From contig JAFEAQ010000011.1 of the NCBI GenBank assembly GCA_018266295.1, forward strand, positions 496,001 through 560,000: 64,000 nt of DNA. Direction: 5' to 3'. The number at the start of each line of letters is the position of its first letter. Position 1 is the first letter of the stretch. The DNA comes from Bdellovibrionales bacterium (GTDB taxonomy: Bacteria; Bdellovibrionota; Bdellovibrionia; Bdellovibrionales; Bdellovibrionaceae). A program made the translations under genes and the position numbers. The notes under the pieces are model-generated. The model saw only the letters and a program-made list of their open reading frames with translations. It was not told the DNA's origin and searched no databases. Below are positions 1 through 64,000 of the stretch, piece after piece.

Positions 1-304
1 TTTGATTTTCTTGGCGTTCGATTTGCTCTGTGAGATCCACAGTCACATTACCGAAGCAACGGACTTGGCAAGAAAGACGGCGGCTATCTATACGCCAATT
101 CGTACCAATCAGACCGAGCTCCGTCTTATTAGGCGGAAGGACGTTGTTTTCGCCTTCAACAATGTGCACACGGCATTCCGCACAGCTTGGAACTCCCTTA
201 CAAATGGATTTAATCTCGATCTGATTTTCTGTCGCGATTTGCAACAGACTCTTCTCGGGAGTCACATCCACTTCAATATTTTGCGGGACAAATTTAACTT
301 TCAT
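1..304 (-). CDS. 2Fe-2S ferredoxin (3' end outside window)
   Basis: The start is an ATG at 304, 26 bases after the tyrS stop, and the gene runs off the left edge, leaving about 101 residues. The protein begins MKVKFVPQNIEVDV and has the [2Fe-2S] cluster spacing C35-x5-C41-x2-C44 with a further pair of cysteines near 79 and 82. The fold is the plant/adrenodoxin-type beta-grasp ferredoxin, a soluble one-electron carrier. It is the last visible gene of a minus-strand series with zapA, fau, rny and tyrS. The electron partner is unknown. A forward-strand reading frame over the same bases is antisense to this gene and lacks any recognisable domain. Confidence 0.85.
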   Translation of the reverse strand, partial: MKVKFVPQNIEVDVTPEKSLLQIATENQIEIKSICKGVPSCAECRVHIVEGENNVLPPNKTELGLIGTNWRIDSRRLSCQVRCFGNVTVDLTEQIERQENQ

Positions 305-330
305 TGCTCTACCCTATTTCAGCTACGGGT

Positions 331-1560
331 CTACTTAACTATAAACTTAATAAATTTTTTCTTACCGGCTTTGAGGACGAAGCTTTCACCGGTCTTCAAA
401 TCCCAGCGAGCCTTCGGGTCAGCCAGCTTCACGCCATCACGCTGAACGCCGCCGCCGGCAATCAATCTGCCGGCTTCGCCGTTACTTGCGGCCATCCCCG
501 CTTTCACCATGAGAGCGGCAATGCCCACTTGGTTCTCGGCAAAGACTTCAAATTCTGGAACTTCATCCGGCAAGCCTTTATCTACGAAAATACGATTGAA
601 TTCGTCTTCAGCTTGCTGAGCCGCCGCTTCCGAGTGGAAACGTTTGATCAAAAATTTCGCTAAAGCGACTTTCACTTCGCGCGGATGCTTGCGTTTTTCC
701 GCCACATCGGTTTTCAACTGCGACAACGCGGGCCCTGTGATATCAGTCAAAAGCTGGTACCAACGGTACATCAAATCATCGGAAATTCTCATTGTCTTCC
801 CGAACATGTCTTTCGGGGTGTCGATAACAGAAATATAATTATCTAAGCTCTTCGACATTTTGTTCACGCCGTCGATCCCCTCAAGGATCGGCATCGTGAG
901 CACACACTGAGGCTCTTGGCCGTAAGCACTTTGTAAATCACGGCCCACTAAAAGGTTGAACTTCTGATCCGTACCACCAAGCTCCACATCAGACTTCAAA
1001 GCCACAGAGTCGTAGCCCTGAGTCAGTGGGTACAAGAATTCATGCAAAGCAATCGGACTACCAGATTTATAGCGATTCGTGAAATCATCACGTTCCAGCA
1101 TACGAGCGACGGTGTACTTTGAAGCCAAACGAATGACATCGGCAAAATTCAATTTGCCACACCAGTGAGAGTTAAAAACAATTTCCGTTTTTTCTGGATC
1201 AAGAATCTTGAAAATTTGTTTCTTGTACGTAGCTGCGTTGATTTCAATATCTTCCGGAGTCAACATCGGGCGAGTGGTGTTCTTGCCGGAGGGATCCCCG
1301 ATCAATGCCGTGAAATCCCCGATTAGGAACTGCACGTGATGGCCCAAATCCTGGAAGGTTTTCAGTTTATTAATCACGACTGTGTGACCAATGTGAATGT
1401 CCGGACGCGTAGGATCCGCCCCGAGCTTGATTCTCAGAGGCTGATTCTTTTCTTTACTGCGTTTGAGCTTTTTCAGCATGTCTTCATCACTGATGAATTC
1501 AGCCACGCCGAATTTGATTCTCTCAAGCTGTTCGCGAGGATCCATGAAAGACATGCTCAT
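331..1560 (-). CDS. tyrS: Tyrosyl-tRNA synthetase
   Basis: Class Ic aminoacyl-tRNA synthetase that charges tRNA-Tyr in the cytoplasm. The 409-residue product has the HIGH signature at 56-59, KMSKS at 234-238, and a C-terminal S4-like RNA-binding segment ending in [11 protein letters not shown]. The length and the form of both signatures fit the TyrRS branch that carries a C-terminal S4 domain. The ATG overlaps the rny stop by one base (TAATG), so translation is probably coupled to rny. A second in-frame ATG lies three codons in (MSMSF) and could equally be the start. Nothing unusual in the catalytic motifs. Confidence 0.96.
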
Positions 1561-3125
1561 TACCTCGCGTGTTCAACAGTGCGGCTCTCACGAACCACGG
1601 TGACTTTAACCTGGCCAGCTTGCGGCATTTCACGCTCGATCTTACGAGCGATATCACGCGCAAGCATGGTTGATTGATCGTCAGTCACTTTAGCACTTTC
1701 CACCATCACACGCACTTCACGGCCGGCTTGCAATGCAAATGTTTTCAAGACGCCGTCGAAGCTATTGCCGATACTTTCAAGATCTTCCAAACGATGGATG
1801 TAAGCATCCATGTGCGGACGACGCGCGCCCGGACGAGATGCTGACAAGATATTTGCGGCATGGATAATCCACGCCAAAGCAGACGTTGGTTTCTCATCAT
1901 CTTGGTGAGCACGGATCGCATGGCAGATCTCTTCAGATTCACCGTATTTTTTCGCCCACTCTGCACCAACCAATGCATAACTGCCTTCAGCTGTGTGCTC
2001 AATCGCACGGCCGATTTCATGCAAGATCCCCGCACGGCGAGCTTGCTTCACATTCATGCCCATTTCGCCGGCGAGCAAGCCAGCGATGTAAGCCACTTCC
2101 AAAGAATGATTCAAGACGTTTTGAGCATGGGTTGAACGGTACTTGAGGCTACCGATCAATTTTACGAGCTCTGGGTGGATGTTCGGAATTCCGAGCTCCA
2201 CAACCACGCGCTCGCCTTCTTCTTTGATGGATTTAGTAATTTCGTTCTTTTGTTTTTCAACGACCTCTTCGATACGCGCTGGATGAACGCGGCCGTCTTC
2301 CATCAACTTTTCAATCGTACGTTTCGCCAGTTCACGGCGAACCGGATCGAAACCAGAGATAACAACCGCTTCCGGAGTATCATCGACGATCAAATCCACA
2401 CCGCACATGGCTTCCAAAGTACGGATGTTCCGGCCTTCACGACCGATGATTTTACCTTTCATTTCATCGCTTGGCAGAGCCAAAACGCTGACAGTTCTTT
2501 CAGACGTGTACTCAGAAGCAAAGCGAGATAATGCCGTGCTGATAATGCGACGAGCTTTTTTGTCGGCTTCTTTTTGTGCTTCTTCTTCGATGGCAGAGAT
2601 TTTCTTAGCTGCTTCGACTTTTGCTTCGTCCTCAAGTGCTGTGATCAACTGACGACGAGCTTCTTCTGCCGTCATCGCTGCAATGGATTCTAGCTTCTGC
2701 TTCAATTCACCGATGTGAGTCTCTGCTTTTTTCTCGAGGTCTTTAATGCGTGTTTCAGTGATGGCGACTTTTTCTTCGCGGTCTTTCAACTGACCGACAA
2801 AACGGTCATTCTCTTCCAGCTTCACCTTGAACTGATCGTCGACTTCTTTAAGACGACGCTCCAGCTGAGATTCTTTATTCTTCATCTGAGCTTTTTGCTT
2901 ATGAATATCGGCCTCAACATTCTTACGCGCGCGGGCTTCAAAATCCTTCGCTTTTGTTTCAGAATCTTTCTTCACCTTTGCAGCTTCAGACTTTGCTTTG
3001 TTAATAATGCGGTCTGCTTCAGCACGGGCTGATTTCTTTTGGGACTCGTCTTGAATTCTTTTGATAACGAAGACAAGAACGCCCCCGATAACCAATCCAA
3101 GAATCGATGCGATAACAACTTCCAT
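1560..3125 (-). CDS. rny: RNase Y homologue with altered HD active site
   Basis: The 521-residue protein has the full RNase Y architecture: an N-terminal membrane helix (about 3-22), a long charged coiled coil (about 25-200), a KH domain with [11 protein letters not shown], an HD-type domain and the conserved C-terminal block ending [12 protein letters not shown]. RNase Y is a membrane-bound endoribonuclease that starts mRNA decay in many bacteria. The expected metal-site residues are changed here: HD is H369-E370, the GSH histidine is Y383, the HH pair is H407-Q408, and the ADA aspartate is N425. The histidine of NHSLEVA remains. The scaffold is well conserved, so the gene is clearly kept, but nuclease activity is doubtful. 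Neighbours are fau (14 bases upstream) and tyrS (overlapping). Confidence 0.9.
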
Positions 3126-3139
3126 AACCGGACTCCTAC

Positions 3140-3709
3140 TTACTTACACTGAATAATCTCGTTTTCGGTGATGACGAAGTCGACATTGATGTCGTGCTCT
3201 TCCACCGGAAAGTCCTCAGCAAGGACTTGGCAGCCAAAACAGATGCCAACCTTAGGACCTTTGTAATCAGCCAGGGCTTTGTCATAAAACCCGCGGCCTT
3301 TACCTAAACGATTGCCTTTTTTATTAAATCCTAAACCCGGAACTAAAACTCCGGTGAGCTCTTCGAGATCCAACTTACGGGAATCCTCGGAAGGCTCCAT
3401 CACCCCGAACGGACCTTTGATGAAATTCTGCGAGATATAAAAAGTCAGGTGGTCGGCTTCCATACGCGGAAACGCCCATTCGATTTTTTCGGAATGATGA
3501 AACACCGGACTCAGATCAGGTTCCTGAGGAAGGGCATGATAACCTGCCCAAATACCCTGTTTCTGGCCGATAAATTCTGTGAGATTTTCGCAGAGTTGTT
3601 GCTGGATTTGCACGGACGAATGCGGGGACTCTTTTTGCAAAAGAGCCTTCAGGTGGTCACGCCATTGGCGTTTACCCCACGCTTGCATTTTATTTAGACG
3701 CAAACTCAT
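3140..3709 (-). CDS. fau: 5-formyltetrahydrofolate cyclo-ligase
   Basis: Predicted to convert 5-formyl-THF to 5,10-methenyl-THF with ATP, recycling folate. The 189-residue protein carries the family glycine-rich block (PGLGFNKKGNRLGKGRGFYD, about 125-145) and the C-terminal D-x-x-V-D-FVITE block. An N-terminal basic segment precedes the fold as usual. It lies between zapA and rny on the same strand, 30 bases after the zapA stop, and appears to be part of one operon. The ATG is preceded by GAGGCTAGG. The zapA-fau pairing is common in proteobacteria, where 6S RNA sometimes sits between them; here the gap is too short for that. Confidence 0.93.
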   Translation of the reverse strand: MSLRLNKMQAWGKRQWRDHLKALLQKESPHSSVQIQQQLCENLTEFIGQKQGIWAGYHALPQEPDLSPVFHHSEKIEWAFPRMEADHLTFYISQNFIKGPFGVMEPSEDSRKLDLEELTGVLVPGLGFNKKGNRLGKGRGFYDKALADYKGPKVGICFGCQVLAEDFPVEEHDINVDFVITENEIIQCK

Positions 3710-3739
3710 CCTAGCCTCAAAAACGAAAACAGAAATTAA

Positions 3740-4042
3740 TTAAACTGTTCTGTTGAGCTTGGAATTTTCTAGATCGATAGAGAGTTTAAGTGCTTTTTCT
3801 TCTATTTTCTCAAGCTCGCGGTGAGCTTTTCTTTTGAGAAGAATGAGTTCCTCTGCCACGTTAAGGGCTGTTAGAACTGCTGCATTTTGAAAAGAACCAT
3901 ACTTCGTCACGGACAAAGCTTGATCCATTTTATTGTTCACAAATTCGACGAGTTCCTGAACAGTCGCATCATCATGGGAGGTTTTTAACTTATATGGGAC
4001 TCCCGCAATAAGGAAGTCGTAGGTTTTTTTCTCAGATGCCAC
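3740..4042 (-). CDS. zapA: Cell division protein ZapA
   Basis: Small cytosolic protein (100 residues) that bundles FtsZ filaments at the division site. The N-terminal ZapA domain (YDFLIAGVPYKLKTS, residues 8-22, then the VQELVEFVNNKM helix) is followed by the long C-terminal coiled coil (from about 50). The start is GTG at 4042, the first codon of the domain-matching frame, with AGGTCCGA just upstream. It heads the operon zapA-fau-rny-tyrS-ferredoxin. The leader contains a GGGCC/GGCCC hairpin (4054-4069) between the promoter and the start codon. Confidence 0.88.
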   Translation of the reverse strand: MASEKKTYDFLIAGVPYKLKTSHDDATVQELVEFVNNKMDQALSVTKYGSFQNAAVLTALNVAEELILLKRKAHRELEKIEEKALKLSIDLENSKLNRTV

Positions 4043-4157
4043 TCGGACCTCGTGGGCCGTTCTTGGCCCTCACAAATCTTAAACTAAACTGCCTGTCTTA
4101 ATACGCCGCTAAGTGTACTAAAAGGTTCTAGAAATTCCTTTTCAACAGTACCTTAAA

Positions 4158-4185
4158 ATTATAACTGACTTCATAGACTTAGCAA
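4158..4185 (-). promoter_or_regulatory. Sigma-70-type promoter of the zapA operon
   Basis: On the minus strand a consensus -10 TATAAT (4158-4163) follows a -35-like TTGCTA (4180-4185) with a 16-base spacer. It would start transcription near 4150 and leave a leader of about 110 bases before the zapA GTG. The leader includes a short GC-rich hairpin at 4054-4069. Confidence 0.6.
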
Positions 4186-4208
4186 CTTTTGTTTGTCAGT
4201 TAGCTGCG

Positions 4209-4805
4209 TTATTTTTGAAAACAGGTGCAAACCACGCCTAAGCCATTCTTCTCTTCGCAGAAAAGACGCTGATGAGCCCTCTCATCATTGAATTCCAGTT
4301 CGAAAATCTTTTGAAAGGCGCGTTTAAAACTCAAAGTCTGTCCATTGAGCTTAGTGTCATAGTAGGAGCGTTCATCCTCAACCACATCGTGATTAAGAAA
4401 GTACTGATCGAGATCTTTTTGACTCGGATTCGTGCGCTGAGCGGCAGGAATCGCGACAGGCATTCCCGCCCCCTTGTCATCGAGGTTTTCAATGCTCAAG
4501 AGGTAACTGACTTTGCCTTTTTTTACCGGTTTTGCTGAAAGTTTAAGCCGTTTCTGCTGACCCAAGGAGTCTTTGAGGAGCACTTGGCGGTAACGAAGCA
4601 GCGACTGCGACGTGACATAGCTCTTGTCGATATCGTCCTTCAAAACGTTCAGATCGACTTTGAGGGATTGAGTTTCATTTTTTAAACTGGGAAAGCACTT
4701 GATCACGTTGGTGTAAGAAACGGAAACAGGTTTTTCTTTGGTTTCAGCCCCCGCGGACATACCGAACGTAATAACACATGCTGTAGATAAAAATGCCTTT
4801 AACAA
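4209..4805 (-). CDS. Secreted protein of unknown function
   Basis: I do not recognise this 198-residue protein. It starts with a signal peptide (MLKAFLSTACVITFGMSAGA, cleavage near residue 20) and the mature part has four cysteines, three of them in the last 25 residues (LFCEEKNGLGVVCTCF). The start used is TTG at 4805, because it begins the signal peptide directly after a G-rich stretch and no ATG exists upstream in frame. It follows the 4851-6599 gene on the same strand. The likely location is the periplasm or outside the cell. Confidence 0.7.
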   Translation of the reverse strand: MLKAFLSTACVITFGMSAGAETKEKPVSVSYTNVIKCFPSLKNETQSLKVDLNVLKDDIDKSYVTSQSLLRYRQVLLKDSLGQQKRLKLSAKPVKKGKVSYLLSIENLDDKGAGMPVAIPAAQRTNPSQKDLDQYFLNHDVVEDERSYYDTKLNGQTLSFKRAFQKIFELEFNDERAHQRLFCEEKNGLGVVCTCFQK

Positions 4806-4820
4806 ATAGCCCCCGAAAGA

Positions 4821-4836
4821 GGCCCAAACAAGGGCC
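4821..4836 (-). terminator. Weak hairpin between two secreted-protein genes
   Basis: GGCCC (4821-4825) pairs with GGGCC (4832-4836) across a six-base loop. There is no clear U-run on either side, so it may only reduce read-through from the upstream secreted-protein gene. Confidence 0.25.
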
Positions 4837-4850
4837 CCTTCAGAATGCTA

Positions 4851-6599
4851 TTAATATTTACTGAGGAAAGCAATCACGTCCAAATCTTGCCCACTCGCCA
4901 CCCCGGCTCCGCCAGGCATCGGTCCCGTCAATTGATCCAAAGTGTATCCGGTAAATGCATCGGTGTTGCGATCATGCTGGAAGCGCAGCCATTTTTCCCG
5001 ATCATACCAAGCCTTCTTCGTAGAATTGTCGCGACAAGTTGCGAGCTCACTGCCTTGAGCGCCCCAACGAAGCTCCGGGCAGTGATAAGGATCGAAACTC
5101 AAATCATAGATTCTAGCGCGCGCTTTTTCCAGGTTGATGGAAACACTTTGACCTGCACTATTTTTGTAAGTGATCTGGCATGCACTCGAGGTTTGCTTGT
5201 AAGCATTCAGCATATCTGCCGCGATATTTTTGCCGTCGTAGCCAATCTTGCCGTCGCGAGCTTTGTAGTGACGAATCGCCTCTTGCACATAAGTGCGAAG
5301 TTCTAGGAAGGCCACTTTCAAACGCGCATCACGCGCTGGAGTTGCATAAGTCTCCCACTCGCCGTCAGCCCCATAAATATTGTTCGGAAGTGTGTAGGGA
5401 TGCTCCTTCTGATTCACGCCCGCTGAGACCGCCACTTGGACAGCATCGGCACGTTCTTGCATCCCATTACACAACTCGGTTGTCATGACTTTGACATCAT
5501 CAATAGGATTTTCTACGAGGGGCCCGTCGGCCAAACGGTTACGAACCCAATCATAGTAATCCATTTGCTGCCCTTGGAATACAAAGCCCGCTTGGCGCCA
5601 ATCTTGGCTCGCGTTTGTTCCGAAGTATTGCTCCGTACTGTACAGAGGCAACTCGCGGTCTTTCGCTCCGACGATTTTTCCGCCGACATAACCCGCACTT
5701 GCATTCCACACCGCCCCTGTCAAGCGCAGGGGACGCCAGTTTTTAAAGCCAGCACCTTGTCCTGGATAAGAGCGCATGAAGCGCGAGTTGTACAAACCAG
5801 ATGTCAGACTGTTATCGGGATGCGCATCAATATAATAAATGCGCCCGTCTTTTGTTACTTTATAAACTGTCACCACGTGGCCGTTCGGATCATAGATCAC
5901 TGTGCCCGGGCGAATGGCATCACGACTAATGCGCACAGGATAGAAATCTGAGAAGAGTCTATCCGCATCCATTCCCGAATAACTCACTCGAAAATTCGCC
6001 GACGAAACTTCGTCCGGCAAAGTATGATTGAAAATCTCTATGGCGTTCGTCAATCGTGGGCTGCCCGAGCGAGTTTTCTCGGTGAGCACCGCATAGCGCG
6101 CGCGAACGGTATTGCCATACGGAGAGTAGCGAATATCTTTGACCACATCTCCCGGCCCTTGAATCGGACTCACACTGCTGACGAAGCTAAATGGCAGCTG
6201 ATTTTTCCAGGCATAGTAGGCGCGCAAGAAGTACGGAAAATCCGCACAGTCTGAATAGAACTTCAGATAGGCGACATCCGACTGCGCATAGGGATTTACT
6301 TGAGGATTGCGGAAGCAACTTGAAACCGTCGCACAGAGACCGCGAGAAACGCCATCTCCCACCATAGAGATATAGCGGATGTAGTTTTGCTCCTCCGTGA
6401 CTCCCCACTCGGTCTTGCTGATGATCCAAGGCTCTGACACCGCGAGAGTATCGGCATCAAAAGGGATGACGACGTCACGTGAATATCCCTCTTGCGCGTA
6501 TCCATCAAAAGCAATCAACAAAGTTAGAACGATGAATATGAAAAAGAAGCTAAGATGGCGGTCTTTACCGCCGCGAATTGCGGTGCCTCGATTTGTCAC
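4851..6599 (-). CDS. Large secreted protein, possible NlpC/P60-like cysteine hydrolase
   Basis: About 582 residues from a GTG at 6599 that has GGAGGGCTCA immediately upstream. An open frame extends to an ATG at 6671 but lacks a ribosome site. Basic residues followed by FFFIFIVLTLLIAFDGYAQ form a signal peptide. In the mature part DCADFPYFLRAYYAW, then DPNGHVVTVYKV, then YYIDAHPDNS have the order Cys, His, acidic/His seen in NlpC/P60-type papain-like folds, where the GHV strand carries the catalytic His. That assignment is my inference from three short motifs; the C-terminal half (about 350-582) is unrecognised. A role on cell wall or secreted substrates would fit, but is not shown by the sequence. 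Confidence 0.65.
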   Translation of the reverse strand: MTNRGTAIRGGKDRHLSFFFIFIVLTLLIAFDGYAQEGYSRDVVIPFDADTLAVSEPWIISKTEWGVTEEQNYIRYISMVGDGVSRGLCATVSSCFRNPQVNPYAQSDVAYLKFYSDCADFPYFLRAYYAWKNQLPFSFVSSVSPIQGPGDVVKDIRYSPYGNTVRARYAVLTEKTRSGSPRLTNAIEIFNHTLPDEVSSANFRVSYSGMDADRLFSDFYPVRISRDAIRPGTVIYDPNGHVVTVYKVTKDGRIYYIDAHPDNSLTSGLYNSRFMRSYPGQGAGFKNWRPLRLTGAVWNASAGYVGGKIVGAKDRELPLYSTEQYFGTNASQDWRQAGFVFQGQQMDYYDWVRNRLADGPLVENPIDDVKVMTTELCNGMQERADAVQVAVSAGVNQKEHPYTLPNNIYGADGEWETYATPARDARLKVAFLELRTYVQEAIRHYKARDGKIGYDGKNIAADMLNAYKQTSSACQITYKNSAGQSVSINLEKARARIYDLSFDPYHCPELRWGAQGSELATCRDNSTKKAWYDREKWLRFQHDRNTDAFTGYTLDQLTGPMPGGAGVASGQDLDVIAFLSKY

Positions 6600-6780
6600 T
6601 GAGCCCTCCAGAGCTATCAATATTTTTGACAGGTCAGAAAGACTTACAGGATGTCTTTTACCAGGGTTCACTATAATGCGGAAGAAACTGTCACACTTAT
6701 TGCTTTATATCCCGACAGTTGAGTTTTCAAAGTGATCTTTGCTCTGTGGCGTTCGACCCCCCTTGGACCCACGGAGCACC

Positions 6781-6808
6781 AAAACGGAGCGCCAAAACGC
6801 TCCGTTTT
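6781..6808. terminator. Strong bidirectional-type terminator hairpin
   Basis: A perfect 11-base stem, AAAACGGAGCG (6781-6791) with CGCTCCGTTTT (6798-6808), encloses a six-base loop. A T-rich tract follows on the plus strand and an A-rich arm gives U residues on the minus strand. No forward gene ending here was identified. Confidence 0.7.
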
Positions 6809-6957
6809 CTTTTTCCGGCAACGCCGAGGAGGCGGAGGTCGGGACGGCCGAAGCTGGATTGAGCCCGGCAATTGAATTTATCCGACCGGCTGTTCACCAA
6901 TCCGGACATCTATTCAACTTTAACAGCTTTTAAAAAATGGCATAGCTTGCAAACAAT

Positions 6958-6982
6958 AAAAGCGGCCCTAGAAGCCGCTTTT
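6958..6982 (+). terminator. Hairpin upstream of a tiny ORF
   Basis: AAAAGCGGC (6958-6966) pairs with GCCGCTTTT (6974-6982) across a seven-base loop. It looks like an intrinsic terminator and ends 36 bases before the start of the small peptide at 7019. It could be a plain terminator or an attenuator for that peptide. The region 6600-6957 contains no gene I can support. Confidence 0.6.
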
Positions 6983-7018
6983 AAGGATGAGAGGCTCCCT
7001 TTCACCAAGGAGACTCTT

Positions 7019-7117
7019 ATGAGAAGAACAATACAACTATTGTCTTTTCGGCTATTTGATAAAAAACTGCAGGTCTTGCTCTTAATTTTGCTATTGCTGC
7101 TGAGCTGCTGCAGTTAG
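7019..7117 (+). CDS. Tiny lipoprotein-like hydrophobic peptide (32 aa)
   Basis: ATG at 7019 follows AAGGAG with eight bases of spacing. The 32-residue peptide has a basic start (MRRTIQLLSFRLFDKKLQ), then a run of leucines and isoleucines, and ends LLLLSCCS. LLSC resembles a lipobox, so the product could be a signal peptide that is lipidated and leaves only two residues, or a small membrane toxin- or entericidin-like peptide. A strong hairpin lies just upstream. It is too short for ordinary gene calling. I cannot name a family. Evidence rests on the ribosome site, length of the hydrophobic run and the lipobox. Confidence 0.45.
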   Translation: MRRTIQLLSFRLFDKKLQVLLLILLLLLSCCS

Positions 7118-7224
7118 GTTTTAATAGATCCCAGACGGGCTTAGTTTAGAACTATAGTCCTGGTAAGTGGGCAACCAGGCTCTAAACTTGGAGTGCAAAA
7201 CAAGGACGAAGCTTCTGGGGCCAC

Positions 7225-8421
7225 CTAGTTCGCGAAGATGCTTTCAACAAACTCATGCGGGCTGAAGTGGCGGAGATCTTGGATGCGCTCGCCGACGCCG
7301 ATGAACTTGATTGGGATTTGTAGTTCGTTCGCGAGGCCCACGGCCACACCGCCTTTTGCAGTGCCATCCATTTTAGTGAGGATCGCGCCCGTTAAAGTCA
7401 GGGCTTTATGATATTCTTTTGCTTGGATCAAAGCGTTTTGGCCGGAGTTTGCATCAAGTACGATAATCACTTCGTGAGGTGCATCAGGAATAACCTTCGT
7501 CATCACGCGCTTCATTTTCTTGAGCTCTTCCATCAGGTTTTCTTGCGTGTGCAAACGGCCTGCGGTGTCGATGATCACAATGTCATAGTTTTGACCCTTG
7601 GCTTTTGAAACTGCATCAAATGCGACAGCACTTGGATCTTTCACGCCATCTGGAGAGAAGATTTCAACCTGCGCACGCTCCGTCCATACTTTCAATTGCC
7701 CGCCCGCCGCCGCACGGAAGGTATCCCCCGCCGCAACCAAAACGCGTTTGCCTTGGCTCGCGAACTGCGCTGACAACTTACCGATGCTTGTGGTTTTACC
7801 AGCACCGTTCACACCAACGACCATCAAAACTGTGGGGCCGTCTTTCGAGAATTGCAAATCATTGCTCGGAAGGTTTGAGAACACGCCTTCCATTTCGGTC
7901 TTCAAAGTGTCACGCACTTTACCGAGATCGGCTTTTTCTTTGCGATTCATGTCTTCGAGAGCGCCCATCAAGCGCTGAACTGTTTCAGGGCCCAAGTCGC
8001 TGGTGTAGAGAACTTCTTCGATGTCTTCTAAGTGCGATGAAGCCTCATTAGCTTTAAACAGATTCTTGATACGGCCGAAGATGTTTTCTTCTGTCGCTCG
8101 GAGGGCTTTTTTAAGATCGACTTCTTTTTCTTCGACTGCCGGAGCTTGTGCTACTGGCTGCACCGCTTCGGCTTTTCCCTGAAGCGTTGCTTCAGGAGCT
8201 GTTTCCGGTTCTGCCTTGGCGGCTTCTTTTAATTTCTCTGCGAGTGGCTTTTCTTGCGTCTGAGTAATTTGCTCCGCTTGTTTTTTTGCTAAAGCATCGC
8301 GGGGATTTTCGCCCTTGTTACGGAGAAGGAAGTACCACAGGCAGATGAAGATGATCGTAAATACAACACCAACACCTGCAAACACCAAAATCATACTGTC
8401 TTCGCTAACACCTTGGAACAT
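7225..8421 (-). CDS. ftsY: Signal recognition particle receptor FtsY
   Basis: SRP GTPase that docks ribosome-SRP complexes at the membrane for co-translational insertion. The start chosen is ATG at 8421 (MFQGVSEDSM), preceded by AGGGAAG; the longer open frame to 8481 overlaps the upstream gene. The 398-residue product has an N-terminal transmembrane helix (about 10-33), an acidic linker with Pro, Ala and Glu, then the NG domain: GVNGAGKTT (203-211), DTFRAAAGGQL, DTAGRLHTQENL and TKMDGTAKGG. A true membrane anchor replaces the acidic A domain of E. coli. It is the last gene in a run after smc and the DUF5522 gene, separated from the latter by two bases. Confidence 0.96.
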   Translation of the reverse strand: MFQGVSEDSMILVFAGVGVVFTIIFICLWYFLLRNKGENPRDALAKKQAEQITQTQEKPLAEKLKEAAKAEPETAPEATLQGKAEAVQPVAQAPAVEEKEVDLKKALRATEENIFGRIKNLFKANEASSHLEDIEEVLYTSDLGPETVQRLMGALEDMNRKEKADLGKVRDTLKTEMEGVFSNLPSNDLQFSKDGPTVLMVVGVNGAGKTTSIGKLSAQFASQGKRVLVAAGDTFRAAAGGQLKVWTERAQVEIFSPDGVKDPSAVAFDAVSKAKGQNYDIVIIDTAGRLHTQENLMEELKKMKRVMTKVIPDAPHEVIIVLDANSGQNALIQAKEYHKALTLTGAILTKMDGTAKGGVAVGLANELQIPIKFIGVGERIQDLRHFSPHEFVESIFAN

Positions 8422-8423
8422 GG

Positions 8424-8618
8424 CTACTTCCCTTTCTGCGAAAATCCATAGGGACAGTGGCGACAGCCGGACTGACAGCAATGACCGCGCTTTTTATGGA
8501 AAAGCTCCGTCATCACCTGATAGCCGGTTTCAGGATCAATATAAAAATCCTGGCCCTTTTCGCAGGCTTTCTTGTGGGCTTCTTCTATCTTACTTTTGCT
8601 GGTTTTTGCATCACTCAT
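8424..8618 (-). CDS. DUF5522 family small Cys-rich protein
   Basis: A 64-residue protein ending RGHCCQSGCRHCPYGFSQKGK. The CCxxxCRHCPYGF cluster is characteristic of small DUF5522 proteins and probably binds metal. The N-terminal third is charged and helical. Its TAG lies two bases before the ftsY ATG, and the ftsY ribosome site is inside its 3' end, so the two are translationally linked. A terminator-like hairpin separates it from smc. No biochemical function is known to me. Confidence 0.8.
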   Translation of the reverse strand: MSDAKTSKSKIEEAHKKACEKGQDFYIDPETGYQVMTELFHKKRGHCCQSGCRHCPYGFSQKGK

Positions 8619-8624
8619 TATAAA

Positions 8625-8649
8625 AAAAGGGGCCTTTTAAGCCCCTTTT
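8625..8649 (-). terminator. Terminator downstream of smc
   Basis: AAAAGGGGC (8625-8633) pairs with GCCCCTTTT (8641-8649) across a seven-base loop, and a run of seven A on the plus strand gives the U-tract for minus-strand transcripts. It lies between the smc stop at 8677 and the DUF5522 start, so the DUF5522-ftsY pair may have its own promoter or be expressed by read-through. Confidence 0.7.
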
Positions 8650-8676
8650 CCATAGTTTTACGATTAATACGCTGAA

Positions 8677-11600
8677 TTAACGGATATCTTGTAACGAAAC
8701 AGATACCATCGTAGAAACCCCACGCTCTTGCATCGTCACGCCGTACAACTTACCCGCCACTTCCATGGTGTGTTTGTTATGCGTAACAACGATGATTTGC
8801 GAACGTTTTGCCATCTCACGAACAAGGTCGTTGAAACGGAAGACGTTGGCGTCATCAAGTGGAGCATCAACCTCATCCAGTAAGCAATAAGGAGAAGGTT
8901 TCACGAGGAAGATCGAGAAGACAAGAGCAACCGCAGTCAACGCTTTCTCACCACCCGACATCAAAGACACGTTCTGCATCTTCTTGCCCGGAGGTTTCGC
9001 GATGATCTCGATACCCATTTCGCCTTTTTCAACATCTTCATGCAATTCCAACTTCGCTTCACCACCGCCGAACAAGACAGGGAAGACGCGAGTGAAACGG
9101 TCGTTAACCAAATCAAACGTCTCTTTGAAACGCTTCGAACAGATTCTGTTGATACGATCGATCACTTTGCGGAGTTGCTCTTTCGCCTCAGTCAAATCTG
9201 CGTGCTGCTTTGTGAGGAACTCATAACGTTGAGCCGTCTCTTCGTACTCTTCGATGGCTGACAAGTTCACTTCGCCAATCTTCGCGATCTTCTCACGAAG
9301 ATCTTTCAATTGAGCTTCAGCCTCAGAAGGATCCCCCTCACGGCCTTGATACTTGTCTGCCACGTCTGAAAGGATCAGCATGTAACGCTCGCGCATTTGA
9401 TCGACGAGGTACTGCTCTTTCATCCGAGCTTGTTCCAATTTCAATTGAGCATCATTCATACGAGACTGACGTTCATTGCGGGCCCGTTGAGACTCCGCCA
9501 ATTGATCTGCCATCTCTTGAATTTGCGCGGCCATTTGCTCGTACGTGTCTTTTTCGATTGAAAGGTTTGCTTTCAACTCTTCGACCATACGGATGTCGCG
9601 TTCAAATTCGATTTTCTTTTCTTCGAGATTCATCTGACTGTCGGTCATCTGAGTCGAGTACATTTGCGATTCTTCGCTCATGCGAGAAAGCTGCAAATCC
9701 AATTCGCTCAAAGACTTGTTCACCATTTCCAACTGACGAAGAACGCCGTTGTACTCTTGAGTTCTAGACACAGACTTCACTTGAAGGTCACGAACTTCAG
9801 CTTGCAAACCATCAAAGCCCATACGAGTGCTTGTCAGCTCTTCGTTCAGCTTTTGAGTTTGTTCTTCCAAAGTCGTTTTCTTGATGCGCGCCTCTTCGAG
9901 GTTTGTCATCAGGTCTTGCAAACGAGCTTCTTGTTGCTCGACTTGCTCAGTGATTTTACGCAATTCACGTTCTTGGCGCTCGACCGCGTACTGAGCATTT
10001 TGCAATTCATTTTCAGAGCGTTCCAAGTCCTTACGGAGCTCAGTCACTTTGATTTCTTGTTCAATTTTACGCTTTTGTGCGCCTTCGAAGTCGTTCACAA
10101 CATTGGCAAGTTGTTCTTCGACTTTTTTCAACGCCTGCTGAGCCAACGCAAGCTTACCAGCCCATTCGTTTTTCTTGTCAGTGAGTTCTTTGATCTCGCG
10201 ACGGCGTTTCAAAACGCCAGAGTCCGCAGATTCAACAGAACCACCCGTGAGCATGCCGTCCGCAGACAACGTGTCACCGTCCACAGTTACGAATGTCCAG
10301 CCTTCGTATTTTGCACGAAGGTTTAATGCTGTACGGATCGAATCAACGATCGCAACACCGTCCAACAAGTAACTCACTGTATTTTTATACTTATCATTGG
10401 CGCGAACCACATCTTTAAGGATGGCTTGAACGCCCGACTCAGATGCCGGAGCTGCTGCCAAAGATTTATGGCCTGTTTCGCTTGCTGACATGAAGCTAGA
10501 GCGGCCCGATTTGTCTTCTTTCAAATGCTCAACAGCTTCAACCGCTTTTGCGTTGTCCGCGGAAAGAAGCATTTGCAAACGAGAACCCAATGCCGCTTCC
10601 ATCGCCACTTCGTACTCGCTTGGTACTTCGACAACTTCAGAAACCGGCTGGAACACAACAGAACCGTCTGCTGTGATTTCTTGGTACTTCGTTTTCTGCC
10701 AAAGCATGACGTTCTTCACGCCCTCTTGGAAGCCTTCGAAGTTTGAGTGCAAGTTTTCCAAACCGTACAAACGAGAAGTGACTTCATTGAGTTGATCTTT
10801 GAACTCTTCAACTTCCGCTTTTTTAACGGCTGCTTGTTCTGTGAGGATCTTTTTATTGGCTTCGAAAGACTCGAAGTCGTTCGCCAGATCCAATTGCATT
10901 TGGCGTTCTTTTTCTAATTCATTGAATACTTTGCGGCGACGGCCTTCGAACTCCACGTGTTTTTCGCGAAGTTCGTTCACCACCAACTGTTCGTTGGCTT
11001 CGCGGTCTTTGATATCCGCGATTTGCGCTTGCAAAGAGTTGACGCGAGCATCGAGTGAAGACTCTGTCTGGCCGACAGCGAAGAGCTCGCGGCGCTTTTC
11101 AGTCAATTCGTCATCAACAACCGTGATACGAGACTGAGAGTTTTCAAAGATCTCATTTTTCTCATTATATTGAGCTGTCAAAGTCTCAGATTCTTCTTTC
11201 AAAGCCTCTGTTTGAGAGTTCAACTGAGTTTGATCGCGTTGCAAAAGCTCACGACGAGCTTGCTGTTCTTGCAAGATCGTCCCAGTCATTTGCTCATTGC
11301 GACGAGCTTGTTCGATTTCGAAACGAAGCTCTTGGATTTCCATTTCTTTTTTCTGAGTGGTTTGTTGCTTGTCGTAGTACTGAGCTTGAACGACTTCTAC
11401 TGCTTTTTCTTTTTCAAGAATTTGCAATTTCAGAGTTTCAAACTGAGCTTGTAAAGACGATACATTTGTTTCGCCTTCGACTTCCATGCTTTGAGCTTCG
11501 TCAAAGATGCGCTGAGCTTCGTCAGCCACTTTACGAAGTTCGTTGTACTGGATAGAGCTCAACCACAAATCGAGGTCTTCGATTTGGTTCTTCAAATTGC

Positions 11601-12255
11601 GATAGCGCTCAGCACGCTGAGCCTGACGTTGCAAAGAATCGATCTGGCGTTTTAATTCGCCGATGATGTCTTGCAAACGCACTAGATTCTGATCCGTCGC
11701 TTGAAGTTTTCTTTGTGATTCACGCTTACGAACTTTGAACTTTGTAATACCCGCAGCTTCTTCGATCAGCGTACGGCGCTCTTCAGGTTTCGCAGTGATG
11801 ATTTTACCGATCATCCCCTGAGCGATGATAGAGAAACCTTTAGAACCAGCACCCGTGTCCATGAAGATCTCTTGCACGTCTTTCAAACGTGAAGGCTCTT
11901 TATTGACGAAGTATTCCCCCTCACCGTTTCTGTGAAGACGACGAGTCACCATAACTTCAGAGTGTTTAATGTATTTCGCTGGGAAAGGACCCCCGTCGTT
12001 CTCGAGAGTCAAAGACACTTCACACATACCCAGTGGAGCGTAACCGTCAGCACCGGCAAAGATAACGTCCGTCATTGTAGAGCCGCGAAGATCCTTCGCA
12101 GACATCTCACCCATAACCCACATCAATGCATCTACGATGTTTGATTTTCCGCAACCGTTTGGTCCGACGATGCCTGTAATACCAGCATCAAAATGAATCA
12201 CTGTGCGGTCTTTGAACGATTTAAAACCTACGAGTTCAATCTTCTTGATTCTCAA
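8677..12255 (-). CDS. smc: Chromosome segregation ATPase SMC
   Basis: Structural maintenance of chromosomes protein, which compacts and segregates DNA with ScpA and ScpB. The start chosen is TTG at 12255, preceded by GGAAGGGGA, which gives MRIKKIELVGFKSF exactly at the conserved family N-terminus; the longer frame to 12354 adds 33 unconserved residues. The 1,192-residue product has Walker A GPNGCGKSN (31-39), two long coiled coils, a glycine-rich hinge with MLTGGSVES, the C-loop LMSGGEKAL and Walker B YCLLDEVDAPLDD near the end. A minus-strand TTGACA at 12380-12385 could be the -35 of its promoter but the -10 is poor; the leader has a 7-base hairpin near 12330. Confidence 0.95.
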   Translation of the reverse strand: MRIKKIELVGFKSFKDRTVIHFDAGITGIVGPNGCGKSNIVDALMWVMGEMSAKDLRGSTMTDVIFAGADGYAPLGMCEVSLTLENDGGPFPAKYIKHSEVMVTRRLHRNGEGEYFVNKEPSRLKDVQEIFMDTGAGSKGFSIIAQGMIGKIITAKPEERRTLIEEAAGITKFKVRKRESQRKLQATDQNLVRLQDIIGELKRQIDSLQRQAQRAERYRNLKNQIEDLDLWLSSIQYNELRKVADEAQRIFDEAQSMEVEGETNVSSLQAQFETLKLQILEKEKAVEVVQAQYYDKQQTTQKKEMEIQELRFEIEQARRNEQMTGTILQEQQARRELLQRDQTQLNSQTEALKEESETLTAQYNEKNEIFENSQSRITVVDDELTEKRRELFAVGQTESSLDARVNSLQAQIADIKDREANEQLVVNELREKHVEFEGRRRKVFNELEKERQMQLDLANDFESFEANKKILTEQAAVKKAEVEEFKDQLNEVTSRLYGLENLHSNFEGFQEGVKNVMLWQKTKYQEITADGSVVFQPVSEVVEVPSEYEVAMEAALGSRLQMLLSADNAKAVEAVEHLKEDKSGRSSFMSASETGHKSLAAAPASESGVQAILKDVVRANDKYKNTVSYLLDGVAIVDSIRTALNLRAKYEGWTFVTVDGDTLSADGMLTGGSVESADSGVLKRRREIKELTDKKNEWAGKLALAQQALKKVEEQLANVVNDFEGAQKRKIEQEIKVTELRKDLERSENELQNAQYAVERQERELRKITEQVEQQEARLQDLMTNLEEARIKKTTLEEQTQKLNEELTSTRMGFDGLQAEVRDLQVKSVSRTQEYNGVLRQLEMVNKSLSELDLQLSRMSEESQMYSTQMTDSQMNLEEKKIEFERDIRMVEELKANLSIEKDTYEQMAAQIQEMADQLAESQRARNERQSRMNDAQLKLEQARMKEQYLVDQMRERYMLILSDVADKYQGREGDPSEAEAQLKDLREKIAKIGEVNLSAIEEYEETAQRYEFLTKQHADLTEAKEQLRKVIDRINRICSKRFKETFDLVNDRFTRVFPVLFGGGEAKLELHEDVEKGEMGIEIIAKPPGKKMQNVSLMSGGEKALTAVALVFSIFLVKPSPYCLLDEVDAPLDDANVFRFNDLVREMAKRSQIIVVTHNKHTMEVAGKLYGVTMQERGVSTMVSVSLQDIR

Positions 12256-12526
12256 TTTAGTGTCCCCTTCCACCTTCGCTACAGCTTCGGAGGACTGGCG
12301 TCCGTCGTGCTGAATAGCAAACAAGCCCTTGGTCTGGTTAGACCAAAGACCCATTAACTGTCGCTAGGGATTGGGACTGTGTCAATCAAAGCCTACTAAA
12401 CAGCCCCTGCAAGCTGAAAAGTTCAGCAGAGTTAGCGACCGATTTGTGCAACGCGTTTGCTGCGCCGCTATGTTTACTTCTTATTTACCGGCGATTTGCC
12501 CACGAAGACGGATATTCGCAGGAGCC

Positions 12527-13390
12527 CTAGATCGCAGAATAGGCCTCACTGGCCCATTTGCAAATGGCAGCATGTTGCTTACGCTCGCTCTGGTGATGAC
12601 GCGGCCACCACACACAGACTTTTCGATCCATTTGGATCTTGATCGGAACTTCGATCAACCGGCGCAGTTTCAAGTCATCGCTGACGAGCGCTTTCGGCAC
12701 AAGACTCCAGCCAAGGCCGTTGATGACGGCGGAGCGCACGCCGATGAGATTATCAAAGGTTAGCGATACCATCGGATCATAACCCAGCTCTTCATTCAAA
12801 AAGACGGCGGGATTTAATTCGCGATGACGAACGAGTGGAATTTCGCGCAGATCCTCGACGCTCAGTGAACGCGAAGAACGTTTTAAGCGGCCCGGCGCCA
12901 TCACGAGCGACCACAATTCGGGCTGCAACTGCTTGTGAGCAATCGAAGGATTCTCTGGAGCATGACAAGCAACGACGAAATCACACTCGCCTGAGAGCAA
13001 AGATTTTTCTAATCCCTGATCCGGCGTCAGATATTGAATCTGGGCGCGCCCGCCGAAAAGTTTCTGTAAATCATGCGACGCTGGAATCAGCACCTGTTCA
13101 GCAAACCACGCTGTGGAAGCAATTCTTAAGTGGATAGAGGATCGTAATATTTCTTGCTGGCTCAGAATACTTTCTTGAGTCCACGCAGCGACGGCCTGCC
13201 CTTCTTGCGTTAGTCTCCACTTACCGTCGGTCTTCGCGAGAAGCCCATGCTCTTTGGCAATACGCTGGATCTTGCGAAGCAGACCTCCGGCGTCGCAATG
13301 GAGCCACTCGGCAGCTCCTCGGAGGGTTGAGCTCCGTTGGAGGGCTACTAATATAAGACAATCATCGGGGGCGATCGTGTATTTGTTCAT
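12527..13390 (-). CDS. LysR-family transcriptional regulator
   Basis: About 287 residues from ATG at 13390 (MNKYTIAPDDCLIL). An N-terminal winged helix-turn-helix (ALQRSSTLRGAAEWLHCDAGGLLRKIQRI, about 16-45) is followed by a two-lobed periplasmic-binding-like effector domain with IRSSIHLRIASTAWF, SGECDFVVACH and NGLGWSLVPKAL. The effector is unknown. It is divergent from two small secreted-protein genes, and palindromes lie directly in front of its start, as is usual for LysR autoregulation and control of a divergent target. No convincing ribosome site precedes the ATG, so the transcript may be nearly leaderless. The 270 bases between it and smc hold only small hairpins. Confidence 0.85.
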   Translation of the reverse strand: MNKYTIAPDDCLILVALQRSSTLRGAAEWLHCDAGGLLRKIQRIAKEHGLLAKTDGKWRLTQEGQAVAAWTQESILSQQEILRSSIHLRIASTAWFAEQVLIPASHDLQKLFGGRAQIQYLTPDQGLEKSLLSGECDFVVACHAPENPSIAHKQLQPELWSLVMAPGRLKRSSRSLSVEDLREIPLVRHRELNPAVFLNEELGYDPMVSLTFDNLIGVRSAVINGLGWSLVPKALVSDDLKLRRLIEVPIKIQMDRKVCVWWPRHHQSERKQHAAICKWASEAYSAI

Positions 13391-13429
13391 GTTGATGTTT
13401 ATACAACACAGACGTTGATAAATATCAAC
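13391..13429. promoter_or_regulatory. Palindromic operator in front of the LysR gene
   Basis: GTTGATA-AA-TATCAAC (13414-13429) is a perfect 7-base inverted repeat with a two-base centre and contains the T-N11-A form recognised by LysR proteins. An imperfect second copy, GTTGATG...TACAAC, lies at 13391-13407. Both are between the LysR start at 13390 and the divergent ATG at 13476. Confidence 0.55.
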
Positions 13430-13475
13430 ATACAAAGTCTGTGGCGTCGCTTAGTCCTTTTGTATGGAGGATAAT

Positions 13476-13739
13476 ATGATTAAAACATTACGTACTACGA
13501 TGATGACTTTGGTTCTTTTCGCATCTACCGCGAGTTTCGCGGGCGGCATCTTGTGCAAGCAGTGCCCGGTTGAAAGCGACCAATGTGTTCCAGTGAACTG
13601 CCCCAGTGCCACAAAAGGATCTCAGGCAAAATGCACAAACGATTCTGCCATCAACGACTTCCTAAAACCTGTTGTGAAAACAGCTGCGGGAGTCTGTTGT
13701 TCAGATTTGGAAGTGCAAGGCTGCTTCAAAGGTTGCTAG
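13476..13739 (+). CDS. Small Cys-rich secreted protein
   Basis: 87 residues from ATG at 13476, which follows ATGGAGGATAAT; an in-frame ATG at 13464 is part of that ribosome site. A signal peptide ends TASFA-GG near residue 22. The mature part of about 65 residues has nine cysteines, including CKQC, CVPVNC, GVCC and the terminal GCFKGC, so it is probably disulphide-bonded in the periplasm or outside. No family recognised. The divergent LysR-type gene and its operator suggest it is a regulated target. Confidence 0.7.
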   Translation: MIKTLRTTMMTLVLFASTASFAGGILCKQCPVESDQCVPVNCPSATKGSQAKCTNDSAINDFLKPVVKTAAGVCCSDLEVQGCFKGC

Positions 13740-13808
13740 CGTTCCCGATTGTTCGTGTTCCACGTTGTTATCGGAAATTCGATTTGGCTTTCATTTAGGA
13801 ACACCCTC

Positions 13809-13837
13809 TTGACCCCCGTCGGAGGCGAGCCTAACTA
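13809..13837 (+). promoter_or_regulatory. Promoter of the 13874 gene
   Basis: TTGACC (13809-13814) and TAACTA (13832-13837) are separated by 17 bases. The leader then contains GTTAT-CAAC-ATAAC, an inverted repeat at 13847-13860, before AAGGAG and the ATG at 13874. Confidence 0.5.
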
Positions 13838-13873
13838 ACTTCAAATGTTATCAACATAACTCAAGGAGAAAAT

Positions 13874-14122
13874 ATGAAAGCACTTATTGCAGCTTTGGTA
13901 ATGATGACTGTTTCTGCAAGCGCATTTGCTCAAGACGCTTACTCCACTCGCGAAGAGCTTCCTGCAGGTTCTGTGGTTGAAGCTTTGATCAGCAAAGACG
14001 GCAAGCCGGTTTGCCCTAAAGGCGAAACAGCTTTGAAAAAATATTGCTGGAGCAAGCAAAAGCATTGGTTCGTTCAGTGCGGCTGGTACTGCAATCCAAA
14101 TCCAGAACCAGGTGATCACTAG
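13874..14122 (+). CDS. Small secreted protein with aromatic Cys-containing C-terminus
   Basis: 82 residues with an AAGGAG ribosome site and a clear signal peptide (MKALIAALVMMTVSASAFAQ). The mature part has KPVCPKGE and then YCWSKQKHWFVQCGWYC, four cysteines set among aromatic residues. I do not recognise the family. It follows another Cys-rich secreted-protein gene after 134 bases and has its own promoter and a strong terminator, so it is a single-gene unit. Confidence 0.7.
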   Translation: MKALIAALVMMTVSASAFAQDAYSTREELPAGSVVEALISKDGKPVCPKGETALKKYCWSKQKHWFVQCGWYCNPNPEPGDH

Positions 14123-14130
14123 ATCTGAAT

Positions 14131-14163
14131 AAAAAAGCCCCGGCTCATCACCGGGGCTTTTTT
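14131..14163. terminator. Bidirectional terminator between convergent genes
   Basis: AAAAAAGCCCCGG (14131-14143) pairs perfectly with CCGGGGCTTTTTT (14151-14163) over a seven-base loop. It serves the small secreted-protein gene on the plus strand and the RND pump gene on the minus strand, whose stop codon overlaps its end. Confidence 0.9.
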
Positions 14164-17100
14164 AATGCGTGACCTCTTTTGCTGAAAGCGGGATCGGTTT
14201 CGTTTCTTCACCGAGAATTTTGAGCGCCTCTTGCAAATCTTTTTCATGGCGATGCCCTTCCAGGCGATGAGTCAAACTATAGGCACAAGGAACCACCAAC
14301 AAAGTTAAGAAGGTCGAAACGGCCACACCCCCCACAACCGCAATACCCATCGGACGAATCACTTCCGCACCCGAGCCCGTGGCAAAGGCTTCAGGAATAG
14401 CCCCGGCAATTGTTGCAATGGACGTCATCAAAATCGGGCGCAGACGCAATGGGCAGGCTTCGAGCAAAGCCTCGGTAACTTCGAGGCCTTCTTTGCGTTT
14501 ACGATTGGTAAAATCGACAAGCAAAATCGAGTTCTTTTTTACGATCCCCATCAGCAGCAGCATGCCGATCAAGCTATAGATGTTGATAGATGTATCGGTC
14601 AGCCACATCCCGAGCAAAGCGCCCGTGATCGAAAAAGGCAAGGCCAGCAAAATCACCACCGGATGCAAGAAGCTATTGAATTGGCTCGCAAGAACCATGT
14701 AGGCGACAAAAATCCCCAGTACCAGGGCCACCATCAAACTGCGGAAGGACTCGGTGAAGGCCTGCGAACTTCCCGAAAGCAGCAAGTGATAACCCGGTGG
14801 CAAAACTTCTTTGCCAAGTTTTTCGACATAGGCCATCACTTCGGCCTGAGACTTTCCAGGCGCGAAATTTCCGAAAACTCCGATGGCCCGTTCCCGGTTA
14901 TAGCGAGTGATGGTTAGGAGCGTGCTGCTATCTTGGATTTTTATCACCGCCGCCAGAGGCACAATTTCCCCTTGGGCATTGCGCACCCAGATTTTTTTAA
15001 TATCGTCAGCCGTTAGATTTTCCCCAGGATCGAGTTTGATTTGAATATCGTCGCGGTGACCGGAGGCATCGGTGTATTTATTCGGCAGAAGCTTCATTCC
15101 ACCCACCATAGCGGCGACTGCATTTGAGATCGTAGAAACGCTCACTCCACGCGCAGCGGCCGCATCACGATCCGGAATGATTTCGGACTGAGGCATATTC
15201 GGATTGTAGTCACTATCCACGTCCGCCATGTATCCCGAAGCAACCAGGCGCTTGCGCATTTCCAACGAAAGCTCCGCAAGTTTATTCCAGTCCGGGCCCT
15301 GCAACTCAAACTCAACCGGATATCCACGCTGAGCGCTAAACCCAGTCAATGATAAATCGAGAATCGCCACCCGCTGCACGCCATTGATTTTTGCAAGTTC
15401 CGTGCGGAGGTATCCCATAAATTCTTGCTGAGTCGGACGCTTCTTAAAGGGCGCCGCCACCGGGCGATCGCCGGGATCCTTCATCGTGACAAAGGAAATA
15501 CCTTGATTCACCAAACCACCGCCAAAGCCCCCCACTGCCACATAGTAAGAGTCAATTTCGGGACGAGATTTATACAGAACCTCCGCTCGGCGAAAGACGG
15601 TATCGGTGTAAGATATCGACGAGCCCATTTCAGTGTAAAGTGTCACCAAAAAGCGGCTTTGATCCTGTGGAGGTAAAAATTCTTTTCTTAAGCCGCCAAT
15701 AGTAAGCAGCGACACGATAAAAAATCCGGTCGCGACAGCCAGGACCGTCCATCGCCAATTCAAGCAAAGACGCAAAGTTTTTTTATAAAAGCCCGAAAGA
15801 ATTTCCATCCCTTGGCTGACTTTATGGGTGACCACGTTTTCACGTCCGACTTGTAGAAACTGCGAACAACGCATAGGCGCGAGAGTCAGAGCCTCTAGGA
15901 GTGAAAGCGACACGGCAGTCGCCATGGTGATACCGAATTGAAAGAAGAACTTACCGATAATTCCCTGCATGAAAACCACGGGCACAAAGATCGCAAGAAT
16001 TGCCAAAGAAGCCGCCACGGCGGCGCCGGTGATTTCGCGGGCTCCGATGAGGGCGGCCAGTACGCGGTTTTTACCTTCTTCAAAGTGGCGTGTGATATTC
16101 TCCAGCACCATGATCGCGTCATCCACGACGATTCCCACCGAAAGCGACAGCGCCATCAGCGTAAAGGTGTTAATCGTAAAACCAAGAAAGTGTAAAATTA
16201 AAAATGAACCGATCAAGGAAACGGGAATCGCCAAAATCACGTTAAACGCTGAGCTGAAATTTCCAAGGAATAGATAACACACAAGGGCTGTCAGCAACAC
16301 CGCCATCCCCAAGGTGCGCAACAACTCCGCAATGGCGTCTTGAATAAACACCGTCGTATCGGCAACGACTGCCATCTCGGTCCCCTTCGGCAAGGACGGC
16401 GCCAGTTGCTTTAATTTCTTTTTCACGTTGTCGGCGATTTCAACCGCGTTGGTTCCGTGCTGTTTAATAACACCCACACCAATGGTCGGCTGAATCCCGT
16501 CATAGCGGGAAATTCTGCGAATTTCGTCCGTCCCCTCTTCACAGGTCGCGACTTGTTTAATGCGGATTTGCCGCCAGACCGGCAAGCCCAAGCGAGTTGG
16601 AATCGTCAGATTGTTACATTGCTCAGCGTTTGTGAACTCGGACTGAACCCGGATGAAGTTTTCTTTTTCGCCTAAATCCTGATATCCCGTTGGAACAAGC
16701 TGATGCTCATTATTGATGGCTGCGATGACATCCTCGGAGGTTATTTCCAGATCATACATTTTTTTCGAATGCAGCCAGATCCTCATCTGGGGATCAACAT
16801 AACCACCAAGAGCCACGTCACCGACTCCGGAAATGGTTGTGATAGTGTCTTTCAAATGATCGCGCACAAATAAAGCCAGCTCGCGCAGCGTTCCCGTGCG
16901 ACTATAAACCGCCGTCCACATAATCGGCTGATCGTTAGGATTGGTTTTTGTAATGATCGGCGGATCGATGGTTTGCGGTAAGTTCTTTTGGGCCTGCGAG
17001 ATTTTGGTCTGAACTTGTTGTAAGGCTACATTGATATCCTGATCCAAATGGAATTGGATCACAATCTGTGTCGAGCCTAGCTGCGAAGTCGATTGCACGT

Positions 17101-17335
17101 GATCAACTCCGTCGACACTCATCACCGCATCCTCGATCACGTCCGCAACCGAAGACTCCATCACATCCGGCGAAGCGCCGGCCCAGGTGACGGTGACAGT
17201 CACAACTGGAAAATCCACATCCGGCAGCTGGCTAATCCCCATGAGAAAATAGGAAATCGTGCCAAAGACCAAAAGCCCCGCCATCAGCATCCATGCAAAG
17301 ACAGGCCTTTTAATCGAGATATCCGAAAGAGTCAT
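14162..17335 (-). CDS. RND-family efflux pump inner-membrane transporter (HAE1/AcrB-like)
   Basis: The 1,057-residue proton-driven transporter has the AcrB layout: an N-terminal helix (about 12-30), a large periplasmic domain with PDVDFPVVTVTVTW, a TM bundle with the proton-relay pair in GIVVDDAIMVLENI, a second periplasmic domain, and a second bundle ending in YSLTHRLEGHRHEK. It exports small molecules across the envelope. The upstream gene, seven bases away, is an outer-membrane channel. No membrane-fusion adaptor gene is next to it, which is unusual for this family. The substrate is unknown. Convergent with a small secreted-protein gene. Confidence 0.92.
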   Translation of the reverse strand: MTLSDISIKRPVFAWMLMAGLLVFGTISYFLMGISQLPDVDFPVVTVTVTWAGASPDVMESSVADVIEDAVMSVDGVDHVQSTSQLGSTQIVIQFHLDQDINVALQQVQTKISQAQKNLPQTIDPPIITKTNPNDQPIMWTAVYSRTGTLRELALFVRDHLKDTITTISGVGDVALGGYVDPQMRIWLHSKKMYDLEITSEDVIAAINNEHQLVPTGYQDLGEKENFIRVQSEFTNAEQCNNLTIPTRLGLPVWRQIRIKQVATCEEGTDEIRRISRYDGIQPTIGVGVIKQHGTNAVEIADNVKKKLKQLAPSLPKGTEMAVVADTTVFIQDAIAELLRTLGMAVLLTALVCYLFLGNFSSAFNVILAIPVSLIGSFLILHFLGFTINTFTLMALSLSVGIVVDDAIMVLENITRHFEEGKNRVLAALIGAREITGAAVAASLAILAIFVPVVFMQGIIGKFFFQFGITMATAVSLSLLEALTLAPMRCSQFLQVGRENVVTHKVSQGMEILSGFYKKTLRLCLNWRWTVLAVATGFFIVSLLTIGGLRKEFLPPQDQSRFLVTLYTEMGSSISYTDTVFRRAEVLYKSRPEIDSYYVAVGGFGGGLVNQGISFVTMKDPGDRPVAAPFKKRPTQQEFMGYLRTELAKINGVQRVAILDLSLTGFSAQRGYPVEFELQGPDWNKLAELSLEMRKRLVASGYMADVDSDYNPNMPQSEIIPDRDAAAARGVSVSTISNAVAAMVGGMKLLPNKYTDASGHRDDIQIKLDPGENLTADDIKKIWVRNAQGEIVPLAAVIKIQDSSTLLTITRYNRERAIGVFGNFAPGKSQAEVMAYVEKLGKEVLPPGYHLLLSGSSQAFTESFRSLMVALVLGIFVAYMVLASQFNSFLHPVVILLALPFSITGALLGMWLTDTSINIYSLIGMLLLMGIVKKNSILLVDFTNRKRKEGLEVTEALLEACPLRLRPILMTSIATIAGAIPEAFATGSGAEVIRPMGIAVVGGVAVSTFLTLLVVPCAYSLTHRLEGHRHEKDLQEALKILGEETKPIPLSAKEVTH

Positions 17336-17341
17336 AGATTT

Positions 17342-18700
17342 CTACTTTGCTCGGCAAAGCTCCATCAATGGAACGAGTTTGTTTGGGTGAACTATACGAC
17401 GGATCACGCCACCGCCGCCGATTTGTGAAACTTTACAGGCGCGAATATCTGCGAACTTGTCCAAAATCAAAGAACGGTTCAATGTCACACGCTGCGAATC
17501 CAGATCGATCTGCGCCTGTAAACGCGCCACCGATGCCTGCGCGAGCGAGTTCGCGGCAGTCAGAACATGCAGAAGATCCGTGGTACCAAGTGTGTACTGG
17601 GTTAAGTAGGCATTATAGGCTCTCTTAAAATTGTTTTCAGCATCCGTGGCGGACACCAATTGCTGCTTCGCCGATCGCACCGAGGCCAGGGCTGATTCCA
17701 GAATCTGCGCCTGCTCTTGCACCACCGCCTGACGGCGCAAGTACATATCTTGAATATTGAGATTACTCAGAGTGATGTTGGGAAAATAGCCAAAACCAAA
17801 ATTAAATGATCCTTCGCCGACAACCTTTCCGAAAGAAACTCCGCCGCCTTGGCCACTACTCTGAGCGCTGACGGTGGCGCCGTTGAAGAAACTAAAAACT
17901 TTGCTCCACTTATCTGCCTTGGCTGCTAAAATGAGTGCATCGATTTGCGCCATTTCCGGTGCTTTCTTTAAAACTGTCGGTAACAAACTTTCTGCGTCGG
18001 CATTCTCGTAGCCATCAACCCGGTCCGGATGAAGAAGATCAAAACGGATATCAACACTCAGATCAAGTCCCAGCATTTGCCGGATAGAGGCTCGCTCCTG
18101 CGCGATCAACTCTTCAAACTGGCCGACTTGAGTTTTCATCATCGAAGTCTGTGCTTGAGCAGAATAGAGATCCGTGGTCGGACGAAGTCCCAGCTTCACC
18201 GCGAGATCGACATTGTTTTGAATATCTAAGAGATTCTTATACTGAGAATACAAAACGTCTCGCAAAGCAAAGTCGCCAACGATGGTCATATAGAGTGAAT
18301 AGGCCGAGGCATATTCATTGAGTTGCAAAATATAGTAGGATTTTACTTCGGCATTTAGAAGGTGCTGGCTTTCACGCAGATTGATCCAATTGCTGGGTAA
18401 CAAGAACGGCAACAGGAACACCGCAGAGGCTAGAGAAAAACCGCCGCCGCTCACTCCTATACCGAGATTCAACGAAGGCAATAACTGTGCTCTGGCAAGA
18501 TCAACATTCACTTTTGCTTTGTAAACATTGTTGAGCTCTTGAAGAAGATTATTGTTCTGCGCCAGAAGTAGAGTTTGTAAAGATTGAGGATTGACCCGCA
18601 CTGTCTTCACCGCCATCGGCCCTACATCGTCTCCTGCGAAAGCGGATTGCACTCCCAAACTCAAAGTCAGCACACACGGAATGATTCTTCGTCTAAACAT
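17342..18700 (-). CDS. TolC-like outer-membrane efflux channel
   Basis: About 452 residues from ATG at 18700 (MFRRRIIPCVLTLSLG), chosen because it starts a signal peptide ending AFAG and follows GGGGGCGAC. The body has long alpha-helical segments with repeated ARAQLLPSLNLG and LYSAQAQTSMMKTQ motifs and TLGTTDLLHVLTAANSLAQA, typical of outer membrane factors. It would form the exit duct for the RND pump encoded seven bases downstream. Its 5' region faces a second TolC-like gene transcribed in the opposite direction. Confidence 0.85.
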   Translation of the reverse strand: MFRRRIIPCVLTLSLGVQSAFAGDDVGPMAVKTVRVNPQSLQTLLLAQNNNLLQELNNVYKAKVNVDLARAQLLPSLNLGIGVSGGGFSLASAVFLLPFLLPSNWINLRESQHLLNAEVKSYYILQLNEYASAYSLYMTIVGDFALRDVLYSQYKNLLDIQNNVDLAVKLGLRPTTDLYSAQAQTSMMKTQVGQFEELIAQERASIRQMLGLDLSVDIRFDLLHPDRVDGYENADAESLLPTVLKKAPEMAQIDALILAAKADKWSKVFSFFNGATVSAQSSGQGGGVSFGKVVGEGSFNFGFGYFPNITLSNLNIQDMYLRRQAVVQEQAQILESALASVRSAKQQLVSATDAENNFKRAYNAYLTQYTLGTTDLLHVLTAANSLAQASVARLQAQIDLDSQRVTLNRSLILDKFADIRACKVSQIGGGGVIRRIVHPNKLVPLMELCRAK

Positions 18701-18779
18701 GTCGCCCCCGCGTTGGAGATTGGGACGACTTTTCCCCACTGTCAAATCCGGGTTGTATCCTGAAAACGCGAAGAAATAG

Positions 18780-18809
18780 TTGCGCCTTGCAATTACAAAG
18801 TTGTGCTAG
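18780..18809 (+). promoter_or_regulatory. Possible promoter of the plus-strand channel operon
   Basis: TTGCGC (18780-18785) and TGCTAG with an upstream TG (18804-18809) are 18 bases apart, 24 bases before the ATG at 18833. The match is moderate. Confidence 0.3.
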
Positions 18810-18832
18810 CGTGAGGTCACAAGGACATTATT

Positions 18833-20146
18833 ATGAAAAGGTTTTTCGTCTTAAGCATGCTTTTTCTATCGGTGGCTCATGCCCAAGCGCCGGTACAAGA
18901 CCTGAGCATTCACGATGCTGTCCAGCTTGCTATAGAAAATAATCCGTCTTTCCGTCAGTCCCTCGAAAAAATCACGCAGACTGAAACTGAAGTTCCTTTG
19001 GCCCGAGCTCTGATTTTTCCAACCCTCACTGCGGTGGGTGATGCTCAGCGGGTTAAAGATGCCAATCTCAATCAAGCTCCGCGCTTTGACGGCAAGCCTT
19101 TTAATCAATACGACGCGTCCTTAAGGTTGACACAAATTGTTTTTCAAATGGGAACCTTGTCGGGCATCAGTGCGGCACAAAAAGACGTGGGCATTAGCAA
19201 ACTCAATGCCCAAATCTCGGCCCGCAATCTGATGAGTGCGACCATTCAAGCCTACTATCAAGTAGTGCTCAGCTCCCGCAACATTGAAACTCTGCTTCGC
19301 CAACAACGTATCGTAAAAGAATCTTTAGGTGTGGCTCAGCACAGAGAGCGTAACGGCCGTGGCCAGCTCTTAGATGTTTTACAAGTAAAGACACAGCTAG
19401 CTCTGCTTGACGGCCAGATCGCAACAGCCCGCAATCAACTAGCTATTGCCGTTGCAAATCTTGCCAATACCATCGGAGGAACAACGAAGAATTTGATCCG
19501 TGTAAAAGATCACTTAGAGGCCCCGGATATTACTGAAGTCGATCAGGATGTGGATCTTAAAAACTATACGATCCCGGAAATCGAATCGGATCTCCTTTCG
19601 ATCCAGCGTATTGATGATCAACGTCAGGTCATGTGGGGGCAAAACCTGCCTAATATAAGCCTTTTTGGTAATTATAATTTTACCAACTACAAACAGTCCG
19701 ATCTTTTTGATGATAGTGCGAATTCTTGGAACTTTGGCTTACAGCTCACGATTCCTCTGTTCTCGGGTCTCTCGACGATTTATCAGAACCGTTCTTTACT
19801 GTCGCAGCGTCTGCAATTGGAGTTCGATAAGAAAAACGTCGAGAACCAAGTGGCCTATCAACAGATCACCAGCCGCAAAAACCTCGAGACTGCCAAAGAC
19901 TCCATTGTCACCGGTATCGACGCCCTTAAATTGGCGGAGGCTTCTTCAAATGAAGCTCGCCGCAATTTTCGTAATGCAACCATCGACTTCGTTCAGCTCC
20001 TTACGGTGGAACAATCCTTCGTTCAAGCCGAGCAAACCCTCAACGCCTCTCGCTATAATTACATTACGGCATTGGCAAACTATTATGCGGCCTCTGGGCA
20101 GGACATGGCCAAGCTTGTGGCGCTGTTAGAAAGGACCAACAAATGA
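18833..20146 (+). CDS. Second TolC-like outer-membrane efflux protein
   Basis: 437 residues with an AAGGA ribosome site and a signal peptide (MKRFFVLSMLFLSVAHAQ). The protein contains DLSIHDAVQLAIENNPSFR, PLARALIFPTLTAVGDAQ and NATIDFVQLLTVEQSFVQAEQTLNASRYNYITALANYY, standard outer membrane factor repeats. It is divergent from the first channel gene and leads an operon with a predicted barrel protein, a lipoprotein and a MarR regulator. It probably serves a separate partner or substitutes for the first channel; no transporter is in its own operon. Confidence 0.85.
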   Translation: MKRFFVLSMLFLSVAHAQAPVQDLSIHDAVQLAIENNPSFRQSLEKITQTETEVPLARALIFPTLTAVGDAQRVKDANLNQAPRFDGKPFNQYDASLRLTQIVFQMGTLSGISAAQKDVGISKLNAQISARNLMSATIQAYYQVVLSSRNIETLLRQQRIVKESLGVAQHRERNGRGQLLDVLQVKTQLALLDGQIATARNQLAIAVANLANTIGGTTKNLIRVKDHLEAPDITEVDQDVDLKNYTIPEIESDLLSIQRIDDQRQVMWGQNLPNISLFGNYNFTNYKQSDLFDDSANSWNFGLQLTIPLFSGLSTIYQNRSLLSQRLQLEFDKKNVENQVAYQQITSRKNLETAKDSIVTGIDALKLAEASSNEARRNFRNATIDFVQLLTVEQSFVQAEQTLNASRYNYITALANYYAASGQDMAKLVALLERTNK

Positions 20147-20859
20147 CGCGCATGAAGTCCTTACTGATATTCTTGCTATGGATCGCGGGTTCGACCGTCC
20201 TAGCCGCCGCGAAGACTCCGACAGACATTGTCGTGCCTATTCCGCAAAGCGAGATCGTCTATCCAGAAAGTCTGACAACGCCGCCGCCGCCGATCTCGAA
20301 CTATTTTTTTCAGCTTCAAGTCTCGTCATGGGCTCCGAACCAGATTCTCCAGCCCAGTTACTTGCCAAACACAACGGGCTTCAAAAGCATTTCACCGCAG
20401 TTTTCTCTGCTGATGGGAAGCCCCTTGAGTGAAGGCGAAATCGTTCGCTGGACCACCCTCATGGGAGTTTCCTATGTCGAAATGCAACGCTCAGGAACCC
20501 TTGGCTATGACGTGAATGCGTTTACGGTGTCGCAGAATCTCAACCTGTATCAATTGCAGCTCGGAGTTGAAGCGACTTTTAAAAAAATATTTAAAGATCA
20601 ACTGCATCCTCTGATCGGACTGAGTTTAAACCCCACTTGGAGCCAAGCCCCGGCTTCAGAATTTAACGATGGCATCAGTCAAGTGGACTGGCTCGTGCGT
20701 ATGACGGCCGGTATCTCTTGGAGCTTTCCTAAGTTTGCCGCTTCCATCGGCCTTGCTGACACATCTCTTTTGTTAGGAGCGGAGGCTACGAAAAACATCA
20801 GCGCCGAGGATTACTCCGGATCCGGGTTGTGGATCGCGACCCGGGTGAATTGGCACTAA
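20143..20859 (+). CDS. Predicted outer-membrane beta-barrel protein, unknown
   Basis: 238 residues. The ATG overlaps the preceding stop by four bases (ATGA). A signal peptide (LLIFLLWIAGSTVLAA) is followed by a proline-rich linker and alternating hydrophobic and polar strands, with SNYFFQLQVSSW early and a C-terminal aromatic strand ending SGLWIATRVNW plus His. This resembles a small outer-membrane barrel. No family recognised. The coupling with the upstream channel gene suggests a common function at the outer membrane. Confidence 0.65.
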   Translation: MTRMKSLLIFLLWIAGSTVLAAAKTPTDIVVPIPQSEIVYPESLTTPPPPISNYFFQLQVSSWAPNQILQPSYLPNTTGFKSISPQFSLLMGSPLSEGEIVRWTTLMGVSYVEMQRSGTLGYDVNAFTVSQNLNLYQLQLGVEATFKKIFKDQLHPLIGLSLNPTWSQAPASEFNDGISQVDWLVRMTAGISWSFPKFAASIGLADTSLLLGAEATKNISAEDYSGSGLWIATRVNWH

Positions 20860-20883
20860 AGAATTAATTATAAGGAGCTTTTT

Positions 20884-22254
20884 ATGAAAACCCTTCTCTT
20901 CCTTCTTCTCGCCTCAATGCTCGGGCTACTGGCTTGTAGCAAAGATCAATCTTTGGATGATTACAAACAAACGCGCCTTAATCAGAACTTAGCTCAGCTC
21001 CAAGCCGTTCAGGGACGTTATTCAGGGATCATGACTTCAAAGCGCAATGGAAAAACTCTGGGTGCTTTGCAGTTAACCTTGAAAGCCACCACTCAAGTTC
21101 AGCCGAGTCCCGATGAATCGAAAGCCACAGCTCAGCCGGTGCTTGTTGCCAACGTCGACTTTCAAGGCGCCTCTCGCATTTCAGTCGTCGCACAGAATAG
21201 TTATTTTGATCCCAACAGTGGTAAGTTTCAGGCAAATATCCCGGTTCAAGAAACCGATGCCTCTGGCCAAACTCAAACTGAAAACATCAGCATCACCGCC
21301 GCTATTCAAAACGGCGCAATCTCAGGAACTCTCGAGGCCGCCGGCTATTCCGATTATGGCAGCACCTTTCTGCTAACCAGAGACGGCCGGGATATTGGAG
21401 CCCTCGCCGGGGAATCCGATATCGATCCAAGCACCGTGTTTACGCAAAAAAACTACGTGGGTACGACCCAGTTTGCCGATGGAACATCGAAAGCGGTGGT
21501 GATGATTTTATTAAAGCCGCCGACGACTTCGGAAATTGATTTTTTAAGCCTGCTAACGCCTGAGCGCGCCCTTCAGATCAATCTCAACTATGGTAATGGC
21601 GCCCATATTATTTTTAACAATGGCACCTGGGATCAGCGCACCGGAAGTCTGACTGGTCAAACACCTCTGTCACGCACCCTGATTCCTGGAGACAATACCA
21701 GCACTCAGACAATCACCTTATACCTGAACCCTTGTCAGGTGTCCCAAGACACGACTCGCATTGATTGCTCGATCTCAACCAGCAGTTCGCAAGGTCCCGT
21801 CGCGCACCTGCAATTGCAAGCAAGTTCCAGTTCAAACCAAGAACCACCGCAAGATAAAAACAGCCAAGTTGATGCCGTCATTCGCGTCTATAATGGCTCG
21901 GCGCAGTTAACTCCGGGGGCGTCGTGGATTCCAGCGACGATGAATGTGGTCGATCCGGCGCAAACTCGCATGCAAGAGATTACGGATCTGCTTTTCCCTC
22001 CTTCAGAGAAAATCCTGCAAGTGTCTATTTCTTTTCCGGGCGCACAAGTCGGTATCAGTTTTCCGACCACAAAATGGGATGTGAACCGGCAGACCTTAGA
22101 TGCGAATCAGACCATGGTTGTCGACAATCAATCCAACAATCTTTCGCTGTCCTGTCAGAACTTTGGCTTCTCGGCCACTAAGTATTCATTTACTTGTACG
22201 TACATAAGCAGTCTCAGGAGCACTTATGTCCAATTTAAGTTTGTTTCCAAATGA
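20884..22254 (+). CDS. Large lipoprotein of unknown function
   Basis: 456 residues, ATG preceded by AAGGAG. A lipoprotein signal peptide ends LGLLAC (Cys 18). The rest is Ser, Thr, Gln and Asn rich and mostly beta, with repeated patterns such as GRYSGIMTSKRNGKTLGALQ and GTTQFADGTSK that may be related repeats. It lies 24 bases after the barrel gene, and its 3' end overlaps the MarR start by 29 bases. It is not a membrane-fusion protein: I see no paired coiled-coil and lipoyl segments. No family recognised. Confidence 0.7.
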   Translation: MKTLLFLLLASMLGLLACSKDQSLDDYKQTRLNQNLAQLQAVQGRYSGIMTSKRNGKTLGALQLTLKATTQVQPSPDESKATAQPVLVANVDFQGASRISVVAQNSYFDPNSGKFQANIPVQETDASGQTQTENISITAAIQNGAISGTLEAAGYSDYGSTFLLTRDGRDIGALAGESDIDPSTVFTQKNYVGTTQFADGTSKAVVMILLKPPTTSEIDFLSLLTPERALQINLNYGNGAHIIFNNGTWDQRTGSLTGQTPLSRTLIPGDNTSTQTITLYLNPCQVSQDTTRIDCSISTSSSQGPVAHLQLQASSSSNQEPPQDKNSQVDAVIRVYNGSAQLTPGASWIPATMNVVDPAQTRMQEITDLLFPPSEKILQVSISFPGAQVGISFPTTKWDVNRQTLDANQTMVVDNQSNNLSLSCQNFGFSATKYSFTCTYISSLRSTYVQFKFVSK

Positions 22255-22696
22255 GGAAGCCGGATTTGATATTTCAGCACTAATGATCGAGATCATCCCG
22301 CGCACGATGCGCGAGATCCGTCGTCATAGCTCTTTCCAAGAAGCTTCTTTAAGCGTTGTTCAGTTTCGCGTGCTTGCGAGACTCTGGCATGGAACCTATA
22401 CCAATAAAGAACTGGCCGATGATATTGGGCTGAGTGTGGCAGCGATGTCCCGGCTGATCACTGGCCTAGTTCGCCGTGAACTGCTCATTCGCACCGAAAA
22501 CCCTGACAATCGCCGTGAAATGAAAATTAATCTGACAGAACACGGGCAAAAACTATTTCAAGATATCCGCGGAACCACCAGCCGAAGACTCGGCGAGCGG
22601 CTGCAGATGCTTTCGCCCGCAGAGCGCAGCGATTTACGCCGCGCTCTTATGCTGATTTCAAGGACCCTTTTAAGTTCATCAAAGCGAGATGTATGA
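22226..22696 (+). CDS. MarR-family transcriptional regulator
   Basis: 156 residues with an AGGAG ribosome site. The winged helix-turn-helix includes YTNKELADDIGLSVAAMSRLITGLVRRELLIRTENPDNRREMKINLTEHG (about 54-103), a textbook MarR wing with the DNRR motif. N- and C-terminal helices form the dimer interface. It ends the operon of channel, barrel and lipoprotein and overlaps the lipoprotein gene by 29 bases. MarR proteins often repress efflux operons and are released by phenolic ligands, so it probably controls this operon and possibly the divergent RND pair. Confidence 0.9.
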   Translation: MSNLSLFPNEEAGFDISALMIEIIPRTMREIRRHSSFQEASLSVVQFRVLARLWHGTYTNKELADDIGLSVAAMSRLITGLVRRELLIRTENPDNRREMKINLTEHGQKLFQDIRGTTSRRLGERLQMLSPAERSDLRRALMLISRTLLSSSKRDV

Positions 22697-22705
22697 ACAT
22701 CTCGC
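22684..22705. terminator. Hairpin at the marR/ppdK convergence
   Basis: GCGAGATG (22684-22691) pairs perfectly with CATCTCGC (22698-22705) over six bases. It straddles the MarR stop and ends 13 bases before the ppdK stop on the other strand. No strong U-run follows on either strand, so termination strength is uncertain. Confidence 0.4.
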
Positions 22706-22718
22706 AGAACCTGGCACC

Positions 22719-25430
22719 TTAGTGCAATTTCTTGCTCATCAAAGTTGCGCGAGCCGCTGCCAAACGAGCAATCGGTACGCGGAATGGAGAACAAGAAACG
22801 TAGTCCAAACCGACAGAGTTAAAGAACTCGATAGAATCTGGATCACCACCGTGCTCACCGCACACGCCGACTTTCAAGTGCGGCTTAGAGCGACGGCCCA
22901 ATTCAGTAGCCGTGCGAACCAAAGAACCTACGCCGACCTTATCGATCGTCACGAATGGATCTTTGGCGAAGATCCCGTTGCTCACGTAAGAGCCCAAGAA
23001 TCTGCCGGCATCGTCACGAGACAAGCCGAGCGCTGTTTGCGTCAGGTCATTCGTACCGAAGCTGAAGAAGTCTGCACAGTCTGCAATCGCATCCGCAGTC
23101 ACAGCCGCACGTGGAAGCTCGATCATTGTACCAACGAGGTAGTCGAACTTCACACCCTTCTCTCTTTGCACTTTTTCTACTTCAGCCACAGTCAAACCAC
23201 GAAGCATTTCGAGTTCTTTGTCTGTCGCAATGAGTGGAATCATGATTTCTGGAACAAGCTTCTTACCCGCCTTCACCATTTCAGCTGCAGCTTCAGCAAT
23301 CGCACGAACCTGCATTTGATAGATTTCAGGGTAAGTGATCGCCAAACGGCAACCACGGTGACCCAACATTGGATTGAACTCGTGCAAAGATTTAACTTTC
23401 GCGCGGAGTTTATCAACGTCATAGCCAATGCGACCTGCAAGCTCGATCATTTCTTTATCTGTGTGAGGAACAAACTCGTGCAATGGTGGATCCAAGAGAC
23501 GGATTGTCACTGGCAAGCCATCCATGATTTTGAAAAGCTCGTGGAAGTCTGAACGCTGCATTGGCAAAAGTTTCGCCAAAGCTTTTTCGCGCTCTTGCTT
23601 ACTTTCAGCCAAGATCATTTCACGAACAGAATCGATACGATCAGCGCCGAAGAACATGTGCTCAGTACGGCAAAGACCGATACCTTCAGCCCCGAACGTA
23701 CGAGCTGTTTGCGCGTCTTTCGGAGTGTCTGCGTTCGTGCGAACTTTCAAGCGGCGAGTTTTATCAGCGATTTTCATGATGCGTTCAAAGTCTGCATCAA
23801 GTTTTGGCTCGATGGTTTTTACTTCGCCCAAGAACACTTCACCCGTACCGCCATCCAAAGTGATCACGTCGCCCTTTTTAAGAACGTAACCTTTCACTTT
23901 CATGGTTTCAGAGTTGTAATCGACTTCGACTTCACCGCAACCGGCAACGCAGCACTTACCCATACCGCGAGCAACAACCGCCGCGTGCGATGTCATACCA
24001 CCGCGAGTAGTAAAGATCCCTTGAGCTGCCACCATCCCGGCGATGTCTTCCGGAGAAGTTTCAATACGCACGAGGATCACTTTTTTGCCTTGCTCTTTCC
24101 ACTCAACCGCATCTTCCGGAGTGAACACGATTTGACCGTGAACACCGCCCGGGCTTGCTGGAAGACCTTTAGCCAAAATAGTTTTTTGCGCTTTAGGATC
24201 CAGTGTCGGATGCAGCAACTGATCCAAAGAAGAAGGATCCAAACGCAAGATCGCATCTTCTTCGCTGATGAGTTTTTCATCGATCATGTCGCAAGCAATT
24301 TTCAATGCAGCTTTCGCCGTCCGTTTACCGTTACGAGTTTGCAACATCCAGAGTTTGTCTTTTTCAATCGTGAACTCAATATCCTGCATATCGCGGTAGT
24401 GAGCTTCAAGTTTTTTGTAGATCGCAACGAGCTGAGCGTAAGCTTCAGGCATTGCTTCTTCGAGAGATTTTGCGCCCGACTTCGCAGCTGCCGCAATCGT
24501 GATCGGCTGCGGAGTACGGATACCAGCAACCACGTCTTCACCTTGAGCATTGATCAAGAATTCGCCGTAGAAAGCTTTGTCACCCGTGCTTGGATCGCGC
24601 GTGAACGCCACACCCGTTGCAGAGTCATCGCCCATGTTGCCGAAGACCATCGACTGGATATTCACAGCCGTGCCCCAAGCCGCCGGGATGTCATGAAGTT
24701 CACGGTAAGTGATCGCGCGCGGAGTATTCCAAGAATGGAAAACCGCCGAGATCGATCCCCAGAGCTGCTCGTAAGGATCCGCCGGGAACGTACGACCTGT
24801 CATTTGGTGAACGAGGTCTTTGAATTTTTTAACCAAGTGTTTGAGGTCATCGACTTGAAGTTCTGTATCGAGTTTATAACCTTTTTCGTCTTTCAGGTCC
24901 TCGAGAGTCACTTCAAGCAATGAAGAGTTCATACCCATCACAACATCAGAGTACATCTGAATGAAACGACGGTAAGAATCCCAAGCAAAGCGAGGGTTGT
25001 TAGAAGATTTAGCAAGGCCCTCAACCGTTTGATCGTTCAGGCCAAGATTTAAGATTGTATCCATCATGCCCGGCATAGAAGCACGCGCACCCGAACGAAC
25101 AGAAACCAACAACGGATTGGTAACATCGCCGAATTTTTTGCCGATTTTAGCTTCGACTTTTTTCATCGCTTCCAGAACAGCGGGACGAACCCACTCAGGA
25201 AGTTTTCCGCCGGCTTCATAGAAGTGCGCACAGATTTCAGTTGAAATCGTGAAGCCCGGAGGAACCGGAATACCCAACGAAGTCATCTCAGCGAGGTTCG
25301 CACCTTTGCCGCCAAGGATGTTCTTCATACCAGCGTTTCCTTCAGAATCGCCAGCTGCAAAAAAATAAACGAACTTTTGTGGCACGGCTGTTTTCGCGCC
25401 AGAGCCAGTGGTCGTTGTTTGTGTGTGCAT
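22719..25430 (-). CDS. ppdK: Pyruvate, phosphate dikinase
   Basis: Interconverts pyruvate, ATP and Pi with phosphoenolpyruvate, AMP and PPi. The 903-residue protein has the nucleotide-binding domain (GGKGANLAEM, 40-49), the phosphohistidine domain with GGMTSHAAVV and His 482, and the C-terminal TIM-barrel with FFSFGTNDLTQ and VCGEHGGDP. Length and motifs are those of the full family. The ATG is preceded by AGGAGA. In an amino-acid-consuming predator it would feed gluconeogenesis or use PPi, but that role is inference. Monocistronic by context. Confidence 0.96.
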   Translation of the reverse strand: MHTQTTTTGSGAKTAVPQKFVYFFAAGDSEGNAGMKNILGGKGANLAEMTSLGIPVPPGFTISTEICAHFYEAGGKLPEWVRPAVLEAMKKVEAKIGKKFGDVTNPLLVSVRSGARASMPGMMDTILNLGLNDQTVEGLAKSSNNPRFAWDSYRRFIQMYSDVVMGMNSSLLEVTLEDLKDEKGYKLDTELQVDDLKHLVKKFKDLVHQMTGRTFPADPYEQLWGSISAVFHSWNTPRAITYRELHDIPAAWGTAVNIQSMVFGNMGDDSATGVAFTRDPSTGDKAFYGEFLINAQGEDVVAGIRTPQPITIAAAAKSGAKSLEEAMPEAYAQLVAIYKKLEAHYRDMQDIEFTIEKDKLWMLQTRNGKRTAKAALKIACDMIDEKLISEEDAILRLDPSSLDQLLHPTLDPKAQKTILAKGLPASPGGVHGQIVFTPEDAVEWKEQGKKVILVRIETSPEDIAGMVAAQGIFTTRGGMTSHAAVVARGMGKCCVAGCGEVEVDYNSETMKVKGYVLKKGDVITLDGGTGEVFLGEVKTIEPKLDADFERIMKIADKTRRLKVRTNADTPKDAQTARTFGAEGIGLCRTEHMFFGADRIDSVREMILAESKQEREKALAKLLPMQRSDFHELFKIMDGLPVTIRLLDPPLHEFVPHTDKEMIELAGRIGYDVDKLRAKVKSLHEFNPMLGHRGCRLAITYPEIYQMQVRAIAEAAAEMVKAGKKLVPEIMIPLIATDKELEMLRGLTVAEVEKVQREKGVKFDYLVGTMIELPRAAVTADAIADCADFFSFGTNDLTQTALGLSRDDAGRFLGSYVSNGIFAKDPFVTIDKVGVGSLVRTATELGRRSKPHLKVGVCGEHGGDPDSIEFFNSVGLDYVSCSPFRVPIARLAAARATLMSKKLH

Positions 25431-25622
25431 TTTTGTCTCCTGTTATGCGCTCTCACAAGACCATAGGAGATGCTGCGCTATCAAGGATTTTCGTGAACAC
25501 TTCCGGTCATTTAGCACCTTGTTCCCTAGAGCATTTGCTAAAACACTTGCCACCAAAGCGAGCATCTTTTCCTAGGTGCTTGAATTCACGTGTTTTTAGG
25601 GAGCATAAGCGATGGTGACCCC

Positions 25623-25652
25623 TTGTCAAAATCTCAGCGGCTCGCTTAAAAT
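25623..25652 (+). promoter_or_regulatory. Promoter of the 25685 gene
   Basis: TTGTCA (25623-25628) and TAAAAT (25647-25652) are separated by 18 bases and lie just upstream of the AAGGA ribosome site of the small secreted-protein gene. The stretch 25431-25622 holds nothing else I recognise. Confidence 0.5.
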
Positions 25653-25684
25653 GAGGGACGCACCCACTGACAAGGATGAACGCC

Positions 25685-25990
25685 ATGAAAATCACGCTCC
25701 TACTGATTGCAGCCTTCTTTGCAGCCCCGGCAAGCTTCGCCGCCGAATGCGATTTGACGATTGATAGAACACCCTGTGCCGGTAAAGAGTCCGAGGCTTT
25801 AAAACCTTACGAAGGTAAAAATCCCACCGTTGAAAAAGCCCCGGCCAATGATGCTGAAACCTGCCTTAAGAAAGCTGAAAGAGCCGCTAAAATCATCCGC
25901 AAGGGCACTCTGACCCAAAAGACAGTCAGTGCAAAATTTGAAGGAAAAGATCTCGGCAAATCCTTCACCGACAAAGCCGCCTGCAAATAG
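25685..25990 (+). CDS. Small secreted protein, unknown
   Basis: 101 residues from ATG at 25685, which has AAGGA at good spacing; an in-frame ATG at 25676 overlaps that site. A signal peptide (MKITLLLIAAFFAAPASFAA) is followed by a Lys- and Glu-rich mature chain with four cysteines (CDLTIDRTPC, AETCLKK, terminal AACK). No family recognised. It stands alone between ppdK and the glycyl-tRNA synthetase gene, with its own promoter. Confidence 0.65.
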   Translation: MKITLLLIAAFFAAPASFAAECDLTIDRTPCAGKESEALKPYEGKNPTVEKAPANDAETCLKKAERAAKIIRKGTLTQKTVSAKFEGKDLGKSFTDKAACK

Positions 25991-26014
25991 TTTCAAAAAA
26001 TTCCGGGCATAAAA

Positions 26015-27358
26015 TTACTTCGCGTAGAAATTTTTAAGTCTCTTCGCGATGTATTCGTTAAGACCTTCCATGGGAACGCGTTCCTGCAACATCGTATCGC
26101 GATGGCGAACAGTCACGGCTTTGTCGTTCAAAGTATCAAAGTCGACAGTCACGCAGAACGGAGTCCCGATCTCATCCTGACGACGATAACGTTTACCGAT
26201 CGACGCCGCTTCATCGTATGTGACATCAAAATCCGCTGCGAGCTGATCACGCAACTGATTTGCCGGCACGGCGAGCTCTTCTTTTTTAGAAAGCGGCAAC
26301 ACCGCCACTTTCATTGGCGCGATATCTGGGTGGAAGCCCATCACCACACGAACGTCTTCACTGCCCTTTTCGTCCGACGTGATTTCTTCGCGGTAAGCAT
26401 CGCACATGAACGCCAAGATCAAACGATCACAACCAACGGCAGTCTCAATGACGTAAGGAATGAACTTTTCTTTGGTCGCTTCATCGAAGTACTCAAGGGA
26501 CTTACCAGAGAACTTCATATGTTGAGACAAGTCGAAATCAGAACGGTTATGAATACCTTCCAACTCGCTAAAGCCCATTGGGAATTTGTATTCAACGTCC
26601 ACAGCTGCTTTCGCGTAGTGAGCGAGCTTTTCGTGTGGCTTGAAGTTCAGGTTTTCTTTTTTGATACCGTACTTCAAGTAGAACGCCATACGCGTTTCTT
26701 TCCATTGATCAAAGAAACCAGCGTCTGTGCCCGGTTTTACGAAATATTGCATTTCCATTTGTTCAAACTCACGCGTACGGAAAATAAAATTACCTGGCGT
26801 GATTTCGTTACGGAATGATTTACCGATGGCTGCAATACCGAATGGCACTTTGTAACGAGAGCTCTGTTGGCAGTTCAAGAAATTCACGAAGTGACCTTGA
26901 GCTGTCTCAGGACGCAAGTAAATGACGCTACCAGAATCCTCGACAGGGCCCATATGAGTTTTGAACATCAAGTTGAAGCTGCGCTCTTCAGACAAGTTTT
27001 TGCTACCGCAGTTCGGGCATTTCTTTTCATTGATGTAAGACTCTGTGTTGTCAGCGCGGAAGCGAGTTTTACAGTCTTTACAATCGACCAAAGGATCCGA
27101 GAAACCATCAACGTGACCCGAGGCCTTCCACACCATGGGGTGCATAAGGATCGCAGCATCAAGACCGACGATGTCGTTTCTGCGAGTCATCGCATTCCAC
27201 CAAATACGCTTTACGTTTTGCTTCAGGATTGAGCCCAAAGGACCATAGTCCCAGCACGAAGCCAAGCCCCCGTAGATCTCACTACTTGGAAATACAAAAC
27301 CACGACGTTTGGATAGTGAAACGAGAGTACTTAAGTCCTCGAGATGCTTGATTTTCAT
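26015..27358 (-). CDS. glyS: Glycyl-tRNA synthetase, dimeric type
   Basis: Class II synthetase of the single-chain, alpha-2 type. The start chosen is ATG at 27358 ([31 protein letters not shown] in two parts), preceded by AGGGGA; the longer frame adds 21 residues of divergent promoter region. The 447-residue product contains the zinc-ribbon cysteines CKDC and CPNC, motif 2 ([21 protein letters not shown]) and the anticodon-binding domain after about 350. Charges tRNA-Gly in the cytoplasm. It is divergent from a c-type cytochrome gene. Confidence 0.95.
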
Positions 27359-27485
27359 GAAATCCCCTATGGCAGAAAAAAGGCCTTCTATTTGGGTAAC
27401 ATTGAGCCCTGGACCAGTCAAGAAATCAGACTTGTGTGGCGAGAGGGGTTCACTGAAAATAGAGGAAGTAATTCCAGGATGGAAA

Positions 27486-27854
27486 ATGAAGAATAACGCA
27501 ACATATTACAAATCCCTCGTCGTCTTCGGTGCCGCGATTTTCATCATCATGATGATCCTTTCTCCGAAGGGCTACACTGAATCTGCGAGCAAAATCAAAA
27601 CCAGTGAAGACAAAGTTCGCCAAGACATGATCGTGATCTCTCGGCAGCTCGGAGTGACCTGTTCGGAGTGCCACAACGTTCAGAATTTCACATCGGATGA
27701 AAAGAAAAGTTTTAAAGTCGCTAAAGACCATATGCGCATCGTAGAAACTCTGCGCACCAGCGGCTTTGATGGCAAAAAAGGCCCCGAAGCCAGCTGCTAC
27801 ATGTGCCACCAGGGCGAGCTTCGCCCCGACTACAAAGAAACTGTCGAAAAATAA
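27486..27854 (+). CDS. Small membrane-anchored di-heme c-type cytochrome
   Basis: About 122 residues from ATG at 27486 ([12 protein letters not shown]); the longer frame back to 27309 runs antisense into the glycyl-tRNA synthetase gene and lacks a ribosome site. An uncleaved membrane anchor or signal (about 9-25) precedes two heme-attachment motifs, CSECH and CYMCH, in a short domain like the c-type domains annotated as photosynthetic reaction-centre cytochrome subunit in non-photosynthetic bacteria. Likely a periplasmic electron carrier. Its partner is not evident; nitrite reductase is about 6 kb away. Confidence 0.8.
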
Positions 27855-28829
27855 TTAATAGCTGGTCGGTTTGACCACGAATTCATAGGTTGTGGTCTCA
27901 GACTTTTTTAGGCCCGAGGACTCAGCCCACGCAGTGATGCGGTAACGCCCCGGCTTCATGGCTTTGTCTAAAATCACTTCCTTGGCATTCTTCGAAGTGA
28001 ATTTATCAACCGGAATCCATTCATCACCAAAAAAGTATCGATACTCGAGAGTTCCGACGGTATCCGCCACCGCCGAAGCATCTTTCCAGCGAAGGGTCGG
28101 CACCCCTTTGGTTTGCGGCAAGCGCTGGGTTTTTAATTTTGGATCAGCAACGTCCGGTACTTCTTCAAACGCAAAGACCGGTTTTTCCAGTTGCACGGTT
28201 TCGATCACAACTTTTCCCGGCAATGTCACAGGGTCAGACTCGATGCCGTCGGCACCGATCGAGGTCAGCGTCGTTGTATAAACGCCGGCGGCAAGCTGAG
28301 TTTTGTACGAAAACCCCTTCACGATTTCATCACGCACAACTTTTTCATTGTGGTCGATGACCTTCACGCGGAACTGCGTCGCCCCTGCGGCCTCTCCCCA
28401 GTGCCATACCACTTCCGAGGTGAGCGTCTTTGGATCGATCACACCTTTGGTCGCCACGGGCTTTTCCGGGAGCTTCACAGGTTTTGGTTGCACTGTAAAC
28501 TCAGTCAATGCGGACCAGTCACCGAAGACCTTGCGTGCATCCGCCACACGGCTGCGAACTTTGTACTTTCCGACTTTGAATTTAAATTTGAAAGTATGAT
28601 TCGGAGATTTAAAGACAGCGAGGGTTTTCCCGTCGAAGTTCTGAAATTCGGTTTCATAAACTTTGGCCCCAGAGATTTCTTCCCACTCCAGCTCCACGGG
28701 AACTTTCTCGCTCTCTACAGCAAGATGAACGCCTTTCAGCACCGGGCCCGGTGCCGCCGGTGGGTCTTCAGCAAGGGCGGCTGAAGACATCAATAGCATA
28801 AAAAGGATGCTATTTCTTTGCAGGCTCAT
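27855..28829 (-). CDS. Secreted protein with fibronectin-III-like repeats
   Basis: 324 residues with signal peptide MSLQRNSILFMLLMSSAALAE. The mature chain has three beta-rich repeats with the pattern of Fn3 or Ig-like modules: VELEWEEISGAKVYETEF, EVVWHWGEAAGATQFRVKV and PTLRWKDASAVADTVGTLEYRYF. Each has the W...A...Y/F spacing of Fn3 strands. Such modules bind protein or glycan; no enzyme domain is visible. It is the last gene of a three-gene operon of secreted proteins and overlaps its upstream neighbour by 20 bases. Confidence 0.7.
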   Translation of the reverse strand: MSLQRNSILFMLLMSSAALAEDPPAAPGPVLKGVHLAVESEKVPVELEWEEISGAKVYETEFQNFDGKTLAVFKSPNHTFKFKFKVGKYKVRSRVADARKVFGDWSALTEFTVQPKPVKLPEKPVATKGVIDPKTLTSEVVWHWGEAAGATQFRVKVIDHNEKVVRDEIVKGFSYKTQLAAGVYTTTLTSIGADGIESDPVTLPGKVVIETVQLEKPVFAFEEVPDVADPKLKTQRLPQTKGVPTLRWKDASAVADTVGTLEYRYFFGDEWIPVDKFTSKNAKEVILDKAMKPGRYRITAWAESSGLKKSETTTYEFVVKPTSY

Positions 28830-29715
28830 CGATATCTTCTTTGCCCGGCGTCCGCAGGGATTGCTTTGCTAAACGCAGAGCAAGGTTCATGGCATTGGTG
28901 TGATCAATCGTGATCTTACTTGAGCTCAGTGCGTATTCCATCGCCGCCTGAAAGTTCTCAGGAGCTTTCGGCCCGTAGGCAAAAACCTTTGGCACCAAAT
29001 TAAGTGAATCAATCACCGAAAGTCCCATGCGTTTATCGGCACGTAAAAAAGTATAAAATTTTTCAAAAGAATTAAACAGCCCACCCGGAAACTTCGGAGT
29101 ATGATCAACGATCTTCAGCGCCAGCTCTGCACACTGACGCAGTGGCAATGCTGCTTTATCGTTGTTTGTGCAGAATTTAACTAGCTTAATGAAGTCTTCC
29201 CGCACGTCCTGGGCTTTGCCTTCGTAATCGCGCGACAGTTGAAAACTCACTTTGTAAGCTGTGGCGAAATCAAAATCGAGAATGCTTTCAAGATACATCT
29301 TGGCGAAGACTTCGTTAAAGTTTTTCAGGCGCTCATCATCCAGGCCCGAGAAATCCAACCCGACTTCGACCGCTTTTGTCAGAGCCACGCCGGTTTTTTT
29401 CATCATCTCGTAAGCCTTAAAGAACCTTGCCGAAGAACCGTTGCAGCCTTTGCTGATTCTTAGAGCCAAGCGCGCGGATTTTTCTTCACCGAGAGAAAGA
29501 TCTTCGTCTTTCATCAAGGCTTCATAAGCACTTTGAAATTCTTTGAAGCTTTCACAAGGTTTACTTTTCTCGGCTTCTTTAGCGGCGGCCTGAGCCTGCG
29601 CTATCGGACCGTCTGGATAGGTGTTTTCTCGCTCTTGCGGAGTTTTCACCTCGGCATGTGTACGCAGCAGAAAGAGCAGGCTGATAAGATAGAGGGCCGT
29701 TCTAAGGGACTTCAT
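28810..29715 (-). CDS. Secreted helical-repeat protein, unknown
   Basis: 301 residues with signal peptide (SLRTALYLISLLFLLRTHAE). The mature protein is largely helical with evenly spaced short helices (FKAYEMMKKTGVALTKAVEVG, AYKVSFQLSRDYEGKAQ, MNLALRLAKQSL) that could be an alpha-solenoid. Four cysteines. The ATG overlaps the stop of the gene upstream by one base (TAATG). No family recognised. It forms an operon with genes on either side. Confidence 0.65.
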   Translation of the reverse strand: MKSLRTALYLISLLFLLRTHAEVKTPQERENTYPDGPIAQAQAAAKEAEKSKPCESFKEFQSAYEALMKDEDLSLGEEKSARLALRISKGCNGSSARFFKAYEMMKKTGVALTKAVEVGLDFSGLDDERLKNFNEVFAKMYLESILDFDFATAYKVSFQLSRDYEGKAQDVREDFIKLVKFCTNNDKAALPLRQCAELALKIVDHTPKFPGGLFNSFEKFYTFLRADKRMGLSVIDSLNLVPKVFAYGPKAPENFQAAMEYALSSSKITIDHTNAMNLALRLAKQSLRTPGKEDIDEPAKK

Positions 29716-30539
29716 TAGAAGCTCCAGTTAGCGCTCAACTGCGGAGTGAACTCACGAGTGTCTTTGTGGTATTGCCAGTCAAAACCGATGAACGGCGTGT
29801 AGATTTTGCGTTTGTATTCAAGCTGCTTATTCCAATTATCAACATAACGATTGCTGAACATCCATGGTAAGAACGAGGACACCAACCCCACCGCCGCATA
29901 AGCACGGACGTCGCCGTTGGCCTGAGAAGCCACGGCAACGTTGGCTAATGCATTCAAAGTCACAGACACGGTCGTGAGCATATTGATCAGATGTGCGGGC
30001 TTTTCCAAAGCCTCTTCCGACATGCGCTCACGCAGAAGCTCACTACGTTTATCAGTGACCTTCATAGTTTTGATGCGTTTGTAAGAGTCCCCATAAAGAT
30101 CACTCTTAATCAGATAGACCGAAAGCCCGATACCGCCGATACCGATCGCCATGGCGGTCATACCGATGTTGTCGCTATCTTTCTTTTGCTGATCAGTGAC
30201 CACATCGTCTTTGTAGTTGCCGCGCAGGCGATTCCCGGCAAGCAAAGTTGCAATCGAGGAAACTTGGTAAGGCCAGAACGCCACCCAACCGTATTCTTTT
30301 TCGTTCTGCGTTTCCATCGCCAGGCGATCCGACGCGCGCGGAACGACCTGCAGTTCCGGATAGTCGAGGCCTTTCAAAATGTCTTCTTCTTTGCTTTCAC
30401 GCGGTGGAATCACCACGCTTTTTGCAGCCTCTCTTGCAGCTTCTTTCGCGGCAGCGGCTTCTTTTTTCTCTTGCGCCCAAATTGGCTGAGTAGAAAGGAA
30501 CAACGACAGTACAACACCAAAAGACACAACTCTTTTCAT
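29715..30539 (-). CDS. Secreted/membrane protein heading a three-gene operon, unknown
   Basis: 274 residues with signal peptide (VVSFGVVLSLFLSTQPIWAQ). An Ala/Glu/Lys-rich helix follows, then a central region with two hydrophobic segments (NIGMTAMAIGIGGIGLSVYLI and NALANVAVASQANG) and a C-terminal part ending TPQLSANWSF, whose final aromatic and alternating pattern resembles an outer-membrane strand. No family recognised. First gene of the operon 30539-27855, followed after 100 bases without features by the J-domain-like gene. Confidence 0.65.
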   Translation of the reverse strand: MKRVVSFGVVLSLFLSTQPIWAQEKKEAAAAKEAAREAAKSVVIPPRESKEEDILKGLDYPELQVVPRASDRLAMETQNEKEYGWVAFWPYQVSSIATLLAGNRLRGNYKDDVVTDQQKKDSDNIGMTAMAIGIGGIGLSVYLIKSDLYGDSYKRIKTMKVTDKRSELLRERMSEEALEKPAHLINMLTTVSVTLNALANVAVASQANGDVRAYAAVGLVSSFLPWMFSNRYVDNWNKQLEYKRKIYTPFIGFDWQYHKDTREFTPQLSANWSF

Positions 30540-30640
30540 ACACTTCCCCTACGCGTGTGAGCGTTTTGCTTTTCTAGAATAGATGAGGAATGCTTGAGTG
30601 TGTACTGGACCGGAGACCAAACGTGGCTTTGGTAAGAGCT

Positions 30641-31069
30641 CTATTTTCTCGAAAGAATTGTTTTGAACGCGGTCTCTAAAAACTCATGTGAATCTGGTTC
30701 AGAAGTTTTCAGCATGCCCTGATAGGCTTTGGTAACATCCACGAGACTTGCCCCCGCCGGCAGGCCAAGGACCTCGTAGGCGTCCCAGGTGTGACCGTTA
30801 TAATTAAACAAAATATTGAGATCTTTACTTTGATTGCTCGGAAGTGGAGCCTCTTCAAGATACTTCTGATAGCGTGGGTGACTGTAGCGACCGCTCTGGG
30901 TTCGGACCCCGTTCTCGGTCTTTTGCAATACACCGCCAGGGGTCTGATTCCCCTCCCTCATTTTCAGCTGAGTGGTCTTTTTAGACGATCCTCGCCGCCC
31001 AGCGAGAAACCAGATGATGAAGAACGACAAAATAGCGATGTTGATAAGCAAAAACTGTTGGCTATTCAC
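30641..31069 (-). CDS. Membrane-anchored J-domain-like protein without HPD
   Basis: 142 residues: an N-terminal transmembrane helix (about 7-24), a basic linker, and a C-terminal domain reading WDAYEVLGLPAGASLVDVTKAYQGMLKTSEPDSHEFLETAF that follows the J-domain helix I-II-III order. The loop that should be HPD is EPD here, so it probably cannot stimulate DnaK. It is divergent from the mrp-type gene. The tether suggests a role at the inner membrane, perhaps as an inactive J-like adaptor. Assignment from helix pattern and the YEVLGLPAGAS signature. Confidence 0.6.
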   Translation of the reverse strand: MNSQQFLLINIAILSFFIIWFLAGRRGSSKKTTQLKMREGNQTPGGVLQKTENGVRTQSGRYSHPRYQKYLEEAPLPSNQSKDLNILFNYNGHTWDAYEVLGLPAGASLVDVTKAYQGMLKTSEPDSHEFLETAFKTILSRK

Positions 31070-31120
31070 TTAATTTTTATTATTGGTGTTGAGCGCTTAT
31101 TTAGCAAGTAGGAGTTCTCG

Positions 31121-31915
31121 ATGGCAGCCCCCAATCCTTTCGACCAACAAGTCGCTATTCCTGGAGTTAAACACATTATTGCTGTGAGTTCGGGCAAGGG
31201 AGGTGTTGGCAAAAGCACGGTTGCTACTAATTTAGCCACGGCTCTTGGGCAAAAAAACAAGGTGGGGTTGCTGGACGCTGATATCTACGGGCCGAGTATT
31301 CCTCGCATGTTAGGTTCGTTGAATCAAAAACCCGGTATCACTTCAGCACAACGCCTCGAACCAGTTCAACGTTATGGTATCAAATTGATGAGCATTGGCT
31401 TTTTGATCGAAGAAAACGCTGCAGTTGTTTGGCGTGGTCCCATGCTCTTTAAAGCAATGGACCAATTCCTGCGCGATGTAGACTGGGGCGAGCTCGATTA
31501 CCTCGTGGTCGATTTGCCTCCAGGCACCGGTGATGTTCAACTTTCATTGGCACAAAAAGTTCCAGTGGCAGGCGCCGTGATGGTTTGTACGCCACAGAAC
31601 GTGGCACTCACAGATGTAAAGCGCGGCGTGGATATGTTCCAACGAGTGGGCATTAAGATGCTCGGCCTCGTTGAAAACATGGCGTACATGATCAACCCAG
31701 CGAACGGCGAAAAGATTCAGATGTTCCCTAAGGGCGAACTCGAGTCTTATATGGCCTCGAAGAACATCCCTAAAATCGGCGAGATTCCATTCAACCCGTC
31801 TGTGGGCCTTTCATGCGAAGCGGGTATTCCGATCGTCGAGAGCAATAAGAACGGCGTCGAAGCACAGGAATTCTTCCGCATCGCCGATCGCGTTCGCGAG
31901 TTGTTGCCGGTCTAA
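31121..31915 (+). CDS. Mrp/ApbC-type P-loop ATPase lacking the CPxC motif
   Basis: 264 residues with an AGGAG ribosome site. Deviant Walker A GKGGVGKST (25-33), LLDADIYGPSIPRMLG, and DLPPGTGDVQL are diagnostic of the Mrp/NBP35 family, which carries Fe-S clusters. Two family features are absent. There is no N-terminal DUF59 domain, and the cluster-binding CPxC is NPANG at residues 192-196 (in AYMINPANGEKI). So it keeps the ATPase fold but probably does not hold the bridging cluster in the normal way. Divergent from the J-domain-like gene; followed by 0.9 kb without protein genes. Confidence 0.85.
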   Translation: MAAPNPFDQQVAIPGVKHIIAVSSGKGGVGKSTVATNLATALGQKNKVGLLDADIYGPSIPRMLGSLNQKPGITSAQRLEPVQRYGIKLMSIGFLIEENAAVVWRGPMLFKAMDQFLRDVDWGELDYLVVDLPPGTGDVQLSLAQKVPVAGAVMVCTPQNVALTDVKRGVDMFQRVGIKMLGLVENMAYMINPANGEKIQMFPKGELESYMASKNIPKIGEIPFNPSVGLSCEAGIPIVESNKNGVEAQEFFRIADRVRELLPV

Positions 31916-32100
31916 AGTACTGATGGGGAGTACTGGCTCCGCCGGGCCGGCCCGAGGGAGTTAGTAGTACTTCCTGCGGGGACGGGCATCCAGCACCCAC
32001 AAAGCATGGAAATCATAAAATCCAAGCCCCTCTCTAGCGCCAAAAATTACTAGCTCCGCACTAGCACCATAAAACTTCGAATTCACAACGGTCGCCTTCC

Positions 32101-32149
32101 CACCCCTCTGATTATTGTCAACTTATAGGTTGACCAAAAACAGAGGGTG
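32101..32149. repeat. Nested inverted repeat in a gene-poor region
   Basis: Outer arms CACCCCTCTG (32101-32110) and CAGAGGGTG (32141-32149) pair with one bulged base. Inner arms GTCAAC (32117-32122) and GTTGAC (32129-32134) pair perfectly. Spacers between inner and outer arms are six bases on both sides. It could be an RNA structure or a protein-binding site. No gene is adjacent: the stretch 31916-32520 holds no convincing ORF. Confidence 0.55.
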
Positions 32150-32487
32150 CTTCGCTGTGCCCTGCTTGTTCCTTTTCCCTTTTTTCCCGGAGCTGATTTG
32201 GAGGACAAAAGAGGATCAAAGCGAACAACATGAGTACATCGTAAACCCCCGTGGCCTCGTGAATTTTCCCAATGAAAAACATGATTCTCAAAGTGAGATT
32301 TAACTTCGCGAACTTATTTGAGAAAATGCAGAGAGAAACTTTCAAAAAGACTTTGGTCTAGGTATTCTATGAATGTTGAAACGATGAGGCCCGGTTAACT
32401 TCCGCTCTGAGGGCCGGCATAAGGGGGTTCAGAATGTTGATTCGCCATCGCGATCACAATGACAAGTCACCAAAGTGACGATGCGGT

Positions 32488-32515
32488 TTGAAAGTTCTAA
32501 GACTCTTTAAATAAT
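32488..32515 (+). promoter_or_regulatory. Possible promoter of the riboswitch RNA
   Basis: TTGAAA (32488-32493) and AATAAT (32510-32515) with a 16-base spacer. It lies just upstream of the structured RNA. A second possible -10 (TATCTTATA, about 32525-32533) is closer to the aptamer, so the exact start is uncertain. Confidence 0.35.
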
Positions 32516-32520
32516 TAACC

Positions 32521-32796
32521 CAGGATATCTTATAGGAGGTTCCTAGCGGTCATTCTCTAAGGATTTAGATCCTTCTTTTGCCTCAAGGTAAACCATCGGA
32601 AACGGTGGGGCACAAAGCTACAGGGACTACAGCTCGTACACTATGAGCCAAGTCAGCCAGTCTGCCAAAGGTAATGAGTCACCCGAGGAATAGGTGAGCA
32701 AATGGAAGGTCAAGTTTCTAAAAATTCTATCACGGATTGGTTTCATTCCCCTAGCCTATGAGTTATTAGGATTATTTCTCATAGGCACTTTTTTTT
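32521..32796 (+). ncRNA. Orphan class I cyclic-di-GMP riboswitch RNA (GEMM-I, merRNA-like)
   Basis: A hairpin (AAGGAT/ATCCTT, 32559-32574) precedes the aptamer at about 32581-32672. The aptamer shows GEMM-I landmarks: GGTAAACC, a stem closed by a GAAA tetraloop, GGGGCACAAAGC, then a second stem GCTC/GAGC within GACT...AGTC. The residue matching G20 of the Vc2 aptamer appears to be G, which favours cyclic-di-GMP over cyclic-GMP-AMP. The RNA ends at a strong terminator (32754-32796). No ordinary gene follows on this strand; the next gene is SCO1 on the opposite strand. An orphan cyclic-di-GMP-I RNA expressed at very high level in attack phase (merRNA) has been described in Bdellovibrio, and this is probably its counterpart. 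Ends are approximate. Confidence 0.85.
32754..32796 (+). terminator. Intrinsic terminator of the riboswitch RNA
   Basis: GCCTATGAG (32754-32762) pairs perfectly with CTCATAGGC (32778-32786); AC and then eight T follow. The loop is 15 bases. It ends the cyclic-di-GMP RNA 15 bases before the SCO1 stop codon on the other strand. Confidence 0.85.
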
Positions 32797-32810
32797 GTGT
32801 CTACTCTGGA

Positions 32811-33365
32811 CTAAGGTTCAGCCAAGGTCTTCTTCAGCAAAGCCAAAAAATCATCCGCCGAAGCATCGTAACCTTCAATCGTTTTCAAAATCTCGCCTTC
32901 TTTATTCAGCAAAATAATATTATTCGAATGAACATAAGCGCCACCCGCTAAGCGTTTATATTGTACACCCAAAAGACCCGCAAGTTCCGCGACGGCCGTT
33001 TTATCACCGCGATAAATATTCCACTGCGAAGAAGTGATTTTGTACTTTTTCGTAAAATTCTTTAAAGACTCCGGAGTCTCTCGCTCATGATCAAAAGAAA
33101 ACAAATCCACTCCGACCTTTTCGGCCTCTTTCGCTGACAGCTTCGCGAGGAAATGCTTCACATCCCCAACCAACATGGGACATGCGGAAGTGCACTGGGT
33201 AAAAATCATCGAGACGATCCTTACCCGGCCCTTGAGATTTGCGAACTCCTCCGTTTTACCGTCTTGGTTGGTCCACTTTCCTTGCAGGTGATATACCGAA
33301 TTCGGACTCAGCGCCTGCGCACTGAAAGACATTAGTAATAAAATGACGACGCCTAGTGATTTCAT
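32811..33365 (-). CDS. SCO1/SenC copper chaperone
   Basis: About 184 residues from ATG at 33365, which overlaps the stop of the NirV-like gene by ATGA and has AGGA upstream. Signal peptide (SLGVVILLLMSFSAQA), then a thioredoxin-like fold with the copper site CTSACP and a distal histidine in YVHSNNIILL. SCO proteins deliver copper or reduce thiols for copper enzymes in the periplasm. Being third in an operon with copper nitrite reductase, it most likely helps assemble the copper centres of NirK. Confidence 0.92.
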   Translation of the reverse strand: MKSLGVVILLLMSFSAQALSPNSVYHLQGKWTNQDGKTEEFANLKGRVRIVSMIFTQCTSACPMLVGDVKHFLAKLSAKEAEKVGVDLFSFDHERETPESLKNFTKKYKITSSQWNIYRGDKTAVAELAGLLGVQYKRLAGGAYVHSNNIILLNKEGEILKTIEGYDASADDFLALLKKTLAEP

Positions 33366-34111
33366 GGCTGCATGTCCTTTCCACAACGGAACCCTAAATT
33401 TTCAGTGACGTAATTTCCTTTAAGACTGCTCCGAAAAGCGAAACGCATGAAGGTCGCATACTCCTCTGTCGAGGCCGCTCCGAGAGCGCCACTGCCACAA
33501 AAAAGATTTTTTTCACGGGTATTATCCGAGCGTGAATCACCTTTGATCATTACCGAGGCATAGTCCTCGACCCACTCCCAAATCAGCCCATGCATATCGT
33601 AAACGCCGAATTTATTGGCTTTCCCAGTCTTGATCGCACCCAGTTGCGAGTTCGGGCGGCCATACCATTCCAGGATTTTTTCCGAATGAGCGGGATTCTC
33701 ACTGTCGCTGGCATACTCCCATTCGTTCACGGTTAACAAACGTTTGCCCTTGAATTCGCAATACTTTCTTGCGGCAAACCACGAAACCGAAACCACTGGA
33801 TGATTTTCTTTGTTCGCGGGGATCACTTCCGCGCCCGGCCAGCTCTGGAGATAATTCTCGGTCGCAAAAACCGTCGGCACCGCCGCCCTTTTCCATTCAG
33901 GATTTTTCTTTACAAACTCTAAGTAGTCTTTATTGGTGACGGGAAATTTATCAATAAAAAAAGAACTTACCTGAGCAAGTTCCTTTTGATCTTTTTCTCT
34001 ATAAAATAATTTATAAGCGCCGGCTTTGACTTCCACCATGCCGACAGGGGGAGCCTTCGCCCCCGCCACACCTGCAAGCAAGAGAATAAAAAACAGCGCC
34101 GTTAGCTTCAT
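33362..34111 (-). CDS. nirV: NirV-like formylglycine-generating-enzyme-fold protein
   Basis: 249 residues with a signal peptide (LTALFFILLLAGVAGA). The FGE-sulfatase (SUMF1-type) fold is shown by FFIDKFPVTNKDYLEFV, NHPVVSVSWFAARKYCEFKGKRLLTVNEWEYA and FGVYDMHGLIWEWVEDY, ending RSSLKGNYVTENLGFRC. Proteins of this fold next to nirK are called NirV; their precise biochemical role in nitrite reduction is not established. It starts three bases after the nirK stop and overlaps the SCO1 gene. The paired cysteines of true formylglycine-generating enzymes are not evident. Confidence 0.85.
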   Translation of the reverse strand: MKLTALFFILLLAGVAGAKAPPVGMVEVKAGAYKLFYREKDQKELAQVSSFFIDKFPVTNKDYLEFVKKNPEWKRAAVPTVFATENYLQSWPGAEVIPANKENHPVVSVSWFAARKYCEFKGKRLLTVNEWEYASDSENPAHSEKILEWYGRPNSQLGAIKTGKANKFGVYDMHGLIWEWVEDYASVMIKGDSRSDNTREKNLFCGSGALGAASTEEYATFMRFAFRSSLKGNYVTENLGFRCGKDMQP

Positions 34112-34114
34112 AAA

Positions 34115-35533
34115 CTATTTTCCGCGAAGGGCTTTAACTTCTTTCATATTCACAAGATCCCCTTTGTTGCCCCATGAGTTACGCACATAAGTCAGAACAT
34201 TGGCAACATCGTCGTCACTCAAGCCCAACGCCGGCATCACACCATTATAAGTTTGACCGTTCACAGTCACATTTCCAGTGAGACCGTTCAACACCACCCC
34301 GATGGCTCGCTTTTTATCTTTCATCAAGAAATCAGATTTCGCCAGTGGCGGGAAGGCATTTGGAATTCCCTCGCCTTGCAGCTGATGGCAGGCCGCGCAG
34401 TTTTGTGTGAAGACGGCCTTACCGGCGTCCATACGTTGCGCAAAAGTTTTCTCTGTGATTTCTTCTTTTTTCTCAGACACCGGGATTTCTTGGATCGCGC
34501 CACCTTCCGGCAGATAGATTCCGTCTTCAGTTTTACCACTGTAAATGGTTGCATCTTTATCGCCTTCGACTTTCAGCATTCCCAATGCGCCTTTGTTAAA
34601 GGCCCGGAAGATCGAGTGATCGACCAGAATATAAGTCGCTGGAATCTGAGTTTTGAATTCAACAATCGAAGAGCCGCCCGCCGGGATCAAAGTCGTCTGG
34701 ACGTTTTTTTGATTCGGAATGACGCCGCCTTCGGTGTAAACCTGATCAAAAATCTCACCAATGATGTGAAATGAAGAGACTAAACTCGGTCCACCGTTGC
34801 CGACGAACATACGAATAGAATCACCCGCTTTTGCCTTTAAGGCATTGTCGTTAGTAATGGCACCGACGGAACCATTAAACACCACATAGTCCGGCTGTTC
34901 TTTCACGGCTTTATTCATATCAAATGGTTGCAGGCCGCGTGCACCGTATTTGCCTTTCGTGTAGAACTCACTCTGAAGAATGTAGAACTCTTTGTCCACC
35001 GGTGGCAGGCCCTTTTCAGGCTCCACAAAAATCAGACCATACATTCCGTTGGCAATATGCATCCCCACCGGAGCTGTTGCACAATGATAGATGTAAAGGC
35101 CCGGGTTGAGAGCACGGAAAGAAAATGTCGAGCTATGCCCAGGAGCCGTGAAGGAGCCTTCGGCTCCGCCACCTTGGCCAGTCACCGCGTGAAGGTCAAT
35201 ATTGTGTGGCATTTTGCTGCTAGGATGATTGGCCAAAGTAAAGTCGACATAGTCCCCTTCACGAATACGAATGAAAGGTCCCGGAACAGAGCCGCCGAAA
35301 GTCCAAAAAGTATATTCAACTCCGTCGGCCAGCCTTTTAACAACTTCTTTAGTTTCAAGATGAATTTTCACACGCGCCGGTTTTTTTCTTGTGATGGGCG
35401 GAGGAACTTCCGGAGCATGGGTCAGGGTCGCCTTCTCCACAGGTAGAGAATTAATATCGATCTTTTCCGCACTCCAGGCAGTTTCCAGCGCCAGGATGAC
35501 AGCAACCGACGAGACAAGTTTCAGGGTTTTCAT
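34115..35533 (-). CDS. nirK: Copper nitrite reductase fused to cytochrome c
   Basis: Reduces nitrite to nitric oxide in the periplasm. The 472-residue protein has a signal peptide, two cupredoxin domains (about 50-330) and a C-terminal cytochrome c domain (about 362-455). Type 1 copper ligands are H110, C151, H159 and M164; type 2 ligands H115, H150 and H306; catalytic D113 and H256. The heme motif is C379-A-A-C382-H383 with GVMPALG as likely axial Met. The fused cytochrome delivers electrons directly, as in other three-domain NirK. The ATG follows GGAGG, and an Fnr/Dnr box lies 48 bases upstream. Operon nirK-nirV-SCO1. Confidence 0.95.
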   Translation of the reverse strand: MKTLKLVSSVAVILALETAWSAEKIDINSLPVEKATLTHAPEVPPPITRKKPARVKIHLETKEVVKRLADGVEYTFWTFGGSVPGPFIRIREGDYVDFTLANHPSSKMPHNIDLHAVTGQGGGAEGSFTAPGHSSTFSFRALNPGLYIYHCATAPVGMHIANGMYGLIFVEPEKGLPPVDKEFYILQSEFYTKGKYGARGLQPFDMNKAVKEQPDYVVFNGSVGAITNDNALKAKAGDSIRMFVGNGGPSLVSSFHIIGEIFDQVYTEGGVIPNQKNVQTTLIPAGGSSIVEFKTQIPATYILVDHSIFRAFNKGALGMLKVEGDKDATIYSGKTEDGIYLPEGGAIQEIPVSEKKEEITEKTFAQRMDAGKAVFTQNCAACHQLQGEGIPNAFPPLAKSDFLMKDKKRAIGVVLNGLTGNVTVNGQTYNGVMPALGLSDDDVANVLTYVRNSWGNKGDLVNMKEVKALRGK

Positions 35534-35580
35534 TTGAGCCTCCGATGACTATAGATTAATATAGTATGTGTAAGAGCAAA

Positions 35581-35594
35581 TTGATTTGAATCAA
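35581..35594. promoter_or_regulatory. Fnr/Dnr box between nirK and crp-like gene
   Basis: TTGAT-TTGA-ATCAA, a perfect Fnr/Dnr-type palindrome. A minus-strand -10-like TATATT at 35558-35563 would place the box near -41 for nirK, as in class II Fnr promoters. It also lies 46 bases before the divergent regulator start. Confidence 0.8.
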
Positions 35595-35639
35595 ATTGTT
35601 TAAATTAAACTCCATCTGGACTGCCTGAGGAGAGAGCTT

Positions 35640-36314
35640 GTGACAAAAAGTCCCAACCCCGCCCTTTTTAAAACCCGCCCTACGGATCATTGTCCTATTT
35701 GCTCGTCTCAAGAAGAGACAGTGACAGACCAGATCCTGAAAGCTATTCAGCATAAGACCTATCCCAAAGGAACGATTGTTTTCAGCCAGGAGCAAGCCAG
35801 CAGCGGGCTTTTCCTGATCTACAAGGGCACTGTCAAAGTGTCGCGCATTTCGCCCGCGGGAAAAGAAATTATCATCGAGATCTTGGGCTCCGGAAAAACC
35901 CTTGGCGAAAGCAGCCTCTTCGGCCAAGGCCAACACTCCGATACGGCCGTCACTGCTGAGAATGCAGAGCTGTTTCTTATTCCGAAAGATGATTTCAAAA
36001 AACTTCTGGCGGATCATCCTCAACTTTATCAAAACGTTCTCCACAGCCTGGTTCAATGGATGGATAAGCTCAATGCGGTGATCGAAAATATCAACATTTC
36101 GTCCGCCAAGGACCGAGTCTATGCCTACCTTATGAAAATACAAAAAGAACAACAGCGAACCCTGATCCATCTCACAGGTAAAAAACACGAGGTCGCTTTG
36201 ATGTTGGGACTTCGTCCTGAAACCTTTTCGCGCACCCTGGCGGAACTTGAAACTGAAGGCCTGATTAAAATGAATCACAAGCAGATTCAGATTTTGATTA
36301 ACAAAGAAACTTAG
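35640..36314 (+). CDS. Crp/Fnr-family regulator (Dnr/Nnr-like candidate)
   Basis: 224 residues from GTG at 35640, with GAGGAGAG upstream. A cyclic-nucleotide-binding-like beta-barrel (about 30-145: YPKGTIVFSQEQASSGLFLIYKG in parts) and a dimer helix precede the winged helix DNA-binding domain, whose recognition helix reads ALMLGLRPETFSRTLAELETEG. The E-T-F-S-R core matches Fnr/Dnr proteins that bind TTGAT-N4-ATCAA. An N-terminal CPIC pair is present but not the four cysteines of an oxygen-sensing Fnr, so it is probably an NO- or redox-responsive Dnr type. Divergent from nirK with the box between them. Confidence 0.88.
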   Translation: MTKSPNPALFKTRPTDHCPICSSQEETVTDQILKAIQHKTYPKGTIVFSQEQASSGLFLIYKGTVKVSRISPAGKEIIIEILGSGKTLGESSLFGQGQHSDTAVTAENAELFLIPKDDFKKLLADHPQLYQNVLHSLVQWMDKLNAVIENINISSAKDRVYAYLMKIQKEQQRTLIHLTGKKHEVALMLGLRPETFSRTLAELETEGLIKMNHKQIQILINKET

Positions 36315-36415
36315 ACCTAAAAATCAATTACTAGTGAGATAGATCAGGGATGGATACAATCCCTAGTGTGTTTCTTACATGAGTGGGTATCGTCAGAATA
36401 ACGAAGGCGGTTCCC

Positions 36416-36886
36416 ATGAAGATCTACAAGTTCGATATTCTCTTCCAGGAAGTTCCCGGTCACATGAGTCTGGCTTTTTACGTATGTGGCTGTCCGCTCC
36501 GCTGCCAGGGCTGTCATTCTCCGGAACTCTGGTTTGAGCACAACGGCTTTACTCTGACTGAATCTCTCTTCAGATCTCTTCTCGATAAATACGCCGGCAA
36601 AATCAGCTGCGTACTTTTTCTTGGCGGTGAATGGTGCCCTCAGGAACTCATCCTATTTTTACGCCTCGTGGAAGATAGAAATCTAATGACTGCTCTTTAT
36701 ACAGGTCATTAAGACGTCTCTGAAAATATAAAGTCACATCTTCATTTTCTAAAATGTGGCCGGTGGATCGCCGCGCTTGGCGGCCTTTCATCTCCGACGA
36801 CTAATCAGATTTTCTGGGATGTAAAAAATAAAATTAAACTCAATCACTTGTTCCAACAAGCTGCACAACCAAAGGAGACCCCATGA
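36416..36886 (+). pseudogene. nrdG: nrdG, radical-SAM activator of NrdD, broken by in-frame TAA
   Basis: From ATG at 36416 (MKIYKFDILFQEVPGH) the frame encodes the NrdG N-terminus with the radical SAM cysteines GCPLRCQGC and the LGGEWCPQELILFLR block, then stops at TAA 36710-36712 after LYTGH. The same frame then continues for 57 codons as DVSENIKSHLHFLKCGRW, LGGLSSPTTNQIFWDV and LNHLFQ, the expected NrdG C-terminus, to a TGA at 36884 overlapping the nrdD ATG (ATGATG). Read through, the protein would have normal family length (about 156). A GAA-to-TAA change explains it. The 98-residue product left is unlikely to work, unless the stop is a sequencing error. NrdG makes the glycyl radical on NrdD. 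Confidence 0.85.
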
Positions 36887-38793
36887 TGGTTCGACTCTCT
36901 GCTGAACAGATTCAGCAAAAAATGGATTTTATAAACAGCTATCTTCATGCCGCTAATGCGGCGGATGGCTCTCGGCTCGATGCGAATGCCAATGTCACAC
37001 ATAAGAACGTGGCGACTCTCGAGGCTGAGATCAATAAGGATATCAATATTCAAGTCAATCGCGCGCTCGTAGCCGATAAAATCGCACGGCTTTTTGGCGC
37101 GGAGCTCAGCAAGGAATATCTGCGCCAGATCGAAGAACACGAAATCTATGTGCATGATGAAACGTCTTTGAAACCTTACTGCGCTTCGATTTCAATGTAT
37201 CCGCTGTTGCTCGAAGGCCTTAAAGGCCTTGGCGGCGAATCCGCGGCGCCAAGGCATCTTGAAAGTTTCTGCGGCTGTTTTGTGAATTTGGTCTTTGCTA
37301 TTTCCTCGCAATTTGCCGGCGCTGTAGCGACGGTGGAGTGGATCATGTACTTTGACCACTTCGCTCGCAAAGATTACGGCGATAACTACTTGGAAACCCA
37401 CTCGCAACTGATCAACAATCATCTGCAGCACGTAGTTTACGCCCTCAATCAACCTGCAGCGGCCCGTGGCTATCAATCAGTGTTTTGGAATATCTCCGTC
37501 TATGACGAGTCCTATTTCAAATCCCTCTTCGGCGATTTTGTTTTTCCCACCGGAGAAAAACCCGTTTGGACCAGTGTTCAGAAACTCCAAAAACATTTTA
37601 TGTCCTGGTTCAACGAGGAAAGAAAAAAAGCTCTCCTGACCTTCCCCGTGGTGACGGCGGCGATGTTAATTAAGAACGGGAGCCCAAAGGACACCGACTT
37701 CGCAAGAATGTGCGCTCAAGAGCTCAGCCAGGGAAACAGCTTCTTTATGTACATGAGCCCTTCGGCCGACAGCCTGGCCAGCTGTTGCCGGCTGCGTAAC
37801 GAAATTTCCGACAATACCTTTAGTTACTCCCTTGGGGCCGGAGGTGTTGCGACGGGGTCTATCAATGTCATCACGATCAATATGAATCGTTTGGTACAAA
37901 AGAAAATCGACCTCTTGGCCACCGTTGAAAAAGTGCAAAAATACCAGGTGGCCTATCGCCATTTAATGCAAGAGTATTTCGATGCCGGCCTCCTGACAGC
38001 CTATCGCGCGGGCTTTATCTCTTTAGAAAAACAATTTCTCACAATAGGCATCAATGGTATGGCTGAGGCCGCGGAATCCCAGGGACTTTGCGTTGGTAAC
38101 AACCAGCCTTATAAAGACTTCGTGCGCGAAAAGCTGAAAGTCATTTATGAAGCCAATAAAAAGGCGAAGAAAAATTTCCAATTTATGTTCAACACCGAGT
38201 TCGTACCGGCGGAAAACCTGGGAGTAAAAAACGCTCAATGGGACCGACGCGATGGACTGAAGGTCCCCAGAGACTGCTATAATTCATACTTCTATATTGT
38301 CGAAGACGACTCGGTCAACGCTCTCGACAAAATGGATCTACACGGACACGAGATGATGCAATACCTTGATGGTGGTTCGGCCCTGCATTTGAATCTGGAA
38401 GAAAAACTGACCGCCGAAGGTTTTCAGAAACTCATTAATGCCGCTGCCCTCTCTGGCTGTAATTATTGGTGTGTGAATATCAAAATCACAATCTGCAACA
38501 AGTGCGACCATCTTGACAAACGCACGTTGTATGCCTGCCCTCAGTGCGGCAGTGAGGATGTGGACCATGCCACTCGCGTGATTGGCTACCTGAAGCGGAT
38601 CTCCAACTTTAGCGCCGCCCGCCGCAAAGAAGCCGCGCGCAGATTCTATCACGTTACGGCATCGGCTTCAGACGCAAAATCTTCGGTAGAAATACGCCAC
38701 CCCATACGAGCAGCCCTAGAATCCATGCATACGATGCATAGATCAGATGCGACTGGTAAATATGCGGAGCAAACCCCGCCGATAAGCGTGTAA
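36883..38793 (+). CDS. nrdD: Anaerobic (class III) ribonucleotide reductase
   Basis: Oxygen-sensitive glycyl-radical enzyme making deoxynucleotides without oxygen. ATG at 36883 follows AAGGAGACCCC and overlaps the end of the nrdG frame. 636 residues with the family core (DANANVTHKNVATLEAEINK, about 34-53), GAGGVATGSINVITINMNRL, the zinc cysteines CNKC and CPQC, and the glycyl radical motif TRVIGYL with Gly 568. No N-terminal ATP-cone is present, so allosteric control differs from E. coli NrdD. About 45 residues after the usual end (RRFYH) overlap the nnrS gene on the other strand by 140 bases. Function depends on NrdG, whose gene is broken here. Confidence 0.93.
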   Translation: MMVRLSAEQIQQKMDFINSYLHAANAADGSRLDANANVTHKNVATLEAEINKDINIQVNRALVADKIARLFGAELSKEYLRQIEEHEIYVHDETSLKPYCASISMYPLLLEGLKGLGGESAAPRHLESFCGCFVNLVFAISSQFAGAVATVEWIMYFDHFARKDYGDNYLETHSQLINNHLQHVVYALNQPAAARGYQSVFWNISVYDESYFKSLFGDFVFPTGEKPVWTSVQKLQKHFMSWFNEERKKALLTFPVVTAAMLIKNGSPKDTDFARMCAQELSQGNSFFMYMSPSADSLASCCRLRNEISDNTFSYSLGAGGVATGSINVITINMNRLVQKKIDLLATVEKVQKYQVAYRHLMQEYFDAGLLTAYRAGFISLEKQFLTIGINGMAEAAESQGLCVGNNQPYKDFVREKLKVIYEANKKAKKNFQFMFNTEFVPAENLGVKNAQWDRRDGLKVPRDCYNSYFYIVEDDSVNALDKMDLHGHEMMQYLDGGSALHLNLEEKLTAEGFQKLINAAALSGCNYWCVNIKITICNKCDHLDKRTLYACPQCGSEDVDHATRVIGYLKRISNFSAARRKEAARRFYHVTASASDAKSSVEIRHPIRAALESMHTMHRSDATGKYAEQTPPISV

Positions 38794-39793
38794 GACCCGC
38801 AAGGATCACGAGAAGAGCTCCGAAGAGCAATGCTTTGGAGTTCTTCTCGAGATTCATATCATGCTTGCCATGAGATAGGCACACTCGAGTCGCGATCATC
38901 AAAGTCATCAACGCAAGTCCTGAAATAAAAATCACATGCAGCAAATGAATGCGATAGTCCGGAAACAAAGCAACTCCCCATTGGCCGAGAATTAAAAACC
39001 ACGCTGAGACCCACAGCCAGAAAGCTTGACGGTCTTTCCGTTTCGGCAGCTTATATAGGTACCAGAAATTAAATCCGATCACGGAATACACAATCGCGCG
39101 CAAAACATTGGCCGCCTGAGAATTATAAAATACTTCCAGTATATAAGTCGCAAAATAGACCACGGCTAAAGCCACAAATACTTTCAGCTTCGGCGGCAAG
39201 CGTCCCTCCAAGGGCATCGGTGCCCACCCCAGCAGAGCCGGAATCAGGCGGCTGCCAACCCCCATCACCAACGAAAGAATATAAGCCTGAAGAAAGAACA
39301 ACCGGCCGAGAGTAAAAAGACTCCCGGGAACATTCATGAATTCCGCACACAATAGGATTCCATTTCCGATGAGGCCCGAAAGCAAGCCAAACCCGACGAA
39401 TACGAATGCATCCGGAGGATTTGCCTTACGGGCTAAAAAGCGGCGGCACAAGAACTGTATCAAAAACAAAAACAGCAAAAAATCGACGCTATAGAAAAAA
39501 ATCTTCCCTGCGGCAACAGAGCTCACAAGAAGCAACGCTATCAATCCCTGAGCGATAATATGTTCCCAGGATTGCGGCCCAAAGGATTCGGTAAAACGCG
39601 GGGCTGCCGTCATCAAAAATCCGCACACAAAACAGAGAAGAAAGCCTCCCATCATGACTTCCGGATGAAACAGGCCGGGATAAACACTCCATTGGTGCGG
39701 AAATAAAATCCAGAGCAAAACGCCCCAAATTCCCAGTATCCAGCCGGCCGGAAAAAAGTACCTATAACCGTCAAGTTGCGCTGATGCACTCAT
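38654..39793 (-). CDS. nnrS: NnrS-family membrane protein
   Basis: Multi-pass membrane protein of 379 residues with about twelve helices, from LDGYRYFFPAGWILGIWG to ASYAWILGLLVWGGVFLP. NnrS proteins contain heme and copper and protect against NO stress. The conserved histidine features HPEVMMGGFLLCFVCGFLMTAAPRF and IRLLHVIFISGL-like HLLHVIFISG are present. Start ATG follows GAGG. It converges with nrdD, overlapping its 3' end, and is divergent from a Crp-like regulator with two box-like palindromes between. Part of the nitrite/NO module. Confidence 0.9.
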   Translation of the reverse strand: MSASAQLDGYRYFFPAGWILGIWGVLLWILFPHQWSVYPGLFHPEVMMGGFLLCFVCGFLMTAAPRFTESFGPQSWEHIIAQGLIALLLVSSVAAGKIFFYSVDFLLFLFLIQFLCRRFLARKANPPDAFVFVGFGLLSGLIGNGILLCAEFMNVPGSLFTLGRLFFLQAYILSLVMGVGSRLIPALLGWAPMPLEGRLPPKLKVFVALAVVYFATYILEVFYNSQAANVLRAIVYSVIGFNFWYLYKLPKRKDRQAFWLWVSAWFLILGQWGVALFPDYRIHLLHVIFISGLALMTLMIATRVCLSHGKHDMNLEKNSKALLFGALLVILAGLTRLSAGFAPHIYQSHLIYASYAWILGLLVWGGVFLPKILRLKPMP

Positions 39794-39842
39794 AAGAACC
39801 TCACTTCAAAACCAACGTATTAAACGAGTGCAGGAGCCGTCC

Positions 39843-39902
39843 ATGATCCAGGTCAATAAAAGACTCAATGATAAAAGAATGGCAAAATATGATCTGGATC
39901 AT
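39843..39902. promoter_or_regulatory. Two Fnr/Dnr-like boxes between nnrS and crp-like gene
   Basis: ATGAT-CTGG-ATCAT (39889-39902) is a palindrome with the TGAT-N4-ATCA core. ATGATCCAGGTCAA (39843-39856) is a weaker copy with one mismatched position. They lie between the divergent nnrS start (39793) and the regulator start (39949). Confidence 0.55.
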
Positions 39903-39948
39903 GTTTTCTGAATCCCTGTTCAGGCATTCTATCGATAAGGAGACCAAA

Positions 39949-40695
39949 ATGCCTGACCATTCGATCCTACGCAAACTACAAAGTTTCGATTGTTTTCAGA
40001 AGCTTTCCCCATTGGAGCTTGCCACCATTGCCTCCCATACTGAGCTGATGCACGTCAATCACGGCCGGACTTTGTTTAAGGAAGGGACGGCGATTGACGC
40101 TGTTTATCTTATTTTGTATGGGTCCTTTAAAATTCAGCAAAAGACCCGCAGTGAAGAAGCCGTGGTTTTTTATTTTTTAAGTCGCGGAGATTTTCTCGGA
40201 ATCGCCATGGCGGGCCTTAGCAACGCCCTTTATCCGGCTTCAGCCCTCGCCAATGAAGAGAGTGCGGTTCTTAAACTGCCGTTAAGATTTTACAACGACA
40301 GATTTTTGCAACATCCTTCCCTGAGAGAAATCGTTAGCCGGCAAATTTCAGATCGTTTTTTTGAGTTTCAAAATGACCGTTGCATGACAAAAGCGCTGAC
40401 ACCCCAAAAACTGGCGGATCTTCTGCTTCGTACTTTGGACCGACAGCCGAAAGAGCACGGCCATCGCATCCATATCCCCCTCACGCGACACGATATGGCC
40501 CGGAAAATCGGCTCGCAGGCCGAGACGGTCATCCGCTTTATCAGTGAATGGACGAAGAATGGTTGGATCCGCACAGAAAACAAACATATTGAAATTATCA
40601 ACCGCGCCAAGCTCGAGGAGGTCCTCAATGAAAAGTGTTCTCGCAGATCTTCGCGAACAACATCAATTTATTCTGCAGCGACTCGACGATCCTGA
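39949..40695 (+). CDS. Second Crp/Fnr-family regulator
   Basis: About 248 residues from ATG at 39949 (MPDHSILRKLQSFDCF), chosen for the AAGGAG ahead of it; the longer frame begins inside the intergenic boxes. Sensor barrel (about 20-130) with LFKEGTAIDAVYLILYGSFKIQ, then a winged helix with LTRHDMARKIGSQAETVIRFISEWTKNGWI. The recognition helix SQAETVIRF differs from the first regulator. The last 20 or so residues (EKCSRRSSRTTSIYSAATRRS) overlap the hemerythrin start by 68 bases. Probably NO- or redox-responsive, given its neighbours, but the ligand is not shown by the sequence. Confidence 0.85.
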   Translation: MPDHSILRKLQSFDCFQKLSPLELATIASHTELMHVNHGRTLFKEGTAIDAVYLILYGSFKIQQKTRSEEAVVFYFLSRGDFLGIAMAGLSNALYPASALANEESAVLKLPLRFYNDRFLQHPSLREIVSRQISDRFFEFQNDRCMTKALTPQKLADLLLRTLDRQPKEHGHRIHIPLTRHDMARKIGSQAETVIRFISEWTKNGWIRTENKHIEIINRAKLEEVLNEKCSRRSSRTTSIYSAATRRS

Positions 40696-41143
40696 CAACT
40701 TAGTTGGACTGATTCAGTTTATAGAAGAGATCCATCATCCTTTGGAAGAAAGCGCTCTTTTCCCACTGATCAGTCAAGCTCCCTGGATCTGTCAGGGCGG
40801 CCCTCGGTGCTCTTTGCACATGGGGATCAGGCTGGAACAAGATCCGCTAGGAAAGATTGAGAAACATCTCTTAGACTATTCACGAAAATCAGGATGGATA
40901 CCGACGCCATTTGTGAGCCCACGCTGGCTTACGCCGCAAAATCCTCTGAGCGTGCCAATGGAAGAACACGCTGTCAGTCATCGCCTCTCTGAAGCCCTCA
41001 AGGAGCTTTGTAAAGACCGTGAAGCTTCTCTCGCCCGTGAATTCTTTCCGGTTCTGTATAACGATTTTTGCGAACTGATGAAAATGCACATCGACAAAGA
41101 GGACCATTGCCTCTTTGTCATGTGTGAAATGAATCTGAAATAA
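40628..41143 (+). CDS. Hemerythrin-like HHE domain protein
   Basis: 171 residues from ATG at 40628 (MKSVLADLREQHQFIL), which follows GGAGGTC inside the end of the regulator gene. Four-helix bundle with iron-binding histidine/glutamate motifs: EQHQF, IEEIHHPLEES, EEHAVSHRL and MHIDKEDHCLF. Hemerythrin-like HHE proteins (as in the Ytf E/DNRN group or in NO-linked operons) carry a di-iron site that binds O2 or NO. The position with a Crp-like gene, NnrS and DUF2249 supports a role in NO handling. It converges with the DUF2249 gene, seven bases away. Confidence 0.85.
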   Translation: MKSVLADLREQHQFILQRLDDPDNLVGLIQFIEEIHHPLEESALFPLISQAPWICQGGPRCSLHMGIRLEQDPLGKIEKHLLDYSRKSGWIPTPFVSPRWLTPQNPLSVPMEEHAVSHRLSEALKELCKDREASLAREFFPVLYNDFCELMKMHIDKEDHCLFVMCEMNLK

Positions 41144-41150
41144 ATGTCGC

Positions 41151-41411
41151 TTAAGATCCGCAGAAACCGCAGCAGCCTTCTTTCGCCTTTTTGGTAAGGC
41201 GCAGACGCCAGGTTTTCGGGCCCTGCTCCAAATATTCAAAAGCGAACTGCTCTGGGCGGACTTCCTGAAACTGTCTTAAGAGAGGAATGGGATCGTGATT
41301 ATTAACGATCACCAAACTGTCGCCGCCCTCTAAATTATCAAAACTTTGGAAAATAAAACCATGACGCTCCCGAGGTGGGATGGTTTGTGCTTCGATGATA
41401 AATTCTTTCAT
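41151..41411 (-). CDS. DUF2249 domain protein
   Basis: 86 residues. The motif LEGGDSLVIVNNHDPIPLLRQF (about 29-50) is the DUF2249 signature, and the C-terminus has KEGCCGFCGS with three cysteines. The fold is TusA-like. DUF2249 is often fused to hemerythrin or found with denitrification genes; its exact function is not established. GAGGAG precedes the ATG, and a perfect Fnr/Dnr box lies 56 bases upstream with a -10-like TATGCT at 41439-41444. Confidence 0.87.
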   Translation of the reverse strand: MKEFIIEAQTIPPRERHGFIFQSFDNLEGGDSLVIVNNHDPIPLLRQFQEVRPEQFAFEYLEQGPKTWRLRLTKKAKEGCCGFCGS

Positions 41412-41466
41412 TTGAGACTCCTCTGGTAACTTTTAAAAAGCATACAGGGCACCTCAAGAATCTTCC

Positions 41467-41480
41467 TTGATCAGAATCAA
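41467..41480. promoter_or_regulatory. Fnr/Dnr box upstream of the DUF2249 gene
   Basis: TTGAT-CAGA-ATCAA is a perfect Fnr/Dnr-type palindrome. The spacing to the -10-like TATGCT (41439-41444) fits a box centred near -41 of the minus-strand transcript. Confidence 0.78.
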
Positions 41481-41535
41481 TTTCTTGAACTTTACGACCG
41501 AGGAGAACCGTGGCCCTCCTCGACGCTTCTAAAAA

Positions 41536-41925
41536 CTAAGCCTTCTTATTCCAAGAAGCACACCAGCCGTTACCAACAACCAATTTGCCGGCGAAAATAG
41601 TGCAAGTGCCGACCTCTTTGCCATTACGATCTTCTTTTTTCGCATAGAAGCCGCAAGTAGCGCACTTATTTCCTTTGGAATCAGCCGCTTTTGTATGGTC
41701 TTCAGTGTACTTTACGGCCTTTGCCACGGAGTCATTTGGATCCACCATTGGCATCGCACCGGCCGCACTACCACCGCTTTCAGCAGGACCTGCTTTACGT
41801 CTTCTTTCTTCAGCCGCAGCTTTGGAACCGAAAACAGTATTTAAAACAGTCGGTGCCACCAGAGTAACTCCAGCAAGTGAAGCAGCCGCTTTGAAAAACT
41901 CACGACGATTTAAATTTTTACTCAT
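41536..41925 (-). CDS. High-potential iron-sulfur protein (HiPIP), Tat-exported
   Basis: 129 residues with a twin-arginine signal (NRREFFKAAASLAGVTLVA, 6-24) and a C-terminal HiPIP domain whose four cluster cysteines are in CATCGFY, GTCTIF and GWCASW. HiPIP holds a [4Fe-4S] cluster folded in the cytoplasm before Tat export, and carries electrons in the periplasm. The ATG follows GGAGG. Next to the nitrite reductase module, it is a plausible electron donor to the cytochrome domain of NirK, though nothing directly shows that. A degenerate TTGAT-N4-TTAAA sits about 15 bases upstream. Confidence 0.9.
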   Translation of the reverse strand: MSKNLNRREFFKAAASLAGVTLVAPTVLNTVFGSKAAAEERRRKAGPAESGGSAAGAMPMVDPNDSVAKAVKYTEDHTKAADSKGNKCATCGFYAKKEDRNGKEVGTCTIFAGKLVVGNGWCASWNKKA

Positions 41926-42027
41926 TCTATAGCCTCCATTTGATCTATTTAAATATCCTATGACTTTTCATTTGGTTTTCAATTAGAAAGTGTAAAAAGC
42001 ATGATCGCGCTGCGCACAAGCAGAAAT

Positions 42028-42052
42028 AAAAAAAGCCCCGAAGGGCTTTTTT
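42028..42052. terminator. Terminator between mltD-like and HiPIP genes
   Basis: Seven A and GCCC pair with GGGC and six T over a CGAA loop. The symmetric A and T runs allow it to work from either side. Confidence 0.7.
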
Positions 42053-42080
42053 AGCAATGAGGCTGTGTGGACGTGCGCGA

Positions 42081-43706
42081 TTATTCTGCGGCTATGGCCT
42101 GAGGAATAAAGATCTTCGCACCTACGTATAGTTTTGATGGGTTGATCTTCTTGTTGGAATTCTGGATCGAAGCCAAAGACACTTTGTATTTGTCTGCGAT
42201 GCTTGCGAGGTTGTCGCCTTTTCTAACAACGTGGTATTTGTTTTTCAAAGCCACTCTATTTTTAGCAGTTGCCGGCATACGTTTCGCGCCGTCGTTTGAA
42301 GAGTTCTCGGTGTTGCCAGGGATCGACAAACGAATGCCCACTTTCAACATACGACCGCGGCGGATATTATTCGCACGCTTTAATTGATTGATGCTCACAG
42401 AGTATTTCTTAGCAATAGAAGACAAGGTGTCGCCAGATTGAACCGTGTAGAAACGGCCGTTTCCTGCAACGATGTTTTCAGGCGTCGCTGATGGCGACGG
42501 CTTAGGATCTGTTTTCTTTCTTGCCACGACACTGCGCTTAGGAGCCACTGGAGTACGGTCAGGAACATAGAGCTTCATGCCGACTTTCAAGCGCTTGCCT
42601 TTTGGAATGTCATTGAGGTCACGAAGGTACGCCACCGTCGTACGGTACTTACGAGCCACCGTGTGGAGAGTATCACCACGGCGAATGCGGTAAACTTCTG
42701 TGTCACCGGCATCAGCAATGAATTCCGCTTTTTCTACGATACTCTCGTTCGCGGCCACTGTGGCTTGCTCAGACATTCCCGGTGGAATACGAAGTTCCAA
42801 CTTATTATCAGCCATCAAAGGAGCGACCTCGCCCTTGAACTTTGGATTCAAGTCTTTGAAGTCTTCGTAGTTGATACCCATTTTTTCAGCCATCACACGA
42901 AGGTTCACTGGCTTATCCATTGTCACGTGGTCAAACTCGATCGGAGTCATGTAATCGATTTCGCCAAAGCCATACTTCACTGGATCTTTTGCAATCAACT
43001 TTGCCGCGATAAATTTAGGAATGTAGTGAATCGTTTCTTTCGGGAAACGTTTCTTTTTTGCCAATTCCCAGAAGTCACGCGTGTAGTGATTCATCACTTC
43101 ACGTTTTACGCGGTTTTCACCCACGTTGTAGGAAGCCATCGCCAAGTACCAAGAACCGAAAACGCTGTAGAGACCTTTGAAGTATTCAGCCGCTGCTTGA
43201 GTCGCCAAAACCGGGTCTTTACGCTCATCCAACATGGTATTGATTTGCAAACCATAGCGTTTACCAGTTCCGCGGATGAACTGCCAGTAACCCACTGCCG
43301 CCGCATGTGAACGCGCCTGCGTGTTGAAACCGGATTCGATCAAAGCAATGTAGAAAAGATCTTCAGGAAGACCGTTGTCTTTCAAAACTTTCTTCATGAG
43401 CTTTTCATAGCGAGTCGAACGCGCCAAATAGCGTTCCATGTGGCGACGGCCACGGCCTTGAAAATAAGAAATCCATTGTTCAACCAATGGGTTTACTTCT
43501 GTGGGAATAGATTCCAATTCTTGGTCGACAACTTGAGGTCCGTCAGCATCTTTCACGCGGAAAGAATCGAGGTCTTTCAATGGAGTGGCATCGCCGTCTT
43601 TTGTCGTCGCAGCTGTTGAACCCTTAGTCGCATCTGGCGCAGTCGGATTATGAGCACAAGCGCTCAAGAACGCCAGGACCAAGGTCAGGGTAATATACTT
43701 CCGCAT
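42081..43706 (-). CDS. mltD: Membrane-bound lytic transglycosylase MltD-like lipoprotein with three LysM
   Basis: 541 residues. Lipoprotein signal ends LSAC (Cys 17). The SLT domain has the catalytic glutamate E124 in YIALIESGFN and the GYWQFIRGTG and ASYNVGENRV motifs. Three LysM repeats follow (about 340-383, 413-457, 489-534; each with Y-RRGDTL or V-SGDTL/V-KGDNL), which bind peptidoglycan. It cleaves glycan strands from inside the outer membrane. The domain order equals E. coli MltD with one more LysM. The ATG follows GAGGATTC. Its 3' neighbour on the same strand is a HiPIP gene beyond a terminator. Confidence 0.92.
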   Translation of the reverse strand: MRKYITLTLVLAFLSACAHNPTAPDATKGSTAATTKDGDATPLKDLDSFRVKDADGPQVVDQELESIPTEVNPLVEQWISYFQGRGRRHMERYLARSTRYEKLMKKVLKDNGLPEDLFYIALIESGFNTQARSHAAAVGYWQFIRGTGKRYGLQINTMLDERKDPVLATQAAAEYFKGLYSVFGSWYLAMASYNVGENRVKREVMNHYTRDFWELAKKKRFPKETIHYIPKFIAAKLIAKDPVKYGFGEIDYMTPIEFDHVTMDKPVNLRVMAEKMGINYEDFKDLNPKFKGEVAPLMADNKLELRIPPGMSEQATVAANESIVEKAEFIADAGDTEVYRIRRGDTLHTVARKYRTTVAYLRDLNDIPKGKRLKVGMKLYVPDRTPVAPKRSVVARKKTDPKPSPSATPENIVAGNGRFYTVQSGDTLSSIAKKYSVSINQLKRANNIRRGRMLKVGIRLSIPGNTENSSNDGAKRMPATAKNRVALKNKYHVVRKGDNLASIADKYKVSLASIQNSNKKINPSKLYVGAKIFIPQAIAAE

Positions 43707-43762
43707 GAATCCTCCAAGTAATTTCCAGGCTACAAAAAGGACTCGGGATTATCAATAAAACA

Positions 43763-46027
43763 TCACTTGATAATTGCTTTTTTATTATGCAAGTCCTGCC
43801 AAAGGACCAGGTTCCACTCTACTTTCGTGGAATCTAACAATTTATAGAGCAATGTATTTCGCAGAATGGCTTTGATATAGAAGCTCGTTTCTGTCCACGG
43901 AAGTTCGTCAAACCAGATTTCGTCCATCGGATTTGACGATGGTTTTGTCATCAGATCTTTCACTTCATCACGCGCTTCCGCGAAGATTTTCATCTTCGTC
44001 GGTCCCGCGTTATAGGCTCCCAGAGCGAAAGGCACGCTGCCACCGAATTGATCGAGCATCATCGAGATGTAGGTCGTACCGAGAGGAATATTAATCTCTG
44101 GACGGAACACGTCTTCAGGAATTTCGAGTTTTTTAATTCCCAAACGGCGCGCCACTTCTTGCGCCGTCGGTGGAATGAGCTGCATGAGACCTTGTGCGTT
44201 GGAAGTCGACTGCGCACGGATACCAAAAGCACTCTCTTGACGAATGAGGCTGCGTACCAAAATCGGATTTAGATTATATTTCTTAGCTTCAGCATCAATC
44301 CATGGCCCAAAAGCCTTCGGATAAATGAAAGACAGGGTCTCAGGACTGCGCAGAGAATTTTCTAAATCCATAGCGTCACTCATCCAACGAATCGCCGTCG
44401 GGAACTGATTGCTTCGCGACATGAACTTTGCGTAGTGATACTCAAGCCAAGGATTTTTGACGATGGGTAAAAGTTGAATCTCGGACTGTGCTTCCAACAA
44501 CCAGCCGGCTTTTGTCAGTCCCTTAAAACGATTCCAGGCATTTTTCTGCTCACCTGAAACCCAGATCTCGCCGGTATTTGCAGGAATCGTGGTGCTCGCG
44601 TTGGGCCACAGGTATTCGCCTTTGTTTCCCTCTGCGGTCAAACGCAGGCCATAGTATGAAAAGGGATATCTTTCCACCAAGGCTTTTGCTTCAGAAGTCG
44701 CGCGCTCTTTTTCTTTATCGATATTTTCAAGACTGCGAACCAGCCAGTAACGAGCTTGAAGATCATAGCGGTCTTTTTTCTGGGCCAGCAATTTTTCAAA
44801 TTGCGATTTCGCCGTACTAAAGTTTTTCAGACGCAAACTGATAAGCCCTGAACGCAACATCGCTTCGGCGGCCTCATCGGTTCCTGCATGAAACTCAATG
44901 AGTTTTGCAAAATGCATTTGGGCGCGTTCATACTGCCCGACCAGATGAGCAGAGCGGCCCGCGATCCAGTACAACACAGTCGCCTGCTGGCTGTGATGAA
45001 GATCCTTTAAGGCACTTTCAGCAAAGATCAGAGCTTGATCATAATCCGCACGTCGGTGCAAAGTTTGCGCCCATTCCGCGCGACGGAGAGAATCGATTTT
45101 TTCAAGTTCGGCAAAACCCTTTTCGTCTTTTTCATCACTCGGACTGCCTTCAAAAACCTGCTGATAAATTTCAAACGGCTTATCCCGCAGTCTGCGAGCC
45201 ACTTTACTGCCGGCGTATTCCGTTTGAATCACCACAGAAGTTTTTAACGCCCCCATCAGGTCGCCGGCCTTGAGACTTTTATTCATTTTCTCTTCTAAAG
45301 CCGCCTCAGCACCTTCATTTTCAAGCACGCCTTCGATTTGCGGTGAGCTTGTATTGAATTTCAGAGAGAGCGCATTTTTCATCGCTTCAAAGCGATCCCG
45401 CGTCGGCTTGTTATCCCGCAGTTGCAAACTTTGCTCGTAATAGAACAAAGCTTTGCGATTGTCTTTTTTCTTTTCCGCAAACTCGCCGGCGTAGAAAAGC
45501 AAAGTCGCACGCGCGTCCTTGGGAATTTGTTCGGTATAATCTAAAAGCTCATTCACGCGCGCTGGCGTGCGGCTGGTGTCCAGCAAAGTCATCGAGGCCG
45601 TAATATAATCCTGCCACAAAGCTGTGCGCCAAGGACCGCTGTTCACGAACTCTTTGTGTTTGTGAATCCACTCCACTGGTTTTGTGAGTGATTTTTTATC
45701 CTTCGCTCCGTCGGTGTTTTTGATCTCACAGCGGATCCAGCTGCTCGCAATCCAGCCTTGGAGATCTTTATTGCCGGCAATAACTTTCGCTCCCAAAGCA
45801 CCGCATTCCTTCCAGCGCTTTTTGATTTCGAAATACTTCATGCGCGATAGAACAGGCAAACCTGATTCTTTCACTTTGGGATCAAGATCATACAAATTCA
45901 TCGCAGAGAGCTTCGACAGCTCTTTGGTTAAATCCACTTTCTGCGCTTCCCCGTTCGCCGCAAAAACAGCTTGAGATAAAAAGACAGAACCGATGATCGC
46001 ATTGAATTTCAATCCACGAAAAGTCAT
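43763..46027 (-). CDS. slt: Soluble lytic transglycosylase Slt-like
   Basis: 754 residues with a signal peptide (FNAIIGSVFLSQAVFAA). A long alpha-superhelical U domain (about 40-590) with TPR-like hairpins, such as RAQMHFAKLIEFHAGTDEA, precedes the C-terminal SLT domain: LVRSLIRQESAFGIRA with the catalytic Glu, QGLMQLIPPTAQEV, and LGAYNAGPTKM. This is the layout of Slt70. It acts on murein in the periplasm. Adjacent to MltD-like on one side, and to a membrane glycosyltransferase-like gene six bases upstream. Two transglycosylases side by side suit an organism that remodels walls, including possibly prey wall. Confidence 0.9.
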   Translation of the reverse strand: MTFRGLKFNAIIGSVFLSQAVFAANGEAQKVDLTKELSKLSAMNLYDLDPKVKESGLPVLSRMKYFEIKKRWKECGALGAKVIAGNKDLQGWIASSWIRCEIKNTDGAKDKKSLTKPVEWIHKHKEFVNSGPWRTALWQDYITASMTLLDTSRTPARVNELLDYTEQIPKDARATLLFYAGEFAEKKKDNRKALFYYEQSLQLRDNKPTRDRFEAMKNALSLKFNTSSPQIEGVLENEGAEAALEEKMNKSLKAGDLMGALKTSVVIQTEYAGSKVARRLRDKPFEIYQQVFEGSPSDEKDEKGFAELEKIDSLRRAEWAQTLHRRADYDQALIFAESALKDLHHSQQATVLYWIAGRSAHLVGQYERAQMHFAKLIEFHAGTDEAAEAMLRSGLISLRLKNFSTAKSQFEKLLAQKKDRYDLQARYWLVRSLENIDKEKERATSEAKALVERYPFSYYGLRLTAEGNKGEYLWPNASTTIPANTGEIWVSGEQKNAWNRFKGLTKAGWLLEAQSEIQLLPIVKNPWLEYHYAKFMSRSNQFPTAIRWMSDAMDLENSLRSPETLSFIYPKAFGPWIDAEAKKYNLNPILVRSLIRQESAFGIRAQSTSNAQGLMQLIPPTAQEVARRLGIKKLEIPEDVFRPEINIPLGTTYISMMLDQFGGSVPFALGAYNAGPTKMKIFAEARDEVKDLMTKPSSNPMDEIWFDELPWTETSFYIKAILRNTLLYKLLDSTKVEWNLVLWQDLHNKKAIIK

Positions 46028-46033
46028 ACCCGC

Positions 46034-47716
46034 CTACTTCTGTTCGAAAGTGTACAGTTCATGATCCAAAGCTTCGCCCACTTTTAACAGATTATTAGGT
46101 GGAAAAGGTAGTTTTTCTCGACGCTTTTCCAGGGGACCGCTGTAAATCCATTTCACCTGGTCTTTCGGCAGGCTGTCGACGGCTTCGGATTCTCCGTCGT
46201 AAACCCGATTCACCAAGGCTTCACGTGCGGTGTAGTTGTAACCATGCGACCAAACATGCCCTGGGTATCCCATAAATAATTTGTGCCCGAGAAGCATCAC
46301 GGGATGATCGTAGGTCGGTGTAATCATCACCGCTTCATTCACGTCGCGGTCTTTCATGAGGACCGCGGTTTTATTGAGCTCACGCTCCGATCCCCACTGA
46401 ATGCCATGAGAGTACATCGGCAGCGAACGCACGAACACGATAAAGCCCGGAATTAAACAGAAGCAAACAATTGCTTTAAACCAGCGATTGCGGTCGTACC
46501 ATAAAAAGTCCGTGAGGCCCATCAGCGCAAAGAGGTAACACCAAACCAAGAGCTTAATATTGTCCCAGTCCCAAGGCGCCAGAATCAGATGCGAAAACAG
46601 CATGAAGAATACAAAAGACATCGCCGTCGGTACAAAGAGATTCCATTTCTTTTGGCGTGCGAAAGTCACCAAGGCCGCAATCACTGCCACGATCCAGAAA
46701 CCTAAGTTCAGGCTCCAGTAGGCGAAGTAATTCACCTCTGCAGGGCGGTTCCAGCCGCGCCAGTTCCAGTGAATCAGAGAATTCGTGCCGGCCTCGGGAA
46801 TCAGGGCGTTCACCACAAACGGAAGGCCCAAAAGACCTGCAATCACGATTGGCAAAATCCACAGACGCAGGGCCCGTCGCGATAAAATCCAAAGTCCCAA
46901 GAACATGCTGACAAAGAAGAATGTGTGTAGATGGAAAAAACCCAGAGCGCCCCAGACAATGCCAACAATGATTTTTTCAATCAACGACGGCACCCATTCT
47001 CCGGCGAAGGACTTTTGAACCGCACGATATAACAAAACCCCCGCCGGCATCGCATACAGAAATCCCCGCTGAGTCAGAAGAATCGTTAAGAAGATATTTT
47101 TAAAATCCAGCGGCTGTTGGAGCTGAAAGTAATCAGTGCTGGGGATTCCACCGATAAAGTTAAAATAACCGCAGCTAAAGAACACGGCAAAAACCAGCAG
47201 CGGGCCACCCACGCTGTGCAAAGTAAAAAGCACCACGAGAAGCGCCAGCAAAGTCACTAGCGGCAAGTGGTTCATGATATCAAAGCCGAGATTTTCAAAG
47301 AACGAATTAAAGAAATCCATACCAAACGGATAACGGAAGCGATAGCCGCCATAGATTGGATTCTCGGGCCAGAAGTGCATGCCTTTCGCGATGGAACGAA
47401 TCGCGCTCCAGTGGAAAGACATATCACCCAGATTAAAATTGTTCTGAATCCAGTAATTGCCGCCTTTAAAATACACAAGAAAGATGGAGTGGAAATAAAT
47501 CCCAACAACAATGAGAGCATAGAGAAAAAACACCGGAAGACTGACCGGCGGAACTCGCAGCTGGAGTTTCCAGTGGCGCGAAAGCCAAAGAGCCGCGCCC
47601 GCACCCCCCACAAGACTTAAGAGGCTCACCGCCGGCACCAGATGACCAACGAGCAAAGCCCCCAAGCAGCCGATAAAGGCGCTCAGAGACAGAAACAGCA
47701 ACGAGAAGATGATCAT
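46034..47716 (-). CDS. Multi-pass membrane protein, possible GT-C glycosyltransferase
   Basis: About 560 residues from ATG at 47716 (MIIFSLLFLSLSAF), which overlaps the Agl23-like stop as ATGA. Around ten to twelve transmembrane helices. A luminal-type loop (NFNLGDMSFHWSAIRSIAKG) with an Asp near the first helices is reminiscent of GT-C enzymes, and the C-terminal soluble part (about 460-560) contains MITPTYDHPVMLLGHKLFMGYPGHVWSHGYN. The specific substrate is unknown. It shares an operon with an Agl23-like gene and Slt, so an envelope polysaccharide or lipid-linked sugar role is likely. Confidence 0.7.
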   Translation of the reverse strand: MIIFSLLFLSLSAFIGCLGALLVGHLVPAVSLLSLVGGAGAALWLSRHWKLQLRVPPVSLPVFFLYALIVVGIYFHSIFLVYFKGGNYWIQNNFNLGDMSFHWSAIRSIAKGMHFWPENPIYGGYRFRYPFGMDFFNSFFENLGFDIMNHLPLVTLLALLVVLFTLHSVGGPLLVFAVFFSCGYFNFIGGIPSTDYFQLQQPLDFKNIFLTILLTQRGFLYAMPAGVLLYRAVQKSFAGEWVPSLIEKIIVGIVWGALGFFHLHTFFFVSMFLGLWILSRRALRLWILPIVIAGLLGLPFVVNALIPEAGTNSLIHWNWRGWNRPAEVNYFAYWSLNLGFWIVAVIAALVTFARQKKWNLFVPTAMSFVFFMLFSHLILAPWDWDNIKLLVWCYLFALMGLTDFLWYDRNRWFKAIVCFCLIPGFIVFVRSLPMYSHGIQWGSERELNKTAVLMKDRDVNEAVMITPTYDHPVMLLGHKLFMGYPGHVWSHGYNYTAREALVNRVYDGESEAVDSLPKDQVKWIYSGPLEKRREKLPFPPNNLLKVGEALDHELYTFEQK

Positions 47717-49254
47717 AGAGGGGCTCCGATGTCCTTGAGTTCCCAAGAGAATCTGTTTTGGAATGAATCGCGTTTCACATACACATAAATCGGCGAGCGG
47801 CTTTGGCGTACGTCCAATGTAAACACCCCATACTCGCCCGCTTTTCCGGTTTCTTTTAATTTATCTTCGATGATCTTTTGGTCTTTGGTGTCCACCATGT
47901 AGATCAAAGCGCCGTCTTCAACTTTCTGGTTTGTTTTGAAGTAGCTCAAGTTATAAAACTTCGCGAAGACAATCGGAATCGGCCAAGATTCTTCGGTGCC
48001 GACCTGAACCGTCTGTTCACGCAAGAGCGGTTGCTCACGCACGAGCTCCTGCGTTTTCGCGATGAACTCTTTCATCTGATAAGTCGAATTGACATAGACA
48101 TAAGGGTGGGTCATGTCGATCGGATTATTATACACAATCTGATACTGAATCTTGGCTTCCCACGCACACATGCCAAAGACAAGCACACAGGCCACAGCAC
48201 GCTGCCAGCCCGGCCAGCGCGTTGTGATGTCCTCGAGGACCAAACCGCTGACAATCGCAAACGGCCAAATGATTGAGATAATACACCACGGAGTCTTATA
48301 CGGGATCGCCGAATAGATCAGCCACAAGAAGAACGTCATGACGAGGTAAAAGCGGATCCACTTGTTTTTAAGCGCAAAGGGAATGGCCACCAAGTAGCCC
48401 ACAAGCACGGCGAACTCGTTCACACCCATCAGCTTTGTCCAATGCAGGAATTCTTTTTCGTGACCGCTGCCGCCCACGCCGGTTTTCAACCAAGGCATCA
48501 ATGCAACAAAGAAATCACGCAGGCCTTTGGGATTACCGCCAAAGCCCGAATAGACGCCGATAAAAAGCAACAGCATCGCAAACAGCGGCATATAGACTTC
48601 GCGCTTTTTAAAATTTAATTTCAAATCTTTCCACCACACCGAGTACTTGATCGTCTTACGCTCGGTCAGCATCACCATCAGGAACGCCGGCACCAGTGCC
48701 AGAATCAAAACCACGAAGGTTTCTTTAAGAGCCATCATTCCAAGGAGGCTCGCCGCAAACGCCCACCAGAATTTTTTAAATTCTTTTTCGGTGAGGTAAT
48801 GAAACGACATGAAGCCCAAGACTTGGAAAAACACAAAAGAGGATTCGTGAATCCCCGAGCGTCCGTAAAAAGACATCGCGGGACTCACCAGAAGCAGCAA
48901 ACTGGCCCAGCGAAAAGCCGTGCGATGTTTCACCGGCCCCATCCACAAAATGAAAATCGTCAGAAAAGAAAAGATCGACGCCACAATGCGTGTACTCAAA
49001 AAATCAAAGCCGGTGAAAAACTGCACGAAGTGGACCATGTAAAACATCAGTGGGCCGTGGTAATTGGTCGGATCATAAGTGAAATATCCGTCCTCCCAGA
49101 TTCTTTGTACGAACCACATGTTGATGCTTTCGTCGAAATGAATCGGCTTGTTGTCGAGAAGAACAAAGCGCAACATCGCCGCAAACAGCAAAAAGGTGAT
49201 ACTAAAAATGCAGGCCAGTGGTTTTTCTTTGAATTTCGCCATAATGTTTGTCAT
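47713..49254 (-). CDS. Agl23-like (TIGR03663) membrane protein
   Basis: 513 residues, about ten helices, with the N-terminal motif NKPIHFDESINMWFVQRI and TYDPTNYHGPLMFYMVHFVQF that mark the TIGR03663/PMT-like family named for association with the archaeal Agl flippase cluster. The acidic HFDES loop is the catalytic or metal-binding site of related GT-C transferases. Probably transfers a sugar from a polyprenyl-phosphate donor outside the membrane. Two in-frame ATGs lie five codons apart at the start; neither is decided by a ribosome site. Divergent from a GT2 glycosyltransferase, 42 bases away. Confidence 0.78.
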   Translation of the reverse strand: MTNIMAKFKEKPLACIFSITFLLFAAMLRFVLLDNKPIHFDESINMWFVQRIWEDGYFTYDPTNYHGPLMFYMVHFVQFFTGFDFLSTRIVASIFSFLTIFILWMGPVKHRTAFRWASLLLLVSPAMSFYGRSGIHESSFVFFQVLGFMSFHYLTEKEFKKFWWAFAASLLGMMALKETFVVLILALVPAFLMVMLTERKTIKYSVWWKDLKLNFKKREVYMPLFAMLLLFIGVYSGFGGNPKGLRDFFVALMPWLKTGVGGSGHEKEFLHWTKLMGVNEFAVLVGYLVAIPFALKNKWIRFYLVMTFFLWLIYSAIPYKTPWCIISIIWPFAIVSGLVLEDITTRWPGWQRAVACVLVFGMCAWEAKIQYQIVYNNPIDMTHPYVYVNSTYQMKEFIAKTQELVREQPLLREQTVQVGTEESWPIPIVFAKFYNLSYFKTNQKVEDGALIYMVDTKDQKIIEDKLKETGKAGEYGVFTLDVRQSRSPIYVYVKRDSFQNRFSWELKDIGAPL

Positions 49255-49296
49255 GAAATTATTCTAAGTTTCGATAGTTAGAAGGAAAAGTGAAAA

Positions 49297-50001
49297 ATGA
49301 CTCCACGCCCACAACTCTCTCTCTGCATCCCGGTGACAATGGATACCGGCCTGATTCAAGAGTTTGTGGAAAACGTCAGTCAATTCTTTCAAAAGTTCCC
49401 GTTGTTGTATGAAGTTCTCTTCTCTGTGAATCCGAATCAGGATCAAAGTCTGTCTTTACTGCAATACTTAGCTGAAAGAAATCCCCATTACCGAATCGTC
49501 GAGAACAAATCCAAGCTCAGTCGTGCTCAAAACATATGCAATTTATTTTCTCAAGCGCGCGGTGATGTGTTGATCGCAACCGACCTTGATCTGGCTGCGC
49601 CGCTCAGTGAAGTGTTCAAGATGCTCGAGGTTTTCTACTCTGATAAAGAAACAGAGGTTGTTTTCGGCAATCGCTTTAAATCGAAGAAAAATCTCGAAAC
49701 TCTGATTGTCGAAGCCGACAAGATGGAAAGCTTTTTCCGAGACGTGCTGAAGGATAAAACTCAGTGGCCTTTTGCCGATCCCTTCTGCCCGCTTGTGGCC
49801 ATTCGCCGCACGAGCTTTGAAAAGATCAAAGCTGCTTTAAAACCTCGTGGCTGGCACTGGACGCAAGAGCTTCAGCGCGTCGCCCTCACACACGAGTTGA
49901 AGTATCAGGAAATCCCGCTCTACATGGGCTCCCGAAAAGGAACAAAGCCCCCGAAATCGGAGGCTTTGCATTTACTTCACTTCGTTTTGTTCCGGGTTTG
50001 A
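49297..50001 (+). CDS. GT2-family glycosyltransferase
   Basis: 234 residues; GT-A fold with QLSLCIPVTMDTGLIQEFV at the start, the metal-binding DxD-like motif TDLDLAAP near residue 97, and an acceptor loop near WHWTQELQRVALTHEL. It resembles dolichyl-phosphate sugar synthases, but no C-terminal membrane helix is present. It may supply polyprenyl-linked sugar to the two GT-C-like proteins encoded divergently. The last 30 bases overlap the 3' end of batD on the other strand. Confidence 0.82.
   Translation: MTPRPQLSLCIPVTMDTGLIQEFVENVSQFFQKFPLLYEVLFSVNPNQDQSLSLLQYLAERNPHYRIVENKSKLSRAQNICNLFSQARGDVLIATDLDLAAPLSEVFKMLEVFYSDKETEVVFGNRFKSKKNLETLIVEADKMESFFRDVLKDKTQWPFADPFCPLVAIRRTSFEKIKAALKPRGWHWTQELQRVALTHELKYQEIPLYMGSRKGTKPPKSEALHLLHFVLFRV
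49944..49967 (-). terminator. Hairpin terminator of batD inside the GT2 gene
   Basis: AAAGCCCCCG (49944-49953) pairs with CGGAGGCTTT (49958-49967) with one mismatch and a four-base loop. It follows the batD stop and lies in the coding region of the convergent glycosyltransferase gene. The U-run is short. Confidence 0.45.
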
Positions 50002-52026
50002 GTTGATCAATTTTTGCAGCAACTCTTTAGCCTGTCCCACTTGTTTCTGAACGGTGGCGGCGTCTTTGTATGTTCCCAGCATATCTTCCGGCGCAAAACT
50101 CATCACTTGGAAGACCTCATACTGTTTTGTGATCGCATCCCCGTATTCACGGCGAAGACTTGGCGGAATTCGCGCGAGCATGCGCTCCAGCTCAAGCCCC
50201 GAAGCCTCTTGGCCTGAAATGTTTCCGAGCACGAGGTTAAAGATATTCATCATCTCTGCACCAATGCCGCGATAATCGTTTTTCTTTAAAAGCGCATCCA
50301 ACTTCTTGTAGCGCTTATTCACAAGATCACGCAGATTTTGCCGACGGCGTCCCCAGCCGAGCTCCACTTTTGAGCGCCATACGAGGAACAAAGCCACCAA
50401 ACCATAAATGCCGCCCCAGAAGCCCGGCATCGACGCAAAACGGAAGCTGCTTGGATTATCCCAAGTCAGAATCAAATCCGGCAGAACATTGCCTGAAAGT
50501 TTGTTCGGCGCAGGGGTTGCCGGAGCTTTTCCCCCGGGAGTCGTCGCACCAACAGCTCCCACATTACCAGAAGGCGCGTTTGGATTTGGTTCGATGTGCA
50601 AAATAATTTCCTGAGTCTGGCGTTTTTCGTATTTTTTCGCCTGCGGATCAAAAGTGCCAACACTGATCGCCGGGATTTTCAATTCACCTTCTTGGCGCGG
50701 GATCAAAAGAATTTCAAACTCTTTATAACTGCGGCCGTTTTTAAAGAACTTCGCATCTGATTTGGTATCGTAAACTTCGACGGTCTTTGGCCAATCAATC
50801 GCCGGGAGTTCAATCAGTTTTGCATTGCCGGTTCCCTCAAAGCGCACTTTCAAACTGAAGGGTTGATTGACCAGAAAATTCTGCCCATCGGCCGTGGCAT
50901 GCACGTCAAATTGTCCCACCGCGCCCGAGAAATCAGACGGACGGCCTTCTTGCGGAAGTGGCTTCACGTTGATCTTTACGCGCTGAGAACTCTTGGTGTA
51001 TTCATAAGCTTGGCCAAAACCAAAACCGCCAAAGCCACTGGTCGGAAGACGCACGCGGGATTTGATTTTGTATTCATCAATCACCGCCGTCCCCGCTTTG
51101 ATCGGAAACAAAGCGTGCGAAGCCAGCAAAGCTTTCTTATAGACCACGCCGTTGATAATTTCTTCGCTGAACTGGATGGATGGAACTTCTTCGATGATCT
51201 CTTTCCAGAAACCTTTTAGATCCGGAAACTTCAAACGATCCAGGCTCTCCATCTGCCCGCGTGTGTAAATGTACCAGCTCGCAGTGACTTGTTCGCCTTC
51301 GTAGACATCGGTTTTATCCACTTCGACCTGAATAAAGAAAGCTTCGTTCGGATTTGAGGGCATGGATCTATATTGCGGTTCTGCCTGAGGACGGCCGGTG
51401 TTGACCCCGGGACCCATTCCACCGCCCACGCTCGGAGGCATCCCGCCCCCACCGCGGCGTTGAAGCAGCTGATTGAAAAGCTCTTCTTCGGCACGATCCA
51501 TTTCATCCAGCATATCTTGGCCAGGCACATTGCCGCCAAAACCTTGCTGCATCTGACGTCGCAGCTGCTGCGCACGCGAGCCTCCACGCGGTTGAGCACC
51601 ACTGCCAGATCCGGCTTCGCCGACTGAAATCGTCACAGGCTGAGTGTTATAAACTTTGCCTTCAACCACAACTTCAAAAGCGCCGACGCTGTAAGTGCCT
51701 TTTTTACGAGGAGCCAGGAGGTAATTAAAATCTTTGCGGCGCTGAACTTCAAACTGCATGCCGCCGGAGCCGTTCACTAATCTTTGTGAGGTGCTGCTCG
51801 ACTGCCAGCTATTGAGAAGCTCAAAGCCGTCCATGTCCGGAGCGCGCGGCTCTTTGATATCGACAGACTCATCAGAACTCACAGAGACGGCGAGAGTAAA
51901 TGAATCCCCCACAGCCATTTCATTGCGATCGACCGTGGCTTGAACGCTGACTTTGGCCATCGCCGCCGGTGCCGCGAACGCCGCTAATAAAAGAGCCTGA
52001 CACAAATGTTTACCAATCTTTGTCAC
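49972..52026 (-). CDS. batD: BatD, extracytoplasmic BatD-domain protein
   Basis: 684 residues from GTG at 52026 with AAGGAG upstream. Signal peptide (ALLLAAFAAPAAMAK), then a beta-rich domain starting VQATVDRNEMAVGDSFTLAV, which is the BatD signature, a Gly/Gln-rich stretch around 140-210 with GGSRAQQLRRQMQQGFGG and RRGGGGMPPS, further beta domains, and a C-terminal transmembrane helix (about 545-563) followed by a cytoplasmic tail. BatD is a membrane partner of the MoxR-BatA/B complex; the Bat system has been linked to stress tolerance. Last of the operon, overlapping batC by 17 bases. Confidence 0.9.
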   Translation of the reverse strand: MTKIGKHLCQALLLAAFAAPAAMAKVSVQATVDRNEMAVGDSFTLAVSVSSDESVDIKEPRAPDMDGFELLNSWQSSSTSQRLVNGSGGMQFEVQRRKDFNYLLAPRKKGTYSVGAFEVVVEGKVYNTQPVTISVGEAGSGSGAQPRGGSRAQQLRRQMQQGFGGNVPGQDMLDEMDRAEEELFNQLLQRRGGGGMPPSVGGGMGPGVNTGRPQAEPQYRSMPSNPNEAFFIQVEVDKTDVYEGEQVTASWYIYTRGQMESLDRLKFPDLKGFWKEIIEEVPSIQFSEEIINGVVYKKALLASHALFPIKAGTAVIDEYKIKSRVRLPTSGFGGFGFGQAYEYTKSSQRVKINVKPLPQEGRPSDFSGAVGQFDVHATADGQNFLVNQPFSLKVRFEGTGNAKLIELPAIDWPKTVEVYDTKSDAKFFKNGRSYKEFEILLIPRQEGELKIPAISVGTFDPQAKKYEKRQTQEIILHIEPNPNAPSGNVGAVGATTPGGKAPATPAPNKLSGNVLPDLILTWDNPSSFRFASMPGFWGGIYGLVALFLVWRSKVELGWGRRRQNLRDLVNKRYKKLDALLKKNDYRGIGAEMMNIFNLVLGNISGQEASGLELERMLARIPPSLRREYGDAITKQYEVFQVMSFAPEDMLGTYKDAATVQKQVGQAKELLQKLINSNPEQNEVK

Positions 52027-52846
52027 GAGGTTGCTCCTTCACGTCCTTACGATTGTACTCAGAACGAATTTTTTGTTCTTGCTGCTTAATTTCACCGAGG
52101 ATCTTTTTCACATCCCCTTCGGAAAGTTCTTGGCCTTTGAAAGGACGCGGCTGGTATTTCTGGTTCTTACCATACTGCTGAGGCTGCTCTTTTTTCTTAT
52201 CCTTGCCGTCTTTATCGTCCTTCTTTTGATCCTTATTGTCTTTCTGGTCTTTCTTCTGATCTTTATTATCTTTTTGATCCTGCTTGTCTTGTTGATCTTG
52301 TTTGTCTTTTTGATCCTTTTGATCTTTCTTATCGTCGCCGCCGCCTTTTTGGTCTTGCTGCTGCATTTGGATCAAAAGTTCAATATTGTGTTTGGTCTCT
52401 TTTGAAGCGGGCTCAATACCGAGAGCTTTTTGATAGAGCTCTAAAGCCTCATCGACTTTCTTATCTTTACCAAGAAGTTGAGCTTGATTGAAATAAGCCA
52501 TGAATTTGACGTCGTCGTTCTTAGCATACTTTAATGCGTTCTCGTAAGACGGTGCGGCTTTTTCAGGCTGCTGTTGGCCTTCGTAAGTTAGACCCAAATC
52601 CAAATGCGTTTCCGCCGAGAACGGATCAAACTCGAGAGTTTTAATATAATTATCAAATGCGGTTGCGTAGTTCTGCGCTTTCAACTGCGTATTCGCCTGA
52701 CGGTTGAGCCACAGAGATTTCAAATGCGGAAAATTCGGAGAGTACGCCCAGGACGGCGAAAAGCGAATGATGCCGCTCCAGTTTAAAAAACACAGCGACA
52801 AAACCAGCATGACGATTACGAGAACGGCCACAGTCAGCTTCTTCAT
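52010..52846 (-). CDS. batC: BatC-type TPR protein with Lys/Asp/Gln-rich tail
   Basis: 278 residues. N-terminal membrane helix (about 5-24), then three TPR-like units (about 45-160: QNYATAFDNYIKTLEFDPFSAETHLDLGLTYEG is in parts), then a low-complexity tail of about 45 residues made of QKD, KDQ and NKDQ units, and a short conserved C-terminus (YQPRPFKGQELSEGDVKKILGEIKQQ). TPRs bind partner proteins of the Bat complex. The ATG overlaps the BatB stop by four bases. The charged repeat is encoded by a degenerate tandem repeat in the DNA. Confidence 0.88.
   Translation of the reverse strand: MKKLTVAVLVIVMLVLSLCFLNWSGIIRFSPSWAYSPNFPHLKSLWLNRQANTQLKAQNYATAFDNYIKTLEFDPFSAETHLDLGLTYEGQQQPEKAAPSYENALKYAKNDDVKFMAYFNQAQLLGKDKKVDEALELYQKALGIEPASKETKHNIELLIQMQQQDQKGGGDDKKDQKDQKDKQDQQDKQDQKDNKDQKKDQKDNKDQKKDDKDGKDKKKEQPQQYGKNQKYQPRPFKGQELSEGDVKKILGEIKQQEQKIRSEYNRKDVKEQPRDKDW
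52190..52335. repeat. Tandem repeat encoding the Lys/Asp/Gln tail
   Basis: A run of related units of about nine bases (CTT/GTC/TTG triplets on the plus strand) encodes KDQ, QKD, NKDQ and similar on the minus strand within batC. Slippage could alter the length between strains without a frameshift. Confidence 0.7.
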
Positions 52847-53904
52847 ACCGGCGGCACCTCATAACGGCCCTTCCACAAGCGGAAGCCCGCACGTCGTTCA
52901 CCCAGGAACAATTCCACAAGTCCCAATAAAATCCCAATCAGCAAGAACAACTGAAAACGCTCTTCGTACTGAACGGCCATCTTGGATTCAAATTCCGCTT
53001 TTTCGAGTTTTTCAAGATCGCTTGCGACGTTCTTAATATAGTCACTGCCGTAGGTGGCAAAATAGAAAGAGCCTTCACCGGCGGAAGCAAGCGCACGCAG
53101 CTCATCCCCCTTTACGGTGGTAATAATCGTTTGACCTGAGCGGTCTTTTTTATTGGCTTTCCAGAACCCCATGCCGTCTTTCATCGGAATCGGGCCGCCT
53201 TTTTCAGTCCCGTAAGCCAGAGTAAAGATCTTCACACCGGATTCCGCGAGCTTCTTCGCCGCTTCAATCGCGCCGGGCTCGTGATCTTCACCGTCAGAGG
53301 CAATCAAGATCACACGAGTCACTTTTGTCGTGTCATCGTTGGCAACCCCGCCGCGCTTAAACGAATCCACCGCAAGTTTCAGAGCCTCTTCAAAGCTAGT
53401 CCCTTGGCTGCTGACAGAAGAAGGACTTAAAGATTCAAGGTACATTTTAATTGCGTTCGGGTCATTTGAGAGCGGCGAAAGCACTGCTGCCGATCCCGCA
53501 AAGGCAATAACCCCCACGCGATTGCCCGGCATGCGGTCGAGCAAGCGGCTTAAATCCGTCTTTGCTTGTTCCAAACGGCTGGGGCGGACGTCTTCAGCCA
53601 GCATACTTTCAGAGACGTCGACGGCGAACATGATCTCGACGCCTTCGCTTTTAATCTCTTGCATGCTTTGTCCCATTTGCGGGCGCGCCAGAGCCACGAC
53701 AAAGAATAAAATCACTAAGCTCTGCAAAATGCGCTTGATGTTGCGTTTTTTCGAAGACACCGAGCTTGAAAGAAACGGATACAAACGCGTGCCGATGACT
53801 TTAGCCATTTTTGCGTGGGCGCGTTTTTGGAAAATCACGGCTAGCACCCACAACAGCGGGATCGCCCAAAGGAAGTAAAACGCCATGGGATTTTCAAATC
53901 GCAT
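52843..53904 (-). CDS. batB: BatB, von Willebrand A protein
   Basis: 353 residues from ATG at 53904, which overlaps the batA stop (TAATG) and has AGGAGGGTGC upstream; the longer frame to 53958 begins inside batA. Two N-terminal helices (about 10-25 and 58-75), a vWA domain with MIDAS motif DVSES (96-100) and SSQGTSFEEAL, and a C-terminal helix (about 312-330). The MIDAS site binds Mg and a protein ligand. Its Lys/Arg-rich tail ends RYEVPPV. Core component of the MoxR-Bat system with batA. Confidence 0.93.
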   Translation of the reverse strand: MRFENPMAFYFLWAIPLLWVLAVIFQKRAHAKMAKVIGTRLYPFLSSSVSSKKRNIKRILQSLVILFFVVALARPQMGQSMQEIKSEGVEIMFAVDVSESMLAEDVRPSRLEQAKTDLSRLLDRMPGNRVGVIAFAGSAAVLSPLSNDPNAIKMYLESLSPSSVSSQGTSFEEALKLAVDSFKRGGVANDDTTKVTRVILIASDGEDHEPGAIEAAKKLAESGVKIFTLAYGTEKGGPIPMKDGMGFWKANKKDRSGQTIITTVKGDELRALASAGEGSFYFATYGSDYIKNVASDLEKLEKAEFESKMAVQYEERFQLFLLIGILLGLVELFLGERRAGFRLWKGRYEVPPV

Positions 53905-54917
53905 TATGGCACCCTCCTTAAGAATGTTTTCGCCAGAAGAACCGCAATCAGATAACAAATCAAAGCGGCTTGCAGGTACGGCGGAAACAATTCTGTATAA
54001 CGAGTGTACTTATTCACGTCGACTTTGGTTTTTTCCAAAGAGTCGATTTCTTTAAAGATGCCATCAAGAGAGTCTTCTTTCGAAGCGCGGAAGTATTTAC
54101 CACCGGTGTCCTTCGCCATCCGCGAGAGCAGGTCTTCATTCACCGTGCTATCAAACGGCTGATAGGTTTTTACTTTATTACCGAAGAGGTCGCGCTGATA
54201 AATCGGAATCTTCGTCGGACCGTCTTTACCGATCCCGATCGAGTAGATTTTCAAATCATAACCCTTTGCGATTTCAAGCGCGGTTTCAGGGTCAATCGTT
54301 CCGCTGTTGTTTTCCCCGTCCGTCATAAAAACAATGATACGGCTTTTCGCCGTGGAGTCTTTCAAACGGCCGGCGGCATTCGCCAAAGCCACCCCAATCG
54401 CCGTACCATCTTTGATATTGGCATTTGCCGCTGTTGTGATCTCTTTGACGCGCTCAAGGATCAGTTGATAATCCAACGTCAGCGGCACGAGGGTAAAGCT
54501 TTCACCGGCAAACACCAAAAGACCGATACGGTCCGACGTCCGCTTTTCGATAAACTGCTTAATCGTTTCTTTCGCAGCTTCCAGGCGGTTTGTCGGCTTC
54601 ATATCTTCAATGAGCATACTGTCAGAAACGTCGAGAGCGATCACGATATCAATCCCTTCAACGTTCTTTTTCACTTTTGTATTCGCTTCCTGCGGACGCG
54701 CCAGCGCGATGATTGCCAGCCCCAACGCTATAGCCTTTAAAAGCGACGGCAACATCATAAAACGTGTGCGCGGGCTTGGTGGAATCGACTTGATGAGTTT
54801 TAAAGAACTAAACTGCAAAGACGGAATCTTGCGTTTACGATGCAAGAAGTTCCATACCAGAATCGCAATCAGAGGAATGAAAAGAGCCAGCGCCCAAAGG
54901 GTTTTCCACGAGGTCAT
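53904..54917 (-). CDS. batA: BatA, von Willebrand A protein
   Basis: 337 residues. Two N-terminal helices (about 7-23 and 60-75), a vWA domain with MIDAS DVSDS (96-100), IKDGTAIGVALANAA and VFMTDGENNSG, and a C-terminal helix (about 313-330). Shares layout with BatB and probably pairs with it. The ATG overlaps the preceding gene by four bases (ATGA). Encoded between the unknown 311-residue gene and batB, in the standard order. Confidence 0.93.
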   Translation of the reverse strand: MTSWKTLWALALFIPLIAILVWNFLHRKRKIPSLQFSSLKLIKSIPPSPRTRFMMLPSLLKAIALGLAIIALARPQEANTKVKKNVEGIDIVIALDVSDSMLIEDMKPTNRLEAAKETIKQFIEKRTSDRIGLLVFAGESFTLVPLTLDYQLILERVKEITTAANANIKDGTAIGVALANAAGRLKDSTAKSRIIVFMTDGENNSGTIDPETALEIAKGYDLKIYSIGIGKDGPTKIPIYQRDLFGNKVKTYQPFDSTVNEDLLSRMAKDTGGKYFRASKEDSLDGIFKEIDSLEKTKVDVNKYTRYTELFPPYLQAALICYLIAVLLAKTFLRRVP

Positions 54918-55849
54918 CGCGCCCCCTTCTTCACAGTCTCTTCACGGTTCATGAAGCCATCAATGCCCTCAAGAGTCTTACGAAGAGTCTCAGACAGCTG
55001 ACTCACGTCGCTGGCTGAAAGCTTCGCCTTCGTCGCCTCTGCTTTTTTAAACTCATTGAACAACGTACGGATTTTACTCGCATACTCCGCATAGACCAGC
55101 GGATGATAGCGGCGGATGTCGTTTAAGATCAATCTTTCGCCCCACTCGAATGCCGGCACATGCAGGCGACGGCTCACGAAAACTTTAAACATTCGCGAAA
55201 GTTCTTTCACGCCGTCATGAAGTTCTTCCACCGTGCCTTCTTTGCCATAAAAAACCGGATTTGCACGCTGAAGTTTGCGCATCGATTGGTGAAATTCCTG
55301 TAGGGGGCTTAACGCCACATCGTGCTCTTTCAAGCGGAGCAACATTTCACGGCGCTGATTAAAGCGCCAGATGCGTAAAAAAATCATCAAGGCCATAAAG
55401 CCGATAGTTCCCAACAAAACCAACCAGTAAAGCAAAGGCACCGGAATCACCGCAGGACCGAAGGGACCAAATGGTTCCGGCTTTGCCGGCTGCTGCTGAC
55501 CTTGTTGCATGGCCGCCGCAGGATCTGGCTTTGGCAAAACGCTGGTGACTTCAAACTGCAAAGGACCAAGATCCACTTCTTTGGCTCCGTCGGTCAGCAC
55601 CAACTGCGGCACTTGAACTTTGCCGGCGATGTAGGTCGTCACTTTGATGTCGGCTTCTTCGGGCGAACGGAACTCAAAGCCTAAAACTTTAAGCACGTAC
55701 TTCATATTGGCATCGCCCTTAAAGCTTAACTTTTCTTGATTGAGATCCTTTGGCCAGTCGCCTTTGCAATTCAAATAGAATTCCCGGCCCACAGTGAGCT
55801 GATTGTCCTCAAGACCTGAGATTTTAGGAATGTCCAAATTGCACTGCAT
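54914..55849 (-). CDS. Bat-operon protein with one membrane helix, unknown
   Basis: 311 residues. A beta-rich N-terminal domain (about 1-115: REFYLNCKGDWPKDL, VTTYIAGKVQVPQLVL) may face the periplasm, followed by a Pro/Gln linker, one transmembrane helix (VIPVPLLYWLVLLGTIGFMALMIF in parts, about 133-160) and a helical cytoplasmic tail. The place in the operon equals the small membrane gene between DUF58 and batA in other Bat loci. No signal peptide is visible, so topology is uncertain. The C-terminal sequence ends EGIDGFMNREETVKKGAR. It lies 18 bases after DUF58 and overlaps batA. Confidence 0.75.
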   Translation of the reverse strand: MQCNLDIPKISGLEDNQLTVGREFYLNCKGDWPKDLNQEKLSFKGDANMKYVLKVLGFEFRSPEEADIKVTTYIAGKVQVPQLVLTDGAKEVDLGPLQFEVTSVLPKPDPAAAMQQGQQQPAKPEPFGPFGPAVIPVPLLYWLVLLGTIGFMALMIFLRIWRFNQRREMLLRLKEHDVALSPLQEFHQSMRKLQRANPVFYGKEGTVEELHDGVKELSRMFKVFVSRRLHVPAFEWGERLILNDIRRYHPLVYAEYASKIRTLFNEFKKAEATKAKLSASDVSQLSETLRKTLEGIDGFMNREETVKKGAR

Positions 55850-55867
55850 ATATATCTACAATCTCAA

Positions 55868-56734
55868 CTATCTCTTTTTGAAGAACGCGACTAACGGATC
55901 CACGTAGTTCCCGCTCGAGTTCACATCCACTCTTTCCACTTGTGCCAGACGAAGCTGTTTATCACGAACCTCTTGACGCTTTTTAAGCTCACGCAAATAG
56001 TCGCGCTTAAACACCGAAGAGGAGGTATCGACTGTGAGCACTTCGCCGGTTTCAGGATCTTGGAGTTCCACCACTCCCAAATCCGGCAACTGCGCTTCGG
56101 CCGCATCATTCACAACACACGCAACGACTTCATGCTTTCGTCCCAAAAGACGCAAAGCCTGCTCATAGTTATCATCAAAGAAGTCCGAGAAAATAAACAC
56201 GGTGGCGCGCTTTTTCAATAAACCCTGCAAGTATGTCAAAGCCGAAGAGATCTTGGTTTCATGGCTCTTCGGTTTATAGTAGAACAAGTCGCGCAAGATC
56301 CGATGAACGTGACCACGGCCTTTTTTCGGCGGCACAAAGTGCTCTACTTGATCGCTAAACAATAACAAACCCACTTGGTCATTATTTTTGACGGCAGAAA
56401 ACGCAAGCAACGCCGCCAAGTGAGTCATCACTTCGCCTTTAAAGTAGCCACCGGTACCGAAATCTGTGGAACCGCTGACATCCACCGCAAGAATAATGGT
56501 TAATTCACGTTCTTCCTCGAAGGTTTTGATGTAAGGCTTTCCGGTACGGGCAGTGAGTGGCCATGAAATCGCGCGCACATCATCGCCCGGAACGTATTCA
56601 CGGAAATCCGAGAAAGTCATCCCCTGCCCTTTGAAGTGAGTATGGTACTCACCTGCAAAGAGATTGTTCACAAGCTTTCTTGTGTTGATCTCAAGAAGTT
56701 TAACCTTCTTGAGGACCTCAGGAGGTAGGCTCAA
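55868..56734 (-). CDS. DUF58 domain protein
   Basis: 288 residues, no membrane helix. The DUF58 signature GDDVRAISWPLTARTGKPYIKTFEEERE (about 50-77) is followed by a vWA-like domain with LAVDVSGSTDF. DUF58 proteins are encoded beside moxR and are thought to work with the ATPase. The ATG lies one base after the moxR stop, so expression is coupled. Function not established beyond the complex. Confidence 0.9.
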   Translation of the reverse strand: MSLPPEVLKKVKLLEINTRKLVNNLFAGEYHTHFKGQGMTFSDFREYVPGDDVRAISWPLTARTGKPYIKTFEEERELTIILAVDVSGSTDFGTGGYFKGEVMTHLAALLAFSAVKNNDQVGLLLFSDQVEHFVPPKKGRGHVHRILRDLFYYKPKSHETKISSALTYLQGLLKKRATVFIFSDFFDDNYEQALRLLGRKHEVVACVVNDAAEAQLPDLGVVELQDPETGEVLTVDTSSSVFKRDYLRELKKRQEVRDKQLRLAQVERVDVNSSGNYVDPLVAFFKKR

Positions 56735-56735
56735 A

Positions 56736-57728
56736 CTAATTCACCTCAATTTGTGTCAAAATTTCTTTGATCACATCGTCCGTTTTAATATTTTCAGCTT
56801 CGGCTTCGTAAGTCAGAATCAAACGGTGACGAAGAACGTTGTAAGCAATCGCCTTCACGTCTTCTGCCGTGACGTAACCACGTCCACGAATAAACGCGTG
56901 GGCCTTGGCGGCACGGAAAAGTCCAATCGTCGCACGCGGCGAGCCGCCGACGTTCACGAGGTTGGCAATACGGCTCAAGCCATATTCCCCCGGATGACGA
57001 GACGCCATCACGATTTCAACGATGTAGTTTTTAATTTTATTATCAACATAGATTTGATCCGCGCGCTCAGACACCCGCAAAAGATCTTCTTTTGAAATCA
57101 CCGGGCTCACGACCGGTTTTTCATTCGTGCCCATGCGATTAAGGATTTCAAGCTCGTCCCCCTTTGTCGGGTAAACGACGTTGATCTTGAACATGAAACG
57201 GTCCATTTGGGCTTCAGGCAATGGATAGGTTCCCTCTTGCTCGAGCGGATTTTGCGTCGCTAGAACCAAGAACGGATTTTCAAGCTTGTAAGACTGCTCG
57301 CCGATGGTGACTTGCTTTTCAGCCATGGCTTCAAGCAGGGCTGATTGCACTTTTGCCGGCGCACGATTGATCTCATCGGCCAGAACGATATTTGTGAACA
57401 CAGGACCCTTGCGCGGATTGAATTCACCCGTCTTCGGATTAAAGATCATCGTACCAATCAAATCTGTCGGCAACAAATCAGGCGTGAACTGAATGCGCTG
57501 GAAATCCAGAGAAATTGTTTTTGAAACCGTCGCAATCGTCAGAGTCTTAGCCAGTCCAGGCACACCTTCCAAAAGGATATGTCCACCGGTGAGGAGACCC
57601 ATCATGATTCCCTCGACCATCTCTTTCTGGCCCACCACGACCTTGCTGATTTCTTGCATCATCTTATCAACGAATTGGCTTTCTTGTTTTATCGCAGCAT
57701 TCAACGCCAGAATATCGATTTCGCTCAC
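56736..57728 (-). CDS. moxR: MoxR-family AAA+ ATPase
   Basis: 330 residues from GTG at 57728, with GGAGG upstream. Walker A EGVPGLAKT (54-62), Walker B LADEINRA, sensor 1 region LATQNPLEQEGTYPLPEAQMDRF (in parts), arginine finger region GGSPRATIGL. MoxR ATPases act as chaperones that load metal or activate vWA partners, here BatA, BatB and DUF58. First gene of the operon moxR-DUF58-unknown-batABCD. Divergent from an HtpX-like gene after 109 bases. Confidence 0.95.
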   Translation of the reverse strand: MSEIDILALNAAIKQESQFVDKMMQEISKVVVGQKEMVEGIMMGLLTGGHILLEGVPGLAKTLTIATVSKTISLDFQRIQFTPDLLPTDLIGTMIFNPKTGEFNPRKGPVFTNIVLADEINRAPAKVQSALLEAMAEKQVTIGEQSYKLENPFLVLATQNPLEQEGTYPLPEAQMDRFMFKINVVYPTKGDELEILNRMGTNEKPVVSPVISKEDLLRVSERADQIYVDNKIKNYIVEIVMASRHPGEYGLSRIANLVNVGGSPRATIGLFRAAKAHAFIRGRGYVTAEDVKAIAYNVLRHRLILTYEAEAENIKTDDVIKEILTQIEVN

Positions 57729-57837
57729 AAAATACCTCCGATGAGACCAAGGTTTATTTCACAATTTTGCTGTGATATTCGCAAGCTAAGTCTTACTGCT
57801 GCTACGCACTACTTACAGTTGCCAACAACTTCTGTGC

Positions 57838-58689
57838 ATGGGACAAAATAAGAGTATGACAGTGAACTCTACCAAGGTCTGGATTTTCATTCTTATAAGC
57901 TCCCTCACACTGCTGATTCTCGGCTATGAAATCGGCGAACGCTTAGGACTCTTCATTGGGTTTCTCTGTGCGGTGGGCCTGAACTTCTTCGTGTTCTTCT
58001 ACGGAGAGTCGCAAATATTGAATTCACTCCACGCTAAACAAATCAAAGGCCAAGACGCCTGGGGCCTTGAAGAGATTTTAGAAAAATACTCGGCCCACTT
58101 GGGTATTGAAGCTCCGGATCTGTACCTGGTCCCTTCTGAAACTGAAACCGCGTTCTGCGTAAATCACCTGTGGCGCCGAGGATCGCTGGCGATCACAACA
58201 GGATTATTGAAGAGCTTCCACAAAGAGGACCTCGAAGCGGTCCTTGCTTACCAACTTTGCTCATTGAATAAGCTTGATTCTTTCATGGTGGGCGTAACCA
58301 GCACTCTGGCGAACGCGCTCGTGGGCCTGGGTCTTTTGCTCGATCACTTCTGGCCGCCGAATTATTTCTTACTCAAGGGCCAGAAACAAAAACCCTTCTT
58401 GAGACTTTTCACTCCGATCGGCTGGGGGCTGATTAAGCTCGCCAACGGTCACAAACGTTTTTACCAAAATGACTTGCAAGCGGCAGAGCTTATTCACGAC
58501 CGCTTCCGCCTGGCTGAAGTCTTGTGGCGCCTTGAGGGCTTGGCACAAACCCAGCCTCTGCGTCCGCCGCCGTGCTCGAGTCATTTGTTTATTGTGAACC
58601 CAGAAGGTTATCGTCAGAAATTATTATTCAAATCCCATCCTTCGATCGAAGTGCGTTTGCAAAAACTGATGGGATATTATCCGATCTAA
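57838..58689 (+). CDS. HtpX/M48-like membrane protein without catalytic residues
   Basis: 283 residues (or 277 from ATG at 57856). Two N-terminal helices (about 13-30 and 38-55) and an M48 peptidase-like domain: IEAPDLYLVPSETETAFCVN, RRGSLAITTGLLKSF and EDLEAVLAYQLCSLNKLD align with the HtpX block that normally holds HExxH. Here that site is Y138-Q139-L-C-S142, and the third ligand position is Q210 in RFYQND. All zinc ligands are lost, so it is a pseudopeptidase that may bind or regulate membrane proteins. Located between moxR and a DUF1844-DegP pair, i.e. among protein-quality genes. Confidence 0.8.
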   Translation: MGQNKSMTVNSTKVWIFILISSLTLLILGYEIGERLGLFIGFLCAVGLNFFVFFYGESQILNSLHAKQIKGQDAWGLEEILEKYSAHLGIEAPDLYLVPSETETAFCVNHLWRRGSLAITTGLLKSFHKEDLEAVLAYQLCSLNKLDSFMVGVTSTLANALVGLGLLLDHFWPPNYFLLKGQKQKPFLRLFTPIGWGLIKLANGHKRFYQNDLQAAELIHDRFRLAEVLWRLEGLAQTQPLRPPPCSSHLFIVNPEGYRQKLLFKSHPSIEVRLQKLMGYYPI

Positions 58690-58701
58690 AAGAGGTTGTT
58701 C

Positions 58702-58950
58702 ATGCCTGACAAAATGGAAGCATCGTTTTCAATTCTTGCTATGTCCATCGCTTCATCCGCTGTGATGTCCATGGGCCTTGCGCCGGATCCCAACACCGGC
58801 AAAACCAGCAAGGATAAAAACATGGCTCGCTTCAACATCGACCTGCTCATGATGTTGCAAGAAAAAACCAAGAATAACCTCAACAAGGAAGAGCAGCAGT
58901 TCCTTGAAAATATCATTAGCGATTTGCAAGTTAAGTTCGTGCAGTCATAA
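58702..58950 (+). CDS. DUF1844 family protein
   Basis: 82 residues from ATG at 58702 with AGAGG upstream; a TTG two codons earlier is less likely. FSILAMSIASSAVMSMG, then ARFNIDLLMMLQEKTKNNLNKEEQQFLENIISDLQ match DUF1844. This is a small helical protein found in many delta-proteobacterial-type genomes; function unknown. It is 12 bases after the HtpX-like gene and 25 before degP, so probably cotranscribed. Confidence 0.85.
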   Translation: MPDKMEASFSILAMSIASSAVMSMGLAPDPNTGKTSKDKNMARFNIDLLMMLQEKTKNNLNKEEQQFLENIISDLQVKFVQS

Positions 58951-58975
58951 AGCACGTTTTTAGGAGAAGATACCC

Positions 58976-60421
58976 ATGAAAAAAGCATTTTTTGCTCTCA
59001 TCGTCGTCCTCGCAGCGGGATTGGGATACGCTCAAATTCCGCAAAGAACTCCGCCGCCAATGAAGCTGTCGGATCCATTGCCGGCCAACCTCTTTGTTGA
59101 GCTTGGCAAAGCCATCAATCCGGCGGTTGTGAACATCTCTACCCTTGCCATCCCCCGCGTCCCGAGAGGCGGCATGCAACGCGATCCTATGCTCGACATG
59201 CTTGAGCAATTCTATGGCGTGCCACTCCAGCCACGCCAGCAAGCGCCGGTTCAACCGGGCAAACCACGCCCCTACGGTTTGGGCACAGGCTTTATCATCC
59301 GTGAAGACGGTCTTATCGTCACAAACAATCACGTGATCCAAGGCGCTGACGGCATTCAAGTTCAGCTCACGGAAAAATCCGACAAGCTCTATGATGCCAA
59401 AGTCATCGGTTACGACGAGCGCACGGATATTGCGCTGATCAAAATCAATCCGGATGGCAAACTCCCGGTCGCAGCTTTGGGCTCAAGCAAAGACCTCGAA
59501 GTCGGCGAATGGGTTGCAGCCTTCGGGAATCCTTACGGCCACGGTCACTCAATGACGAAGGGGATTATTTCCTCCAAGGGTCGTGAGATCGGCGAAATCA
59601 ACAAGATCCCTCTGCTGCAAACAGATGCGAGCATCAACCCGGGGAACTCCGGCGGTCCGCTCGTAAACACCAAAGGTTATGTGATCGGCGTGAACTCAGC
59701 GATCGATGCGCGCGCGCAAGGCATTGGCTTTGCGATTCCGATCGATGAAGTGAAAGCCATCATTCCGCAGCTTGAAAAATCAGGCCGCATTGAAAAAGGC
59801 TTCATCGGTGTGAGACTCGGCGATTTGGATCCGAGCGTGGATCCATCGTACCTGGGCCTTGAAGAGGCTGAGGGAGCTGTGATCACGGGCTTAGAGAAAA
59901 ACGGTCCTGCCGCAAAAGCGGGGCTTCGTGCGTACGACATCGTCGTTGAATTCAACGGCCGCAAAATCAAGTCCTCCATGGATTTGATGGATGCTGTGGG
60001 CGATGCAAAAATCGGCAGCACGGTTCCCGTGAAACTGATTCGCGAACGCAAGCCGGTCAACGCACGCGTTGCCGTGCTTGAGCGCCCGGATTTCAATGCT
60101 GCGAAAAATGCTCCAGCACCTGGAAACTACAAGGGTCAAAAAGCTCCCTTCGGCTTGGGCTTTTCGGTTGCAGATCTGACGTCGGAACTTCGCACCGAGT
60201 ACATGATTCCACCGGATGTCCAAAACCCGATGATCATCGAAGTTGAACGCAGCAGCGTTGCCTCCATGGCGGGGCTTAGAGTCGGAGACCTAGTCTTAGA
60301 CATAAACAAAAAAGAGGTTACTAAAGCTCTGGATGTCGCTAAGGCATTGAAGAAGGGAACCAATACATTGCGTCTGGCACGCGGGAATCGCTTAATGATT
60401 GTGACTATCGACACAAAATAG
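58976..60421 (+). CDS. degP: DegP/HtrA-type periplasmic serine protease
   Basis: 481 residues with signal peptide (KKAFFALIVVLAAGLGYA). Trypsin-like domain with catalytic triad H119, D151 and S225 (motifs TNNHV, RTDIALIK, NPGNSGGPL) and two PDZ domains (about 270-365 and 385-480) containing IEKGFIGVRLGDLD and SVASMAGLRVGDLVL. Degrades or refolds envelope proteins. A linker between residues 62 and 100 is rich in Pro and Gln (RQQAPVQPGKPRP). In the same transcription unit as DUF1844 and the HtpX-like gene; terminator follows. Confidence 0.95.
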   Translation: MKKAFFALIVVLAAGLGYAQIPQRTPPPMKLSDPLPANLFVELGKAINPAVVNISTLAIPRVPRGGMQRDPMLDMLEQFYGVPLQPRQQAPVQPGKPRPYGLGTGFIIREDGLIVTNNHVIQGADGIQVQLTEKSDKLYDAKVIGYDERTDIALIKINPDGKLPVAALGSSKDLEVGEWVAAFGNPYGHGHSMTKGIISSKGREIGEINKIPLLQTDASINPGNSGGPLVNTKGYVIGVNSAIDARAQGIGFAIPIDEVKAIIPQLEKSGRIEKGFIGVRLGDLDPSVDPSYLGLEEAEGAVITGLEKNGPAAKAGLRAYDIVVEFNGRKIKSSMDLMDAVGDAKIGSTVPVKLIRERKPVNARVAVLERPDFNAAKNAPAPGNYKGQKAPFGLGFSVADLTSELRTEYMIPPDVQNPMIIEVERSSVASMAGLRVGDLVLDINKKEVTKALDVAKALKKGTNTLRLARGNRLMIVTIDTK

Positions 60422-60453
60422 AATTTGATTTATAGATAAAAAAATGTTTTCTT

Positions 60454-60484
60454 AAAAAGCTCACGTTGATACGTGGGCTTTTTT
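60454..60484 (+). terminator. Terminator after degP
   Basis: AAAAAGCTCACG (60454-60465) pairs with CGTGGGCTTTTT (60472-60483) with one G-U pair and a six-base loop; T-run follows. Confidence 0.85.
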
Positions 60485-60666
60485 TATGTTTTTTGTACGC
60501 ATTCCAAAATGAGACATCTTTCGCATAAACCCGGGATGGGACGCAGTTAATTTAGACTTAGGTCTTAAGCTTTAACCCGAAAGAGCCGTTGGTTTATATG
60601 GAAGAAACAAAAGAACATAACAACAGAAGTCCCCTAATTAAGCACGTAACAGCAAAGGATGGACAC

Positions 60667-60990
60667 ATGAAGATCACCGAAGTTAAGGTCTTTCCCGTAA
60701 ACGAAGATCGGTTGAAGGCCTATGTATCAATCACCATCGAGAGCAGCTTTGTCGTCCGAGATCTAAAAATCATACAAGGGCCCAGTGGGCTTTTTGTAGC
60801 GATGCCCAGTAAAAAGCGAAAAGATGGCCAATTCCGCGATATAGCTCACCCCCTCAATCAGGAAACACGGACGATGATCGAAGACATGGTCTTCGAAGCC
60901 TACGAAAAGGAACTCAAGTCGATGGGCGCCACTCTGGTAAACCTCAAACGCCAAAAAGCCCCGGTAAATACCTACGACGATGAGCTCTAG
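60667..60990 (+). CDS. spoVG: SpoVG family RNA/DNA-binding regulator
   Basis: 107 residues from ATG at 60667 (MKITEVKVFPVNEDRLKAYVS), with AAGGATGG ahead; the longer frame to 60589 adds unconserved residues. The fold is diagnostic: ITIESSFVVRDLKIIQGPSGLFVAMPSKKRKDGQFRDIAHPL (in parts). SpoVG homologues bind nucleic acids and act globally in several phyla, not only in spore formers. Flanked by terminators on both sides, so it is a single-gene unit. The 245 bases before it hold the degP terminator and an A/T-rich leader. Confidence 0.93.
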   Translation: MKITEVKVFPVNEDRLKAYVSITIESSFVVRDLKIIQGPSGLFVAMPSKKRKDGQFRDIAHPLNQETRTMIEDMVFEAYEKELKSMGATLVNLKRQKAPVNTYDDEL

Positions 60991-61037
60991 AGGCCCCTGA
61001 GGCTGATTTCGCAATGCATAATGATGCTTGATATTTA

Positions 61038-61080
61038 AGCGGTTTCAAGAAACTACTTGCTCTTGAGACCGCTTTTTTTT
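61038..61080 (+). terminator. Terminator after spoVG
   Basis: AGCGGTTTCAAGA (61038-61050) pairs with TCTTGAGACCGCT (61061-61073) with one G-U pair, followed by a run of T. Confidence 0.85.
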
Positions 61081-61110
61081 AATTTACGAGCTTCGTAATC
61101 AGTCCACTGT

Positions 61111-61186
61111 TGGGGCGTCGACAAGTTGGTAAGTTAGCAGATTTTGATTCTGCCATTCGCTGGTTCGAGTCCAGCCGCCCCATCCA
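61111..61186 (+). tRNA. tRNA-Gln(TTG)
   Basis: 76 bases including encoded CCA. Acceptor TGGGGCG/CGCCCCA; D arm GAC/GTT; anticodon stem GCAGA/TCTGC around TTTTGAT, anticodon TTG; variable CATTC; T arm GCTGG/CCAGC with TTCGAGT. The discriminator base is T rather than the usual G of bacterial tRNA-Gln. Terminator follows directly. Confidence 0.96.
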
Positions 61187-61191
61187 TTTTT

Positions 61192-61214
61192 AAACCCGCC
61201 GCAAGCGGGTTTTT
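61192..61214 (+). terminator. Terminator after tRNA-Gln
   Basis: AAACCCGC (61192-61199) pairs with GCGGGTTT (61205-61212) across CGCAA, then more T. Confidence 0.85.
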
Positions 61215-61326
61215 GTTTTTTCAGATATAGATCTTTAATTTCAACAACATAGATAGCAAAAGGTTTCTGTTAACCACTCCTCGACTTACTTGTTCCAACT
61301 CCAACCTATTCGCTCTTGCAAGGGTT

Positions 61327-61379
61327 TGTAGTGGGCGGCTGTAGTGATCGTGATTTTTGTAGTGATTGATCACTACAAA
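61327..61379. repeat. Cluster of TGTAGTG sites with a perfect palindrome
   Basis: TGTAGTG occurs at 61327-61333, 61340-61346 and 61358-61364, and inverted at 61371-61377. The last two form a perfect palindrome TTTGTAGTGAT-TG-ATCACTACAAA (arms 61356-61366 and 61369-61379). This is operator-like. The region 61215-61503 has no gene I can support; the nearest is a lipoprotein gene on the minus strand 125 bases away. Confidence 0.65.
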
Positions 61380-61503
61380 GCAAACTTAAGGAAGTTTGAA
61401 CTTATAGCAGTACAATTTGGTCTTCTTGTCATAAGTAAGTGAAGTCAAACGCCATAGCAATTACAACATATTTCCAGATAGATTTGCGCATAAGACTCCT
61501 ATT

Positions 61504-61740
61504 TTAGTACACACACGAAGGACTAAACGTCCCGTCGTTACAAACCAATTTTCCAGAGGAGGAACCATACAGTGCTTCACCGGCAGCACAGGAGCCGCCG
61601 AACCCTCCGTGAGATGAACAGCATCCTGAATGTGAGTGACGCTGGGCCAAGCAGCTCGTTCCTTCAGAGCTTGAGGAGCTACCCCCATCTTTCGCACACG
61701 CTGACAAAATTACGAATAAGATCAAGAATGCAAATTTCAT
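61504..61740 (-). CDS. Small Cys-rich lipoprotein
   Basis: 78 residues, signal peptide with lipobox LSAC (Cys 15). After a Ser/Gly linker (GGSSSSSEGTS) come CLAQRHSHSGCCSSHGGFGGSC, then LVCNDGTFSPSC. The HSHSGxCSSHGGxGG and CNDGTFSxS patterns resemble DUF3761, a small periplasmic domain. No function is known. It is downstream of two other small genes on the minus strand after the tRNA. Confidence 0.65.
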   Translation of the reverse strand: MKFAFLILFVILSACAKDGGSSSSSEGTSCLAQRHSHSGCCSSHGGFGGSCAAGEALYGSSSGKLVCNDGTFSPSCVY

Positions 61741-61746
61741 GTCGGT

Positions 61747-62007
61747 CTATCTCTTAGATTTTCTATAGCCGTTTTTCACCGCTTCTGACTCCGTATTAAA
61801 GCAGCGACGATTATCGCGGCCTTTATTCTTAATCAGCATGCGTTGGTAAAACTGCCCGCCTGGAACATGATAGATATATGAATTTGTGTTCCCAACGACA
61901 GGGCAACTCTCTGGGGAGTAGTTCTGTGCATAAGCTCTCAGGCTAAAAAATGAAGAGATGAAAAGAATTAGAAAAATACTCGCGGCTTTTTGTTTTAAAT
62001 TATTCAT
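61747..62007 (-). CDS. Secreted sunset-domain-like protein
   Basis: 86 residues, signal peptide (LILFISSFFSLRAYAQ). The mature part CPVVGNTNSYIYHVPGG, then RRCFNTESEAVKNGYRKSKR has the sunset/Ada-like pattern: Cys, IYHxPGG, Cys, acidic-Ala, GYRxSKR. Such small domains may bind metal and are often found in secreted or nuclease-related proteins. It is six bases upstream of the Cys-rich lipoprotein gene and likely in operon with it. Confidence 0.75.
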   Translation of the reverse strand: MNNLKQKAASIFLILFISSFFSLRAYAQNYSPESCPVVGNTNSYIYHVPGGQFYQRMLIKNKGRDNRRCFNTESEAVKNGYRKSKR

Positions 62008-62165
62008 TATTTATAAACGGATAATTATTAAACAAGCTTGAGGATACCATCAAGGAACTAGACCAAGGTTCGAGACTCAAAATTCACTCAATCACTATAA
62101 CCACAGCGGAGTCTTATATAGTTTTTCCAAAATTTTTTCAGGCTCGCCTGTCAAAGGAAGCCACT

Positions 62166-62795
62166 CTACTCCACCAGCCGGCGTTCTTCCGGGAGAACGG
62201 CATCTTTATCCGGCGCTTTTGGCTGCCATCGCAATTTATAGTTCCAAAGCGTGATCCGGCCGAGCATGAAAAACAAAAAATTTCCAAGCGTCGCACCAAC
62301 AATAGCCCATATGCTGTAATCGGATCGCAAGAACGTATAAATGGTAAAGGCCGGAACAACAATCATCAATACCATCACAATATAGGAAAATATTTTTGGC
62401 CAAATGCCTTCTATCAAGGCTATCAAGCAATAGCTTGAAAGAAAGACAACGGAATCAATCGCTAAAATATTTGGATAAAAATAAGAAAGAACTGCTAACC
62501 CAATGATGAGTTCACGGCGAAGAACATGCACTAACACCTGCGGCAAAACCAGAACTCCCAAAAGGGCCGCCACGTATTTCGAGAACCAGTGAGTGGCGGC
62601 CTCTAAGCCAGCGAATCTATCGGCGTTACACAAAACTATGAATACAAACCACACTGAAATCATACTTGGCGAAGAGATCCCGGACTTTAGTATCGATGCC
62701 AAAATCGTTGAGACCGTCAGCTTAAGCCAAACGCTTTCCACCTGAAACATGGGCGCTTTTTCAATCATAGACTTTAATGAACTAAATCGAGACAT
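62166..62795 (-). CDS. Multi-pass membrane protein, unknown
   Basis: 209 residues with about six hydrophobic segments (LTVSTILASILKSG, MISVWFVFIVL, YVAALLGVLVLPQVLVHVL, IIGLAVLSYF, VVFLSSYCLIALIEGIW, IFSYIVMVLMIVVPAFTIYTFL, AIVGATLGNFLFFMLG). A charged C-terminal tail (KAPDKDAVLPEERRLVE) is cytoplasmic by the positive-inside rule. No family recognised. The 91-base region between it and the divergent 62887 gene is A/T-rich. The 158 bases between it and the sunset-like gene hold nothing I recognise. Confidence 0.65.
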   Translation of the reverse strand: MSRFSSLKSMIEKAPMFQVESVWLKLTVSTILASILKSGISSPSMISVWFVFIVLCNADRFAGLEAATHWFSKYVAALLGVLVLPQVLVHVLRRELIIGLAVLSYFYPNILAIDSVVFLSSYCLIALIEGIWPKIFSYIVMVLMIVVPAFTIYTFLRSDYSIWAIVGATLGNFLFFMLGRITLWNYKLRWQPKAPDKDAVLPEERRLVE

Positions 62796-62886
62796 GCTTC
62801 CTCATGCTATATACAAATTTATCGGTAATTTTATGATTATAGTTTAATTTTTGTTTAAAAATCCGAAGAGCCTACGAGGAGAAAAC

Positions 62887-63657
62887 ATGTCGGTAAAATT
62901 ACTTCTTGCGGTACTTCTATTTTCAATCTTGTCCCCCCAAATTTCAGTGGCCGGGCCCGCCGACATTGCCGCTTTCTGTGGAGAAAACTCCGACATCGGC
63001 AAGTGCGATTTACAAAAGCTCGAGGATCTTAATCGGATCACAAAAAAACCTTATGTTGCCGATGAAAAACCATATAGCGAACAGCAAAAGCTATTTTTTA
63101 AATCCATCGAAAAAAACTGCGGTGAATTGCAAAACACCTGTATGGCTTATATTCACTGGCAAAGAGCCTCACTGCCTGAACCAGAACGATCTCCCGCATC
63201 AGAGAAAAGTGGCCTCGGTCTATGGGGCAGCATCTTCACGTTGTTAGGTCTTTATCTTTTGTACAAAGCTTTCGTTAAAGGAACACGCGTTGCCTTTGGC
63301 GGTCTTTCTCGCGTCTGGAATGCAATGGATTCAGAAATAGGGCGAGAAGCAAGAAGACTTGAGAAGGCAAATCGCCAACAGAACTTCTCAAGCAGCGATA
63401 CCGATCCAAACTATTTCGCAAATGATAAGGTCAATATTGATTTTGGTTATGGAAATAGCGACAGCTCCTCACCAAACCCTGCCTACTCATCCTCGAGTGA
63501 ACCAGAAATTACCCAGTGGCGGGTTGAGGGCCACTATGTTGGGCAGAAATCCTACACTATTCACTTTCAGATCAACGCAGACAGCGCTGACAGCGCCCGA
63601 GCTCAAGTTCGCCGTGATAAAAAGGACTTTGTTATCGTTCGAGTTTCTCGATACTAG
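62887..63657 (+). CDS. Exported protein with one internal membrane helix, unknown
   Basis: 256 residues from ATG at 62887 with AGGAG; the longer frame from 62851 is unlikely. Signal peptide (LLLAVLLFSILSPQISVAG); a mature N-terminal domain with four cysteines (AFCGENSDIGKC, KNCGELQNTC), one transmembrane helix (LGLWGSIFTLLGLYLLYKAF), and a C-terminal part with Ser/Asn-rich linker and a small beta domain (WRVEGHYVGQKSYTIHFQINADSADSARAQ). No family recognised. Confidence 0.65.
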   Translation: MSVKLLLAVLLFSILSPQISVAGPADIAAFCGENSDIGKCDLQKLEDLNRITKKPYVADEKPYSEQQKLFFKSIEKNCGELQNTCMAYIHWQRASLPEPERSPASEKSGLGLWGSIFTLLGLYLLYKAFVKGTRVAFGGLSRVWNAMDSEIGREARRLEKANRQQNFSSSDTDPNYFANDKVNIDFGYGNSDSSSPNPAYSSSSEPEITQWRVEGHYVGQKSYTIHFQINADSADSARAQVRRDKKDFVIVRVSRY

Positions 63658-63784
63658 CACTTTGGTTCTCGACCATTTTTCTTAAGTTCTGTCGGGTATC
63701 TTCAATAGAAGTTACGGAGGCCGGTCTGAATCCTATTCGAAAGCTGAGGCTAAATAATCCCCAGCTCTCGAAACCTCTCCGCAG

Positions 63785-64000
63785 CTACGTATAATCGTTA
63801 TACCCCTTCTCCCCCGGAGTGTACGAGGTTGTGAGGTCCGGCGGCGTTAATGGTATTCCGTCGCGCAGTTTTGCTACTAAATGAGGATTGGAAATAAATG
63901 GACGGCCAAAGGCTACGAGGTCGCCTTTTTTCTCTAGCAGATCTTGCTCCGCTCTTTTGGCGTCGTAGCCGCCGGATAAAATGTATTTACCTTTGAAGTT
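63785..64000 (-). CDS. Old yellow enzyme family flavin oxidoreductase (5' end outside window)
   Basis: C-terminal 71 residues. YILSGGYDAKRAEQDLLEKKGDLVAFGRPFISNPHLVAKLRDGIPLT (in parts) is the end of the FMN-binding TIM barrel of OYE/NemA-type enzymes: the GGYD and AFGRPFISNPxL motifs hold the FMN phosphate. It ends YTPGEKGYNDYT. Such enzymes reduce electrophilic alkenes or nitroesters with NAD(P)H. The gene begins beyond 64000. The 127 bases before its stop hold nothing further. Confidence 0.88.
   Translation of the reverse strand, partial: NFKGKYILSGGYDAKRAEQDLLEKKGDLVAFGRPFISNPHLVAKLRDGIPLTPPDLTTSYTPGEKGYNDYT

Follow-up and report, generated by a model that had tools for sequence, protein, structure and literature searches.

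In many bacteria, RNase Y initiates the breakdown of mRNA. The window analysed here (the whole stretch of DNA, 64,000 nucleotides in length) carries near its start a gene for a homologue of this enzyme in which the catalytic HD domain is degenerate. The question raised by this locus is what such a protein would be kept for, and which protein would do the cutting. The homologue in the window is called copy A below, and copy B is a second RNase Y gene of the same genome (G000), located on contig C14. The features of the locus are as follows.

331 to 1560, minus strand: presumed tyrS, downstream neighbour of copy A, a marker of the ancestral rny locus which is also found in single-copy relatives
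1560 to 3125, minus strand: copy A, catalytically degenerate RNase Y homologue of 521 aa (ORF, TIGR03319, Pfam)
1563 to 1805, minus strand: C-terminal region of copy A, residues 441-521, conserved (column conservation)
1806 to 2135, minus strand: HD domain of copy A, residues 331-440, fold predicted to be kept, metal site degenerate (Pfam HD 337-429; AlphaFold2 model; Foldseek match 2pq7)
1851 to 1853, minus strand: changed ligand D425 to N (alignment; D absent from all 117 A copies)
1902 to 1904, minus strand: changed ligand H408 to Q (alignment)
1977 to 1979, minus strand: changed ligand H383 to Y (alignment)
2016 to 2018, minus strand: changed ligand D370 to E (alignment)
2286 to 2510, minus strand: KH domain of copy A, residues 206-280, intact (Pfam KH_1 217-272; conservation)
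2427 to 2444, minus strand: KH GxxG loop of copy A, G228-R-E-G-R-N233 (both glycines present in all 117 A copies)
2511 to 3050, minus strand: coiled-coil region of copy A, residues 26-205 (Pfam RNase_Y_N 4-206; long helices in the AlphaFold2 model)
3051 to 3125, minus strand: N-terminal membrane-helix region of copy A, residues 1-25 (sequence; helix 2-148 in the AlphaFold2 model)
3140 to 3709, minus strand: presumed 5-formyltetrahydrofolate cyclo-ligase-like gene, upstream neighbour of copy A, matched in single-copy loci
3740 to 4042, minus strand: presumed ZapA-like gene, upstream neighbour of copy A, matched in single-copy loci

The names of the three neighbours are assumed by us from their sequences. 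The frame of copy A is real on the minus strand, the plus-strand frame of 1560-3125 being interrupted by stops, and its stop codon overlaps the start codon of tyrS by one base, at 1560. The NCBIfam model TIGR03319 (RNase_Y) covered residues 5-521 with 622.2 bits at a cut-off of 454.35, and the Pfam domains RNase_Y_N, KH_1 and HD were all identified. Pfam and the AlphaFold2 model gave the order of parts of the RNase Y family, i.e. membrane helix, coiled coil, KH, HD and C-terminal region. A sequence search of PDB revealed no relative at 1e-3. A weak profile match to the MPN262 family of mycoplasmas (NCBIfam NF045745) reached 24.2 bits, far under the cut-off of 800 for that model.

Seven HD ligand positions (340, 369, 370, 383, 407, 408 and 425) were assigned in copy A by alignment to relatives; the family model served as reference, together with those relatives that have a single copy. 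The HD phosphodiesterase motif is given as H...HD...H...HH...D in PMC8177086, and the HD pair of copy A lies within one residue number of H368/D369 of the Bacillus subtilis enzyme as numbered in PMC10303841. The complete motif is absent from copy A, which reads HHEYHQN, while the 18 single-copy genomes of the order read HHDHHHD. Four of the seven metal ligands are thus altered (D370E, H383Y, H408Q and D425N), all at the residues where a previous sequence-only reading had placed them, and its description of a conserved RNase Y scaffold around a degenerate HD site agrees with TIGR03319, Pfam and the alignment. That reading had also considered that the ligands might be shifted to neighbouring residues; displaced ligands could be ruled out, because no adjacent H or D replaces the changed positions in the alignments with relatives. 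Since none of the 117 orthologous copies in the order has D425, the loss is not due to chance or sequencing error. We infer that copy A cannot cut RNA. Its GxxG loop, the RNA-contact element of KH domains, is present as GREG.

Copy B came to light when the own genome was searched with RNase_Y_N; it lies at about 27575-29155 on the plus strand of contig C14 and encodes 526 aa. Its HD ligands are complete (HHDHHHD), and its KH loop reads DAAGEN, compared with GREGRN in copy A, so that the GxxG loop is missing (DAAG). We presume that copy B can cut RNA. Its score with TIGR03319 was 421.6 bits, just under the cut-off of 454.35. A third RNase_Y_N match, on contig C8, was dropped, as its best ORF is what we take to be a FliD-like flagellar cap protein. 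In addition, one RNase E/G protein was identified in the own genome, with RNase G models as the best match, while the RNase J family (TIGR00649) gave no match there, and RNase J was rejected as the replacement nuclease on this ground. The sequence-only reading had supposed that RNA decay here is carried out by another nuclease and had suggested a search for a second rny, rne or rnj; other nucleases do exist, and what it missed is the most likely one, a second RNase Y whose HD site is intact and whose KH loop is ruined. RNase E/G occurs in 134 of the 140 genomes of the order, in split and single-copy genomes alike, so it could be ruled out as the reason for the split and does not account for the HD loss of copy A. 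As a separate observation, the RNase E/G gene of one genome (G092, contig C1) consists of two halves, 533360-534055 and 875973-876638, about 340 kb apart and on opposite strands, each half-match containing a stop; the gene may have been broken by an inversion.

The survey for RNase Y covered 290 genomes of the phylum. For the own order (Bdellovibrionales, 140 genomes), B-type queries were used as well, and the copies were aligned. A readable RNase Y copy was obtained in 137 of the 140, and three genomes (G312, G318 and G320) gave no match. An A-type copy was present in 117 of the 137 and a B-type copy in 108; both were present in 106, A without a readable B in 11, and B alone in two (G300 and G311). 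The other 18 carried a single ordinary copy with both sites intact (in G333 a contig end truncates this copy within the KH loop), and an ordinary copy alongside A or B was seen in none of the 137. In the named collection, relatives of B were found at 10 loci, all labelled Bdellovibrio, Bdellovibrionaceae, Bdellovibrionales or Bdellovibrionia. Among the 11 genomes with A and no readable B, G270 and G199 have B fragments at the end of a contig, G278, G295, G328 and G331 have short matches to the B profile, and G296 has a doubtful one. The profile search found no B in G244, G290, G327 and G330, the last three being drafts of 78-94% completeness. G244 (99% complete, 10 contigs) is the clearest exception to the A/B pair: its A (L101) is altered at D425N only, and two single-protein searches and one profile search found no B. 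In this genome A might have retained some activity, or RNase E/G might be what carries out RNA decay.

The decay of the two copies is complementary. D425 is absent from all 117 A copies, with N in 60, Y in 29, F in 14, H in 5, V in 4, S in 3, C in 1 and I in 1, and both GxxG glycines are retained in every one of them. All seven HD ligands are retained in 108 of 108 B copies, and both GxxG glycines are left in only 6 of the 108 (the KH loop of the G323 copy lies past a contig end). Five of these six come from family f9, and the survival of the glycines in them indicates that the KH loss in B was gradual. Reciprocal loss of KH and HD in co-occurring paralogues, the pattern expected of the proposed two-subunit RNase Y, was thus found in the 106 genomes with both. 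In A the degree of HD damage varied: only one ligand was altered in 38 of 117 copies and five or more in 53, and 31 different ligand strings occurred among the first 82 A copies tabulated. Among the copies scanned, Pfam KH_1 was matched by 43 of 43 A (of 117) versus 0 of 38 B (of 108), and Pfam HD by 41 of 43 A versus 38 of 38 B. In one genome (G258, contig C14) the B gene (L214) is split into two frames, with ORFs of 362 and 213 aa, and the HD part still has all ligands.

Column conservation was calculated from 82 A rows, 76 B rows and 42 rows of a single-copy set S, which wrongly includes one B row (L064) because its loop retains both glycines. Rows L142 and L143 were removed as duplicates, and the frame-broken B of G258 was left out of the B profile. 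In the alignment used to read the ligands, L138 (G029), whose frame is broken, was entered with its two ORF pieces joined. The mean majority-residue fraction of the KH domain was 0.856 in A versus 0.594 in B, and the conservation of the KH loop was 0.967 versus 0.429. S332, H340, D370, K373, H383, H408, P413 and D425 were invariant or almost invariant in S and B but not in A, and the same held for G224, G228, E230, G231, R232, N233, R235 and E238 in S and A but not in B.

Both proteins remain under selection. Pairwise pN/pS in genus g3 was 0.034 (KH) and 0.100 (HD) for A, and 0.087 (KH) and 0.049 (HD) for B; in genus g2 it was 0.057 and 0.210 for A, and 0.294 and 0.169 for B, all of these being rough figures with synonymous sites near saturation. 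In both genera the KH value was lower in A and the HD value lower in B, mirroring the column conservation. Purifying selection therefore acts on the damaged domains as well, and with values of at most 0.21 in the KH, HD and C-terminal regions of A in the two genera, copy A could be ruled out as a pseudogene. In the AlphaFold2 models of A and B (pLDDT 82.6 and 87.1) both KH-like and HD-like folds are kept, and Foldseek matched the models to the HD protein 2pq7 and to KH proteins with weak E-values. The coiled coil and the C-terminal region persist in A and B alike.

The trees were built on selections of the available rows (127, 79 and 134 rows). In the mixture-model tree of 79 rows, A formed a single clade with an SH-aLRT of 97, placed among the order's single-copy proteins; the B copies likewise grouped in a single clade (100), on a long branch. 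Constraining A, B and the single copies of the class together was not rejected (p-AU 0.583) and even gave a better score. In the earlier tree of 127 rows, made without a mixture model and with long branches flagged, A took two changes because the divergent protein of G013 was placed inside it. In the tree of 134 rows without the HD columns, the intact/lost label took 2 changes and not 1. These trees are compatible with one duplication. On the 134-row tree at least 29 changes were counted at position 408 and at least 15 at position 425 among D, N and other residues, a count of at least 25 at 425 being given as well. The HD pocket of A appears to have decayed repeatedly after a first step, and D425N looks like this step, because all 11 A copies of f9 are altered at D425N alone.

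The neighbours of A, tyrS together with the cyclo-ligase gene or zapA, are also found beside single copies of the class (L008, L011, L021 and L032), and none of the three was found at the B loci examined. A thus sits at the ancestral locus, and B is the moved copy. The two genes are unlinked and share no common operon, and no conserved operon partner for B was observed across the order. A gene whose GGQ motif suggests an ArfB-like ribosome-rescue factor was seen close to B at 28 of 60 B loci (L035-L040, L042, L045-L048 and L145-L161), mostly upstream and on the other strand, and is not seen in the 4.6-kb B locus of the own genome. In L045 and L217, sequences weakly related (44 and 52 bits) to the 606-aa ORF at 4851-6671 of the window were seen close to B.

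A similar arrangement was revealed in family f21, a separate lineage of the phylum, whose genomes G020 and G028 were the only two of their order in the set analysed. Both have an HD-damaged copy at the tyrS/zapA locus (HHDSHEN and HHDHHSN) and an HD-intact copy elsewhere which retains the GxxG loop (rows L009, L010, L225 and L226), so the KH loop is kept in both copies. The HD-damaged f21 copies fell outside A in both the 127-row and the 79-row trees. It seems that a split like that of A and B began here independently, and that f21 shows the first half of it. G013 (family f19, 78% complete) has a single RNase Y (L139) with HD ligands HHDHHEN and an intact GREGRN loop, and no second copy was found in this incomplete genome.

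The probable reading is subfunctionalisation into a two-subunit RNase Y, in which A supplies RNA binding and the scaffold and B the active site. A single RNase Y gene would have been duplicated in the ancestor of most Bdellovibrionales, and the working parts would then have been divided between the two copies. A would have stayed at the ancestral locus, keeping KH, coiled coil and C-terminal region and losing the HD metal site with D425 first, while B would have moved elsewhere, keeping its HD site perfectly as its GxxG loop decayed. The two proteins may then physically associate, assembling at the membrane as a mixed oligomer through the coiled coil and the C-terminal region. The KH domains of A, which presumably bind RNA, would hold it beside the HD sites of B; A would probably also organise partners, and B would cut. 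B. subtilis RNase Y is described in PMC10303841 as forming dimeric or larger assemblies, and the dimer modelled in PMC9775385 is held by the coiled coil together with the final strand of the C-terminal region. The fuller proposal, an obligate two-subunit enzyme in Bdellovibrionales which arose by one duplication and reciprocal decay, together with an independent HD-dead copy in f21, is put at about an even chance. Against the two-subunit reading speak the genomes with A and no B (G244, and the less complete G290, G327 and G330), the six B copies in which both glycines survive, the unlinked genes, the 2 changes on the tree without HD columns, and the inhibition of active B. subtilis RNase Y by its inactive form.

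A and B might instead act apart, B as the sole nuclease of RNase Y type with no need of KH, and A as a membrane RNA-binding scaffold for e.g. RNase E/G. This is closest to the idea of the sequence-only reading, and the strong constraint on the KH, coiled coil and C-terminal regions of A, the lack of linkage and the presence of RNase E/G in the own genome and most of the order are in its favour. It is regarded as rather unlikely, since single-copy relatives with an intact RNase Y have RNase E/G too, and since the loss of KH in B alongside that of HD in A is most simply one job divided. A degradosome-scaffold role for A is possible and compatible with the split. In place of the suggestion that the membrane scaffold has some other job, a divided RNase Y is the better interpretation: with a second copy showing the opposite damage, A resembles one half of a shared enzyme more than a scaffold left over on its own.

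It is improbable that A regulates B as an RNA-binding, cutting-dead partner or decoy which poisons mixed oligomers or competes for RNA. The precedent is the H368A/D369A form of B. subtilis RNase Y, which is dominant negative, with mixed oligomers discussed by the authors (PMC10303841); such inhibition of the active form by the inactive one is the opposite of the cooperation proposed here. A pure inhibitor, however, leaves unexplained why B lost its KH loop in the same lineages. The least probable reading is that A has remained catalytically active as an HD enzyme, its metal site or chemistry being altered. The 38 copies with one altered ligand would allow it, as would the Bdellovibrio HD-GYP protein Bd1817, in which the last Asp is Asn and di-iron is still bound, with no activity on c-di-GMP (PMC8177086). 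Against this, four ligands are altered in the window copy and five or more in 53 of 117, the at least 29 steps at 408 and at least 25 at 425 look like decay and not like one new site, and single mutations of the HD pair almost abolish the activity of the B. subtilis enzyme (PMC10303841).

How the KH domain, the HD site and the oligomer state of RNase Y cooperate is in our judgement unsettled, and a natural separation of two functions onto two chains in more than 100 genomes makes this question directly testable. Automatic annotation can also name the wrong gene, as in the own genome, where the RNase Y model accepts the cutting-dead copy and narrowly misses the likely active one, and a Bdellovibrio mutant lacking just the gene annotated as rny might have lost the RNA-binding half. 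Searches by title or start of abstract found no paper about a divided RNase Y or about RNase Y in Bdellovibrio, which is no proof of absence from print.

The nearest functional parallel is the RNase J1/J2 pair of Firmicutes, paralogous RNases in which one partner, the weak or chiefly structural J2, works in complex with J1. The RNase J fold is a metallo-beta-lactamase, unrelated to RNase Y; we know of no reciprocal loss of an RNA-binding module in that pair. The closest relative in build is the RNase Y (rny) of B. subtilis and its relatives (TIGR03319), which has the same whole architecture from the membrane helix to the C-terminal region. In that enzyme the KH and HD functions lie in one polypeptide, whereas here they are divided between paralogues.

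Follow-up and report, generated by a model that had tools for sequence, protein, structure and literature searches.

Two conserved micro-ORFs flank the c-di-GMP-I aptamer of merRNA-type RNAs in the Bdellovibrionaceae

The aptamer and its genomic neighborhood

In the window, which is the whole 64,000-nt stretch of DNA analyzed, a GEMM-I aptamer is located between the mrp gene and a convergent SCO1/SenC gene, and a short reading frame lies on each side of it. The features of the locus, all on the forward strand, are as follows:

31121-31915 (+): mrp (ApbC/NUBPL-type ATPase; PF10609, E 4e-94), the conserved syntenic neighbor
32340-32368 (+): predicted promoter with the -10-like TATTCT at 32363-32368; its family form is conserved upstream of ORF1
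32380-32796 (+): predicted whole transcript, the merRNA orthologue, of about 410-420 nt, from alignment to the limits of the HD100 merRNA
32423-32427 (+): Shine-Dalgarno-like GGGGG (within AAGGGGG) of ORF1, 6 nt before the ATG; GGAGG or GGGGG in relatives
32434-32478 (+): micro-ORF1, MLIRHRDHNDKSPK and a stop (14 aa); synonymous-codon conservation in families f1, f7, f9, and f10
32532-32539 (+): G-rich strand ATAGGAGG (AAAGGAGG elsewhere), near-invariant in alignment A1; complementary to CCUUCUUU ahead of the aptamer, and a proposed competitor of P0 and P1
32571-32576 (+): 5' strand CCUUCU of helix P0, which encloses the aptamer; pairs with GGAAGG (97% in 39 relatives)
32577-32669 (+): GEMM-I (c-di-GMP-I) aptamer; RF01051, 60.7 bits; the Vc2 G20-equivalent is G
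32692-32696 (+): Shine-Dalgarno-like AGGUG of ORF2, 5 nt upstream of the start at 32702 and, from the sequence, in a CACC/GGUG hairpin
32702-32761 (+): micro-ORF2, MEGQVSKNSITDWFHSPSL and a stop (19 aa); frame ending in DWFHSP or RFHSP kept in Bdellovibrionaceae
32704-32709 (+): 3' strand GGAAGG of P0; its first base is the G of the ORF2 ATG
32754-32796 (+): intrinsic terminator with a 9-bp stem and a T run, from the fold; it matches the mapped 3' end of the HD100 merRNA

The covariance-model search called for by the first-pass annotation gave a score above the gathering threshold of 35: the match with RF01051 at 32577-32669 (+) reached 60.7 bits (E 2.1e-9). It spans model positions 1-87, that is, all 87, and the genome-wide search identified this aptamer as the sole GEMM-I in the 4.22 Mb genome, which bears out the earlier claim of a complete aptamer. 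It is predicted, with near certainty, to be functional. The Vc2 G20 position is a ligand contact that is occupied by A in cGAMP-type variants. The residue that we take to be its equivalent is G in the window aptamer, as well as in the 89 GEMM-I loci found in the order, 58 by pattern match and the other 31 by reading. Because this residue is G throughout, c-di-GMP is favored over cGAMP, and a cGAMP-type ligand was set aside as improbable. The Rfam variant c-di-GMP-I-GGC (RF03167) was also rejected as the identity of the window aptamer. All ten sampled members of the order match that model, and two of them (from f7 and f9) exceed its cut-off; however, the window, at 41.3, falls short of the cut-off of 59 and is better fitted by RF01051. 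The window aptamer shares with other GEMM-I RNAs the sequence and fold over the 87 model positions and the G at Vc2 G20, whereas their usual targets are full-size genes and here a 19-codon ORF follows and a micro-ORF precedes the aptamer.

The strong terminator noted earlier downstream of the aptamer was recovered as the hairpin GCCTATGAG...CTCATAGGC (32754-32786); the T run behind it extends to approximately 32796. The hairpin is present in the minimum-energy fold; a simple terminator scanner missed it owing to a loop longer than 8. The next gene of annotated size is SCO1/SenC (32811-33386, -), convergent with the RNA, and the statement that genes of the opposite strand come next was likewise correct. 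A mechanically called 85-aa ORF (32694-32951) was dismissed as a full-size downstream target, since it crosses the terminator and no counterpart was seen in relatives.

The convergent arrangement, which is common among the loci, would suit a riboswitch acting in antisense to the downstream gene. However, that gene varies, being SCO1 in the window, an aminotransferase-like gene in HD100, and mltD in many other genomes, and the SCO1 stop codon at 32811 lies beyond the end of the terminator. An antisense role against SCO1 was therefore discarded as highly improbable.

In the window, a cassette (32811-38793) sits between the RNA and its usual mltD neighbor. It encodes SCO1/SenC, an FGE-sulfatase-domain protein, and a possible nitrite reductase of 472 aa in which a multicopper oxidase is joined to cytochrome c. 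Judging by sequence, two further genes in it, at 35640-36314 and 36883-38793, code for a Crp/FNR-like regulator and an anaerobic ribonucleotide reductase, respectively. The cassette is possibly an anaerobic or denitrification island.

Orthology with merRNA and distribution in the order

Genome G003, which we take to be that of Bdellovibrio bacteriovorus HD100, has only one GEMM-I match, at 1,073,868-1,073,951 (-). This match falls within the published coordinates of merRNA, a 445-nt transcript (1,074,185 to 1,073,741, -; PMC3627812). Its abundance was given as approximately 2.0 million RPKM, twice that of tmRNA, for attack phase and as 407 for growth phase (PMC3627812). Karunker et al. (2013, PMC3627812) treated merRNA as a non-coding RNA: they reported no conserved ORF downstream of the aptamer and no conservation beyond the Bdellovibrio lineage, and put forward, as speculation, a role as a c-di-GMP store or sponge.

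Comparison of the two loci showed that mrp lies upstream in both, 664 nt away in the window and 448 nt away in HD100. Both RNAs have a single GEMM-I in their 3' half, a terminator at their end, and a promoter-like element, and beyond the aptamer they have in common the blocks AGGAGGTTCCTAG, ATGGAAGG, and GGATTGGTTTCATTCCCC. In HD100, the aptamer begins approximately 234 nt into merRNA and the mapped 3' end is just past the T run of the terminator. With an orthologous locus, a terminator at the 3' end, and blocks of conservation throughout the transcript, the merRNA-type identity suggested by the first-pass annotation is upheld: judged by sequence and synteny, the window RNA is the orthologue of the HD100 merRNA. 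By analogy with HD100, massive expression of the window RNA in attack phase may be expected.

Since the HD100 aptamer starts 234 nt inside merRNA and a matching promoter-like element is present, the window transcript should by homology start at approximately 32375-32385; the start at 32521 assumed previously is too far 3'. The element, TTTGGTCTAGGTATTCTATG at 32352-32371, is the window counterpart of the one found in HD100 near the mapped merRNA start. Its family form is TTGAAA-N17/18-TATCCT/TATTCT with GGTC within the spacer, and related elements occur upstream of ORF1 in g1, g4, g10, g12, and g17. In the window, the -35 is weak, and the site was absent from the output of a simple promoter scan.

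Exactly one GEMM-I was found in 59/66 genomes of the family, covering 20/20 genera, and the aptamer was present in 89/141 genomes of the order; thus, the range of merRNA, limited in the 2013 description to the Bdellovibrio lineage, is widened to the order. Most of the 89 loci adjoin mrp and/or an mltD-like transglycosylase gene. In three family genomes without the aptamer (G017, G019, and G064), the absence is probably an assembly artefact, because their contigs end 305-657 nt after mrp. The RNA is inverted relative to mrp in three genomes (G041, G071, and G140) and is therefore a gene of its own; the same orientation rules out an origin by processing of the mrp 3' UTR. Of 21 contigs in the GTDB collection with an exact match to a 19-mer taken from the 3' part, 20 were from the Bdellovibrio group or from genomes analyzed here; the remaining contig (L168) does not carry the RNA, and its match appears to be fortuitous. 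A single GEMM-I is also present in other classes of the phylum. In the loci read there (L136-L153), mostly from one family, it belongs to a terminator-ended RNA with a different conserved platform: UGAAGAGG, upstream of the aptamer, is able to pair with CCUCUUCA, which precedes the terminator. No evident micro-ORF was found in these RNAs.

Two micro-ORFs around the aptamer

The RNA had been described as ending before any gene, with no downstream cis target. This description does not hold, since a conserved micro-ORF2 lies between the aptamer and the terminator and ORF1 lies upstream. The orphan label most likely reflects the size cut-offs used for genes; ORFs as short as these are easily missed.

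In the window, ORF1 begins approximately 55 nt past the predicted transcript start. Its general layout is GGAGG or GGGGG, followed by ATG or GTG and 9-19 codons. Equivalents were identified in 63/89 loci from four families (f1, f7, f9, and f10), comprising 44/59 loci of Bdellovibrionaceae (f1) and 19/30 others; none was found in 15/59 family loci (g19, g9, and others), and f6 also has LDSPPK by eye. The HD100 merRNA encodes MRTHEHHDDELK at approximately 1,074,121-1,074,083 (-), and further examples are MKNRIHDHHDEPPK (g4), MKRIFSHNDKVPK (g17), MKRRRAGRCHHLADPGYE (g3), MGFDPRERSLDPPPK (f7), MSKLPKEWLLDPPPK (f9), and MAKVKIFRLDPPPE (f10). The C-termini are conserved as HNDKSPK, LADPGYE, or RLDPPPK with synonymous codons: CCT, CCG, CCA, and CCC replace one another, the stops are TGA, TAG, or TAA, and third positions are the most variable. 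After shuffling of alignment columns, the observed amino acid identity was reached in 1/20000 shuffles for g4, 0/20000 for g17, 0/20000 for f9, 1/20000 for the DPPP group, and 52/20000 for the f1 DH group. Because the ORFs for this test were picked by their C-terminal motif, control windows from the same loci were run: a loose ORF1 motif with a Shine-Dalgarno sequence occurred in 51/88 element windows compared with 1/5563 control windows. This coding signal suggests that ORF1 is very probably translated.

ORF2 starts 32 nt past the aptamer, and its AUG abuts the helix enclosing the aptamer. The window form runs two codons beyond HSP, to SPSL, with its stop within the terminator stem, and so differs by two extra residues (SL) from MEGTNTYKDWFHSP of HD100 (approximately 1,073,832-1,073,788, -). 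The frame ends in DWFHSP-stop in HD100 and in G043 (MEVESSVTKVTQNYIMDWFHSP), and in RFHSP, RFYSP, or similar forms elsewhere (G035, MNSFFSEKYRFHSP; G057, MERFYSP). F[HY][SP]P-stop was detected in 45/59 family loci but in 1/9286 control windows. The distance from ATGGAAG to TTTCATTCC takes the values 30, 33, 36, 39, 42, 45, and 54, and is a multiple of three in 43/45 loci (42/44 when counted more cautiously), the exceptions being G025 and G047. These patterns indicate that ORF2 is probably translated, a conclusion held with less confidence than for ORF1.

In G025, G047, and G065, ORF2 is either missing or out of frame. In f7 and f9, no ORF2 is evident and the aptamer is retained; the aptamer therefore cannot exist only for ORF2. 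After mrp in approximately 20 genomes of the order that lack the aptamer, the micro-ORFs were not found. An ATG with a perfect Shine-Dalgarno sequence occupies the ORF2 position in f5. The f5 loci L106-L108 have no DWFHSP; there, the Shine-Dalgarno sequence and ATG open into Pro-rich frames (IFRPPYPPP, LHPPYSPQ), two of which overlap the terminator.

Both micro-ORFs are thus present in the HD100 merRNA as in the window, and instead of a transcript lacking a coding target we found one with two conserved micro-ORFs. This corrects, on sequence grounds, the non-coding description of merRNA, while the assignment of the window RNA to merRNA stands.

The DWFHSP codons are invariant across genera, third positions included, and for this reason constraint at the nucleotide or RNA level may add to, or partly explain, the conservation of the peptide. 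Invariance of the third codon positions across distant genera is likewise seen in UUUCAUUCCCC (window 32742-32752), whose complement GGGGAAUGAAA resembles a ribosome-binding site with a start codon. Dual-function RNAs such as SgrS/SgrT and RNAIII/delta-haemolysin combine a regulatory RNA part with a short ORF. The window RNA resembles them in this, and differs in having a second-messenger aptamer, two micro-ORFs, and no known base-pairing target. By analogy, the invariant GAUUGGUUUCAUUCCCC could pair with target mRNAs in trans, gated by c-di-GMP, with the peptides as a second product. Its invariance at the nucleotide level and the likeness of its complement to a ribosome-binding region agree with such a function, but GAUUGGUUUCAUUCCCC is in frame and ends at the stop in most relatives, and other genera keep the RFHSP/RFYSP residues with changed bases. 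A dual-function RNA is regarded as improbable. The view that GAUUGGUUUCAUUCCCC serves solely as a structural or seed element was rejected, as the stretch is in frame and encodes residues that other genera keep with other codons.

A putative c-di-GMP switch at the ORF2 start

The helix P0 directly encloses the aptamer, and 97% of its cells are paired in the 39 relatives, with eight cells changed on both sides. The two-sided changes affect two pairs, from C-G to A-U and to U-A; the 5' strand is CCUUCC in relatives and CCUUCU in the window. Across the complete drawn structure, the paired fraction is 88% of cells and drops to 35-50% with slid partners. The ORF2 ATG abuts the P0 strand in g1, g4, g11, g17, and g19, whereas in the basal genera (G001, G002, G030, G031, G035, and G039) GGAAGG(A) of P0 is Shine-Dalgarno-like and stands just before a later ORF2 ATG. 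Thus, as in translational riboswitches, the start or Shine-Dalgarno region of a downstream ORF is part of the putative switching helix. Upstream by 30-60 nt, the near-invariant AAAGGAGG can pair with CCUUCCUUU in competition with P0 and P1.

The location of P0 at the ORF2 start, together with the putative competitor strand upstream, suggests a translational OFF switch operated by c-di-GMP. The RNA would be an autonomous, terminator-ended transcript of approximately 410 nt with micro-ORF1, the G-rich strand, P0, the GEMM-I aptamer, micro-ORF2, and the terminator, that is, a two-cistron micro-mRNA in which a cis-acting c-di-GMP riboswitch has micro-ORF2 as its target. Binding of c-di-GMP would allow P1 and the enclosing P0 (CCUUC(C/U)/GGAAGG) to form and hold the start or Shine-Dalgarno region of ORF2; with the ligand absent, the upstream (A)AAGGAGG would pair with CCUUCCUUU, break P0 and P1, and free ORF2. 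ORF1 would be translated from its own upstream site and is not obviously ligand-controlled. A two-cistron micro-mRNA whose ORF2 translation is repressed by c-di-GMP binding is, in our opinion, the best reading, with slightly better than even chances; for c-di-GMP control of ORF2 as such, we consider the chances to be even.

Regarding the competitor helix, complementarity was observed and no covariation. Forced bound-like and competitor folds differ by approximately 1-6 kcal/mol, both being less stable than the free fold, and the unconstrained fold of the window RNA contains neither P0 nor the competitor helix. RNAalifold predicts an extended P1 and not P0.

The sponge idea (Karunker et al., 2013) supposes that huge amounts of the RNA hold c-di-GMP in attack phase and release it quickly, the micro-ORFs being minor or RNA-stabilizing. 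The excess of merRNA in attack over growth phase, at twice the tmRNA level (PMC3627812), speaks for it, as do f7 and f9, where the aptamer persists without ORF2, and the terminator-ended aptamer RNAs of other classes with no evident ORF. However, conserved reading frames, Shine-Dalgarno sequences, and in-frame indels alongside the aptamer would be superfluous in a sponge, and each transcript has a single aptamer and each genome a single locus. As the main role, a sponge is possible but rather unlikely; it could co-exist with the micro-mRNA.

The peptides of the proposed micro-mRNA may be small regulators of the motile-to-growth switch, or the ORFs may pause ribosomes; the latter was considered because ORF1 often ends in PPK or SPK and ORF2 in SP-stop in most relatives. 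Poly-proline and C-terminal proline slow ribosomes. Stalling at the ends of both ORFs might, for instance, protect the RNA or hold ribosomes in attack phase, and Pro-rich C-termini beside the stop codon are indeed widespread. However, the N-terminal residues RIHDHHD and PKDW are conserved too, which suggests more than a pause, and leaders acting by pausing alone seem improbable.

Since 2013, merRNA has been a curiosity, a riboswitch expressed at enormous levels yet lacking a target, for which a speculative sponge served as the explanation; conserved micro-ORFs around the aptamer offer a possible ordinary target, make this long-standing speculation testable, and would tie c-di-GMP to micropeptides in bacterial predation. 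We tentatively propose, at somewhat less than even chances, that an attack-phase RNA ranking among the most abundant in Bdellovibrio is a micro-operon, in which two conserved micropeptides (approximately 14 and 14-19 aa) flank an aptamer switching the second, and that the peptides or paused ribosomes, not a sponge, carry the c-di-GMP signal for the switch of the predatory life cycle.

In the RNA of G140 (f10, locus L135), two micro-ORFs, MAKVKIFRLDPPPE and MKLHSKQWNLFPPPI, stand in tandem before the aptamer; as each has its own Shine-Dalgarno sequence, this arrangement suggests a duplication within the RNA.
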